In this document: piece after piece, positions 1 through 39,776 of the stretch
Numbering within the stretch: position 1 is the stretch's first letter
Layout of the letters: the number at the start of each line of letters is the position of its first letter
IMG/VR virus record: IMGVR_UViG_3300031707_000057
Coordinates: 1 to 39,776 of that record
Origin: a virus
Direction: 5' to 3' (one strand)
DNA: 39,776 nt
The notes under the pieces: model-generated
The model's database searches: none
What the model was told of the DNA's origin: nothing
The model's input: the letters and a program-made list of their open reading frames with translations, nothing else
Program-made: the position numbers and the translations under genes

Positions 1-887
1 TTTCCGTGATTATTCCCATCCGAACCTATCGTTAAAGTATAACCGCCGTCAGAAATCGTTCCGGCGGTATAAGTAAATTCTTTATAAGTTTTAACGTTTG
101 AAGCGAACGTCAAGGTGTTTCCTGATTTATTTATGGTTACTGTCGGCAAGATTCCGCCCGAAGTTACGGTTATGCTTTGGTTATTTCCGCCGCTTATCGT
201 TATTAAAGCATTATGGGCGGAATTATATTGACCGAAGACCGCCGCGACTGTAATATTCCCGGTTACGATAAGATTTCCAGAAGTCCCGGCGTTTAAATTC
301 CCGGCCGACAACGTCAACGCCCCAACGTTTAACGTTCCGGTCAATGTCCAGGCGTTAAGTGTCGGGCTTCCACCGGTGCAGGAAATTTCAGTCGTTCCCA
401 AAGTAACACCGCCGCCGGTTATCGTTCGCGCCGCCGTAGCTAAAAATTTTGTTGTGTTACTGGTCGCCGTCCAGGTCGTTCCTGACCATGTAACATTTCT
501 AACAAATTTCATTATTCCGGAACCGCCCGTAAATGTTCCCGAAGAAAATGTCGCGGCCCCGTTAAAAGTTATCGTTCCGCTTCCACCGGTAAACGTTCCG
601 CCGGTTCCAGGCGCGAAACTCATATTTGAAGTTCCGACCGTGACCGTATTCGTTGAAGATTGCGTTATTGTATTTGTATAACCAGAAGTAACGGAAAAAC
701 CCGCGACGTTTATTGTCGTGTCTAAAGTACAAGGATTATTCCCGTAAGTACCGGCACCGTCAAAGATTGCAATATCACTTGAACCCGGAACCGACGCGCC
801 TCCGGAACCGCCCGAAGACGTTGACCAAGACGCTGTACTATTATAACTATGCGTTTGCGCTGTATCTACATAATATCTACTTGCCAT
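1..887 (-). CDS. N-terminal part of repetitive beta-rich tail/adhesin protein (continues at 39776)
   Basis: Starts at ATG 887-885 with an AAAGGT ribosome binding site just after the stop of the baseplate J gene. It stays open to base 1, giving 295 complete codons plus two bases. It is rich in Gly, Thr, Ser and Asn, with short alternating beta strands (for example NLIVTGNITV), as in beta-solenoid tail or adhesin proteins. No signal peptide is visible. Joining base 1 to base 39776 completes an Asn codon and continues in frame into the 38048 gene, so these are two parts of one 871-residue protein. Its place directly after the baseplate genes and before other fibre genes suggests a virion surface role; that role is inferred. 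Confidence 0.75.
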   Translation of the reverse strand, partial: MASRYYVDTAQTHSYNSTASWSTSSGGSGGASVPGSSDIAIFDGAGTYGNNPCTLDTTINVAGFSVTSGYTNTITQSSTNTVTVGTSNMSFAPGTGGTFTGGSGTITFNGAATFSSGTFTGGSGIMKFVRNVTWSGTTWTATSNTTKFLATAARTITGGGVTLGTTEISCTGGSPTLNAWTLTGTLNVGALTLSAGNLNAGTSGNLIVTGNITVAAVFGQYNSAHNALITISGGNNQSITVTSGGILPTVTINKSGNTLTFASNVKTYKEFTYTAGTISDGGYTLTIGSDGNNHG

Positions 888-896
888 ATTTACCTT

Positions 897-2354
897 TTAA
901 ACGATTGCGGCCGTTATTCTTGAACTATCGAATAAGCAAATTTCCGACGCGGCGACGGCAATATTTGACGTTGACCATGAAGGCGGGCCGCCCGCCGTGT
1001 TTGTTTTTGATATTTTTATTACGGCGGTCGCGATTCCAGAAACAGAATAAACAGGATTATAAAACTTTTGAATAATCATGTTTTGACCGATTTCAAAAGT
1101 ATTTCCATAAGCCAAAATATTCGCGCGAATTAAATCAATTCCGTTTGTCGGAAATGTTTCTTCTGGATTCAATGTAATAACAACATCGACCCAGCCGAAT
1201 CTCTCTGTCGGTCTTGAAAAATTTATCGTTTGAAGGTTTCCCTGGGAATCGGTTATTTGAATATGTTCGCCTGTGCCCGGATCGCTCCATGTTTCTATAC
1301 CGGCGGGCTTTAACTGCCAAAGTTTTTCTGCAATATCCGCGTCCGTTCCACCGACAACGATTGTTTCGAAAGACTTTCCGGGACGTCCGTCGCCGTCCGT
1401 GATAAGCGTTCTATTTTCTATTATTAAAACGGCCAGGACGGATTCGACTTCTTGTAATATACGCGCACGGATAGCTTCAAAGGACGCGGCGCCCAGGACG
1501 CGCAAACTTGCCCGGCGTCGAATCCGAAGTTCGTCATCGGTTTCAATATTTCGCCCCGTTGCTCCGTCTTGTAAATTATTGACCGCGACAAGACCAGAAA
1601 CAGGCGTTTCAATCTTAGTCAACGCGCCCGCGACCGCAACTATTGGGCCTGTGTTTAACGCTTCGTAACTTGTCGGCGTCCATATTTCAAGCAATGTTAA
1701 ATTTGTAAAAGTCACAACTGAAAAAGGCGTTTGTAAATCGTCAACTAAAACAGTAAAAGTTCCATCAAGATTATCGGTCGCGGTTACTTTGTCTTGTGTC
1801 GGCGGCCCGGAATTAATAACAGTTACAAACGCCTGAACGATTTCATCTTTTGTCGGACTGGAATCGGACAAGACTTCAAAATCGGTTCCGTCAATCTGAA
1901 CTTTATATGTGTACCCTGGTACAAGCGTCGATATATCTATTATACATTTTAAAACTTTGTATTTCGTAATTGTTTCGTCTTCTTTTTGTTCAAAGATTTC
2001 GTTCACAATTGAAAGACTGGTTTGGGTTCCTTTTGGAACGACAGTTCCTTCAACCCCGTTTAAAATTGCCGTGACCTCTGTTTTTGTCGCGCCTAATCGA
2101 ATGACCCCGGTATATTGCGCGACGTTATCAAGCGAAAATCCTTCGGCGGACGCCGGATATTCTGAAAGATAAACCGCTTCCATAACTTCCCAAATGTCGG
2201 AAATTGTCTTTGATACAATCCCAATTATTTGACCGAAGACGGAATCCGGCGCCGTGTTTATTTCTGGAAATGTTGTTTTTAAATCGGTTTCAATATCTGA
2301 AATAATTTCTGGTAAACGTTTAATTTCAAAACCGTTTTGCGTTAATCCTGACAT
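897..2354 (-). CDS. Baseplate J-like wedge protein (Mu gp47 / P2 gpJ family)
   Basis: 485 residues. The N-terminus (LPEIISDIETDL, then DSVFGQIIGI) and the middle part GRNIETDDELRIRRRASLRV are typical of the baseplate_J family, which forms the outer baseplate wedge of contractile tails. Start ATG 2354 has an AGAGG site. Residues about 143-225 form an inserted beta-rich domain (YTYKVQIDGTDFEV onward) not usual for J proteins and related to inserts in three other virion proteins here. The 1-bp gap from the gp46/gp25-like gene upstream matches the usual wedge gene order. Confidence 0.85.
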   Translation of the reverse strand: MSGLTQNGFEIKRLPEIISDIETDLKTTFPEINTAPDSVFGQIIGIVSKTISDIWEVMEAVYLSEYPASAEGFSLDNVAQYTGVIRLGATKTEVTAILNGVEGTVVPKGTQTSLSIVNEIFEQKEDETITKYKVLKCIIDISTLVPGYTYKVQIDGTDFEVLSDSSPTKDEIVQAFVTVINSGPPTQDKVTATDNLDGTFTVLVDDLQTPFSVVTFTNLTLLEIWTPTSYEALNTGPIVAVAGALTKIETPVSGLVAVNNLQDGATGRNIETDDELRIRRRASLRVLGAASFEAIRARILQEVESVLAVLIIENRTLITDGDGRPGKSFETIVVGGTDADIAEKLWQLKPAGIETWSDPGTGEHIQITDSQGNLQTINFSRPTERFGWVDVVITLNPEETFPTNGIDLIRANILAYGNTFEIGQNMIIQKFYNPVYSVSGIATAVIKISKTNTAGGPPSWSTSNIAVAASEICLFDSSRITAAIV

Positions 2355-2355
2355 A

Positions 2356-2721
2356 TTATAAAACCTCTGTTTTTGTAACCGACCCGAAATCCGTGTCGGC
2401 TGTGAATGTTACCGTCAAGCGTCGCGTTTGTGGATTGAAAGAACTTTCATAGGCCAATAAACTTTTAACGCCTGGAGTATCTAATATATATGCTTTCATT
2501 ATGGCGTCTATTCGTCCAAGGTTCGGATTTTTTACAAGAATATCCTCATACAATGGAAGACCGGTCAACGTGTCAAGGAAATATTCACCGCGAAAAAATA
2601 AGTTTCGAATACTTGCGTTTTGCGAAATAGCTTCTTGACCTTCGACAATTTTCAAATCGTAATTTTCAATTTTTAAATCGTGTGTTTCTTCGTCAAGTAA
2701 AAGGTCTTTTATAATATTCAT
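2356..2721 (-). CDS. Baseplate wedge protein, gp46 / gpW-gp25-like
   Basis: 121 residues. Small acidic protein with the motif NASIRNLFFRGEYFLDTLTGLPLYEDILVKNPN and a C-terminal beta half (RRLTVTFTADTDFG), the pattern of Mu gp46-like and gp25-like wedge proteins. It sits between the spike and J genes, as in Mu-like baseplate operons. Its ATG overlaps the stop of the spike gene (TAATG), so translation is likely coupled. Confidence 0.75.
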   Translation of the reverse strand: MNIIKDLLLDEETHDLKIENYDLKIVEGQEAISQNASIRNLFFRGEYFLDTLTGLPLYEDILVKNPNLGRIDAIMKAYILDTPGVKSLLAYESSFNPQTRRLTVTFTADTDFGSVTKTEVL

Positions 2722-3416
2722 TATTCGGCCTTTGTTTTTACTGTCAATTGTGAATCGTTTAATTCAGTTCCGTTAAATGGCAGTCCTGGAACAGGCACGG
2801 GCGGCGGCAATAAACCAGTCAAAGAAGCGGGTGTCGATGTTGTTACGGCGCTGACAGGGCCTATACAATTATGAACATGATTATTAAAAAGCGTTTTAAA
2901 TTCTTCATTCACTAATTTTTTTAAACTGTTCGCGCCGATTTCAATATTCCCGTCTTTCTTAATAATAATCTTTTCGCTATTATGAACGATAATAAAATCG
3001 TCGTTATTTTCCGCAAGTGTCGCGGCGGTAAAATCCCAAAGCCCAGGTATTGCGATTGCGTCCGTCAAATCGAACTTGCGCGGGTCGCCTGGTTCCGATT
3101 CCCCGCCCTTGAAAAGCCAGGTTTCAAGTGACCGTTGCGAAAAGACCAAAAGAACGCCGTCGCCCTGGACAAGCGGGAAATGAATCATTGACGTTTTTGT
3201 CCTGGGAAAAATAACCGGGACGGCGGATATTATCGGCATAGGTGAAACGGTTCCGTCTTTATATTTCTTTTTAATAAGCGGCGTGACCGTGGCTTTTTGC
3301 GTTTTATAGTCGTATGTTTCAACGCGCCCAGGTAAACAAGTATTAATTAAACCAAGCTGAAACTTGACGGCGGTTTCGATTGCCTGGTTCAAAGTCTTCG
3401 GGTTCGTTTGATTCAT
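2721..3416 (-). CDS. Baseplate spike protein, Gp138/gp45-like
   Basis: About 231 residues from ATG 3416; an in-frame TTG at 3440 is possible, but a GAGG site lies nearer the ATG. The N-terminal OB-like part (INTCLPGRVETYDYKTQKATVTPLI) and the phrase VQGDGVLLVFSQRSLETWL are characteristic of Gp138-type spike N-terminal domains. The C-terminal half is short beta and Pro-rich linker (LLPPPVPVPGLPF). The predicted role is the central membrane-puncturing spike under the hub. It overlaps the end of the hub gene upstream. Confidence 0.75.
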   Translation of the reverse strand: MNQTNPKTLNQAIETAVKFQLGLINTCLPGRVETYDYKTQKATVTPLIKKKYKDGTVSPMPIISAVPVIFPRTKTSMIHFPLVQGDGVLLVFSQRSLETWLFKGGESEPGDPRKFDLTDAIAIPGLWDFTAATLAENNDDFIIVHNSEKIIIKKDGNIEIGANSLKKLVNEEFKTLFNNHVHNCIGPVSAVTTSTPASLTGLLPPPVPVPGLPFNGTELNDSQLTVKTKAE

Positions 3417-3420
3417 TTTT

Positions 3421-4287
3421 CTAAATTTCCTCAACGTCAAGCGAAGTATTCCAGTCGTTCCCGTGTGTGTCGCCGTTGTGTTCTATATTTACGATTCTGA
3501 AATTTGAGCCTTTTTTAATTTCGTGGCTTTCGATTTCTATTTTCCCGCCTATGGTCGCGCCCGCGTAAAGCAACGAATTGACCCGCCATCCTGGGCGCTT
3601 GTCGGTCGCGCCGCTTGCGTCTTGCCCTGAACTCAAATCGGTCAAATGCTCCGGGCTTCCAATAAGACCGGTCGAAGGTGAAAGAAATATTTTCGGTTTA
3701 TTATTTGTCCCGGACATTGTAAGAATTTGCAATTTCCTGTCTTGAACCGACCATTTGAAATTTAATTTTTCTGCAAGTTTATTAAAAGCGTCTTTGACCA
3801 AACCGTTAAACGTGAACCCGGCCCCGAATTCCGCGTCGGTAATGTTTACAGTATCAACAAAATCTTTCGGCAATTCAAGCGCGGAAATGACTTCGCTTAA
3901 AATATGCTTCGCTCCGGTTCCTTCGGCAAAATTGAAACGGATTTTCTTTGTCGTCAATTCTTTTTCGCCGTCGTTGCCTTCAAGTTTGGTAATCCAGTCC
4001 GGGCCGTTCTTTATGTGATTTATGTTTGTTATGTCGCCGGAATATATATCGGTTAAGACGTCCGATTCGCTTAAATAACCAACTGATAATATCATAATGT
4101 CGCGAAGTTTTTTAATTTTGTTTCGGGTGACTTCGGACAAATTATAAACGTCAATTTCCGCCGTGTTCGATTCCGACTTTTCGGTCTTCTTTATTTTAAA
4201 CGTGACCTTTAAATCTTTTATTAATATTCCAGTAAGTGAACCAGGTTCGCCGATAACAACAGAAACGGCGCGATTATATAAACTCAT
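3421..4287 (-). CDS. Baseplate hub protein
   Basis: 288 residues. The N-terminus (ILIKDLKVTFKIKKTEKSESNTAEIDVYNLSEVTRNKI) matches the hub-type proteins found next to Gp138 spikes in Bcep781-like and cyanophage Pam3-like baseplates. It should form the trimeric hub linking the tube to the spike. It overlaps the plug gene upstream by 4 bp (ATGA) and the spike gene downstream. Family assignment rests on sequence feel plus gene order. Confidence 0.7.
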   Translation of the reverse strand: MSLYNRAVSVVIGEPGSLTGILIKDLKVTFKIKKTEKSESNTAEIDVYNLSEVTRNKIKKLRDIMILSVGYLSESDVLTDIYSGDITNINHIKNGPDWITKLEGNDGEKELTTKKIRFNFAEGTGAKHILSEVISALELPKDFVDTVNITDAEFGAGFTFNGLVKDAFNKLAEKLNFKWSVQDRKLQILTMSGTNNKPKIFLSPSTGLIGSPEHLTDLSSGQDASGATDKRPGWRVNSLLYAGATIGGKIEIESHEIKKGSNFRIVNIEHNGDTHGNDWNTSLDVEEI

Positions 4288-4631
4288 ACAACGCCCCCGG
4301 CTTCAAGCGTCGCTATTTCGTCTTCGGTTATGTAACCAATAAACGCCTTATCTTCAATAAAATCATTCTGTGAAAGTCGAACCATTGCCCCGGAACCTTC
4401 GCCGACGATTAAAACGCCGGGCGGTAATCCGGGCTTAATAATATCAGTTACAAGCGGATAACCTAAAACAACTTTAACGCCGGAAACCAGGGCGACGCCG
4501 TCCGCGTCTTTTATTGAAATCGTCCAATATTGCCCCCGGTCGTTCCAGTCGAAACGCAATTCATAAACGATATTATCAATAATAGTCGTTTGAGTGAACG
4601 ACGCTAAATTATAAAATTTTATAATTACCAT
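4284..4631 (-). CDS. Small baseplate plug protein (Pam3 gp18-like)
   Basis: 115 residues. It has the signature order YELRFDWNDRGQYWTISIKDADGVALVSGVKVVLGYPL, common to a small beta-sandwich baseplate family known from cyanophage Pam3 (plug gp18). Start ATG 4631 has an AAAAAGG site. It lies between Dit-like and hub genes, the expected position. The precise role in the baseplate is inferred from family and neighbours. Confidence 0.7.
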   Translation of the reverse strand: MVIIKFYNLASFTQTTIIDNIVYELRFDWNDRGQYWTISIKDADGVALVSGVKVVLGYPLVTDIIKPGLPPGVLIVGEGSGAMVRLSQNDFIEDKAFIGYITEDEIATLEAGGVV

Positions 4632-4642
4632 TTTAAACCTTT

Positions 4643-5284
4643 TTATTTATTAACAATAATCTTATATGTTGCTTTGGCTTCATCATAGGCCGCCGCAAGC
4701 CATGATTTTTCAATTCCTGTCGCCGCCGCCGCCGTTTGTGAACCGGTCGCCGCCGTCGCCTGGGCCTGGTTCGCGACGCCGGACTTTACGTTCTGAACTT
4801 TTGAAACTTCGGATTTCGCAACTTGTATGCTTTGTAGTTTTGCGGAAAAATTAAGCGCTTCGCCGGTTTGTCCGTTCCTGGGAAACGTAATTGAAACCAT
4901 AACCATATCAGTATAAACAGTAAGACCGGTTACAACGTCGAAAGTCTTTCGGTCAAATAATTTAGTGACCGGATTATATTTTCCATTCTGCAATTGAATC
5001 AATTTGTCGAAGGCGCTTTCCGTCCGGGTTCCAGTTCCGACCGCCCCGCTTATCGAACTTAACGCGCCGCCCAATAATGAAACCGGCGAATTCGTGACAA
5101 ACCCTTCAATTGTTAAAACGTGCGGTTGTCTTATAACGTGGTCGGAAATTACCGAACCGTTTTCAATTGGAAATTGTGTCACCTGGTTGTTAAATTCGTG
5201 ACTTTCCGAAACGGCGGCGTCAAGTGTTATTGTGTCAATTTTGGGCGGCTTCTTGCGCCCCAGGATTAAAGACATAAGCGCCAT
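4643..5284 (-). CDS. Dit-like baseplate/tail protein
   Basis: 213 residues. The N-terminal domain (KIDTITLDAAVSESHEF, ISDHVIRQPHVLTIEGFVTN) and the middle GLTVYTDMVMVSITFPRNGQTGEALNFSAKLQSIQV resemble the N-terminal domain of Dit-like proteins in contractile phages. These proteins ring the lower end of the tube and connect it to the baseplate. An Ala/Gln/Thr-rich linker follows at about 165-190. The ATG overlaps the tape-measure stop (TAATG). Confidence 0.7.
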   Translation of the reverse strand: MALMSLILGRKKPPKIDTITLDAAVSESHEFNNQVTQFPIENGSVISDHVIRQPHVLTIEGFVTNSPVSLLGGALSSISGAVGTGTRTESAFDKLIQLQNGKYNPVTKLFDRKTFDVVTGLTVYTDMVMVSITFPRNGQTGEALNFSAKLQSIQVAKSEVSKVQNVKSGVANQAQATAATGSQTAAAATGIEKSWLAAAYDEAKATYKIIVNK

Positions 5285-6972
5285 TATTCGCCCCCGGCGT
5301 TCTCATTGAAAACCTTACGAAAAGATTTTTGATTTTCTTCGGAAACAATATTCCGAATAAAAGCTTCGCCCTCTTTTGTTTGCATTGATGAAACGCCGCC
5401 CGGTAATGCAAGAGTGATATTACTTGTCACGTTCACATTATTATTAAACGACTTCGAAGTCGAAGACGGAACCCCGGCAATGGCGGGAGTCGCGAACGTC
5501 CCGGCGTTTACTTGACCAACTTGAAATAATGATATAATATTTTTAAATATATTTGCTATTGATTCGCTTGCATTGATTGACTTTTCTTCATTTTTTTGTT
5601 GGCCTGCAAATTTAAATAAATCAAAACCAAGAAATGAAACCGTAGCTTCTTTTTCTGGATTAAGCGCGTCTTTCATTTCTTTTGTAATTTCATATCCGCC
5701 GGGCTTTCCTTCCTTACCGCTAAACGGTTTTTTAAGTCCTCTGAAAATTTCTTTAATGCCTTCAAGTGCTTTGGTTAAGTTTAATGTGAAAGTACCTGTT
5801 ATAAAATCAATTAATCCTGTTAATATTAATTTTATTCCTTCGATAGTATCTCTAATACCTTCTTTTATTTCCTTCCATTTATTTTTAAAAACTATTATAA
5901 ACTTATCAAATCCGCCAAACATTCGCCCGAACAAAGAGTCCCCGCCTGTCTTCCAAACTTCAAAATCTTGGACAAGCAAAACCATTGCGGCAATCAACGC
6001 AATTATGGCCGCCGGTATTAACCAAACAGTCCCGGAAAATAACGCGCCCGCGATTACGGCCCCGGAAAACGCGGTTCTAATCATTGCTAACATTGTTATT
6101 AATTTACTTGAAAAATATAAGACCGGCCCCATTGCGGCTGCGAATCCAAGAAAGACAAGAATTATCTTTCGGGTTCCCGCGTCCAGGTTCCGGAATCGTT
6201 CAAGGAATTTTGCGATTGCGTTTAACGCTTTATTTACGGCGGGTAATAATATGGAACCGAACGAAACCGAAACGTCGGTCAAGCGATTTTTAACACGCTT
6301 CAACTGTTGGTCGAAGTCGCCGGATTGCCTGGCAAAATGGCCGAAGGCATTTCCGCTTCGCTTCGTGACAAGTTCAAGAACCGCGTGGGCTTCTGCCTGT
6401 CGCTTTGTCGAAAAAACAATTCCGTTTTGTCTATCTTCCAATATTTGGCTTTTAATTTCAGTTTCTTCAATTGCAATTCCGTATTGTTTCAACGATCGGG
6501 TTTGACCTGTCAACGCAAGCGTTAAAGTTTGGGCGACTTCGGACGTTCCACCTTCGACCTGGTTAAACGCCGCAATATCCGCCGCCAAACCTTGAACCTT
6601 TGCCGAAAAATCAAGCGACGCCTGTTTTCCGAATCCGAAACTTTGAAGCAAGTTCCCGGTCGTCGCCAAAGCAAGACGGGCGGCCCCGCCGGTCATATTG
6701 AACGAATCGGCGACTTGTTGCGCGACGGCTTCGGCTCCGGTTCCCAAACCTTCAAAGACGCGGTTAAACTTTTCTTTCTTTTCTTCGGCATCGGCGGCCA
6801 TTTTAACGAATCCGCCTAACATTCCGGCAATCGGCAAGGTAACGCCCAAAGTCAGTTTTTTACCCAAAGAACCCATTCGACCGGCGACGCCCTGGACGCG
6901 CTGTTCGACCCGGCGAAGCCCTGCTTCGTCAAGTTGAAAGCCTATTTTATTGATTAACTCCCGAACTATCAA
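5284..6972 (-). CDS. Tail tape measure protein
   Basis: 562 residues from TTG 6972-6970, chosen because GGGG lies about 6 bases upstream; the frame is open further up to about 7050 without a better start. The N-terminus RELINKIGFQLDEAG, a long alpha-helical body and a hydrophobic central block (LFSGTVWLIPAAIIALIAAMVLL) are typical of tape measures. They set tail length and thread membrane segments into the host. It is short for the class; at about 1.5 angstrom per residue it suggests a tail of roughly 80-90 nm. It lies downstream of the frameshifted chaperone genes as expected. Confidence 0.85.
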   Translation of the reverse strand: MIVRELINKIGFQLDEAGLRRVEQRVQGVAGRMGSLGKKLTLGVTLPIAGMLGGFVKMAADAEEKKEKFNRVFEGLGTGAEAVAQQVADSFNMTGGAARLALATTGNLLQSFGFGKQASLDFSAKVQGLAADIAAFNQVEGGTSEVAQTLTLALTGQTRSLKQYGIAIEETEIKSQILEDRQNGIVFSTKRQAEAHAVLELVTKRSGNAFGHFARQSGDFDQQLKRVKNRLTDVSVSFGSILLPAVNKALNAIAKFLERFRNLDAGTRKIILVFLGFAAAMGPVLYFSSKLITMLAMIRTAFSGAVIAGALFSGTVWLIPAAIIALIAAMVLLVQDFEVWKTGGDSLFGRMFGGFDKFIIVFKNKWKEIKEGIRDTIEGIKLILTGLIDFITGTFTLNLTKALEGIKEIFRGLKKPFSGKEGKPGGYEITKEMKDALNPEKEATVSFLGFDLFKFAGQQKNEEKSINASESIANIFKNIISLFQVGQVNAGTFATPAIAGVPSSTSKSFNNNVNVTSNITLALPGGVSSMQTKEGEAFIRNIVSEENQKSFRKVFNENAGGE

Positions 6973-7119
6973 GATAAACCCCGTATTTTGAAGCACAAAC
7001 AACGGCGGGCGGCCGTCCTGCCCGGTTCGCCGGTCGGTTCAAACCTTATGTCGTCCGGGACTGGACGGCTTTTAAACGCTTGTAATGCGTCGCCCCGGGT
7101 CGAACCGGCAATTATTGCC

Positions 7120-7775
7120 CTATGCTTTCATTTTCGTTTTATCCATTTCCTTTTTGTCGATATATGCTTTCATATCAAGAACCGCGTTTCCCCTTGCAAT
7201 GTCATCATAAGACCAGGACGTTTTTAGTTCCCCCCAGGTCGCGACGCCTTCAAGAACCAGGCGCCAGGCGGCCCATTCGTCCCGAAGTTCGCTGTCTAAT
7301 CTTTGGCCGATTGCCGGGTCTTCGGAATCTTGTTCGGCGCTTGCGCGAATAGTTCGCCAATATTCCTTTGACCGAAAAAACAGTTTACTTCAATAACGTA
7401 TAATAAAATCTTGTAAAGTGAAAAGTATTTCGCCGCGAACTTTACGTCGATAACTTCTTTTTTAACGTCCTGGTTATCAATGGAAGTGTTTGACAAAAGT
7501 TCAAGAAATAAATTGATAATGTTATCGTCGATATTCTCTACAAGCGCGGCGACGGCTTCGCCAATTGCCCCGAAGTCGATTTCCGAATCCAGGACATTAG
7601 ACAAACCGCTTTTGTTTTGTTTGATTGCTGAAACCGCTTTTCCCAGTGCCGGGCCTAAAAATCGAAGTAATTTACCTTTGATTTTAAGACCGTGAAGCCC
7701 TGGAAAAACCGTGACCGAAACTTCGAAACCGTCGATATTTTTCGACTTGGTTTCAAGAATTGACTTTGAATCCAT
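7120..7775 (-). CDS. Tail assembly chaperone, -1 frameshift product (gpGT-like)
   Basis: A slip at 7380-7374 moves ribosomes from the 159-codon chaperone frame into an overlapping frame that runs to TAG 7122-7120. The added part begins RSKEYWRTIRASAEQDS and continues WAAWRLVLEGVATWGELKTSWSYDDIA, about 84 residues, giving about 218 in total. This frame has no start codon of its own near its beginning and has the codon use of the phage. Position directly before the tape measure and the G/GT arrangement match tail assembly chaperones across tailed phages. Confidence 0.75.
7296..7775 (-). CDS. Tail assembly chaperone, short form (gpG-like)
   Basis: 159 residues from ATG 7775 with an AAGGGGG site. 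It begins SILETKSKNIDGFEVSVTVFPGLHGLKIKGKLLRFLGPALG, the pattern of tail assembly chaperones in phages with DUF3277/DUF3383 tails. It is not expected in the virion; it binds the tape measure during tube polymerisation. The last 25 codons are read only when the ribosome does not slip. Confidence 0.75.
   Translation of the reverse strand: MDSKSILETKSKNIDGFEVSVTVFPGLHGLKIKGKLLRFLGPALGKAVSAIKQNKSGLSNVLDSEIDFGAIGEAVAALVENIDDNIINLFLELLSNTSIDNQDVKKEVIDVKFAAKYFSLYKILLYVIEVNCFFGQRNIGELFAQAPNKIPKTRQSAKD
7374..7380 (-). promoter_or_regulatory. Programmed -1 ribosomal frameshift site T TTT TTC
   Basis: On the minus strand the bases TTTTTTC lie in the chaperone frame as TTT TTC, giving the canonical slippery heptamer X XXY YYZ. 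A -1 slip leads directly into the 84-codon overlapping frame ending at 7120. Confidence 0.8.
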
Positions 7776-7803
7776 TTTGTACCGTCCCCCTTAAAAATGG
7801 TTA

Positions 7804-8247
7804 TTATGTCGCGGGTTCGAAGTCCGCGTTCCCGCCTGGAAATTCGTCGTAATCTGCAAGGTCGAAAATCCATTCCCGATTGCTGATTTCTTTCGCGTAA
7901 TCCAAAGGCGGCATTTTACGAACCCATGCAAGCGCCGAAAAGTGAGTCGAGCGGCCCGAATTGTCTTTTATAAATATCGGGACAATTCCGGTCGCGGTCG
8001 CCTGGTCAAGTATCGCGAAAGCATAAAGCGCGTCGTTCGAAGGCGAAGTTTGAGCAAGCGTTATAGTCAACTGTCCGGACTGGTCGTTCGACTTCGCGCG
8101 TGAAACGATTCCGTCGGTTCCGACAACTTTCGAAAAAGCGTCCGTTGACCGTTCCAAGTGAATAAAAGTTCCGTCTGCGAATCCGTGAATCGGAACGCCG
8201 CCGACCACAACGGAAACCGCTTTCGGGTCGTATGTTCTGACTGACAT
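7804..8247 (-). CDS. Tail tube protein (DUF3277-like)
   Basis: 147 residues. It starts MSVRTYDPKAVSVVVGGVPIHGFADGTFIHLERSTDAFSKVVG and contains GLVSRAKSND-like and LTITLAQTSPSNDALYA segments typical of the DUF3277 inner tube family of contractile phages. It forms stacked hexameric rings inside the sheath. SD AAAAAGGGG. It lies between sheath and chaperone genes, the standard order. Confidence 0.85.
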   Translation of the reverse strand: MSVRTYDPKAVSVVVGGVPIHGFADGTFIHLERSTDAFSKVVGTDGIVSRAKSNDQSGQLTITLAQTSPSNDALYAFAILDQATATGIVPIFIKDNSGRSTHFSALAWVRKMPPLDYAKEISNREWIFDLADYDEFPGGNADFEPAT

Positions 8248-8291
8248 AATTTAAAACCCCTTTTTGAAGTTAAAGTATATTTTCTTTTTTG

Positions 8292-9596
8292 TTACAGAGT
8301 GACAACGCCTTGTATTGTGACCGCGTGAATCGCTCCGGAAAGCGTCGCGACGAATTTGACGTCCGGCAATAACCGGGCGGCTTTGTTTATCGTCGAAACA
8401 TCTTTCGCAAGTGGCGCGGTTACGGTCGGCGCCGGGTCGTCAACAAGACCGCCGCGATTAATTCCCTCTTGTAATTGTGCCTTGACTTCGGCGACGACGA
8501 CGGAAATTCCGGCGTCGGTAAAAGGAATCTTCGGCAGGTTTACGAACTTTGAATAAACGCGGCTTGTCATTCTGCTTTGAAGCCAGTCCACAAAAACAAT
8601 AATATCAACGTATTCGCCCGCCGCGACTTTGCCTTCGTGGATAATATTTACCCCGCCTATTTCTTGATAAGTCATGCAATTTTTATCAAGAGCGTTCTTG
8701 CTTGAAGTGTCGGTCAATACGTCCACCGTAACGCCTGCAAGCGTCTTGAACATAAGAGTATAAGAACCTGGGTCAAGAACAAGAATCTTTCCGAACGCGG
8801 CGGCTTCGGGAAACATCGAATCGGCAACGGCGGAATAAATACATCCAGTCCTTGCATACGCGGCGGCTTTCAATTGCGCGGCGACGCTTGTCGTATCGGC
8901 GGCGGCGGTCGTTGAAATAATTATTCCTTCGTTTGACGAAGTTAAATAAATCTTTTTCAATGTTTCGATTTTCGCGGCCATTAAAAGAACCTGGGCTTTC
9001 GTGTGGTTCGTGTATATAACGCCGTAAAAATCGTCGGACGCTTCGATAATTGCGTCCATTGTTTGGGCCGGTGTTTCGGTTACTGTGAACGCCGCAATTG
9101 TGATTCTTGTTCCGGCTGTCAGTTTATAGGCGGTATTTGCAACGTCGGCGCTTAATGTGAAATTTCCGCCGGTTCCATCGGTCGCGGTTACGGGTTCCGA
9201 CCCTGCATTTATCGCGGCGACGACGCCGGTCGCAATCTGCGCGACAGTTTCGCTGGTTCCGCTTGTGTATGTAAAAGCAACGCCGTTTATTGTAACAACG
9301 TAATCAAAAGCGTTTGCGCTTGAAGCAATTGTAACCGTGACCGGGTCGTTGGCTTTTGCGCGTCCAATTGCAATCTGGATGGGAGTCGGGTCTTGCCCGA
9401 AAAGTTTTGATGCGGCCAAATATTCAAGGTCTGTCGCGTCAAAATCAGCGGCGACGGCTGTAAGCGTCGAATAAAATTTAATCCGTTCGGTAAAACGTTT
9501 GTGAACGCCGATTATCAAGGCGGTTCCGAATCCGGCTTGACTTACGGCGGCGGTCTGCCTGGTAATTGAAACATTGACAATGTCCGATAATGGCAT
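8292..9596 (-). CDS. Tail sheath protein (DUF3383-like)
   Basis: 434 residues. The N-terminus (LSDIVNVSITRQTAAVSQAGFGTALIIG) and C-terminus (GRGGLVDDPAPTVT-like, ARLLPDVKFVATLSGAIHAVTIQGVVTL) match the DUF3383 contractile sheath family. Residues about 86-174 form an extra beta-rich domain (DYVVTINGVAFTYTSGTSETVAQIATGVVAAINAG) also found in three other virion proteins of this phage, probably displayed on the sheath surface. Start ATG 9596 has an AAAAAGGGGG site. Confidence 0.88.
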   Translation of the reverse strand: MPLSDIVNVSITRQTAAVSQAGFGTALIIGVHKRFTERIKFYSTLTAVAADFDATDLEYLAASKLFGQDPTPIQIAIGRAKANDPVTVTIASSANAFDYVVTINGVAFTYTSGTSETVAQIATGVVAAINAGSEPVTATDGTGGNFTLSADVANTAYKLTAGTRITIAAFTVTETPAQTMDAIIEASDDFYGVIYTNHTKAQVLLMAAKIETLKKIYLTSSNEGIIISTTAAADTTSVAAQLKAAAYARTGCIYSAVADSMFPEAAAFGKILVLDPGSYTLMFKTLAGVTVDVLTDTSSKNALDKNCMTYQEIGGVNIIHEGKVAAGEYVDIIVFVDWLQSRMTSRVYSKFVNLPKIPFTDAGISVVVAEVKAQLQEGINRGGLVDDPAPTVTAPLAKDVSTINKAARLLPDVKFVATLSGAIHAVTIQGVVTL

Positions 9597-9609
9597 AAAA
9601 GCCCCCTTT

Positions 9610-10401
9610 TTAAATTGTTATATTTTCAGTTAATTTCAAAACGTTATCTTTATAATATTTTCCCTGTGCTTCAAGGTGTTCAATTTTCCCGACGTTCGCG
9701 GTTTGAATTTGTGCCATTCTGAATTGAACATCGAAAGAAACCGATTCTTGAAACGTGGTTTCTTCCAGGACTGAAAGATTTTGAATCGCGGTTTCGTCAA
9801 CAAAACAAAAATCTGAAACGCGGAACCCTTCAAGCGTCGCGTCCAGGTAAAGCGAAGATCTTAAATTTTCCATTTCTAAAAGCGCGTTTGTGCCTTGCGC
9901 GTAAATATAAACCATGAAGTCGCGATTCCCGGTGACTGAATTCGCGCCAGTCGTCGCCGGTCGCCCTTGGTAATCTATCCCGGTTCGTGTAAGACCGGTT
10001 ATTTTCATAGTTATAAAATTATTAGCTTGCGGATTGTTTTGCTCGCCGAAATAAACGGCAAAGACCGGGACTTTAATATTTGCGGACGCGGTCAAGGTGA
10101 ACGCGACGCCGTTTTCTGAATTCAAATAGAACCGCCCATCGATTTCGAATATTGCCAGGACTGGAACGGTCCCGGCGTTTACAACGGCGACAAGGCCGGC
10201 GGCAATGGCCGCGACGGTTTGACCAGTCCCGGACGTATAAACGAACGCCGTCCCGTTTATTGTAACCGTGTAAGCGAAATTATTAACGCTTGCGGTTATG
10301 AATACGGCGGTCGTTTTATAAGACCCGGACGGCGAAACCTGGGACGTGTTCGCAATGGCCCAATTATAAAGCCCGTCTTTTATCGTTTCGAAACTTATCA
10401 T
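9610..10401 (-). CDS. Neck / tail terminator-like protein (LIC_12616-type) with inserted domain
   Basis: 263 residues. The core (MISFETIKDGLYNWAIANT ... QNNPQANNFITMKITGLTRTGIDYQGRPA ... LEETTFQESVSFDVQFR) resembles the LIC_12616-type family seen before DUF3383 sheaths and likely caps the tail top. Residues about 31-115 are the same beta-rich insert as in the sheath (AYTVTINGTAFVYTSGTGQTVAAIAAGLVAVVNAG). Its ATG overlaps the stop of the upstream membrane protein gene (ATGA). Confidence 0.7.
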   Translation of the reverse strand: MISFETIKDGLYNWAIANTSQVSPSGSYKTTAVFITASVNNFAYTVTINGTAFVYTSGTGQTVAAIAAGLVAVVNAGTVPVLAIFEIDGRFYLNSENGVAFTLTASANIKVPVFAVYFGEQNNPQANNFITMKITGLTRTGIDYQGRPATTGANSVTGNRDFMVYIYAQGTNALLEMENLRSSLYLDATLEGFRVSDFCFVDETAIQNLSVLEETTFQESVSFDVQFRMAQIQTANVGKIEHLEAQGKYYKDNVLKLTENITI

Positions 10402-10613
10402 TTTAATACCATATATTTTATAATGTCAAAAAGCGTCGCGGCAAGCGTCGCAATTGCTACAACATAAAAACCGTTTATTTTCTTATGAAGACCGGAAACA
10501 GAAACGCGGGTCATTTCCGCGACTTTGTCAATATTAAGTGACATTTTTTCCATTTTCTCGTTTATAGTTTTATGTTTTTCAATGCAAAGTTTTTCGATAA
10601 AATCGTCCGCCAT
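10398..10613 (-). CDS. Small coiled-coil, single-membrane-span protein
   Basis: 71 residues from ATG 10613; ATG 10622 is an alternative, but its SD would be too close. A charged, probably coiled-coil N-terminal half (IEKLCIEKHKTINEKMEKMSLNIDKV) is followed by one hydrophobic segment (FYVVAIATLAATLFDIIKYM). This resembles XhlA-like or phage accessory membrane proteins. It lies inside the neck module and overlaps the next gene by 4 bp. It could be a lysis accessory protein; function unproven. Confidence 0.6.
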   Translation of the reverse strand: MADDFIEKLCIEKHKTINEKMEKMSLNIDKVAEMTRVSVSGLHKKINGFYVVAIATLAATLFDIIKYMVLK

Positions 10614-10642
10614 GTTTTCCATTTCCTCATTTTATAAATTCC

Positions 10643-10978
10643 TTAACCGGGAATCCGTCTTTGAACAGTCGCCCGATAATGATTAATTATATCGTTTTGC
10701 CATGTTTCACATTTTAAGACCTCAAAATCTTCGCCGTCGATAACAACGCGGTCGGCGTTCGCTCCGCCTTGAATGGCCGGATTTAATTTAACGTCGGTAT
10801 AAAGAATATATGTTTCTGATTCGCGCCGACCTTCGGGCATTAATAACATTTCTTTTCCAGTCGGCGGTTGTTTGCTTGCGGAAATTGAAAATAAAGCTTC
10901 GGAACCTTCGACATACCGGCCTTTATTATATGTTCCCGGTAAATATCTTTTTACGTTAAATGTATGTCTTGGAATCAT
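10643..10978 (-). CDS. Head-tail joining / head closure-like protein
   Basis: 111 residues. Begins MIPRHTFNVKRYLPGTYNKGRYVEGSEALFSISASKQPPTGKEMLLMPEGRRE and ends with a DGEDFEVLKCETWQNDIINHYRA segment. This beta-rich small neck protein type occurs between the gp10-like and tail terminator genes. It overlaps the upstream gene by 4 bp. Its role as connector is from gene order and similarity in feel; no active residues. Confidence 0.6.
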   Translation of the reverse strand: MIPRHTFNVKRYLPGTYNKGRYVEGSEALFSISASKQPPTGKEMLLMPEGRRESETYILYTDVKLNPAIQGGANADRVVIDGEDFEVLKCETWQNDIINHYRATVQRRIPG

Positions 10979-11478
10979 GCGTTTATTACTTCCAAATGTT
11001 GAATTGATTGTCTAAGCTGTCCCGTATCAATAAGCGGGCGCGTTGAACCATGTTTTTTTGCAATTGTGGAAAGCGCGTTCGGCACAAACGGCCCGGCAAC
11101 TATTTTCTTTTGAATCGCGCCTTTCATGTACGCGCCCAGGCGTCCCAGGGAAACAAGAACGGTCGCGGAACCTTTTAATATTTTGTCGTATTCTTTTTCT
11201 ACAAGAACCGCGACGGTTCCTTTTGTTTCGTCGAACGTGCTTCGCATAAAAGAACGCTCCGGAATCTTGCGGCGCGGCGCCCCGAATTCGTTCGCCGCCG
11301 CAATGGTTACCAGGTCGGACATTTTGAACGCGGCCCGGTCTTCGTCTTTCGCGCTTTGGGCGGTTTGTTCTACTTTTCCGCCTTCGGGTAGACCGGCTTT
11401 CGTAAACGAATTTTTTGCGCGTTTCAGTTCGGTTTGAATCCGAAGCCAACCTAAATCTTTTATAATAACATCGTTCAT
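10975..11478 (-). CDS. HK97 gp10-like / virion morphogenesis protein
   Basis: 167 residues. It contains IAAANEFGAPRRKIPERSFMRSTFDE and a C-terminal LIDTGQLRQSIQH, the two hallmarks of the broad gp10-like/tail-completion family in which the first segment reads as xNEFG..xIPxRxFxR. It is expected at the head-tail junction. It lies between the DUF4054-like adaptor and the head closure-like gene. Confidence 0.7.
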   Translation of the reverse strand: MNDVIIKDLGWLRIQTELKRAKNSFTKAGLPEGGKVEQTAQSAKDEDRAAFKMSDLVTIAAANEFGAPRRKIPERSFMRSTFDETKGTVAVLVEKEYDKILKGSATVLVSLGRLGAYMKGAIQKKIVAGPFVPNALSTIAKKHGSTRPLIDTGQLRQSIQHLEVINA

Positions 11479-11490
11479 TTTAAAGCGTTC

Positions 11491-11844
11491 CTATATTGTA
11501 CGATTGCGGGCGGTCATTATCATCGTATTTCTTAAACGTAACAATTCAAGACCCCAGGACGTTGAGGCCAGTTCGTTATCGTTATTATTAATCATTCCGC
11601 CGCCATAAGACCGGGACAATTGCCCCTCTGTTTCGCTTGTTATCGCGCCCCCGGCCCCGCCAACGCCGCCGCCGTTCCGGGCGTCCAGCGCCAACCAATG
11701 CAAAACAAGCAACGCGATTGCGTCGTTTGTCCTGGTTCCAAATACGGAACCGGTTTGTTCTGTTGCAAGTGTTATAAGAGAATTAACGCGGGCGTTAATA
11801 ACAACGGTCAAACATCGGGCGACAATGATTTCGGCGACGGTCAT
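11491..11844 (-). CDS. Head-tail adaptor (DUF4054-like)
   Basis: 117 residues. The arrangement of an N-terminal helix, ALLVLHWLALDARNGGG, a Gly-rich middle (GGVGGAGGAITSETEGQLSRSYG) and a final helix (STSWGLELLRLRNTM) fits the DUF4054 adaptor family that binds under the portal. ATG 11844 overlaps the end of the previous gene by 4 bp. Confidence 0.75.
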   Translation of the reverse strand: MTVAEIIVARCLTVVINARVNSLITLATEQTGSVFGTRTNDAIALLVLHWLALDARNGGGVGGAGGAITSETEGQLSRSYGGGMINNNDNELASTSWGLELLRLRNTMIMTARNRTI

Positions 11845-12287
11845 TGTTCGCCGTCCGGTTCTTTTTCGCGAACGATGTCAATTTGTTTTTGTATTGCAAT
11901 CTGAACTTTTTTTCTTTTTTCAAGTTTCAAAATCGCTTCCAGTTCCGGAACCAGGTACATTTTTTTAATGACTTTGAAACAGGCTTCGACGGTCATTTTC
12001 GCAAGTTGCGCGGCTTTGTTGATTATTTTGTTTTGGTCAAAAAGTCCGGCATCGGGCGCGGGCGTGGTCGCGGGAGCGGATTCGGTCGGCTTCGGTTTGT
12101 CCGGGTTCGTTTCAACGGCGTCGTGGTGTTTATCAATTATTTTAATCGTTCCGGCTTCGACGTTTTCTTTAAACGACGGGTCGGCAAGAAAACGCGGCGC
12201 ATCTTCGTTTGAAATAATGTTGACGCCTGGAAATACAAAAACTCCTGCTATTTTTGTTACGCTTGGTTTGATTCTTTCAATTATCAT
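11841..12287 (-). CDS. Hypothetical head-module protein
   Basis: 148 residues from ATG 12287, which has an AAGGGACGG site; an upstream in-frame start at 12305 lacks one. The N-terminal domain IERIKPSVTKIAGVFVFPGVNIISNEDA is joined by a Pro/Thr/Ala-rich linker (about 70-90) to a charged helical C-terminus. It lies between the capsid terminator and the adaptor. No family recognised with confidence; similar short proteins with a P-G-x-N type beta half occur after capsid genes. Confidence 0.6.
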   Translation of the reverse strand: MIIERIKPSVTKIAGVFVFPGVNIISNEDAPRFLADPSFKENVEAGTIKIIDKHHDAVETNPDKPKPTESAPATTPAPDAGLFDQNKIINKAAQLAKMTVEACFKVIKKMYLVPELEAILKLEKRKKVQIAIQKQIDIVREKEPDGEQ

Positions 12288-12315
12288 TTTAGACCGTCCC
12301 TTCAAAAATGTTTTT

Positions 12316-12346
12316 AAAAATGGGCGGCGGCGTGGAACCGCCGCCC
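12316..12346 (-). terminator. Intrinsic terminator after the major capsid gene
   Basis: Perfect 9-bp stem GGGCGGCGG / CCGCCGCCC with a 7-base loop, followed on the minus strand by ATTTTT. It begins 25 bp after the capsid stop codon. It probably limits read-through from the highly expressed capsid gene into neck genes. Confidence 0.85.
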
Positions 12347-12370
12347 GTGAATTAACTTAAACCCCGTCGC

Positions 12371-13333
12371 TTATATACCCTGATATATTGAGAAAGCAAG
12401 GGGATAATAAACAATAACGCCGCCGACGCGGGAATGACAAGGAATGACGTATTCAAGTCCGCGTTCCTGAACGGGTAATTGTTCGAACGGTTGCGGAATT
12501 TCAAGCGTGATTTTGTCCGCCGTGAAATTGCCGAATATTAACAAATCAGTCGGGCCGCCGACGCCGGTCGAAGGCAACGGCGAAACCGCCGCAAGTTCGG
12601 GAACCCATGTCACCGTTTTAATATACGGGTGATTTTTCTTGAAAAATTCAAGAATGGTCGTATCGGTTCCGGACGCCATGCGTTTCGAAGAAATGATTTC
12701 ATACTGTGCAATCGGCATTAAAACAGTATCGGGCAACTCGACGCCCTTGGTCAATGAAATTATATCTTTAACGCCGTTTACAAGGTCGGTATAGATTTCT
12801 TCATTTGTCTTTGCGCTCCAAAGATAAACCGGCCCGGCTCCGGCGGCGACTGTCGCGGACGGAATGTTCGGGTTAAAAATCAAACCGGTCAACCCGCCGT
12901 TGACGCCGTCGTTCGAACGTGCAAGCCATGCAAGTTTATTGACTGCCTGGTCGTTCGCAAGACGAACCGCGTTCGCTTTACGCTGTTGAAGCGGGAGTCC
13001 GGCCATTGACGCCGAACGTATTTCTTGAAGATTGTAACCGTAAGAACCGCCCAGGGAACGAACGGCAGTCGAAAACTCTTTTCCCTTAATGTCCGACCGT
13101 GGCAAGTCATCGGCATAGTTCGCGATAATTTTCATCATTCCAACGCTGTCGAATGACTGATAAGTTATCACGGCGGCCCCGGCCCCGGCTTCGGTTGAAA
13201 CCGGCATTAATTCCGTCGCCTTCATGTTTGGATATACTATGTCATACGTTTTCGCCTTTATGTGTTCCAATTGACGGGCGAAAAAGGCGCTTTCGCTTGC
13301 GTCAAGGTTTTGCGCTCTGATTATTTCCGGCAT
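12371..13333 (-). CDS. Major capsid protein (DUF2184-like, HK97 fold)
   Basis: 320 residues. It has the DUF2184 pattern: LEHIKAKTYDIVYPNMKATELMPVSTEAGAGA, SLGGSYGYNLQEIRSAS, NDGVNGGLTGLIFNPN and VYYPLAFSIYQ at the C-terminus. This forms the icosahedral shell. It is one of the few genes here with a canonical AGGAG site (start ATG 13333), consistent with high expression, and is followed by a strong terminator. Confidence 0.88.
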   Translation of the reverse strand: MPEIIRAQNLDASESAFFARQLEHIKAKTYDIVYPNMKATELMPVSTEAGAGAAVITYQSFDSVGMMKIIANYADDLPRSDIKGKEFSTAVRSLGGSYGYNLQEIRSASMAGLPLQQRKANAVRLANDQAVNKLAWLARSNDGVNGGLTGLIFNPNIPSATVAAGAGPVYLWSAKTNEEIYTDLVNGVKDIISLTKGVELPDTVLMPIAQYEIISSKRMASGTDTTILEFFKKNHPYIKTVTWVPELAAVSPLPSTGVGGPTDLLIFGNFTADKITLEIPQPFEQLPVQERGLEYVIPCHSRVGGVIVYYPLAFSIYQGI

Positions 13334-13399
13334 TGCGTTTAACTCCTGTTAAATGTTTTATGTTTAAAACTTTCCCTTTTTATTTTTCCCTTTTACTTA

Positions 13400-14170
13400 T
13401 CAAGGAATATTGATTTCGACTTTCGCAATCCCGGCGCCCGAAGTTGCACTTCTGAAAACGCCCGTCGGAACAAGAATGTTCGGCGAAGTCGTGTCGTCTG
13501 TAAATTTGCCTTTGTCTGCTCCGGTTGTAATAAGATAAACGGCGGCATTTTCGACAACGGCGTCGGCCACTTCAACCCATGCCATCCCTTTTCGAAGGAC
13601 ATTGACCGGGTCGTTTGCAAGATAGCCAGTCGCGACGAATGTTGACGCGCCCAGGACTGGCATTGTTCTGTTGTCCTGGTGGGTTTGAAGTGATATTCCG
13701 CGAACTATATCAAGCGACGTTGCGACGTTTGTCGAAATAATCATGGTTCCAGTAACGCCCGTTACATCGGTTGTTATTGTCAGTTCAATGTCGCTGTTTG
13801 CGGTAATTGTGATTGTATGCGAACCGGACGAATAAACGGCGGTATCAATTGAAACATTCGCGGCAAGCGCGGCGGCGAACGCTGTCATTGTGGTATCTTT
13901 GTCCGTTCCCCAGGCTGTCGAAACTACAACGCCGTTCACGGTCGCGGCAATTGCCCCGGCTGTAAAAGTTCCGGCGTTATCGGTTAAAACAACGCGGTTG
14001 ACATTCGGTAAACGCGCTTGACTTTCCGGATATGCGTTTCCGCGAACGACGCCCAGGCCAAAGCCCAGGGCGGAAACCGCCTGAAAAGATTCTACTTCGT
14101 CGAACCGGGCGTCGGCTTTCATTCCGGCGAACGCCTGGGTCATAGTGTTCGTATAAGCTAACTGTGGCAT
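13400..14170 (-). CDS. Capsid decoration / DUF2190-like protein with inserted domain
   Basis: 256 residues. The N-terminus (MTQAFAGMKADARFDEVESFQAVSALGFGLGVVRG) and C-terminus (VLRKGMAWVEVADAVVENAAVYL, GVFRSATSGAGIAKVEIN) fit the small structural proteins that precede DUF2184 capsids and probably cement or decorate the shell. Residues about 57-145 look like a divergent copy of the beta-rich insert shared with sheath, neck and J proteins. SD AAAAGGGGG, ATG 14170. Confidence 0.72.
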   Translation of the reverse strand: MPQLAYTNTMTQAFAGMKADARFDEVESFQAVSALGFGLGVVRGNAYPESQARLPNVNRVVLTDNAGTFTAGAIAATVNGVVVSTAWGTDKDTTMTAFAAALAANVSIDTAVYSSGSHTITITANSDIELTITTDVTGVTGTMIISTNVATSLDIVRGISLQTHQDNRTMPVLGASTFVATGYLANDPVNVLRKGMAWVEVADAVVENAAVYLITTGADKGKFTDDTTSPNILVPTGVFRSATSGAGIAKVEINIP

Positions 14171-14236
14171 TTAAGCCCCCTTTTAAAGTTGAAAGTTTAA
14201 ATCGTCTTTTGAAAAATTCCTTTTGATATTCCCGAC

Positions 14237-15760
14237 TTATTTCTTGTCGGCTTCTTTGTTGGTCATTTTGCTTATCATGCGGGCGCGGGCGTCTTTTACT
14301 TCGTCGCCGGTTCCCTGGTTCTTGCCGTCGTTGTTAAGTTTCTTTTTCTGTTCGTCGATTCCGGTATCGTTCCGGTTCGCAAGGTTCGCAACGATTGTAT
14401 CAAAGCAAGCGGAAACATATTCGTCGCTTTTTCCGTCCAGATTCAACGCTTTGTTTTCTTTTGCGATAACCGCGACGCGAATTTCTTTGTCCGACTTTTT
14501 AGAAATGTCTTTCATTTCATCGGCGTTAAATACTTTCGCGGCGGTTTGTTCAAGTTCTATTCTGGCGGCAACGGCTTTGCGAAGGTCTTCGCCGGAATCA
14601 AGACGAGCTTTCAGCTGGTCGGCGGTCGCTTTATGGGCGTCCCGTTCGCCGGTCAATTTCTGGTTGTCTTTTGTGGCCCCATCCAGTTTTTCCCGAAGAT
14701 TCAAATTTTCTTCGGTTGTCTTTTTCAAAGCGTTCGCGATTTCGGCGCCCGCTTCGTAGGAAATCCCGTCAAGTATTACTTGTGGCATTTTGCCCCCTTT
14801 TTTTGGGTTAAAGTTAAATGATATGTCTTGAATCTGGTTAGTATTTATTACGAACGCGGTTTCGTTTTTGGAATCTGTTTTCGTGGCCGGTATTTCGACG
14901 TCGGCTTCGTCCAGGCGAAGACGGGCGCCCTCTCCGGCCCTGGGAACGTCAACAAGTGCAAGGTGATTGTATTTTATATTCGATTGCCGAAAGTCGTAAT
15001 CTTCGCCATTGAATTTTCCTTTTTCCGGAATCAAGTCACAATTATAACCCAGGGAAAAACCTGTTCGGCCGCCCTTGACCGCGTCGACTCCGTCTTTGTG
15101 GGTAATTAAAACCGGACATCGAACGAAGTCGCCGTCCTGGTTTATGTTTTCGCCGGTCGCGCCGACCATGTTTCGTCGGGCCGTTTCACAATCGACTTTC
15201 CGTTCCGCCGGGTGTCCGTTCGTTATCGGAATTAATTTCATTGATTCAAGAGAATCTTTTTTGAAAACTTCTTCGGGTGTCCGAAGTTCGCGCCGGGTCG
15301 TTCCGTCTTCGTTCTTATAAAGAAAAATTCCGGTTCGTGTTACTTTTGGATTTCCGCGAATATAACCTTCGGGCGTGACTTTCGCGTCCGGCATTGAACC
15401 GACGTCGAAACGAAAGACCGCTAAAATTATCGGAAACATTTCGTCGATATTTATTGAAGGAATATTTTCGGCGGAATCTTTATTTTCGGCGGCGGGTTCA
15501 AAAGAAATCGGTTTAATTTCATTTTTGGAAAGCCAGGCGCGGGCTTCGGCTTCGGTGAATTTATCTTTCGGGAATCTTAACGCCTGGGCGACGGGCGCTT
15601 CTTTGTCGCCGCTTTTTACAATGTACCATATAATATCTATCGACGCGGGAATCGAAACGCCTTGAACTTTGCCATTTCCGGAACCGCTTGTTCGGGCCGC
15701 CCCGATATGCGCGTGGTCGGGTGAAAGAAGACGGGCCGAATGTTCATGTGGGTATGGCAA
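14237..15760 (-). CDS. Prohead protease / scaffold (DUF2213-like)
   Basis: 507 residues from TTG 15760-15758, chosen because AAAGGGGG lies just upstream and the in-frame ATGs further up lie within or before a terminator. The N-terminal half includes VTPEGYIRGNPKVTRTGIFLYKNEDGTTRRELRTPEEVF and NGHPAERKVD, then GFSLGYNCDL, the DUF2213 protease pattern. The C-terminal half (about 330-507) is long, charged and helical (GTKDNQKLTGERDAHKATADQLKARLDSGE-type), as expected for fused scaffold. It should build and then process the procapsid. Confidence 0.82.
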   Translation of the reverse strand: MPYPHEHSARLLSPDHAHIGAARTSGSGNGKVQGVSIPASIDIIWYIVKSGDKEAPVAQALRFPKDKFTEAEARAWLSKNEIKPISFEPAAENKDSAENIPSINIDEMFPIILAVFRFDVGSMPDAKVTPEGYIRGNPKVTRTGIFLYKNEDGTTRRELRTPEEVFKKDSLESMKLIPITNGHPAERKVDCETARRNMVGATGENINQDGDFVRCPVLITHKDGVDAVKGGRTGFSLGYNCDLIPEKGKFNGEDYDFRQSNIKYNHLALVDVPRAGEGARLRLDEADVEIPATKTDSKNETAFVINTNQIQDISFNFNPKKGGKMPQVILDGISYEAGAEIANALKKTTEENLNLREKLDGATKDNQKLTGERDAHKATADQLKARLDSGEDLRKAVAARIELEQTAAKVFNADEMKDISKKSDKEIRVAVIAKENKALNLDGKSDEYVSACFDTIVANLANRNDTGIDEQKKKLNNDGKNQGTGDEVKDARARMISKMTNKEADKK

Positions 15761-15771
15761 AAAAACCCCCT

Positions 15772-15813
15772 TTAAATAAAAAACGCCCGGCATCTTGTAA
15801 GATGTCGGGCGTT
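15772..15813 (-). terminator. Intrinsic terminator in the leader of the protease/scaffold gene
   Basis: Stem AACGCCCG-A-CATCTT with AAGATG-C-CGGGCGTT, two-base loop, then TTTTTTATTT on the minus strand. It ends about 12 bases before the start codon of the protease/scaffold gene, so it sits between the portal/MuF genes and the capsid genes. Confidence 0.88.
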
Positions 15814-15843
15814 CGTACGGCGCCACTTTTTCTCTTTTTTTAT

Positions 15844-15880
15844 GGTTTCATGTGAAACGTTTTTCGTTTCACGTGGAACC
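15844..15880. promoter_or_regulatory. parS: Pair of chromosomal-type parS-like ParB binding sites
   Basis: Two 16-bp palindromic sites with centres 21 bp apart. Site 15865-15880 reads on the minus strand GGTTCCACGTGAAACG; its inner 14 bases equal the Bacillus-type parS (TGTTCCACGTGAAACA). Site 15844-15859 reads GGTTTCATGTGAAACG, one centre base off the TGTTTCACGTGAAACA form. They lie in the only sizeable gap of the head operon (15827-15929). Binding by a ParB protein is inferred. The phage itself shows no parA and only a ParB-like domain on its methyltransferase. Confidence 0.75.
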
Positions 15881-15929
15881 ATAACGCGGCGGTTCGATTG
15901 CTTCCTTGATTAATAAACTACATTCAATT

Positions 15930-16121
15930 TCAAGAATTGTCAACTTTTTTTGAATCGACGCGCAATTCCGGTAATCGCGTCTTGATAAAAACTTCTGTAT
16001 TTGCGATTCCGCCGTCCCTCATATTTACCGTTAATTGAATTTGACCCGTCCACCGTTCGGCGCTATGCTTCGCAACGTATTGACCGACCCGTTCGGAAAA
16101 CTCTTTTATTGGTTCGGACAT
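15930..16121 (-). CDS. Small hypothetical protein
   Basis: 63 residues starting MSEPIKEFSERVGQYVAKHSAERWTGQIQLTVNMRDGGIANTEVFIKTRLPEL. Start ATG 16121 has an AAAGGGG site. Predicted one helix plus beta strands. It follows the MuF gene directly and precedes the parS-like sites. No family recognised; could be a small head or DNA-binding accessory. Confidence 0.65.
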   Translation of the reverse strand: MSEPIKEFSERVGQYVAKHSAERWTGQIQLTVNMRDGGIANTEVFIKTRLPELRVDSKKVDNS

Positions 16122-17036
16122 TTATTCCCCTTTTTCTGTCTGAAACAAATCTTCCAGTTCGGAAAGAACGGGCAAAGCTACACATCTGCAATTTATCGGT
16201 TGTCCTGGGTGTCCGTCTTCGGGCGGGTCGTTCCAAAAAAATTCTTTTCCTTCGCGTTCCCAATGATCATATTGAGCGTTCGGGTATTTGCCCGCCGGGT
16301 TTCCGCGAACCCGTTCGTCAAGAGAGGTACTCCAAATATATTTTTCGATTCCTAACGCGGTTTGTCGGGTCATTGTTATTTGACCGTTAAGTTTCGAAAC
16401 CTGGTCGCGGGCAATAAGACGGGCGCGGTTCTTTGTTACGTCGAATTGCTTTTGTATTTGACTTTGAATCTTCGTAAACCGGTCGCCGTTTGAAACGCCC
16501 CGGTGAACCATACCTTCTATGTTCGTGACTGCCTGGTCGGTTATTGATTTAATAAGACCGACGTTTTCTTTTTCAAACGATTTCATTATATCGGAAAGCC
16601 AGGGTTCGCGCTGAAAGAAATCTACGCCCATAACCGCTTTCATTGTCTTTCGCCATTGAACGTCGTTCCAGGCGCTTGTCTTTTGTCCTATATCGGCGGC
16701 AAGGCGGGACGGTCGATATAAGACCGTATTTTCCAAAGTCATTTTTAGGGAATTGATTAAACGGTCGGCGTCGTCGGCCCATCCGTCCAGGCGGACGCCG
16801 TCGGTCTTGTTGACGGCCCGGTCGCGTTCCGCGATAACATCTTCAAGACCGGATAATAAAACTTTTTCGGTTTGGGTTTGAATGTTTTTTGCAATCGCAA
16901 CAAGCGCCCGCGAATATTGTCTTTCAATAGGCGTCGGGTGAAGTATTTTCGGCAAGCGTCCCAATTTCTTTTTTTGAATACCTAGGGCGCGACGTTTTAA
17001 AACAAGTTCCTGGAACGCCGATTTTTTAAGCGGCAT
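16122..17036 (-). CDS. MuF-like head morphogenesis protein
   Basis: 304 residues. The C-terminal domain carries ARLIARDQVSKLNGQITMTRQTALGIEKYIWSTSLDERVRGNPAGKYPN and PGQPINCRCVALPV, the conserved MuF signature (W-T--D-RVR ... PG--I-CRC). MuF proteins are minor capsid proteins bound to the portal and often injected. The N-terminal half is helical. It directly follows the portal gene, with AGAAGGGG as SD. Confidence 0.85.
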   Translation of the reverse strand: MPLKKSAFQELVLKRRALGIQKKKLGRLPKILHPTPIERQYSRALVAIAKNIQTQTEKVLLSGLEDVIAERDRAVNKTDGVRLDGWADDADRLINSLKMTLENTVLYRPSRLAADIGQKTSAWNDVQWRKTMKAVMGVDFFQREPWLSDIMKSFEKENVGLIKSITDQAVTNIEGMVHRGVSNGDRFTKIQSQIQKQFDVTKNRARLIARDQVSKLNGQITMTRQTALGIEKYIWSTSLDERVRGNPAGKYPNAQYDHWEREGKEFFWNDPPEDGHPGQPINCRCVALPVLSELEDLFQTEKGE

Positions 17037-18437
17037 TTAAGCCCCTTCTGTTTCGTGGCCGTCCGGTTCGTCGTCGTCTTTATCGGACGCGGGTTCTTTT
17101 ACTCCGTCGCTTGCGGCCTGTCGGTCTTCGGAAAATAACTTCGTATCAAGCGAATAATTGTCGCCGCCAAAACGTGAAATCGCGACTTCGTCCGGAGTCA
17201 AAACGCCATTGGTAATATATACGGCGTCCGTATCTGCTTGCGTTTTTCTATTTGTTACGATTTCCGTTTCGGTCATTTCCATAAGCGGCGCGAAAACGAT
17301 TTCCCAGTTTTTTATTTCTTGCCCGCCGGTCGGCCCCTGCTTTGCAAGTTGCAGTAAATAGAAAAACCGATATAACGCGGGCTTATAACTTTCGTCTTGT
17401 TCGCTTTTTACTTTGTCATACCAAAAGCGAATATCCGACGCGCCGGTCGCGGAAAGTCCCGCCGGGCTTTGGCCCATTAATAACGTGACCGGAATTCCTG
17501 TCACGGCGCTTAGTGACTGACTGTATTTGTCCAGGACGTCGGCAAGGCCTGAAATACTTGTCGTCTTTTTCTCATACGTTTCGTTTTCGTCAAGCAACAT
17601 AGTATTAATAACGTGGCGGGACATATCAATTAAATCAAGGCGTTTTTTAATTACGTCTTCTTGTCCGCCTGCAATCATTTCTTGAAGATTTTTCATTGTC
17701 AAAGCGCCTTGAACAAAGTCTTCCATTATGTTATCAGTCGCGCCGTAAATAGCGCCCAGGGCGCGAAGGCGGTCAAACATTGCCTGGTAAACAGAATCGC
17801 CCCACCCGTTATTTTGAAGCCGTTCGGTTTCGGCAAGTTCAAGACCGTCCATAGCAATAACGCGGGAATAATGAACCCGGAACGGCGAACCGCGAACCGG
17901 AAAGACGCCATAAGTTCGCGGCTTGTTAAAATTTATAGATTTATAATCGGTTTCAATGTCGGTCGTCGCGTCAATTCTCCAACGCTGATAAACGCGAACC
18001 ATTGAAATTGAACGAATATCTTTTTCGTTAAGCGGGACGGTCATATCGGCGGAACCGTCATCTATCCAAAGAACCATAATCGCGCCGCCGTAAACTTTCG
18101 ACCAACGAATTAAATTCCTGAATTCCTTCGCGACGTTCATATCGTTAAACGCTTTTAATAAAACGCCGTCGGTATCGTTCTTTATTGTGAAACCTTTCCG
18201 GGTCATTTCGCCGACTGGCAATTCGACAATTCGTTTCGCAAGACCGTTGAACCGGAACAATAAAGTCAAGTCCGTTTCGTGCAAGTTGTTATCGCGGGAA
18301 ACCGTTGTCGAAAGTGTTTTGTCGCGGTTTTGAATTCCAAGTCCCGTGAAAAGATTTAACCAACCGTCGGCCCTGGACGCTTGCGGCGCGGCCTGGTCGT
18401 TCCGAATCGCTTTGACTTGTCCGGATTTACGTTTCAC
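17037..18437 (-). CDS. Portal protein (DUF1073-like)
   Basis: 466 residues from GTG 18437 with an AAGGGG site. Typical DUF1073 portal segments include TLLFRFNGLAKRIVELPVGEMTRKGF, EFRNLIRWSKVYGGAIMVLWIDDG, HYSRVIAMDGLELAE and VTGIPVTLLMGQSPAGLSATGASDIRFWYDKVKSEQDE. It forms the dodecameric DNA gate at one capsid vertex and docks the terminase. The C-terminal tail is acidic. Confidence 0.9.
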   Translation of the reverse strand: MKRKSGQVKAIRNDQAAPQASRADGWLNLFTGLGIQNRDKTLSTTVSRDNNLHETDLTLLFRFNGLAKRIVELPVGEMTRKGFTIKNDTDGVLLKAFNDMNVAKEFRNLIRWSKVYGGAIMVLWIDDGSADMTVPLNEKDIRSISMVRVYQRWRIDATTDIETDYKSINFNKPRTYGVFPVRGSPFRVHYSRVIAMDGLELAETERLQNNGWGDSVYQAMFDRLRALGAIYGATDNIMEDFVQGALTMKNLQEMIAGGQEDVIKKRLDLIDMSRHVINTMLLDENETYEKKTTSISGLADVLDKYSQSLSAVTGIPVTLLMGQSPAGLSATGASDIRFWYDKVKSEQDESYKPALYRFFYLLQLAKQGPTGGQEIKNWEIVFAPLMEMTETEIVTNRKTQADTDAVYITNGVLTPDEVAISRFGGDNYSLDTKLFSEDRQAASDGVKEPASDKDDDEPDGHETEGA

Positions 18438-18459
18438 AAAAAAGCCCCTTTTTAAAGTT

Positions 18460-19992
18460 TTAGTCCTGGGTCAACATTATTAAATCTAATCCAATAACCG
18501 GCGAAAAGCAAATAACAAGAGAATCGGCAAGGTTCGGCGACGCGATTCCTCTCGCTTTCATTTTCTTTTTTGATTCCATGCGAAGGCGTCCGGAACCTTC
18601 GTCGAACTCATAACGCTGTTGACTTAATTCAAGAATCAATTGCGGGTGATTAATAATCGAAATCATTTCTTCGGGCGGGTGTTTTCGTTTTCCGGTTTTT
18701 GTTTCCCAGGTTTTTTCGAATCGAAGTCGAAGCGCCCACCACAATTGGGCTTTCAAATTTAAAAACATATCTTTATTTTTCTTGCCTTGAATAACGTCTT
18801 TGTCTGTGACCGCCGCCCCAAAGTTGACGCCCTGCCCGCGTATCTTGAATTTTTCGCGGGCGTTCCAGTTCATTATCTCGCTTTTAACTCCGGCCCCGAC
18901 GCCTATTGAGTCATATTTTAAAATGTTTATGTCGTTCTTTTGCAACGTCCAGGCGGCCCGCCGGGTCGTTTCGCCGGTGTTCCCTTCCTTCCAGGATTCA
19001 ACGGTATTTAAAACGACGCCTTGACGCAAGGTTAAAGCGTTCAAGTCGTCGCCTTCGTCTGCAACGTCCAGGCCCGCGACTTTTTGGCCCTGGGCCGCAA
19101 TCGGGTAATTAACCGCCGCTTGAACATAGTTCGCCGGAATACAAATTCGTTCAACGCTTTCAGTATAAGACCGGTCAACTTCGCGGGCCATAATGACCGG
19201 GCCGTTCTTGTCAAGTTCGCGCTTATACCAGGCGTCATCTTTTCTCGGGTCGTCCCGCCAGTCAAAAAAGAATACTTTGAAAAACCCGCCGACGCGCTTT
19301 TTATAAAACGGGTTCCCGGTTCCGTTCGGCGTTGAAATGTCGCCCTTGACGTCGGAATTCATTGAAAGCGCGGCGTCGATTTTTTCCGCGTGTTCATAAT
19401 GCCCCGATTCGTCCTTAAAATAAAGAGAATTTCGACCGCCGCGTCCGATATTGTCGCCCGCTTCGCCGGTGATTGTATTTCCATTTGACGGATTAATGAT
19501 TTTTAAAAATGGCGTGTGTGTGTCCGGGTCGAAACCGTTCGGTAAATATTCGTTTGGTAAATACCGAAGCATTATTCGCCCTTTTTCGAATATCGAATCC
19601 GGGTCGCCCAGGCGGTCAACTAACATTTCTTTTCGGGAACCGAAACCGATTTTCGAACCAGGATAAAACCGCCAAAGCCAAAGACTGAACGCCATGTTTA
19701 AATAAGTCGCGCCCGCGTCCCTGGACTTTTCAACAAGAAAATCTTCTTTCTTTTCGTACCGTTCCCGTAACCAAAGCAAATATTCAACTTGCTTCGGCCA
19801 AAGAATGAACGGCATTAAAGCGGGCTTTTCGCGCGGGTCGTAGGTGACAAACCAGTCATTAATATATTGAACCGGGTCGTTCTTGTACTTTCGGAAAGAC
19901 GCCGCAAGCGCTTCGTCGTCTTGTTGTATAATGACAAGGCGGTCAAGGCGTTCGCGGAATATTCGCCCGGCGGCGACGGCGTTCGGGTTCAT
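18460..19992 (-). CDS. terL: Terminase large subunit
   Basis: 510 residues. ATPase part: deviant Walker A KSRDAGATY at about 89-97 and Walker B LYFKDE at about 190-195, followed by a TPNGTGN coupling motif at about 221. Nuclease part: RNase H-like GLDVADEGDD at about 307-316 and a late Asp in NLADSLVICFSP. It packages DNA into the prohead through the portal encoded next. ATG 19992 overlaps the small basic gene by 4 bp. Confidence 0.9.
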   Translation of the reverse strand: MNPNAVAAGRIFRERLDRLVIIQQDDEALAASFRKYKNDPVQYINDWFVTYDPREKPALMPFILWPKQVEYLLWLRERYEKKEDFLVEKSRDAGATYLNMAFSLWLWRFYPGSKIGFGSRKEMLVDRLGDPDSIFEKGRIMLRYLPNEYLPNGFDPDTHTPFLKIINPSNGNTITGEAGDNIGRGGRNSLYFKDESGHYEHAEKIDAALSMNSDVKGDISTPNGTGNPFYKKRVGGFFKVFFFDWRDDPRKDDAWYKRELDKNGPVIMAREVDRSYTESVERICIPANYVQAAVNYPIAAQGQKVAGLDVADEGDDLNALTLRQGVVLNTVESWKEGNTGETTRRAAWTLQKNDINILKYDSIGVGAGVKSEIMNWNAREKFKIRGQGVNFGAAVTDKDVIQGKKNKDMFLNLKAQLWWALRLRFEKTWETKTGKRKHPPEEMISIINHPQLILELSQQRYEFDEGSGRLRMESKKKMKARGIASPNLADSLVICFSPVIGLDLIMLTQD

Positions 19993-20183
19993 CTTATATT
20001 TTTATCCCTTAAATATTTTTTAGCTTTAATTTGAATTCGTTTTTTTCGCTTCCATTTTGCTATATAACTATTTTGTAATTTATAATGTTTTAAACAGTAT
20101 CTTTTTTTGACCGCTTTTTCCCCGCAATCTTGACAAAGACCCAAAGTAAGCATTTTTAATTTATATTTTTTTTGCGGTGTCAA
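19989..20183 (-). CDS. Small basic zinc-binding protein between the terminase genes
   Basis: 64 residues from TTG 20183 with GGGG upstream. Very basic. CQDCGEKAVKKRYCLKHY gives a C-x2-C ... C-x2-H zinc-knuckle pattern. It is wedged between terS and terL with 4-bp overlaps on both sides and is more AT-rich than either neighbour. It may help terminase act on DNA or be a passenger gene. It is not a full HNH nuclease: no histidine-asparagine core is visible. Confidence 0.65.
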   Translation of the reverse strand: MTPQKKYKLKMLTLGLCQDCGEKAVKKRYCLKHYKLQNSYIAKWKRKKRIQIKAKKYLRDKNIR

Positions 20184-20803
20184 TTTTTCCCCGCTTTTAA
20201 TCGTTCAAGATAAACTTGTTCCGCCTGGTCGTCGGTCATTTCGGCGGCTTCGAACTCCGCCCCCTGGACGCGGTCAAGTTCCGGCGTCGGCGACGTTTCT
20301 TTTATAGGCGTCTTCGGCGGCGCTTTCCATCCGGCAAGTTGCGCGATTAAATCCGTATATTTGTACGTGACCGCATTATCAATTGCTATTATTGTTTTTT
20401 CAACGGCGACGGGCGTTCCTGCTTTACCGTCTTTTTTTGTTTCGAAACGCTCTTTAATATTTCGGTGACATTTAACGCCCAAGGCGCGTTCGACAACCAT
20501 TTGAATAAATTTATGTTTCGGCATACCCAAATCGACAAGCATTTTGACGGTTTTTTCTTGCGTCCGGGCCGCCGCTTCAAGGCGGACTTGACGCCGGTAT
20601 TCCGACCAGTCTTCCTTCATTGATTTAAGTTTAATCGTCGCGACTGGAATATCGTATTCGGTAGATAGCTTATTGAATGTATATTTCGGGTCGGTCGCCC
20701 AAAGATTTTTAATTTCGTCCCAGGATTCCAAAGAAATCCGCCGGTAACGTCGCCCCCGGCGCGTTTCTTCTTTTATTATACCGACTTTCTTTTTTTCTAA
20801 CAA
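20180..20803 (-). CDS. terS: Terminase small subunit-like protein
   Basis: 207 residues from TTG 20803, with AGGA about 9 bases upstream. The N-terminus holds a helix-turn-helix-like region (FNKLSTEYDIPVATIKLKSMKEDWSEYRRQVR), the usual phiX-type small terminase pattern where the S-x-x-W segment follows the HTH. The position immediately before terL supports this. It should recognise phage DNA and load TerL. The C-terminus is acidic (EFEAAEMTDDQAEQVY). Confidence 0.78.
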   Translation of the reverse strand: MLEKKKVGIIKEETRRGRRYRRISLESWDEIKNLWATDPKYTFNKLSTEYDIPVATIKLKSMKEDWSEYRRQVRLEAAARTQEKTVKMLVDLGMPKHKFIQMVVERALGVKCHRNIKERFETKKDGKAGTPVAVEKTIIAIDNAVTYKYTDLIAQLAGWKAPPKTPIKETSPTPELDRVQGAEFEAAEMTDDQAEQVYLERLKAGKN

Positions 20804-20856
20804 AGTATAATGTCCTGGGAACCGCCTTGACGTTTAAAACGAAGACGGTTCGACCG

Positions 20857-22052
<1,196 letters not shown>

Positions 22053-22056
<4 letters not shown>

Positions 22057-22238
22057 TTCGTTTTTTCCTTTGCTTTGGTTTTTACTATCGTCTTACAAAA
22101 CGCCGGTTTGCAAGTCATTAAATAATCTTTGATTTTGTTCTTTTCCGGGTGTCCGTTCGGGTATGCTTTACAAGTCGAAAGACAGTATTCCCGAAACTTG
22201 CAAGCATTAGGCTTAAAGTTCAATTCCTTCGGCTTCAT
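22053..22238 (-). CDS. Small Cys-rich hypothetical protein
   Basis: 61 residues with five cysteines (NACKFREYCLSTCKAYP and LMTCKPAFCKT) and a Lys-rich tail, suggesting a metal-binding fold. Start ATG 22238 overlaps the stop of the preceding gene (ATGA), and its own end overlaps the methyltransferase start. No family recognised. Confidence 0.7.
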
Positions 22239-22411
22239 TCTTTCGCCTTGGACGCTTCGAATTGACGCAAGGTTTCGACCGCGACTTCGTCGCCTTCGGC
22301 GGCCCGTGTCTTGACGTATGAAAGCAAGACCGGCAAGGCGTTATAAGAATTAAAGATTTTCCGAAGTTCCGGGCTTTCATTCAAAAGTATTTGGATCCTG
22401 TCAAGCGGCAT
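22235..22411 (-). CDS. Small helical hypothetical protein
   Basis: 58 residues from ATG 22411, chosen for its AAAAGGGGG site; the longer frame upstream overlaps the RHH gene and has no SD. Sequence MPLDRIQILLNESPELRKI then YNALPVLLSYVKTRAAEGDEVAVETLRQFEASKAKE is predicted all-helical. Coupled by overlap to the Cys-rich gene. Function unknown. Confidence 0.65.
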   Translation of the reverse strand: MPLDRIQILLNESPELRKIFNSYNALPVLLSYVKTRAAEGDEVAVETLRQFEASKAKE

Positions 22412-22425
22412 AATCGACCCCCTTT

Positions 22426-22608
22426 TTAATATTTTGCGATTATATCTTGTTCGACCAGGTATTGAAGACGGGCCGAACGGGTTTGTTTGTTTCGTTTTGC
22501 TTTTTTGTCGAAGTCTTTTAAATACGGCGCGGGAATTCGAAACGCAATAAATTTGCTTTGGAAGTTTTGAACCAGGCGCGGACGCCCTGGGCGGATTTTT
22601 GATTTCAT
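22426..22608 (-). CDS. Ribbon-helix-helix DNA-binding protein
   Basis: 60 residues from ATG 22608. A basic arm (MKSKIRPGRPRL) is followed by KFIAFRIPAPYLKDFDKKAKRNKQTRSARLQYLVEQDI, matching the strand-helix-helix of CopG/Arc-like repressors. No good SD is visible before this ATG and the upstream DNA is AT-rich with a possible -10 (TATATT), so it may be translated from a short leader. Two TGTTAAACA repeats upstream are candidate operators. It could be an early repressor. Confidence 0.7.
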   Translation of the reverse strand: MKSKIRPGRPRLVQNFQSKFIAFRIPAPYLKDFDKKAKRNKQTRSARLQYLVEQDIIAKY

Positions 22609-22628
22609 GCAAGTAATATAAATAATAA

Positions 22629-22656
22629 TGTTAAACAAAACAAATTGTTAAACAAT
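22629..22656. promoter_or_regulatory. Candidate operator: two TGTTAAACA palindromes
   Basis: TGTTAAACAA occurs at 22629-22638 and again at 22646-22655, 17 bp apart. The second lies in the larger palindrome ATTGTTAAACAAT (22644-22656). They sit just upstream of the ribbon-helix-helix gene, where autoregulatory sites are usual. Confidence 0.55.
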
Positions 22657-22657
22657 A

Positions 22658-22867
22658 TTATCGTTTTACATCGTCCGGGATAAGTTGACCGGCGGACAAA
22701 AGGCGGGTATAAAGAAATATTATTTCCGGTTTGTGAAGACAGTTTGAACAAATGTAATCGGTATTATCAATAATATAAAATCGTGGGACGGTTCGAACGT
22801 CCGCCCCGCAAGATAAGCATTTCGGAATATTAACTTTCGCGACAACGATTTCCGGGCCGTCCGCCAT
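22658..22867 (-). CDS. Small zinc-finger-like protein
   Basis: 69 residues from ATG 22867. CLSCGADVRTVPRFYIIDNTDYICSNCLHK forms a C-x2-C ... C-x2-C ribbon with a hydrophobic C-terminal helix. The start codon overlaps the stop of the previous gene (TAATG), so translation is probably coupled; the longer upstream frame lacks an SD. Function unknown; nucleic-acid or protein binding is possible. Confidence 0.65.
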   Translation of the reverse strand: MADGPEIVVAKVNIPKCLSCGADVRTVPRFYIIDNTDYICSNCLHKPEIIFLYTRLLSAGQLIPDDVKR

Positions 22868-23031
22868 TATTGAAGCCCGTCGTCTTCGTCCTGAAATATG
22901 TCGGCGGGTTCCGTTTCGCATAAACGATAATGTTCGCAATTATCGCGGGCGGTCTTTGAATCTTCAACAAGGTCGGAAACGTCGCCATTGCAAAAACAGA
23001 CATCGCCGCAAACCGGGCAATTATGGGCCAT
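22867..23031 (-). CDS. Short acidic Cys-rich protein
   Basis: 54 residues, start ATG 23031. Begins MAHNCPVCGDVCFCNGDVSD and ends in an acidic tail (FQDEDDGLQ). Six cysteines are visible (C-x2-C-x3-C-x-C plus two more near CEHYRLC). Its stop overlaps the next start (TAATG). Too short for common gene finders, but the frame, codon use and coupling support it. Confidence 0.65.
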   Translation of the reverse strand: MAHNCPVCGDVCFCNGDVSDLVEDSKTARDNCEHYRLCETEPADIFQDEDDGLQ

Positions 23032-23034
23032 GAA

Positions 23035-23313
23035 TTATTTATCCTTTTTCCTTAAATGGCGCTCGATTCTACGATCTTGATAAATATTGACGGTATTGGG
23101 GCCAATTGACCCGGACGCGGCAAACCATTTTAAAGACCTTTCTGCGAAAGAATGGGCGTTCCGTCGGCGAATCCAACGCGCCATTTTTGAACCGGACGCA
23201 TTTATCCTGCAGGGCGGTTTTTTACTTCGTGACCCGGAATAATCGTCTTTCGAAAGCACTTTTGTTAATTCTCCAAATAGTCCCATTGTAGAAAGCGTAT
23301 TAAGTAAGTTCAT
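23035..23313 (-). CDS. Basic hypothetical protein
   Basis: 92 residues from ATG 23313 with an AAGGCGG site. The N-terminus is hydrophobic/helical (MNLLNTLSTMGLFGELTKVLS). The remainder is rich in Arg and Lys (SKMARWIRRRNAHSFAERSLKWFAASG ... RRIERHLRKKDK). Basic charge suggests nucleic-acid binding. It overlaps the previous gene by 14 bp. No family recognised. Confidence 0.6.
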   Translation of the reverse strand: MNLLNTLSTMGLFGELTKVLSKDDYSGSRSKKPPCRINASGSKMARWIRRRNAHSFAERSLKWFAASGSIGPNTVNIYQDRRIERHLRKKDK

Positions 23314-23716
23314 TATTCCGCCTTGGTAAATGGTTTTTGATTCCGTCCAGTATTTCCGAAATGATAACTTTTTCAACTTCCAACGCGCAAGAACGTAAAT
23401 TCCCAGCAAGCGTCCGGGCGTCTTTCCGGAACCGGGCGGACGCGGTCGCCTGGGCTTTCCGTTCCCAGGTCGCCGACCGGCGGCGCCATTGCCTTAAAAG
23501 ACTGATAACTTTTCCGACTGATAATTCTTCATTGTTTCGCCCCCCCTGTTTATTTTTACGTTCCCAAAAATTACATTCGATAATATTATCATTCCCGACC
23601 CCGTTTCCGAAGTGAATGTCCATTTCAATATCTTCAGCTTTTGCTTCATTGATACATTCTATAAAATCGCGCGAACAAGAATAGCATAAATGCTCTTTAC
23701 TGTTTTTAGTTTTCAT
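23300..23716 (-). CDS. Hypothetical protein with N-terminal Cys cluster
   Basis: 138 residues from ATG 23716, preceded by GGGGGGG. The N-terminus has CYSCSRDFIECINEA and a later IIECNFWERK, a small CxxC cysteine-cluster type seen in phage early genes. The middle and C-terminus are basic and helical (SLLRQWRRRSATWERKAQATASARFRKDARTLAGNLRSC). Function unknown. Confidence 0.6.
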   Translation of the reverse strand: MKTKNSKEHLCYSCSRDFIECINEAKAEDIEMDIHFGNGVGNDNIIECNFWERKNKQGGRNNEELSVGKVISLLRQWRRRSATWERKAQATASARFRKDARTLAGNLRSCALEVEKVIISEILDGIKNHLPRRNNELT

Positions 23717-23728
23717 AACCCCCCCAGG

Positions 23729-23845
23729 TTAAAAAAGACCATGTATAAAATTTGAATACAAAAAAATATAAATACAAGCCGCCGCAATCGACATTAACGT
23801 GGTAAGTATAAAGAATTTTGTTTCGGGATTAATTTCAATTTTCAT
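23729..23845 (-). CDS. Very small membrane protein
   Basis: 38 residues. MKIEINPETK is followed by one hydrophobic span (FFILTTLMSIAAACIYIFLY) and a short tail. Its ATG overlaps the stop of the zinc protein gene (ATGA). Single-span proteins of this kind in phage early regions can act on the envelope, but no function is evident. Confidence 0.55.
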   Translation of the reverse strand: MKIEINPETKFFILTTLMSIAAACIYIFLYSNFIHGLF

Positions 23846-24186
23846 TTTTCGACCACTATATTTTTTCCAGTTCCTTTACATAAAGAACAAGTTCGTTGTT
23901 CAATACCTTCTATAATCATCGGGTCTTTACCTTTTCCTCCGCATAAAATACATTTCGGAACTGCCGCCGGTTCGATTTCCGGCGGCGTTCCTGGTATATT
24001 TTTATCAACGCTTTGGCTTTCCGCGCCCCCCTTTTGTTCGGGTTTATTAAGTTTGATTTTTACTTGACCAGTTTTACAATTTCCGCATTTTAAAATAATA
24101 GTTCCAAGAATGTTGACTTTATCGCTTTTTAAAAACGCGGGCGGTTCAATTATTTTATGACAGTTCGGACAAAAAAGAATATTCAT
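23842..24186 (-). CDS. Two-zinc-ribbon protein with a DnaJ-like half-repeat
   Basis: 114 residues. N-terminal ribbon CPNCHK ... CGNC (about 6-38), a Pro/Ser-rich linker, then CILCGGKGKD ... CSLCKGTGK (about 81-108), which looks like a pair of DnaJ CxxCxGxG modules. SD AGGAGGG before ATG 24186 is canonical. Probable protein or nucleic-acid binding; no enzyme motif. Confidence 0.65.
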   Translation of the reverse strand: MNILFCPNCHKIIEPPAFLKSDKVNILGTIILKCGNCKTGQVKIKLNKPEQKGGAESQSVDKNIPGTPPEIEPAAVPKCILCGGKGKDPMIIEGIEQRTCSLCKGTGKNIVVEK

Positions 24187-24392
24187 TTTTCGACCCTCCT
24201 GAATCCAAGACCCGCGATTGCATAACGATATTTAAAAAGGCGGTTTTCCATTGCGGTTGTTCCATTGCGAATTTTTTCTAATAATTTCATTAATTCGCGT
24301 TCGGTTTTAGGCTTAGATAATGTTTCCGCTGATATAATTTCAATAACTTCGTTAAGCAAATTACAAACTGTTCTCTTTTCTTTTTTACCCAT
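24183..24392 (-). CDS. Small helical hypothetical protein
   Basis: 69 residues from ATG 24392 (GGAG seven bases upstream). Charged helices (MGKKEKRTVCNLLNEVIEII, KTERELMKLLEKIRNGTTAMENRLFKYR). Overlaps both neighbours slightly. No family recognised. Confidence 0.6.
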   Translation of the reverse strand: MGKKEKRTVCNLLNEVIEIISAETLSKPKTERELMKLLEKIRNGTTAMENRLFKYRYAIAGLGFRRVEK

Positions 24393-24855
24393 TGCAAGAC
24401 TCCGACGTTCCAAGTTCGCAAACTTTATTTTTGCCCTTCCAATAAGCGGCCCCGCCGAAATGCGAAACGGCTTCGAAATAAATTTCCGTGATTTTATATC
24501 GTTTGGCTTTTAACGTGAACCAAGCGCGGCGATCGGCGTTTATAAACCATTGAACCAAGGCGAACCGGTGTCTTTTAAGCGGCGGCGGGTCGCCCATTGT
24601 GTTATCAATTTGCCGAATCATATTTATCCGAAATGACCGGTCGGCTTTGTCTTTCGTATCGTTCCCGAACGGCGTTTCTTCGGAATACATAAAGTCGTGT
24701 ATGTCGCAAGACGCGGTAATATTAACACCCAGGATATTATCGGGAACCAGATAATCGCCGATTCCGTGAAACTTCGGGCCACAACCATTACAAAGAAATC
24801 TTTTTTCTTCGGGCGTCAACGTCCAGTAACGCGCGGGCGCGAACAGTTTTTCCAT
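24385..24855 (-). CDS. Phospholipase A2-like fold candidate
   Basis: 156 residues. FLCNGCGPKFHG (about 20-31) could be the calcium loop and ASCDIHDFMYSEE (about 48-60) matches the C-x-x-H-D-x-x-Y catalytic helix of secreted phospholipase A2, with His53-Asp54 as the dyad. A second helix follows (KADRSFRINMIRQI). Related-looking proteins occur in other phages without known function. If active it would cleave membrane phospholipids. No signal peptide. ATG 24855 overlaps the stop of the truncated gene upstream. Confidence 0.6.
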   Translation of the reverse strand: MEKLFAPARYWTLTPEEKRFLCNGCGPKFHGIGDYLVPDNILGVNITASCDIHDFMYSEETPFGNDTKDKADRSFRINMIRQIDNTMGDPPPLKRHRFALVQWFINADRRAWFTLKAKRYKITEIYFEAVSHFGGAAYWKGKNKVCELGTSESCNG

Positions 24856-24957
24856 TAAACCCCCTTTTTAAATAAATCGTAATTATATTTTTTAGTGTCC
24901 CGGCCATACTTGCGGGAATGACTATGTTCCCAAATATCAAGCGACAAATGTACGCCG
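24855..24957 (-). pseudogene. 3' remnant of a phage gene cut by the cassette insert
   Basis: From just inside the end of the last cassette ORF to TAA 24857-24855 there is an open frame reading VHLSLDIWEHSHSRKYGRDT then KKYNYDLFKKGV. Its stop overlaps the next start (TAATG), the same coupling seen at many genuine junctions here, but it has no start codon of its own. It looks like the tail end of a gene whose beginning was displaced or lost when the insert arrived. Confidence 0.55.
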
Positions 24958-25254
24958 TTATTCTCTTCCAGCCTTCAAATAATATCCACACCTCGGACAA
25001 TGATTATCACTAACACCATCGAAAGGTAATGGCGTACTTTGTTTGTTGGTGAATGCGTCCTGTTCCTTAATTTGTGAGCGCAGTTTTTTGTAAGCTAAAA
25101 CAAGGCCCCAAACTTTACCCACATCCATATCGCAATAGCATTGTTCTTTTTTATTTGAAATATTTACCATAGATTCAAAATCTCCAACGTAATCATATTC
25201 GCCTGGATCAACCACGGTTGTCCACATCGGGGTAACTTCTTTTTTCTTTTTCAT
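24958..25254 (-). CDS. Cassette 3 hypothetical protein
   Basis: 98 residues from ATG 25254, chosen for AAAGGAG just upstream (an in-frame ATG at 25281 lacks one). MKKKKEVTPMWTTVVDPGEYD opens it; KKEQCYCDMDVGKVWGLVLAYKKLRSQIKEQD is a helical centre and it ends HCPRCGYYLKAGRE, a likely zinc pair. Canonical SD, unlike the AAGGGGG of phage genes. It ends inside the truncated phage gene. Function unknown. Confidence 0.65.
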   Translation of the reverse strand: MKKKKEVTPMWTTVVDPGEYDYVGDFESMVNISNKKEQCYCDMDVGKVWGLVLAYKKLRSQIKEQDAFTNKQSTPLPFDGVSDNHCPRCGYYLKAGRE

Positions 25255-25284
25255 TGCGCGAACTCCTTTAATAAAGGCCATTTA

Positions 25285-25370
25285 CACCAACGTCCGATGC
25301 ATGGCGAAGTTTGGTACTCCAAATTTGGGGGTACTCCCCGCCATGCATTTGTTGGACGATGTTAGACCGC
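25285..25370 (-). repeat. attC-like palindrome after cassette 2
   Basis: On the minus strand: GTCTAAC (25367-25361), GTCCAAC (25357-25351), stem ATGCATGGCG (25348-25339), a loop containing the palindrome CCAAATTTGG, stem CGCCATGCAT, and core G|TTGGTG (25291-25285). GTCTAAC and GTCCAAC both fit the RYYYAAC consensus of integron attC. The TAA stop of the cassette 2 ORF lies inside GTCTAAC, as is common in cassettes. Rejoined to its own cassette start the right core would be GTTGGAC, a perfect complement. Confidence 0.65.
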
Positions 25371-25610
25371 TTCCTTAGTGTCCGGCGCGCTTGGCTTTTC
25401 TTCCCATCCGGGTATTTTCGCATCTTCAATATGAAGGCAGTCCTTCAAATTCGAGTAAGGGTCAGCGCTCGACATTTGAGCCAGCCTACCATTGCAGTAA
25501 TCATTCCCTGCCGTCGCACCATACAGAATCCCGACTGCCGGAACTCCATTCTTAGGGATAGAAACAACAACGTCACCATTTCGAGCTTCCCGACCATTCC
25601 TGTAATGCAT
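25362..25610 (-). CDS. Cassette 2 hypothetical protein
   Basis: 82 residues, ATG 25610 with a GAAGGAG site. MHYRNGREARNGDVVVSIPK followed by VGILYGATAGNDYCNGRLAQMSSADPYSNLKDCLHIED resembles a family of short beta proteins (YRNGREAKNGD type) common in phages and mobile elements and of unknown function. The C-terminus is disordered (KPSAPDTKEAV) and its stop lies in the attC-like site. Confidence 0.7.
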   Translation of the reverse strand: MHYRNGREARNGDVVVSIPKNGVPAVGILYGATAGNDYCNGRLAQMSSADPYSNLKDCLHIEDAKIPGWEEKPSAPDTKEAV

Positions 25611-25660
25611 ACCTTCTCCTTCTTTTGTTTTGGTTTTCAGCGTGCCCTAATATTTTCAGA

Positions 25661-25745
25661 GCGGTCTAATTTCGTCCAACGTTATAGCATGGTGAAGTTG
25701 CATTAGCAATTTTCACCATGCGGGAGTTGTACTGAGTAATGGCCG
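25661..25745 (-). repeat. attC-like palindrome after cassette 1
   Basis: Minus strand: GGCCATTA, GTACAAC (25732-25726), stem GCATGGTGAA (25721-25712), 15-base loop, stem TTCACCATGC (25696-25687), TATAAC, then core G|TTGGAC (25680-25674), which fits GTTRRRY. GTACAAC is one base off RYYYAAC. The stem has unpaired bases between blocks, the usual attC layout. No terminator-type T run follows. Confidence 0.65.
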
Positions 25746-25773
25746 CAAAAATCATATAAAGTCGCGCTCTTTA

Positions 25774-26094
25774 TTAATTTGTATGCGTTCCTTCGACCTG
25801 TCTTTTTTCTCTGTCTGCTGTGCGCTTATTAAGCCACAGCAAAGCCTCTTCCAGCTTAGTAATTGCAATAGCGTTCTCTCTGCAATTAAATTTTGAGTCC
25901 TGATAAAACTGTATGCGCTGCCGTGCCGCGTCAATTACAGTTTCAACGAAAGCACCGTTTGGCTCTTTTCTTTCCGCACCTCTACCCAACGGCCCATCCT
26001 GCCAATCAATCGACATTCCCGTACCCCTGACACTTCCTCCGGTTGGGTTTCCGTTTTCGTCTTTTCTGTTTTCTGCTTTGTACTCTGCAAGCAT
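25774..26094 (-). CDS. Cassette 1: Acb2/Tad1-like cyclic-nucleotide sponge candidate
   Basis: 106 residues, ATG 26094 with an AAGGAG site. NPTGGSVRGTGMSIDWQDGP (16-35), LGRGAERKEPNGAFVETVI and then CRENAIAITKLEEALLWLNKRT (71-92) match a widespread phage protein type. Its C-terminal helical hairpin, with Arg-Glu and Thr-Lys-Leu-Glu-Glu-Ala, resembles the Acb2/Tad1 hairpin. Acb2 and Tad1 bind the signal nucleotides of CBASS and Thoeris and so block host immunity. The assignment is by motif recognition only. Ends VEGTHTN. Confidence 0.6.
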   Translation of the reverse strand: MLAEYKAENRKDENGNPTGGSVRGTGMSIDWQDGPLGRGAERKEPNGAFVETVIDAARQRIQFYQDSKFNCRENAIAITKLEEALLWLNKRTADREKRQVEGTHTN

Positions 26095-26130
26095 GTCATC
26101 TCCTTTCTTTGTTTTAGCGCGACATTCCTA

Positions 26131-26178
26131 CGGCCATTATTTAGTACAACTCGTTATTATACGCAATTAAGCGTATAA
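26131..26178 (-). repeat. Entry boundary of the cassette array: core site and hairpin
   Basis: Minus strand: hairpin TTATACGC (26178-26171) with GCGTATAA (26164-26157), then TAACGA and core G|TTGTAC (26150-26144) starting cassette 1. It lies 10 bp after the stop of the 26189 gene. It occupies the place of an attI or a preceding attC, or of the original integration target. No T run, so a terminator is unlikely. Confidence 0.45.
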
Positions 26179-26188
26179 CAATTTATTT

Positions 26189-26746
26189 TTAATCTTCCAA
26201 ATATTCTATTGACCGTTTCATTTCTTCATCATAATTAAATACGGTTTTCATTGCATCGCCGATTCCGATTTTGTCCCCTTCGAAACCGTAAAATTTTTTA
26301 TTAAAAATTTTCGCATACCTGGGAACTTTTAAATTTCCGCGAACGAACGCTTCGCCGTCCGCCGTAATCCAATATTTTCCGCGACGTTCCGAAACGTCTT
26401 GTTTGATTTTTTCGTACCGTTTAAGTAAACCCCAATAACATAGTTTTGTTATGTCGCCCCGGACGGCGGACGAAACGCGACAGCGTTTTAGATAGCCTTC
26501 GATATGAAGCGGGACGTTCTTATTATGGGTCAAGTAATATTTATAAATCAAAACAAGACCCTTGACCATGCTTTTATTAATAGTCCGCAAATACAACTTG
26601 ACGCGCTGTTTGCAAAGCGGACAAAACGTCCCGCCCGGCCCTTGCATCTTTTCGACTAACCAGTCGTTTATCAAACCGAACCGTTCTTTTTCTTTTGGAG
26701 AATATCCGAACAAATCCAATACTTCGACTTCTTTTTTTTCATTCAC
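26189..26746 (-). CDS. Zinc-binding, winged-helix-like phage protein
   Basis: 185 residues from GTG 26746. FCPLCKQRVKLYLRTINKSMVKGLVLIYKYYL is a C-x2-C knuckle plus helix. The middle DITKLCYWGLLKRYEKIKQDVSERRGKYWITADGEAFVRG looks like a wing after a helix-turn-helix. Similar proteins are common early in phage genomes without known function. A role in replication or regulation is possible. Start overlaps the small gene upstream. Confidence 0.65.
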   Translation of the reverse strand: MNEKKEVEVLDLFGYSPKEKERFGLINDWLVEKMQGPGGTFCPLCKQRVKLYLRTINKSMVKGLVLIYKYYLTHNKNVPLHIEGYLKRCRVSSAVRGDITKLCYWGLLKRYEKIKQDVSERRGKYWITADGEAFVRGNLKVPRYAKIFNKKFYGFEGDKIGIGDAMKTVFNYDEEMKRSIEYLED

Positions 26747-26847
26747 AAAACCCCCTTAAATGCTTTTCGTAACCGTTCGACCTGGGCGGCTGTTAGTTTC
26801 GCCCCGCGAATCCAACGCTCAATTTCCCAAATTTGCCGTTCGTTCAT
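26743..26847 (-). CDS. 34-residue helical peptide
   Basis: MNERQIWEIERWIRGAKLTAAQVERLRKAFKGVL, start ATG 26847; its TGA overlaps the GTG of the next gene. Looks like a single amphipathic helix pair. The SD is weak, so translation may depend on the resolvase gene upstream. Supported mainly by overlap and codon use. Confidence 0.45.
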   Translation of the reverse strand: MNERQIWEIERWIRGAKLTAAQVERLRKAFKGVL

Positions 26848-26881
26848 TATCAAAATCCAGTTTAGTTTTTGCTCTTTTCTT

Positions 26882-27282
26882 TTAAACGGTTTCATGGTAA
26901 ACTTTTATAATTATTCCCGGTTCAATGTCTGGGAATTCCAAGACGGCGGCGTCCTGTCTTATTTGAAAATAATGTCTTTCGACCCACTTCGGCGAATCGT
27001 CTTTAATCCAACCTTGATATTTTAAATGGTCAAACATCGGTTTAAATCCAAGACGCAAATTATCTTCGTCGAATTCGGTTTCCCCTTGCCATAAACCCGG
27101 ACGCAATCGACCCGGACTTTGACGGTCGCCGGGTAGTCGCAAGGGCCGAAATAATAACTCAATAACTTATACCATTTGTTTCGGTAGTTACGATAATTAA
27201 ATCGGCCCCGCGAACCCCAGGAAATGACTTGATTCCCGGATTTAATTTCAAAGGGAATTATTTTTACTGTTTGGGCTTTCAA
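26882..27282 (-). pseudogene. rusA: RusA-like Holliday junction resolvase, frame broken at a G run
   Basis: Frame 1 from TTG 27282 (GGGG upstream) reads MKAQTVKIIPFEIKSGNQVI ... CDYPATVKVRVDCVRVYGKG. At GGGG (27085-27082) the reading must shift by -1 to continue ETEFDEDNLRLGFKPMFDHLKYQGWIKDDSPKW and end ...PGIIIKVYHETV at 26882. Combined it is about 133 residues, the RusA length, with the catalytic acids of DEDN and KDD in place. RusA cuts Holliday junctions in phage recombination and before packaging. It could be mutation, sequencing error or slippage on GGG. Confidence 0.75.
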
Positions 27283-27397
27283 TTTTTTCCCCGTTCCACT
27301 TTAAAGAAATCATTTCAATAAATTCCGGTAATTGCCATTTTTTTATTTTGGCCGCCTGAATTATTATGTCCAGAATTTTATCGTCAACGGCGTTCAT
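27248..27397 (-). CDS. Small hypothetical protein overlapping the resolvase start
   Basis: 49 residues, ATG 27397: MNAVDDKILDIIIQAAKIKK then WQLPEFIEMISLKWNGEKIE. It runs about 35 bases into the resolvase frame. Acidic/helical start. Its position immediately after the 27399 gene suggests coupling. No family recognised. Confidence 0.55.
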   Translation of the reverse strand: MNAVDDKILDIIIQAAKIKKWQLPEFIEMISLKWNGEKIESPNSKNNSL

Positions 27398-27398
27398 G

Positions 27399-28256
27399 TT
27401 AAGCCCCAGGCGCGGCGGGCTTCGTCGGTTCGGTCTTTGGTTCGGCTTTGCCTGGTTCCTTGTCCTGGGCGGCTTCGGCTTTGGCCGGTGACTGTTTCGC
27501 GTCGCCGGTCAAAACGATTTTAAGCGCGGTAACATCAACGCCCCAAAATTTATCTACTTTCTTCGCGCGGTCGCGGGCGCGGAAAAAATTGTTTCCGACG
27601 GCGTCTTTAAATTCCGTACCGTCAATATTTACAACGCGGAACCCGTCACCCCGGTCAATGTTTTTAATTTCGACCGATTCCCAAACCGGGACGCCCTGGG
27701 CGTCGTCTTTCAAAAATTTCTTGTATTTAAGACCGGGACGGTCGTTTAAAATCTGCGTCGCGGCAGTCTTGACCGGTTGCGTCGGCCCGGATATTCCGGC
27801 GCCCTGGGCGGCCCCGGTGGCTTCATGGGCGCCCTTTTTCGCGGCGGCGTCCATCTTCGGCGTGTTAAGCGGCAAGGTAAATTGCGCTTGACCCTTGACT
27901 TCTTCGCCGGTATCGGAACGAACGATTTTTAATAGAACGCCCTTGTCGCTATGATATGCGAAACATTTAATCGTTTCGTTCCTGGAACCGTTCATAATTT
28001 CGTTCATTATTTTATCCATTGCCAGTTCCGTCTTTGCCTTTTCACCCTTGTATTGTTCTTTTACAGAGTCGAACTTAACTTCGGAAAGATTAAATTCGCG
28101 TTTTAGTTTTCCGTATGCAAGCGCCATGTCTGCAATTTCCAGTGTCGTATATTTTACCGGCAATGGTAGGTGAACGGTTGTTTCGCGGTTTCCTTTTTTC
28201 TTTAATAGTTCCGTCCCGGCTTTGTCCGTCGCTTTTTCTTTTTGCTTTTGATTCAC
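27399..28256 (-). CDS. Hypothetical protein with helical N-terminus and Ala/Pro/Lys tail
   Basis: 285 residues from GTG 28256 with an AGGGGG site. Residues about 30-120 are helical (YTTLEIADMALAYGKLKREF ... KAKTELAMDKIMNEIMNGSRNETIKC). A linker rich in Ala/Gly is followed by a beta part (DRGDGFRVVNIDGTEFKDAVGNNFFRARDRAKKVDKFWGVDV), then a low-complexity tail of Ala, Pro, Lys and Glu. The tail recalls single-strand DNA binding proteins, but no OB fold is clear. It lies between the origin candidate and the resolvase, so a replication or recombination role is plausible. Confidence 0.6.
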   Translation of the reverse strand: MNQKQKEKATDKAGTELLKKKGNRETTVHLPLPVKYTTLEIADMALAYGKLKREFNLSEVKFDSVKEQYKGEKAKTELAMDKIMNEIMNGSRNETIKCFAYHSDKGVLLKIVRSDTGEEVKGQAQFTLPLNTPKMDAAAKKGAHEATGAAQGAGISGPTQPVKTAATQILNDRPGLKYKKFLKDDAQGVPVWESVEIKNIDRGDGFRVVNIDGTEFKDAVGNNFFRARDRAKKVDKFWGVDVTALKIVLTGDAKQSPAKAEAAQDKEPGKAEPKTEPTKPAAPGA

Positions 28257-28379
28257 AAAACCCCCTATTATTAAAAGACTGTTTTTATATTTATTACTTG
28301 AAGCGGTTTTTTTATTTCATTCCGGCCCCCCTTTGGCAAATTATCAATAGGTCAAATCTATTATTCCAACGAATTATAT

Positions 28380-28580
28380 AATTAGTTGTAGTAATAGAGA
28401 TGTTGATAACGTTGACAATTTTCAAAATGGTCGATTTTAAAGGCATTTTAAGTTGTTTTTGTGTTGATAGAACATTGAAAAGTTTTCCACATAGTGTTGA
28501 TAACACATTGAAAACTTTTATTTCAATGGTTCGAAAACAACTTATCAACATAGTTTTCAATGGTTCATAAACAACAGGAA
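28380..28580. other. Candidate replication origin with DnaA box and repeats
   Basis: AT-rich non-coding DNA. TTTTCCACA at 28483-28491 fits the DnaA box TTWTNCACA. TTATCAACA or its complement, one base off a DnaA box, occurs at 28401-28409, 28495-28503 and 28542-28550, with a further variant at 28462-28470. A 21-bp direct repeat TTTCAATGGTTCnnnAACAAC lies at 28521-28541 and 28555-28575. Several CATTGAAAA blocks occur in both directions. The cluster is the densest of its kind in the window. No replication initiator with clear motifs is encoded. Confidence 0.55.
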
Positions 28581-28891
28581 AAGACCGACCAGCGAAGGCG
28601 TTCGGGCCGATAAACCCGGACGCGGTTCGCCGACTGGTTGCCCTGGACGCGGGTCGCCGGTTCCGTCCCTTCGTTTTCTGTGAACCGTGACCAGGCGCCG
28701 GGCAATTATTTTTTAAATAAAAAGGGCCGTCCGCCAAACCGGTTAAACCCAGGGCGGACAAAGGAACGCCCCGAATTAGATTCGACGAACGGCTTTTATT
28801 TTTTGAAGTGAATATCAATTGAACCCCTTGTCTTGCAGTATCGCGTAACCGGCGCGATTTTTTACAAGTATAATATTTTGAACTTACCGCG
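28581..28891 (-). other. Non-coding stretch between exonuclease gene and origin candidate
   Basis: GC-rich, structured DNA without a credible gene on either strand. It contains the terminator at 28715-28759 and several Gly/Pro/Arg-type shadow frames. The part 28581-28700 could encode a structured RNA or hold packaging or origin signals; I see no specific motif. Confidence 0.45.
28715..28759 (-). terminator. Probable intrinsic terminator after the exonuclease gene
   Basis: Minus strand stem GTCCGCC / GGCGGAC (28759-28753 and 28735-28729) with a 17-base loop that can itself pair, then GGCCCTTTTTATTT. The T run starts five bases after the stem, so strength is uncertain. It would shield the origin region from recombination-gene transcription. 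Confidence 0.55.
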
Positions 28892-29542
28892 TCAAGTTTC
28901 GAAATAATTATCTTTTAAAATTTCCGACAATTCTTTTTGAAACGATTTTGATATTTCAATGAGCGGTTGTCGGATATTTTTAAAAAGATTAAACATTTTT
29001 AAGCCGACCAATTGTGTCACGCGTATATCTTTAAGCGCATCGTGTCCGCCAGGCGGAACACCGAAGACCTGACAAAGCGTTTCAAGTTTAAAATTAACCG
29101 GCGAAATTATTCCCAGGCGTTTAAGCAATACCGCGATAAATATTGTGTCAAACGGTTGCCATGAAAGCCATGAACCGGCGCCGTATCGGTCGCCTGACTT
29201 CTTAATAAATTGGTCAAGGAATTGTATGTCGAACGAAACGCAATGTCCGCCGACCAGAAATTTATCTTCGCGGTTAAATTTGTCGATATATTTTCCGAAA
29301 ATATCAAAAAGTTTTTTCTTAACTTCGGACGGCGGCGCCCAGGTCAATATTTCGTCTTTGGAAAATTTATTCATTTCAAGCGCGGACGGATTTATATTCG
29401 CCGGGTTCCAGGGCCGACATTTAAATTCGAATTCGTCTTTGATTTCTCCGTCAATTTCGATAATTCCCGCTATCTGAATTATATCGTTTTGAACCGGGTC
29501 AATGCCGGTCGTTTCAGAATCAAGCCAAAGTATTTTTTCCAA
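28892..29542 (-). CDS. DnaQ-like 3'-5' exonuclease
   Basis: 216 residues from TTG 29542 with an AAGGGGG site. ExoI DSETTG with Asp8/Glu10, ExoII GGHCVSFDIQFL with Asp105, ExoIII HDALKDIRVT with His167/Asp172: all four metal-binding acids and the general-base histidine are present. It degrades single-stranded 3' ends, as in DNA polymerase III epsilon. Next to a Rad52-like annealing protein it likely processes ends for recombination. Overlaps the annealing gene stop. Confidence 0.88.
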   Translation of the reverse strand: MEKILWLDSETTGIDPVQNDIIQIAGIIEIDGEIKDEFEFKCRPWNPANINPSALEMNKFSKDEILTWAPPSEVKKKLFDIFGKYIDKFNREDKFLVGGHCVSFDIQFLDQFIKKSGDRYGAGSWLSWQPFDTIFIAVLLKRLGIISPVNFKLETLCQVFGVPPGGHDALKDIRVTQLVGLKMFNLFKNIRQPLIEISKSFQKELSEILKDNYFET

Positions 29543-30844
29543 CTAAACCCCCTTGTTAGATTCAAATTTGTCTATATATGCCGAAAGCGTTCGTTCCAGT
29601 TCCGGCGCGTTCTTGAAATGTTCCAGGACGACGGAAATATCGGTATTTTTCAACGGAACCCAGGACGCGACGTTTTGTTTTATAAAAACATTTACGCAAT
29701 AAAAAATTGCTTTTCCGGCGGCCCGGACAAACAACGCGCCCTTGCTTTTTTCGTAAAGACCGCGAATGTCTGCAATGTCCGACGTCCGTTTCCTGGTCGC
29801 CGCTTCGGAAATCGGCGCGGCATTATACGGCGGCGTTTTGTCCGGTTCCTGTACAGCGTTCAATGCCTGGGCCGCCCCCGAAGGCGGCGGGCCGTGTTTA
29901 ATTACGTCCGGGTGTTCCGTTTCGGGCGGCGCCTGGTCGTCGGACGGCGGCGGCGGCGAATCAGTTCCGCCGGGCGTCCCGGTCGGCTTCTTTCCGTTCC
30001 CGTTCCCGTTCGGCGGCTTCGGTTCCCTGGGAATTGTCAACGCGGCGTCTTCAAAAACTTTTCCGCATCCGCCCTTTCGTTTGTAACAAACAAACCCCCC
30101 GCCATATTCCGGCTTCGACGCGATTATTGCGTCCGACCCGCAAGCGGGACATTTACGCAACGGCGGGCGTCCCTGGTCGGGTGTTTGCCCGGCGGGCGCG
30201 GCGGTCGTTCCCTGGGCGGCCTGGTTCGTGGTCCCGGCGGGCGTTCCTTGTTCATCATAAAACGGCGAAACGTCTTTCCGGCGGAAAGCATATTCGCCCT
30301 TTTTGGTTCGATAAACCTTGACCGAATATTCTTTTTCCCACTTTCTGCAAAATTGCGGTTGCCATAGTTCCTTAGCAACGCCTAAATCTTTACAAGCGCG
30401 GGCGATTGCGTCTGATTTAGCCGATTCGTAAACGGTAGCCCAGGACATATTTTTGTTTGACCGTATATAATCGGCTTCGCCCATTGCGCGGGAGACGAAC
30501 TTTCCGCGAATGACTAAAGACCCGTCAAAGCAAAGCGTATTCCCGACGATTGTAATTCCGTTTTGAATCAATGCCCATTGACCAGGGCCGAAGGCGGCGT
30601 TCAACTTTTCCCGGACGAAAACTTGCGGCAAATATAAAAGACCGTCCGGACGGATTTCGACTTCTTGATTATTGACCGGCACGTTTAAAGTGTCGCGTTC
30701 CTTTTGGCTGATTTCCAAAAGCGCGGCGCCCTTGTAAAATTCCGCGTGTGTTTGCGGCAAATCCGGCGGACGTTCCGCGTAAAGTTTCGCCGGGTCGGAA
30801 TCGACCGGCGGCGGGTTCGGAATCAGGTTTTTTTGATTTTCCAT
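29543..30844 (-). CDS. Rad52/Mgm101-like single-strand annealing protein with zinc ribbon
   Basis: 433 residues. The core (about 60-185) has YLPQVFVREKLNAAFGPGQWAL and SWATVYESAKSDAIARACKDLGVAKELWQPQF, the conserved block of the Mgm101/Rad52 family. A zinc ribbon follows (Cys232, 235, 253, 260: CPACG ... CYKRKGGC). A long Pro/Gly-rich linker and a helical C-terminal domain (about 350-433) complete it. It anneals complementary strands in phage recombination. The ribbon and C-terminal domain are additions to the minimal family. Confidence 0.82.
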   Translation of the reverse strand: MENQKNLIPNPPPVDSDPAKLYAERPPDLPQTHAEFYKGAALLEISQKERDTLNVPVNNQEVEIRPDGLLYLPQVFVREKLNAAFGPGQWALIQNGITIVGNTLCFDGSLVIRGKFVSRAMGEADYIRSNKNMSWATVYESAKSDAIARACKDLGVAKELWQPQFCRKWEKEYSVKVYRTKKGEYAFRRKDVSPFYDEQGTPAGTTNQAAQGTTAAPAGQTPDQGRPPLRKCPACGSDAIIASKPEYGGGFVCYKRKGGCGKVFEDAALTIPREPKPPNGNGNGKKPTGTPGGTDSPPPPSDDQAPPETEHPDVIKHGPPPSGAAQALNAVQEPDKTPPYNAAPISEAATRKRTSDIADIRGLYEKSKGALFVRAAGKAIFYCVNVFIKQNVASWVPLKNTDISVVLEHFKNAPELERTLSAYIDKFESNKGV

Positions 30845-31488
30845 TATTGCCCCGCTTTTTCAAGAATATATTTCGGAACGTATTGAACCGCGACTTTGTC
30901 TTTGTATTCCGTCCGAATCATTTCGTCGCGTTCAAGTCCCTTCGTGTCCGCAATTTCTTTGACCCTGGCAAGTTTCCAGGCGGACGCGGACGTCGGTAAA
31001 GCCAATAAAGCCAATTGAACATCGGGTTCGGCACTTTTAAGCATATCGCGCAAAGTCCGAAGTCCATCATCAGTCAACGTTTCGTCTTTTTCCTTGCCAT
31101 AATAAATGACGGCGCGGCGCCCTTCCGGGCCGGCTTCGAATTCGTGAATCTTTTCGCCCTTCATTATTTCGACCATTTTCGCGTCGAAAGCGTCCAACAT
31201 CTTTTTTAAAAGTGAACGCATATCTTCGACGCCCAGGCGGACGAAATAGAGCGCATCTTTGTCGGTCGTTTCTTGAAGTGTATCATATAATTTATCAAGC
31301 AAGTAATTCATGTTAAGCGCCTTGACTTGCTTCGCTTGCATTTCGATTAATTGCGTTTCCAATATTTCGACGACGTCGGATTTTCGGGCTTTGAAATCGG
31401 GTTCGATTGCGGCGGGAACATTAGCGGCGGTTTTTTTAACTTCGGGCGGCAATGGCGGCCCGGTCATTATATTACTTTTTACTGTCAC
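30844..31488 (-). CDS. Hypothetical protein of the recombination module
   Basis: 214 residues from GTG 31488 with AAAGGGG. Long helices (KSDVVEILETQLIEMQAKQVKALNMNYLLDKLYDTLQETTDKDALYF) and a beta part HEFEAGPEGRRAVIYYGKEKDETLTDDG. Stop and start overlap with the annealing gene (TAATG). No family recognised. Its place suggests a partner of the annealing protein. Confidence 0.65.
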   Translation of the reverse strand: MTVKSNIMTGPPLPPEVKKTAANVPAAIEPDFKARKSDVVEILETQLIEMQAKQVKALNMNYLLDKLYDTLQETTDKDALYFVRLGVEDMRSLLKKMLDAFDAKMVEIMKGEKIHEFEAGPEGRRAVIYYGKEKDETLTDDGLRTLRDMLKSAEPDVQLALLALPTSASAWKLARVKEIADTKGLERDEMIRTEYKDKVAVQYVPKYILEKAGQ

Positions 31489-31651
31489 GGTTCACCCCTT
31501 TTGGTTTTAAATTATCCAGGACAAGCGCCTTGAACGCTTTGGTTTTATTGCCCTTGAATTTATCGTCCGCGTAATTATTAAATAAATCATGGGCGGTTTT
31601 TGCGTCGTCGCCGGACAAATAAATTTGAGAAATTTTGAAAGTTTCGGCCAT
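31472..31651 (-). CDS. Small hypothetical protein
   Basis: 59 residues, ATG 31651 with AAAGGGGGTGATAAA: MAETFKISQIYLSGDDAKTA then HDLFNNYADDKFKGNKTKAF and a basic end. It overlaps the next gene by 17 bp in another frame. Too short for usual cut-offs but well supported by the ribosome site and codon use. Function unknown. Confidence 0.65.
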   Translation of the reverse strand: MAETFKISQIYLSGDDAKTAHDLFNNYADDKFKGNKTKAFKALVLDNLKPKGVNRDSKK

Positions 31652-31655
31652 TTTA

Positions 31656-31796
31656 TCACCCCCTTTCGTCTGTTAATGGTTCAACGGCTTTGGTCTTTGC
31701 AATGGTTACAATTTTAGATAGTTTCTCCGCCTGGTCGGTCGTCAATTGCGTCGCGGAAAGCCAGGCGGCGACATCAACCAATTTCATTTCATTCAT
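31656..31796 (-). CDS. Small helical hypothetical protein
   Basis: 46 residues from ATG 31796, with AAGGA four bases upstream. The frame is open further and ATG 31814 or 31907 are possible, but those have no SD and the added part is Asn/Ile-rich. KLVDVAAWLSATQLTTDQAEKLSKIVTIAKTKAVEPL is helical. No family recognised. Confidence 0.5.
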   Translation of the reverse strand: MNEMKLVDVAAWLSATQLTTDQAEKLSKIVTIAKTKAVEPLTDERG

Positions 31797-31916
31797 GCGT
31801 TCCTTGTCACTCATAACCGTAAAATAATTAATAACTTTATTAATGGCAATATTAATAAATCTGTTAATTGCCTTAAAGAAATAATATTGACCGGCGGCGG
31901 TTTTCATGTTATATTG

Positions 31917-32126
31917 TTACTGCTTTTCTTTGCTGTCAGGTTCATAAATCCTCAAGCGTTCCGGTTTTGGTTTTCTGGGACGCTTTTTTATTTCCCCGAC
32001 CATTGTCACCCGCCGGCCGCCGCCGACCGGAATTCCGGTTTCGGATTTAAAAACCGTACAAACCGCCCCGTCGTTAAAAACAATAAAACTTTTTCCTTCG
32101 TTTGTGGCTCCACTTACTGAACCCAT
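31917..32126 (-). CDS. Small basic hypothetical protein
   Basis: 69 residues, ATG 32126 with AAAAAGGGGG: MGSVSGATNEGKSFIVFNDG then AVCTVFKSETGIPVGGGRRVTMVGEIKKRPRKPKPERLRIY. Beta-rich first half and basic tail. Overlaps the previous stop (TAATG). Function unknown. Confidence 0.6.
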   Translation of the reverse strand: MGSVSGATNEGKSFIVFNDGAVCTVFKSETGIPVGGGRRVTMVGEIKKRPRKPKPERLRIYEPDSKEKQ

Positions 32127-32293
32127 TATTCCCCCTTTTTAAATTGTGCATAATATCGGATTAAATTATCCAAGACGGACGGTTCAAGATATATTTTATC
32201 GGTCGGGTTCGCGTGGTCGTTCGCCCGAAGTTCCAGTCCGTAACCGTCAAAGACACAATAAACGCCGTCACCCAGGTATTCAATTTTTTCCAT
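32126..32293 (-). CDS. Small conserved-type phage protein
   Basis: 55 residues from ATG 32293 (AAGGGGCG upstream). MEKIEYLGDGVYCVFDGYGL then ELRANDHANPTDKIYLEPSVLDNLIRYY is a pattern I recognise from many phages (YLGDGVY-DG ... IYLEPxVLxxL). It is an all-beta plus helix mini-protein of unknown role. Confidence 0.72.
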   Translation of the reverse strand: MEKIEYLGDGVYCVFDGYGLELRANDHANPTDKIYLEPSVLDNLIRYYAQFKKGE

Positions 32294-32723
32294 TTGTCGC
32301 CCCTTCGGAATAAAATTCCATAGCAAGACGCGCCGCCCGGCGTTTATGTGCGTCGGTTCCTTCAAAAATTGCCCCGCAAGATTCACAAAGAAAATCATTC
32401 CCGATCATATTATCATAAATCGTCTTTGTATCTTTTCCACAATCGGGACAAATATTCGAAACGCGAATCCGTTCGGCTTCGTCGTTAAAATTACCGTCGC
32501 GCAAATAATAAAGTTCGTGAACGGTCTTCGGTTCATGCAACGCGACGGCTTTTAAATAAAGTTCCGCATCTTCTTGAAAACAAAAATCCGCCCGCCAGGA
32601 ATATATTCCCCGTCCCCGTTCAATATCGGGAATTTTTCTTTTTGCGTTTTCTTCAAAAGCATTTAAAAATTTAACTTCAAAGACGCGATAAACCGCAACA
32701 GTGTCAGCTTTGGGAAAATTCAT
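32280..32723 (-). CDS. Zinc-ribbon hypothetical protein
   Basis: 147 residues from ATG 32723 after GGGGGG. Middle part RGIYSWRADFCFQEDAELYL; C-terminal half has a ribbon CPDCGKDTKTIYDNMIGNDFLCESCGAIF (about 88-116) followed by a basic helix (DAHKRRAARLAMEFY). Possibly nucleic-acid binding. Stop of the upstream gene overlaps its start. Confidence 0.65.
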   Translation of the reverse strand: MNFPKADTVAVYRVFEVKFLNAFEENAKRKIPDIERGRGIYSWRADFCFQEDAELYLKAVALHEPKTVHELYYLRDGNFNDEAERIRVSNICPDCGKDTKTIYDNMIGNDFLCESCGAIFEGTDAHKRRAARLAMEFYSEGATNGKN

Positions 32724-32950
32724 TATAGCCCCCCGGTTACAGATTTTGAAAACATGATTTCGCATATCGACAAGACGGCGCAACGCCCGGCCCTGGACGA
32801 ATACCAGGCGCAAGCATCATAATCACAAAGCGCTTTTAATATTGGACAATAAACAGGTTTCTTTTCGTCCGGCAACGTGACCGCCGGAACCGGTTTTAAG
32901 AAACGGTCGCGCGTCGGCGGAATTACCGAAGCGGTTTTTTTAGTTTTCAT
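32723..32950 (-). CDS. Small Cys-cluster protein
   Basis: 75 residues from ATG 32950, which overlaps the stop region of the previous gene. YCPILKALCDYDACAWYSSRAGRCAVLSI (about 36-64) has four cysteines in the order C-x6-C-x4-C-x9-C, a pattern seen in small phage proteins ('CP---C---CAWY---C') that may bind zinc or an iron-sulphur cluster. Function unknown. Confidence 0.65.
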   Translation of the reverse strand: MKTKKTASVIPPTRDRFLKPVPAVTLPDEKKPVYCPILKALCDYDACAWYSSRAGRCAVLSICEIMFSKSVTGGL

Positions 32951-33071
32951 AATCTTGATTTTCCTCTTTTTTGGTTTCATCTTCGAAATCATCTTCAAGC
33001 GTTTTTAAGTGTGCATCCAAAATACTGTCTTCAATTGAAGCGCGTTTTGCCGCTTCTTTCGCCCAATTCAT
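32940..33071 (-). CDS. Short charged hypothetical protein
   Basis: 43 residues from ATG 33071 with AAGGGGG: MNWAKEAAKRASIEDSILDA then HLKTLEDDFEDETKKEENQDYEN. Helical and acidic at the C-terminus. First gene of the early run with the phage-type ribosome site. Confidence 0.55.
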   Translation of the reverse strand: MNWAKEAAKRASIEDSILDAHLKTLEDDFEDETKKEENQDYEN

Positions 33072-33136
33072 AAAAGCCCCCTTGTTTGGGCGCCCCGAAG
33101 GACGCCCGGTTATAGTAGATATGTTATATACGGCCC

Positions 33137-33298
33137 TCAAACTTTAAACGGCAAGCCGATCTGCCCCGTTATTTCGTTAGGTTTGCCACAGACGGGGCAC
33201 GTCCACGTTGCGCGGCCATCGCCACGCTGCGATATTTCGATAAACAGCTCAAACGCTTTTTCGCAGGTCTGGCAAAAAAACATTATCTTTTGTTTCAC
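33137..33298 (-). CDS. 53-residue zinc-ribbon protein, first early gene
   Basis: Start GTG 33298 with GGGAGGGG. MKQKIMFFCQTCEKAFELFI then EISQRGDGRATWTCPVCGKP and NEITGQIGLPFKV: two C-x2-C pairs make a small ribbon, like those of bacterial regulators and phage early proteins. Codon use (CTG, CAG, CGT) differs from most phage genes and it holds one of the few GATC sites, hinting at recent arrival. Confidence 0.7.
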   Translation of the reverse strand: MKQKIMFFCQTCEKAFELFIEISQRGDGRATWTCPVCGKPNEITGQIGLPFKV

Positions 33299-33400
33299 AA
33301 CCCCTCCCTTTTTGGTTATTAATGTATTAATTTATTAATAAAGTACGTTATTAACGCATTAAATGCAAGAGAAAAGATAAAATATTTTTCTGGCCGGTCG

Positions 33401-33444
33401 TATCAAATATCATGCCAAAGTGTTATATCAAGAATCGTGCCAAA
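33401..33444 (-). repeat. Tandem 19-bp repeat resembling sigma-54 promoters
   Basis: TTTGGCACGATTCTTGATA (33444-33426) and TTTGGCATGATATTTGATA (33419-33401), 25 bp apart, 16 of 19 identical. Each fits TGGCAC-N5-TTGCW except that GC at the -12 position is GA. Alternatives are activator or repressor operators. Confidence 0.6.
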
Positions 33445-33564
33445 AGCGGGATGTTTAAAAGCGGCTTAATTTGGAGCGGTTTAAGCCTTGGGCGGCGGCG
33501 CCCATGGTTTGCCCTGTCTATGCCTGCGTTCCGGGCACCTGGACGCGCGGGCGCGGGTGGAATC

Positions 33565-33599
33565 AAATAAAAAGCGCCCGGTCATTACAACGCGGGCGC
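33565..33599 (-). terminator. Intrinsic terminator at the end of the late/lysis operon
   Basis: Stem GCGCCCG / CGGGCGC with a 12-base loop, followed on the minus strand by TTTTTATTT. It lies 45 bp after the holin stop and separates late from early transcription. Confidence 0.85.
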
Positions 33600-33643
33600 C
33601 GGGTCGCGACTTCGGGAAACGGGACGGTGTTCCCTGGTCGCGG

Positions 33644-33844
33644 TTATTTTGTTAAAGAGAAAACGCTTTGGTTATGATTCCCAAAGACGATATTTCGAAC
33701 AAGTTCGGCAAAGCCAATAATAAACGGAGTCGCATATTCCGGCGGAATCCAGTTTTGAATATTAGCGATAAGAAAAGACGCGGCTGAGATTATTACAATT
33801 CGACCGGCTTTCCAAATGCTTTTTGATAATTTAAAATTGTTCAT
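33644..33844 (-). CDS. Holin-like membrane protein
   Basis: 66 residues. Two hydrophobic stretches (RIVIISAASFLIANI at about 15-29 and ATPFIIGFAELVRNIVFG at about 38-55) separated by a turn NWIPPEY, charged ends. Follows the endolysin gene directly. Size and topology fit a small holin or spanin-like pore that lets the endolysin out. A run of ten G precedes the start. Confidence 0.65.
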   Translation of the reverse strand: MNNFKLSKSIWKAGRIVIISAASFLIANIQNWIPPEYATPFIIGFAELVRNIVFGNHNQSVFSLTK

Positions 33845-33848
33845 ATTG

Positions 33849-33858
33849 CCCCCCCCCC
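33849..33858 (-). repeat. G10 homopolymer in the ribosome binding site of the holin-like gene
   Basis: Ten consecutive G on the minus strand end four bases before the holin start codon and take the place of the usual AAGGGGG. Confidence 0.9.
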
Positions 33859-33860
33859 AT

Positions 33861-34322
33861 TTATACTTTCAACGTCTTCGGGTCAACAAAAAGCGGGAAA
33901 TATTTCCATTCCCGAATTTTTTTCTTGTTGACTATTTTTTCGACCATGGCCGCCGACCAAAAGCCGAACTCCGGGCCGGTATCGAAATGAAGTGAATACC
34001 GGTTTCCGTTCCAGTAAAGACCGACGCGGCAAAATCCGAACGCAAGGCCCAAAAGAATAATTCCATAATGCGCGGCGAAATCGACCGGGCCGTCTTTTTC
34101 ATCCAGTTCAAAATCGACCGCCATTCCTTTTTTATGCTGAACGCTTTTATGAGTCCCGGACGTCAAACCGTTTAATTCTAAAACGAAGCGGCGCTTCGCC
34201 TGGGTTCGGACGCATTGTAATTTATAAATTGTATCAAATTTAACATCTCCAATTTTTGCCCCGGTCGCTTCGATTTCTTCGGGCTTAAAGTTCGGCAATA
34301 AATCAAAGTTCGATTTTGTCAT
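33861..34322 (-). CDS. Endolysin, peptidase M15-like (D-Ala-D-Ala / L-Ala-D-Glu type)
   Basis: 153 residues. S-x2-H-x6-D zinc site in SVQHKKGMAVDFEL (His63, Asp70) and a downstream SLHFDTG (His112) match the M15 fold used by many phage lysins. It should cut peptide bonds in peptidoglycan at the end of infection. Next to the holin-like gene and followed by the terminator. Confidence 0.78.
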   Translation of the reverse strand: MTKSNFDLLPNFKPEEIEATGAKIGDVKFDTIYKLQCVRTQAKRRFVLELNGLTSGTHKSVQHKKGMAVDFELDEKDGPVDFAAHYGIILLGLAFGFCRVGLYWNGNRYSLHFDTGPEFGFWSAAMVEKIVNKKKIREWKYFPLFVDPKTLKV

Positions 34323-34325
34323 TAT

Positions 34326-34895
34326 TTAACCCCGCCGATAAATAAAATTTCCTTTGACTTTTTTTGTTCCGCTTGCAGTCCACAAAGACCCGAAGACCAG
34401 CGAAGGGAAAATATTGACTTGTCGCGTTCCCGCCGATAGATTTAAATAACCAATTCCGTCGACGCCTGAATCAGTTATTCGGGAAATCGCGACAACATTT
34501 CCCGATTCATATTGAGAGGGAATCGAAGACGGCAAATTGAAATATAAGTCGGTTTGATTGCTTGTTCCTTCAAGGTCGTAAATAATATAAACGGCGTCAC
34601 TTGTTAAGACTTTAAATTTTAAAATCTTTGTTGTAAATACTGAAAAACCGATAATTAATTCTGTACTAAAATCGTCGAACTCGCTGTCGATTTCTGTGAT
34701 TTCTTCATTGAACCATTTAAGCCATTTATAAATTAAATTTGAAAGCCAATTGAAAAACTGCCTTGGCGGAAATTCTTTAAATATCCAACCGGTTTTTTTC
34801 CGCGTGGCGGTCGGTTCAACGATATTGCTTTGACCACTTGACGGGTCAATAATTGTCGTCAACGCCCATTCTGGAAGTTTTGTCGGTTTTGCCAT
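34326..34895 (-). CDS. Tail fibre protein, paralogue 2
   Basis: 189 residues. N-terminus MAKPTKLPEWALTTIIDPSS with GQSNIVEPTATRKKTGWIFKEFPPRQFFNWLSNLIYKWLKWFNE is a well-known phage fibre N-terminal motif (WA...DP.SGQ.N...P...K..GW). The C-terminal half is a different beta domain (VYIIYDLEGTSNQTDLYFNLP) likely to bind receptor or act as tip. It arises by duplication with the 34898 gene. Confidence 0.75.
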   Translation of the reverse strand: MAKPTKLPEWALTTIIDPSSGQSNIVEPTATRKKTGWIFKEFPPRQFFNWLSNLIYKWLKWFNEEITEIDSEFDDFSTELIIGFSVFTTKILKFKVLTSDAVYIIYDLEGTSNQTDLYFNLPSSIPSQYESGNVVAISRITDSGVDGIGYLNLSAGTRQVNIFPSLVFGSLWTASGTKKVKGNFIYRRG

Positions 34896-34897
34896 TT

Positions 34898-35500
34898 TTA
34901 TAATTCCTTTTTAAACCATAAAAAACCGCTTACTTTTTTATTACCCGAACCCGTCCATGTTGAATTAGGAATAGTTATTCCCGTCGTTAAGTCCGGATAA
35001 AAATAAATTCGTGTCGCGTTAAGTTCATGGGCCAAAGCCGAAACGCCCAGGGTGTCGGCGCCGCCGTCCTTTATAGATAAGTTCATTGTTAAGACCGCCC
35101 CGGAATCTGCCGAAAGTTCCAGCGTTCCGGGTAAATAAATAACCGTAATATTAAGCGGGTCGCCAGCCCCTTCGAAATGATAACTTATAAAAACAAGGTC
35201 GTTTATTTCCCGAACAAAAAACTTTTTAGTTGTAAGAGATGTCCATCCGTTGTATGCAATAATATCAGCGGAACGGTCAATAAATCCAAGTTCAATATAT
35301 GTTATTCTTTCATCGAACCATTTTAACCATTCGTTTGTCAATCTTAAAAGCCAGTTAAAAAATTGACGTGGTGGAAACTGTTTAAAAGTCCAGCCCGTAT
35401 TTTTTTGACCAGCTGACGGTTCGACAACATTGTTTTGTCCGCTTGTCGGGTCAATAATGTCTGAAAGCGCCCAATCTGGAAATAATGTCGGTTTTGCCAT
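34898..35500 (-). CDS. Tail fibre protein, paralogue 1
   Basis: 200 residues. N-terminus MAKPTLFPDWALSDIIDPTS then GQNNVVEPSAGQKNTGWTFKQFPPRQFFNWLLRLTNEWLKWF is strongly similar to the next gene over its first 70 residues; C-terminal domains differ (VFISYHFEGAGDPLNITVIYLPG). Tandem duplication with tip divergence. AAAAGGGG before ATG 35500. Confidence 0.75.
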   Translation of the reverse strand: MAKPTLFPDWALSDIIDPTSGQNNVVEPSAGQKNTGWTFKQFPPRQFFNWLLRLTNEWLKWFDERITYIELGFIDRSADIIAYNGWTSLTTKKFFVREINDLVFISYHFEGAGDPLNITVIYLPGTLELSADSGAVLTMNLSIKDGGADTLGVSALAHELNATRIYFYPDLTTGITIPNSTWTGSGNKKVSGFLWFKKEL

Positions 35501-35518
35501 TTTAAAAGCCCCTTTGTT

Positions 35519-36262
35519 TTAAATTATTAATTCGCTAAATTGCCCGCCGACTTCGTTCCCGGATTCAAGATAATTATATTCGGAAAATCCCAAACCTTCG
35601 GAAAACGGAATTCCGCCTTCGCCCGAAAAAGAAAACGGGACGGTTGTATAAATATTTGAAATTGAAACCGAAACGCAAACCGGAACAAGTTTTTGAATAA
35701 TTGAAACGACCGGCGTTAATAAACCGCTTGCAATATTAATCAAAATTTCGGCGGGATAAATTTCAAAATATCGCGCGAAGTCTGAATCCATTAAAAACTT
35801 TGTCGCGCGAAGAATCGTTTCCGGTTCGCCGTTGGAAACGTTAATAAAAATTCTTTCATAAATTGCAAGTCTGAAATATTCGTCCGTTCGCCCGTTCCGG
35901 TCTTCGCCGACGATTAAACCGATTTCGTCAAGTAGGGCGCCCTGGGCCGTGGAGATTAAACGCCGCGTCATTAAATCGCGAATTGTATCTTCGCATTTTT
36001 GCAGTTCTTTAATAAATGAAGAAATGAAGTTTTTTAAATTTGTCGCGGGCTTAAACTGTTCTATCATTAAAAGCATTGCGCGGGCGACATGGTCGTTTAT
36101 ATAATACGGCGAAACGGGAATTGGGCTTTCGCCTGGTATATATGAACCGTAAATATGCGAACGGGAAACGCTGTCGATTTTGTCTTTCGGAACCGGAAAA
36201 GTGTCCCAGGGTTTCCCGTAATCCCTTGAACGCTTGCGGTCTTCTTTTGTTACAATTGCCAT
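35519..36262 (-). CDS. Baseplate-fibre connector (DUF2612-like)
   Basis: 247 residues. The centre LISTAQGALLDEIGLIVGEDRNGRTDEYFRLAIYERIFINVSNGEPETILRATKFLMDS is typical of DUF2612/gpI-like connector proteins that attach fibres to the baseplate. C-terminal Ser/Phe/Gly-rich segment FSFSGEGGIPFSEGLGFSEYN. Lies between fibre genes and, around the circle, the baseplate genes. Confidence 0.75.
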   Translation of the reverse strand: MAIVTKEDRKRSRDYGKPWDTFPVPKDKIDSVSRSHIYGSYIPGESPIPVSPYYINDHVARAMLLMIEQFKPATNLKNFISSFIKELQKCEDTIRDLMTRRLISTAQGALLDEIGLIVGEDRNGRTDEYFRLAIYERIFINVSNGEPETILRATKFLMDSDFARYFEIYPAEILINIASGLLTPVVSIIQKLVPVCVSVSISNIYTTVPFSFSGEGGIPFSEGLGFSEYNYLESGNEVGGQFSELII

Positions 36263-36265
36263 ATT

Positions 36266-38035
36266 TTACGCCCCGCTTATCATTTTAGATTCGACATAAG
36301 TTGTCCCGTCGTCGGAAATTGCTTTCTTCGTGATTTTAGTTCCGGCGGCATTGTAGAATGATTTTTCAGACGCTGTATCTGTACCTTTATTCACAAGAGC
36401 CATTCTTAAACGTGTTACGCTTGCGCCTAAAGATTCTATCGACGGCGGCGTTCCCTGTAATAATTCTGGAAGGTCTTCAACGTTTACAATATTTGATACC
36501 TGTAAATGAACTCTTGCTTGTGCAGTCTCGCCTATATCTTCGGCAAGCGCAACAATTCCGATTTCGGAATTTGCTTTATTATAACCGGTTCCGTCATAAT
36601 CGCTTTCAAGATTTACGGCGGCGGTAGCGTCCCCACTTATTTCTTCAATGTCGGCCTTGACGTTGTCGCCGTTGAAATGAAGCGCGTCGGTCGCGCCCCG
36701 AATTGCGGTAATATTCGCGCCCAGGTTCGTCGCTGTGGCTTCAACGCCCGCGATTGCCTGTGTATCAACATGAAGCGACGCGGTCAAGTCCTGGTCATCT
36801 TCGGAAATTATTGTTTTGTTATCGGTTCCGATTCCGACCCCGACCCATGCGTCAAGCGTCGCGGCGTGTGCTGTTGAACCGTCAACGGCTTGAACGTCCG
36901 CTTGAACGGCAGAACCGGTAAAAGTCAATTGGTCAGTCTTCGCTTGAATATCATCAACAGCCAAATCAATAGAACCGGCGGCGGGGATCCCGGCGGTCGG
37001 CGCTAATTTCATTGAGTCGCGAACTTCTTGGGCGGTCAACGCGGTTCCTGTTCCAATATTATCAACAATTTTGGTCGTGTCGGCCCCGCCGTTCTGGAAA
37101 AATACGTTCATATTGTCGCCGACTTTTCCGGACAATGAAACATCTTCTATTTTCTTTACGTTTGCCAAAACTTCGTCGGTCGAATTTTCAAAATCTGAAA
37201 TTGTGCCAGTCGGTAATTTTCCGTCAAGTGTTTTAATTATATCATTTATTGAATCGGCTATCGGCGTTACGGGAATCGCCGTATTAAGCGCCTCGTCAAC
37301 TTCGGCGTTTATTTGCGCTTTTATTGCGTCGGAGAATAAACCGCCCGAAGAAGCTATTCCATTTGTCATAAAATCGCGTAATCTTTGCGGAACATCGGTA
37401 TCGCTATCGTTCCAGATTCTTACGACATTAACTTTAAAATTACCACTATTTATATTATCGCAAGCCGATTTAAAAGCGACGGCGGCGGGATAATTTCCAG
37501 TAATTGCCTTCATATCAACGTGGAGTGTTGTTTTTAAATCCTGGTCGTCGGTTGATATTAAAATTTTATGGTCAACGCCTTTTGCGTTCAATCCGATAAG
37601 TTCAAGATTATCGGCGGCGGTCGCGCTTGTAGAAATCTTAACCGCGTCAGCGTCCACCACTCCGCCGGATATATTCAACGCGCCGGGAATCCTGGTCAAT
37701 AACGTTCCAACATCGTCAATTAATTCCGCGATTGTTTTGTCCCGAACTTCGACAACGAAAGAAGCGTCAAGCGACGCGGCGGCCTGAACCGTGACCGTGT
37801 ATTTTGCTTCGGTTGTAAATTCGGACGCGCCGATATTAAGCCAATATTCGCCGTTCCCGGCTTCTTTCCAGTCGCCCGTTAAAACGGTATATGTTGACTG
37901 ACTTGTCGCGCCTTCAACATGATATTTCGCCGTAACTCCACCGAAAACGATTCCGGTTTTTCTTGTTTTGAAATCAGTAGAATCAATAAAAATTACCGGA
38001 AACCATTTGTCCGAATTCTTTTTTCCTTCGTACAT
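36266..38035 (-). CDS. Large tail fibre / side-tail protein
   Basis: 589 residues from ATG 38035 (AAAAGGGGTG). The N-terminal domain KWFPVIFIDSTDFKTRKTGIVFGGVTAKYHVEGATSQSTYTVLTGDWKEAGNGEYWLNIGASEF is a familiar fibre start. The rest is repetitive with helical and short beta parts: DHKILISTDDQDLKTTLHVD and DNKTIISEDDQDLTASLHVD are internal repeats. No chaperone or lyase motif seen. Confidence 0.7.
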   Translation of the reverse strand: MYEGKKNSDKWFPVIFIDSTDFKTRKTGIVFGGVTAKYHVEGATSQSTYTVLTGDWKEAGNGEYWLNIGASEFTTEAKYTVTVQAAASLDASFVVEVRDKTIAELIDDVGTLLTRIPGALNISGGVVDADAVKISTSATAADNLELIGLNAKGVDHKILISTDDQDLKTTLHVDMKAITGNYPAAVAFKSACDNINSGNFKVNVVRIWNDSDTDVPQRLRDFMTNGIASSGGLFSDAIKAQINAEVDEALNTAIPVTPIADSINDIIKTLDGKLPTGTISDFENSTDEVLANVKKIEDVSLSGKVGDNMNVFFQNGGADTTKIVDNIGTGTALTAQEVRDSMKLAPTAGIPAAGSIDLAVDDIQAKTDQLTFTGSAVQADVQAVDGSTAHAATLDAWVGVGIGTDNKTIISEDDQDLTASLHVDTQAIAGVEATATNLGANITAIRGATDALHFNGDNVKADIEEISGDATAAVNLESDYDGTGYNKANSEIGIVALAEDIGETAQARVHLQVSNIVNVEDLPELLQGTPPSIESLGASVTRLRMALVNKGTDTASEKSFYNAAGTKITKKAISDDGTTYVESKMISGA

Positions 38036-38047
38036 TTGACACCCCTT

Positions 38048-39776
38048 TTATTTTTGTAAAGCGTTTTCGAGTCCAAATTCAAAACCCGGTTCGGTTGTTC
38101 CGACAAAACCGGATGTTGGAAATTGCCAATTCGTATTATTTCCCGAATTTATACTTCCAGTTCCGGCAATCATAAGAATACCACCCGAAGCGTCGGAGTC
38201 CCGAACATTAAGGTTCGCCGAACTCCCGCCGGTTTGAACGGTTACGTTCAAGTGTGTATGGTCAACGCCTGGCGTTCCGTCTGCAAGTTCCAAAACTATA
38301 TCGTTCGGTGTTCCGACAACGTTCCAACCGTTAATATTATAATTTTGATTTTTATAAAACTTTAACGTTCCGCCATTGGTCAACATTTTTAATACATTGC
38401 CGACGGATATTCCAGTCGCCGGTAAAGTTACGGCGGCGCCATCTCCGGAAAATGTTATATCATAAAAAGACGTTCCAAAACCCGAAGGAATTGAAAACGA
38501 ACCCGTCGAAGTGATTTCGACCATTCCAGAATCGGTATCGAACGCGGAAAATGAAACGGTTTCAGTTCCGACAAGTTTTAAAATTCCGCCATTTATACAA
38601 GAATATGTTCCAGTTACTGTTAAATTTTTTGCGTTTAAATTATATGTTCCGTTTACTATTGACATATTCCCGTTTACGACGCAATGCGTCCCGGTATTTT
38701 TCGCCCAAATTCCGCCGACCCCGTCGAAAGTTAAATGGTAAAATAGACCGCCAAAACCGGTTGGTATTGTATAAGAAGACGTTCCGATAAATTTTACTAT
38801 TCCATGTGTCGAATCCCATGAATTGAACGTCACCGATTCGGAACCGTTCAAGCTAAATGTTCCCAAATTGCTTAAAGTATTTGAAGACGAAAACGTTCGA
38901 CCGTCAAGATTCAACGTACTACCCACCGCGATTGTTATATCGTTCGTGATTGTTGTCGCGCTTGAACAAGATATAATTCCGATTCCACTTAATTTTAATT
39001 TATACAAAGCCCCTGAAAAAGTCGAAGGAATCGACCCGGCGGTTGTCCCGTCAAATTCAACCGTTCCGGTTCCTTGATTCCATTCTGAAAATAAAACTGT
39101 TTCAGTTCCCTTCATTCTTAAAGTGCCTAAATTGTTTCCGCCTGAAAATGCATAAGTATCCATGTTGAAATTTTTTCCGTTTAAGTCGAATGTTGCCGAC
39201 GCGCTTAAAAGTAAAGAACCATGAATAACACAATCGGAACTTGTATCTTTGTCCCAGGTTCCCGACCCGTTAAATTCAACAGAAAAATATGTTCCGCCAA
39301 AACCGGTCGGCGTAGTATATGAACCAGAACCGTTAAATTCTGTTGTCCCGGAATCAGTATCAAATCCCGCCGTAAATATTACCGTTTCGGTTCCAATAAG
39401 TTTTAATCTGCTGTTATTACTAAAAACACCGGTCGCGGTGAAATTGTTTCCATTTAAATAAAGTGTCCCGGTGATTATTGTTGACGTTCCGCCCGCGATA
39501 AAAGCGTCTTGAAGCGTCCAAACCTTTGTCGATTGGTTAAAGACAACATTATTAAAAGATTTTCCGCCGCAAGTTATAGACGCTGAATTCGTATCAAAAG
39601 TTACGGTCGAAGTATTCGCGCTTATCGTAAGCGCCGACGCGAAAATCCAGTTTCCCTTTGCGGTTATTGCCGAAGACCCAGGCGAATAAGTTCCATTTGA
39701 TAAAGTTGTAATCCCGGAAATTGTCAAACCATAATTATTAGTCGCGAAAGTTCCAGTCGTCAAAGTAATATTATTA
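38048..39776 (-). CDS. C-terminal part of the repetitive beta-rich tail/adhesin protein (from base 1)
   Basis: Continues the 1-887 gene across the window ends; no start codon with SD is seen here. Four copies of a module of about 90 residues: GTETVIF, GTETVLF, GSESVTF and GTETVSF at residues about 424, 519, 607 and 699 of the joined protein, each followed by a TGFGG-type turn and a beta block such as LYFNLTFDGVG-like. Ends in a less repetitive domain (VLELADGTPGVDHTHLNVTV ... GFEFGLENALQK). Probably a beta-solenoid on the virion. Confidence 0.75.
   Translation of the reverse strand, partial: NNITLTTGTFATNNYGLTISGITTLSNGTYSPGSSAITAKGNWIFASALTISANTSTVTFDTNSASITCGGKSFNNVVFNQSTKVWTLQDAFIAGGTSTIITGTLYLNGNNFTATGVFSNNSRLKLIGTETVIFTAGFDTDSGTTEFNGSGSYTTPTGFGGTYFSVEFNGSGTWDKDTSSDCVIHGSLLLSASATFDLNGKNFNMDTYAFSGGNNLGTLRMKGTETVLFSEWNQGTGTVEFDGTTAGSIPSTFSGALYKLKLSGIGIISCSSATTITNDITIAVGSTLNLDGRTFSSSNTLSNLGTFSLNGSESVTFNSWDSTHGIVKFIGTSSYTIPTGFGGLFYHLTFDGVGGIWAKNTGTHCVVNGNMSIVNGTYNLNAKNLTVTGTYSCINGGILKLVGTETVSFSAFDTDSGMVEITSTGSFSIPSGFGTSFYDITFSGDGAAVTLPATGISVGNVLKMLTNGGTLKFYKNQNYNINGWNVVGTPNDIVLELADGTPGVDHTHLNVTVQTGGSSANLNVRDSDASGGILMIAGTGSINSGNNTNWQFPTSGFVGTTEPGFEFGLENALQK

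Follow-up and report, generated by a model that had tools for sequence, protein, structure and literature searches.

Extra domains of one particular fold have already been described in several phage virion proteins. The XM1 authors reported a sheath insertion domain (InD) that is similar to domain D3 of FliD and said it to be unique to XM1. In phage Milano, the matching sheath segment was named the 'external sheath extension domain' (SED) (PMC10811340). According to the Adele paper, FliD and flagellin have this fold, as do phage sheaths, nozzles and auxiliary capsid proteins; in its passage citing the PhiTE work, the sheath domain is described as playing no direct part in contraction. The FD domain of the phicrAss001 auxiliary protein has the same fold and contacts the major capsid protein (PMC10172136). 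Among cellular proteins, domains 2 and 3 of GbpA are needed for binding to the surface of V. cholerae (PMC3257281). Evseev et al. (2022) discussed extra sheath domains in terms of adhesion or stability, and the sheath literature leaves their role between the two. A precedent for portability is provided by Ig-like phage domains, which, as others cite Fraser et al. (2006), are shared by unrelated virion proteins and proposed to be weak binders of surface carbohydrates.

The window analyzed here is a stretch of 39,776 nucleotides (IMG/VR virus record IMGVR_UViG_3300031707_000057, positions 1 to 39,776), whose minus strand carries a myophage head-tail gene cassette. An initial annotation, made from the sequence alone, had proposed that a single domain is inserted in the sheath, neck, decoration and, probably, baseplate J proteins. 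Pfam and PHROG matches bear out these four carrier proteins and their coordinates, all on the minus strand; the interval of 8292-14170 given for them leaves out the J gene, which lies at 897-2354. The genes of interest are as follows.

897-2354, minus strand: baseplate wedge J-like protein, 485 aa (PF04865 E 2.6e-9, phrog_6 E 5.1e-54)
2721-3440, minus strand: spike
3421-4287, minus strand: hub
7804-8247, minus strand: KPP10_Orf10/phrog_280 structural protein
8292-9596, minus strand: tail sheath of the DUF3383 type, 434 aa (DUF3383 E 3.6e-33, phrog_205 E 5.7e-106)
9610-10401, minus strand: tail terminator of the neck, 263 aa (PF23961 E 4.3e-15, the match starting at residue 117; the domain lies near the N-terminus)
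12371-13333, minus strand: major capsid protein
13400-14170, minus strand: cement (decoration) protein of the capsid, 256 aa (PF22758 E 1.1e-13)
29543-30844, minus strand: Mgm101-type single-strand annealing protein (PF06420 E 1.5e-41)

The sheath is matched by its family over practically its full length with the insert included (phrog_205 over residues 1-433, DUF3383 over 4-384), which places it among the DUF3383-type contractile sheaths with an insertion domain, and the insert region is also matched by PDB relatives such as 9zdk gp76. The core of the predicted cement model superposes on XM1 gp53 (VIA Z 18.0) and the Pam3 cement protein (Z 16.3); outside the insert, the model matches the cement proteins of XM1, Pam3 and E217 and thus belongs to that family. 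The four domain copies, each of about 90 residues, fall into two sequence types, A and B.

1671-1946, minus strand: J copy, residues 137-228, A-type (sequence match; J homologues match the domain profile)
9075-9341, minus strand: sheath copy, residues 86-174, A-type
10057-10317, minus strand: terminator copy, residues 29-115, A-type (lacking in nearly all relatives; AlphaFold2 model with pLDDT 87.8)
13712-14002, minus strand: cement copy, residues 57-153, B-type (AlphaFold2 model with pLDDT 90.4 and VIA matches)

BLASTP within the window relates the sheath from residue 88 onward to the terminator from residue 33 onward with E 3e-17, and sheath residues 88-167 to J residues 139-221 with E 4e-6, so that the claim of a shared domain in these three proteins holds. 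The cement insert has no significant BLASTP match to the sheath, terminator or J within the window, and its alignment scores against them differ from those of shuffled sequence by no more than about 2 SD. Its profile does match the solved sheath gp76 at the sheath insert, with E 0.03. Sequence alone is a weak ground for the homology of the cement copy. Within each type, profile matches go down to E 1e-20 to 1e-34; between types A and B, hhalign gives a probability of 25% and E 8e-4, and shuffled sequences score nearly as high.

Sequence comparison inside the window does not reveal the cement copy, which was established by predicted structure instead. For the terminator insert, AlphaFold2 was given 58 aligned A-type domains with that insert as the first row, and for the cement protein another alignment, made up of cement proteins plus B-type domains. 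The terminator model has the order beta-beta-beta-alpha-beta-beta-beta; the cement insert has the same order with one extra strand at the end, and in both models a helix of 13-14 residues lies between strands 3 and 4. The domain, called 'beta-rich' in the initial annotation, is not purely so, given the central helix, which also sets both models apart from the all-beta Greek-key sandwich of Ig-like domains.

In VIA comparisons, the best matches of the terminator insert are the Bas63 baseplate chain 9ndy_L (residues 130-231, Z 13.6), which we take to be wedge protein 2, judging by the size of the chain and the 9ndy_H match, the A-1(L) sheath (93-189, Z 13.5) and the P-SCSP1u nozzle (148-240, Z 12.2). 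These are followed by the sheaths of PhiTE (Z 11.8), Mu (Z 10.5) and Sf14 (81-183, Z 10.3), flagellins (Z 9.8 and 9.7, the latter from P. aeruginosa), the phicrAss001 capsid protein (Z 8.9, range 8.8-8.9) and, more weakly, GbpA domain 2 (Z 7.7). The insert also aligns to residues 91-203 of the Milano sheath. Cement residues 57-153 turned out to match the PhiTE sheath (Z 10.2), 9ndy_L (134-228, Z 10.1), the P-SCSP1u nozzle (Z 10.0), the A-1(L) sheath (Z 9.2), the Mu sheath (Z 8.9) and flagellins (Z 8.6 and 8.3). FliD is matched by the terminator insert with Z 7.3 and 6.8 and by the cement copy with Z 7.8, values which, taken alone, are middling by the grading of VIA itself. Foldseek E-values are weaker: the best is 1.4e-4 for the terminator insert, and the best match of the cement model (5e-7) is to its core. 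The two inserts have PDB chains in common as match partners, and in each chain they fall on the same residues, which establishes the divergent cement copy. According to these models, the terminator and cement inserts have a flagellin D2/FliD D3-like fold, and types A and B are joined by this fold and weakly by sequence.

The A-type profile extends the comparison to solved virions. It finds, at the insert position, the sheath gp76 and the J protein gp88 of one virion (9zdk/9zd7), Bas63 wedge protein 2, two further sheaths and a nozzle. Residues 136-228 of wedge protein 2 and 166-241 of gp88 (9zd7) are the segments matched, and both are homologous to the J copy. None of the Pfam models covers the domain well: Flagellin_IN and Big_2 each match 2 of the 58 domain members, weakly, with best E-values of 0.023 and 4e-4, respectively.

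With the XM1 InD, the Milano SED and the Pakpunavirus-type lateral domain, the window shares a sheath insert of the same fold class, which probably faces outward here too; those reports concern the sheath, whereas here the terminator, cement and J proteins of one phage carry the domain as well. The phicrAss001 FD (Z 8.8-8.9) and the distal domain of T7-like nozzles (Z 10-12) are also inserts of this fold in virion surface proteins, but they belong to other carrier proteins of other phage groups, with one slot each as reported. Flagellin D2, FliD D3 and GbpA domain 2 are alike in fold (Z 9.8 to 6); they are cellular proteins, and the sequence similarity is marginal (the Flagellin_IN matches above). 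Ig-like phage domains are similarly portable among unrelated virion proteins but differ in fold, since the domain described here has a central helix and its best matches are flagellin/FliD-like. Two further comparisons were set aside. The baseplate protein GP075 of phage K8, variants of which bind core oligosaccharide, was looked at as a clue to function but is a DUF2612 protein and not J. The T7 fiber dock was rejected as the equivalent domain, since residues 147-249 of T7 gp12 lie between Y146 and Y281, which is probably where the nozzle tip domain departs from the propeller.

To follow the domain among relatives, 80 viral and two genome loci were pooled with earlier ones into 66 non-redundant loci. 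Searches of these for the domain recovered the A-type 70 times, in 66 proteins, and the B-type 45 times, in 38. Among the 62 sheaths with a core, 28 have an A-type and 12 a B-type domain (three are counted under both types) and 8 have no insert (one of them partial); the insert of the remaining sheaths is recognized by neither profile. In certain relatives whose sheaths lack the domain, there is a clean gap between core residues 84 and 174. The cement slot (35 proteins) contains A in 7 cases and B in 19, with 6 short proteins free of the domain, and the J slot (29 proteins) contains A in 19 and B in 2, with 2 short proteins free of it. The terminator slot is different: out of 59 proteins, 3 have A and 1 has B, and nearly all others are of 161-208 aa and lack the insert. 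The window terminator has gained its copy. Among cultured phages, 1030 records match the sheath to 80% or more of its length and 914 match J to that extent; tblastn in cultured phages gave no match for the terminator, the terminator insert or cement. As judged by these searches, the domain is an ordinary optional part of the sheath, J and, largely, cement, and a rare one in terminators (4/59). The initial annotation had named inserts that are ordinary in each family as evidence against its reading; such is the case for the sheath and J, to a large extent for cement, and not for the terminator.

Position and copy number vary too. Terminators have three insertion sites, the one near the N-terminus being used in the window (A) and in locus L042 (B) and the others in L088 and L060. 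The sheath copy is at a different site in L051 and L052, and the J copy in L060; tandem copies are present in the sheaths of L081 and L044 (724 and 735 aa). Along with the common fold in four proteins, this upholds the view of the domain as portable. At each slot, it is dispensable on the evolutionary scale.

Same-type domains in different proteins are more alike within one genome than expected: the value for such pairs is 107.8 vs. 85.6 +/- 4.7 after permutation and, corrected for composition, 73.0 vs. 51.2 +/- 4.5, with 0 of 2000 permutations in both cases. Slot labels change 10 times in the A tree (minimum 5) and 15 times in the B tree (minimum 4), in trees built on few alignment columns and with many forks left open. 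In L088, the terminator and sheath copies are sisters (SH-aLRT 99). The cement insert of L009 is 80% identical to the insert of another head protein, and a head-protein copy of L009 is 71% identical to the B-type domain of the L029 sheath. These data support portability and exchange within genomes. The case of the window itself is less clear. The best pairwise match of the terminator copy is the sheath copy of the same genome (50% of amino acids), but the tree does not group them as sisters, and AU tests accept a partner in the sheath, the sheath group or J alike. DNA-level similarity of the two, originally put forward as additional evidence, does not exceed the synonymous-codon expectation, as 77 of 500 pairs randomized in their synonymous codons score at least as high as the local 43; there is therefore no sign of a recent event. 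Spread by intragenomic recombination, as initially suggested, is supported by the many-genome trend and by L009 and L088.

Nearly all domain copies have an omega of about 0.03-0.25, comparable with the core and indicative of purifying selection; between L036 and L039 there are 26 synonymous and no amino-acid changes. No sign of diversifying selection was seen among the domain copies. Domain identity is about that of the core or somewhat lower, falling slightly below it at mid distances. Conservation falls on hydrophobic core residues, on a turn and on the helix caps and looks structural; none of the polar clusters is invariant. Under purifying selection and with no polar site conserved, the domain does not look like a hypervariable receptor binder. 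Both points also stand against the shared glycan or cell-surface binding suggested by the initial annotation, for which the evidence is an indirect analogy (GbpA).

We propose, with a confidence that is about even, that a portable flagellin D2/FliD D3-like domain is looped into outward sites of four virion proteins, is mobile by recombination and serves as an accessory surface module. The common fold, optional presence, slot turnover, independent insertion sites and purifying maintenance are each observed or strongly supported. A self-contained domain would be inserted at sites of the sheath, tail terminator, cement and J that probably all face outward; an external position is supported by the matching Milano segment, an external extension of the sheath. 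Copies would move by recombination both within one genome and between phages, and the Mgm101-type annealase is a candidate promoter of exchange between diverged copies. The least certain part is that the module may touch the bacterial surface or its polymers weakly at many points, being neither the main receptor binder nor an assembly component. Such adhesion is plausible by analogy, given the weaker match to GbpA domain 2 within the surface-binding part of GbpA, and on our analysis it would be the single most likely role, before reinforcement and a passenger state.

The alternative that survives best, even if we consider it rather unlikely, is that the domain, by touching the subunits next to it, stabilizes the particle or docks a neighbor, and is retained for its stabilizing effect and not for cell binding. 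The phicrAss001 domain of the same fold, touching the major capsid protein, favors a structural role and counts against adhesion; the cement model resembles T4 gp11, which joins the baseplate and the short tail fibers (Z 6.0), selection is purifying and change slow, and stabilization is one of the two roles discussed by Evseev et al. (2022). Nevertheless, every slot has domain-free relatives that are evidently still virion proteins, the three sites within the terminator family are hard to fit with one conserved interface, and no direct part of the sheath domain in contraction is the view given in the cited passage of the Adele paper. Less likely still is a tolerated passenger, a well-folding domain which recombination copies into permissive surface loops at no benefit and which selection guards only against misfolding. 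That presence, position and copy number vary so widely would agree with it, as would the change from A to B at a single terminator site (window vs. L042) and the conservation slightly below the core at mid distances; it is at odds with retention in more than 900 phage records for both the sheath and J, and with a constraint as strong as that between L036 and L039. That the inserts are unrelated and alike only through an Ala/Thr/Val/Gly-rich composition, as the near-shuffled cement vs. sheath scores might suggest, is very improbable in view of the profile matches within each type and is contradicted by the fold comparison, in which strand/helix order and matched PDB residues coincide.

Known before were the fold and the phage proteins that bear it, namely sheaths, nozzles and capsid proteins. 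What looks new is that four virion proteins of one genome, the tail terminator among them, bear it, that there are several independent insertion sites, that either of two sequence types can take the place of the other in a given slot, and that homogenization within genomes is measurable. In the papers open to search, few of them from subscription journals, neither a domain in a tail terminator, nor a phage with several occupied slots, nor within-genome homogenization was found. The results also call for caution in annotation, since, where a sheath matches a terminator or J, part of the similarity can stem from this domain alone. Natural pairs with and without the domain or of different type, such as the terminators of the window and L009 or A and B sheaths, are available for probing extra virion domains. 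More tentatively, and on balance improbably, the whole particle of phages of this group, from capsid and neck to tail and baseplate, may be coated with one interchangeable adhesive domain homogenized by recombination within the genome. If this is true, the surface chemistry of the particle would evolve as a unit and not protein by protein.

The flagellin D2/FliD D3-like domain is also carried by virion proteins of related phages other than the sheath, tail terminator, cement (capsid decoration) protein and J. In L009, a head protein adjoining the cement region (2448-3251) has an insert 80% identical to that of the same phage's cement protein. A head-completion-type protein of L062 (4601-5203; phrog_939), encoded directly upstream of the terminator, bears a C-terminal domain of the A sequence type, as do its orthologues in L053, L066, L067, L076, L077 and L078. 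This phrog_939 protein is a fifth slot for the domain. Seventeen sheaths of 408-591 aa (L058, L062, L066 and others) seemingly have room for an insert and match neither the A-type nor the B-type profile; perhaps they hold further domain types or other folds. A terminator-like protein of L017 (2078-3523) has an extension of about 300 residues of repeat-like sequence.

L087 (JAGLZG010000246.1), a contig of the window's phage group, is binned in a Nanoarchaeota MAG, possibly by error.

Other features of the window:
24385-24855, minus strand, small protein that has a CDIHD motif and weakly matches the prokaryotic phospholipase A2 family PF09056, at a sub-cut-off E of 7e-4
34326-34895 and 34898-35500, minus strand, adjoining tail-fibre-like genes (both phrog_4465) with near-identical N-termini and differing C-terminal parts
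29543-30844, minus strand, single-strand annealing protein of the Mgm101 type, matching PF06420 (E 1.5e-41) and no PHROG

The cement gene and the sheath domain are identical in L005 and the window, whereas the terminator (9610-10401) is more diverged (94% aa identity; domain dS 0.46), and this difference suggests a recombination tract. The Mgm101-type protein is a candidate agent of recombination among diverged domain copies.
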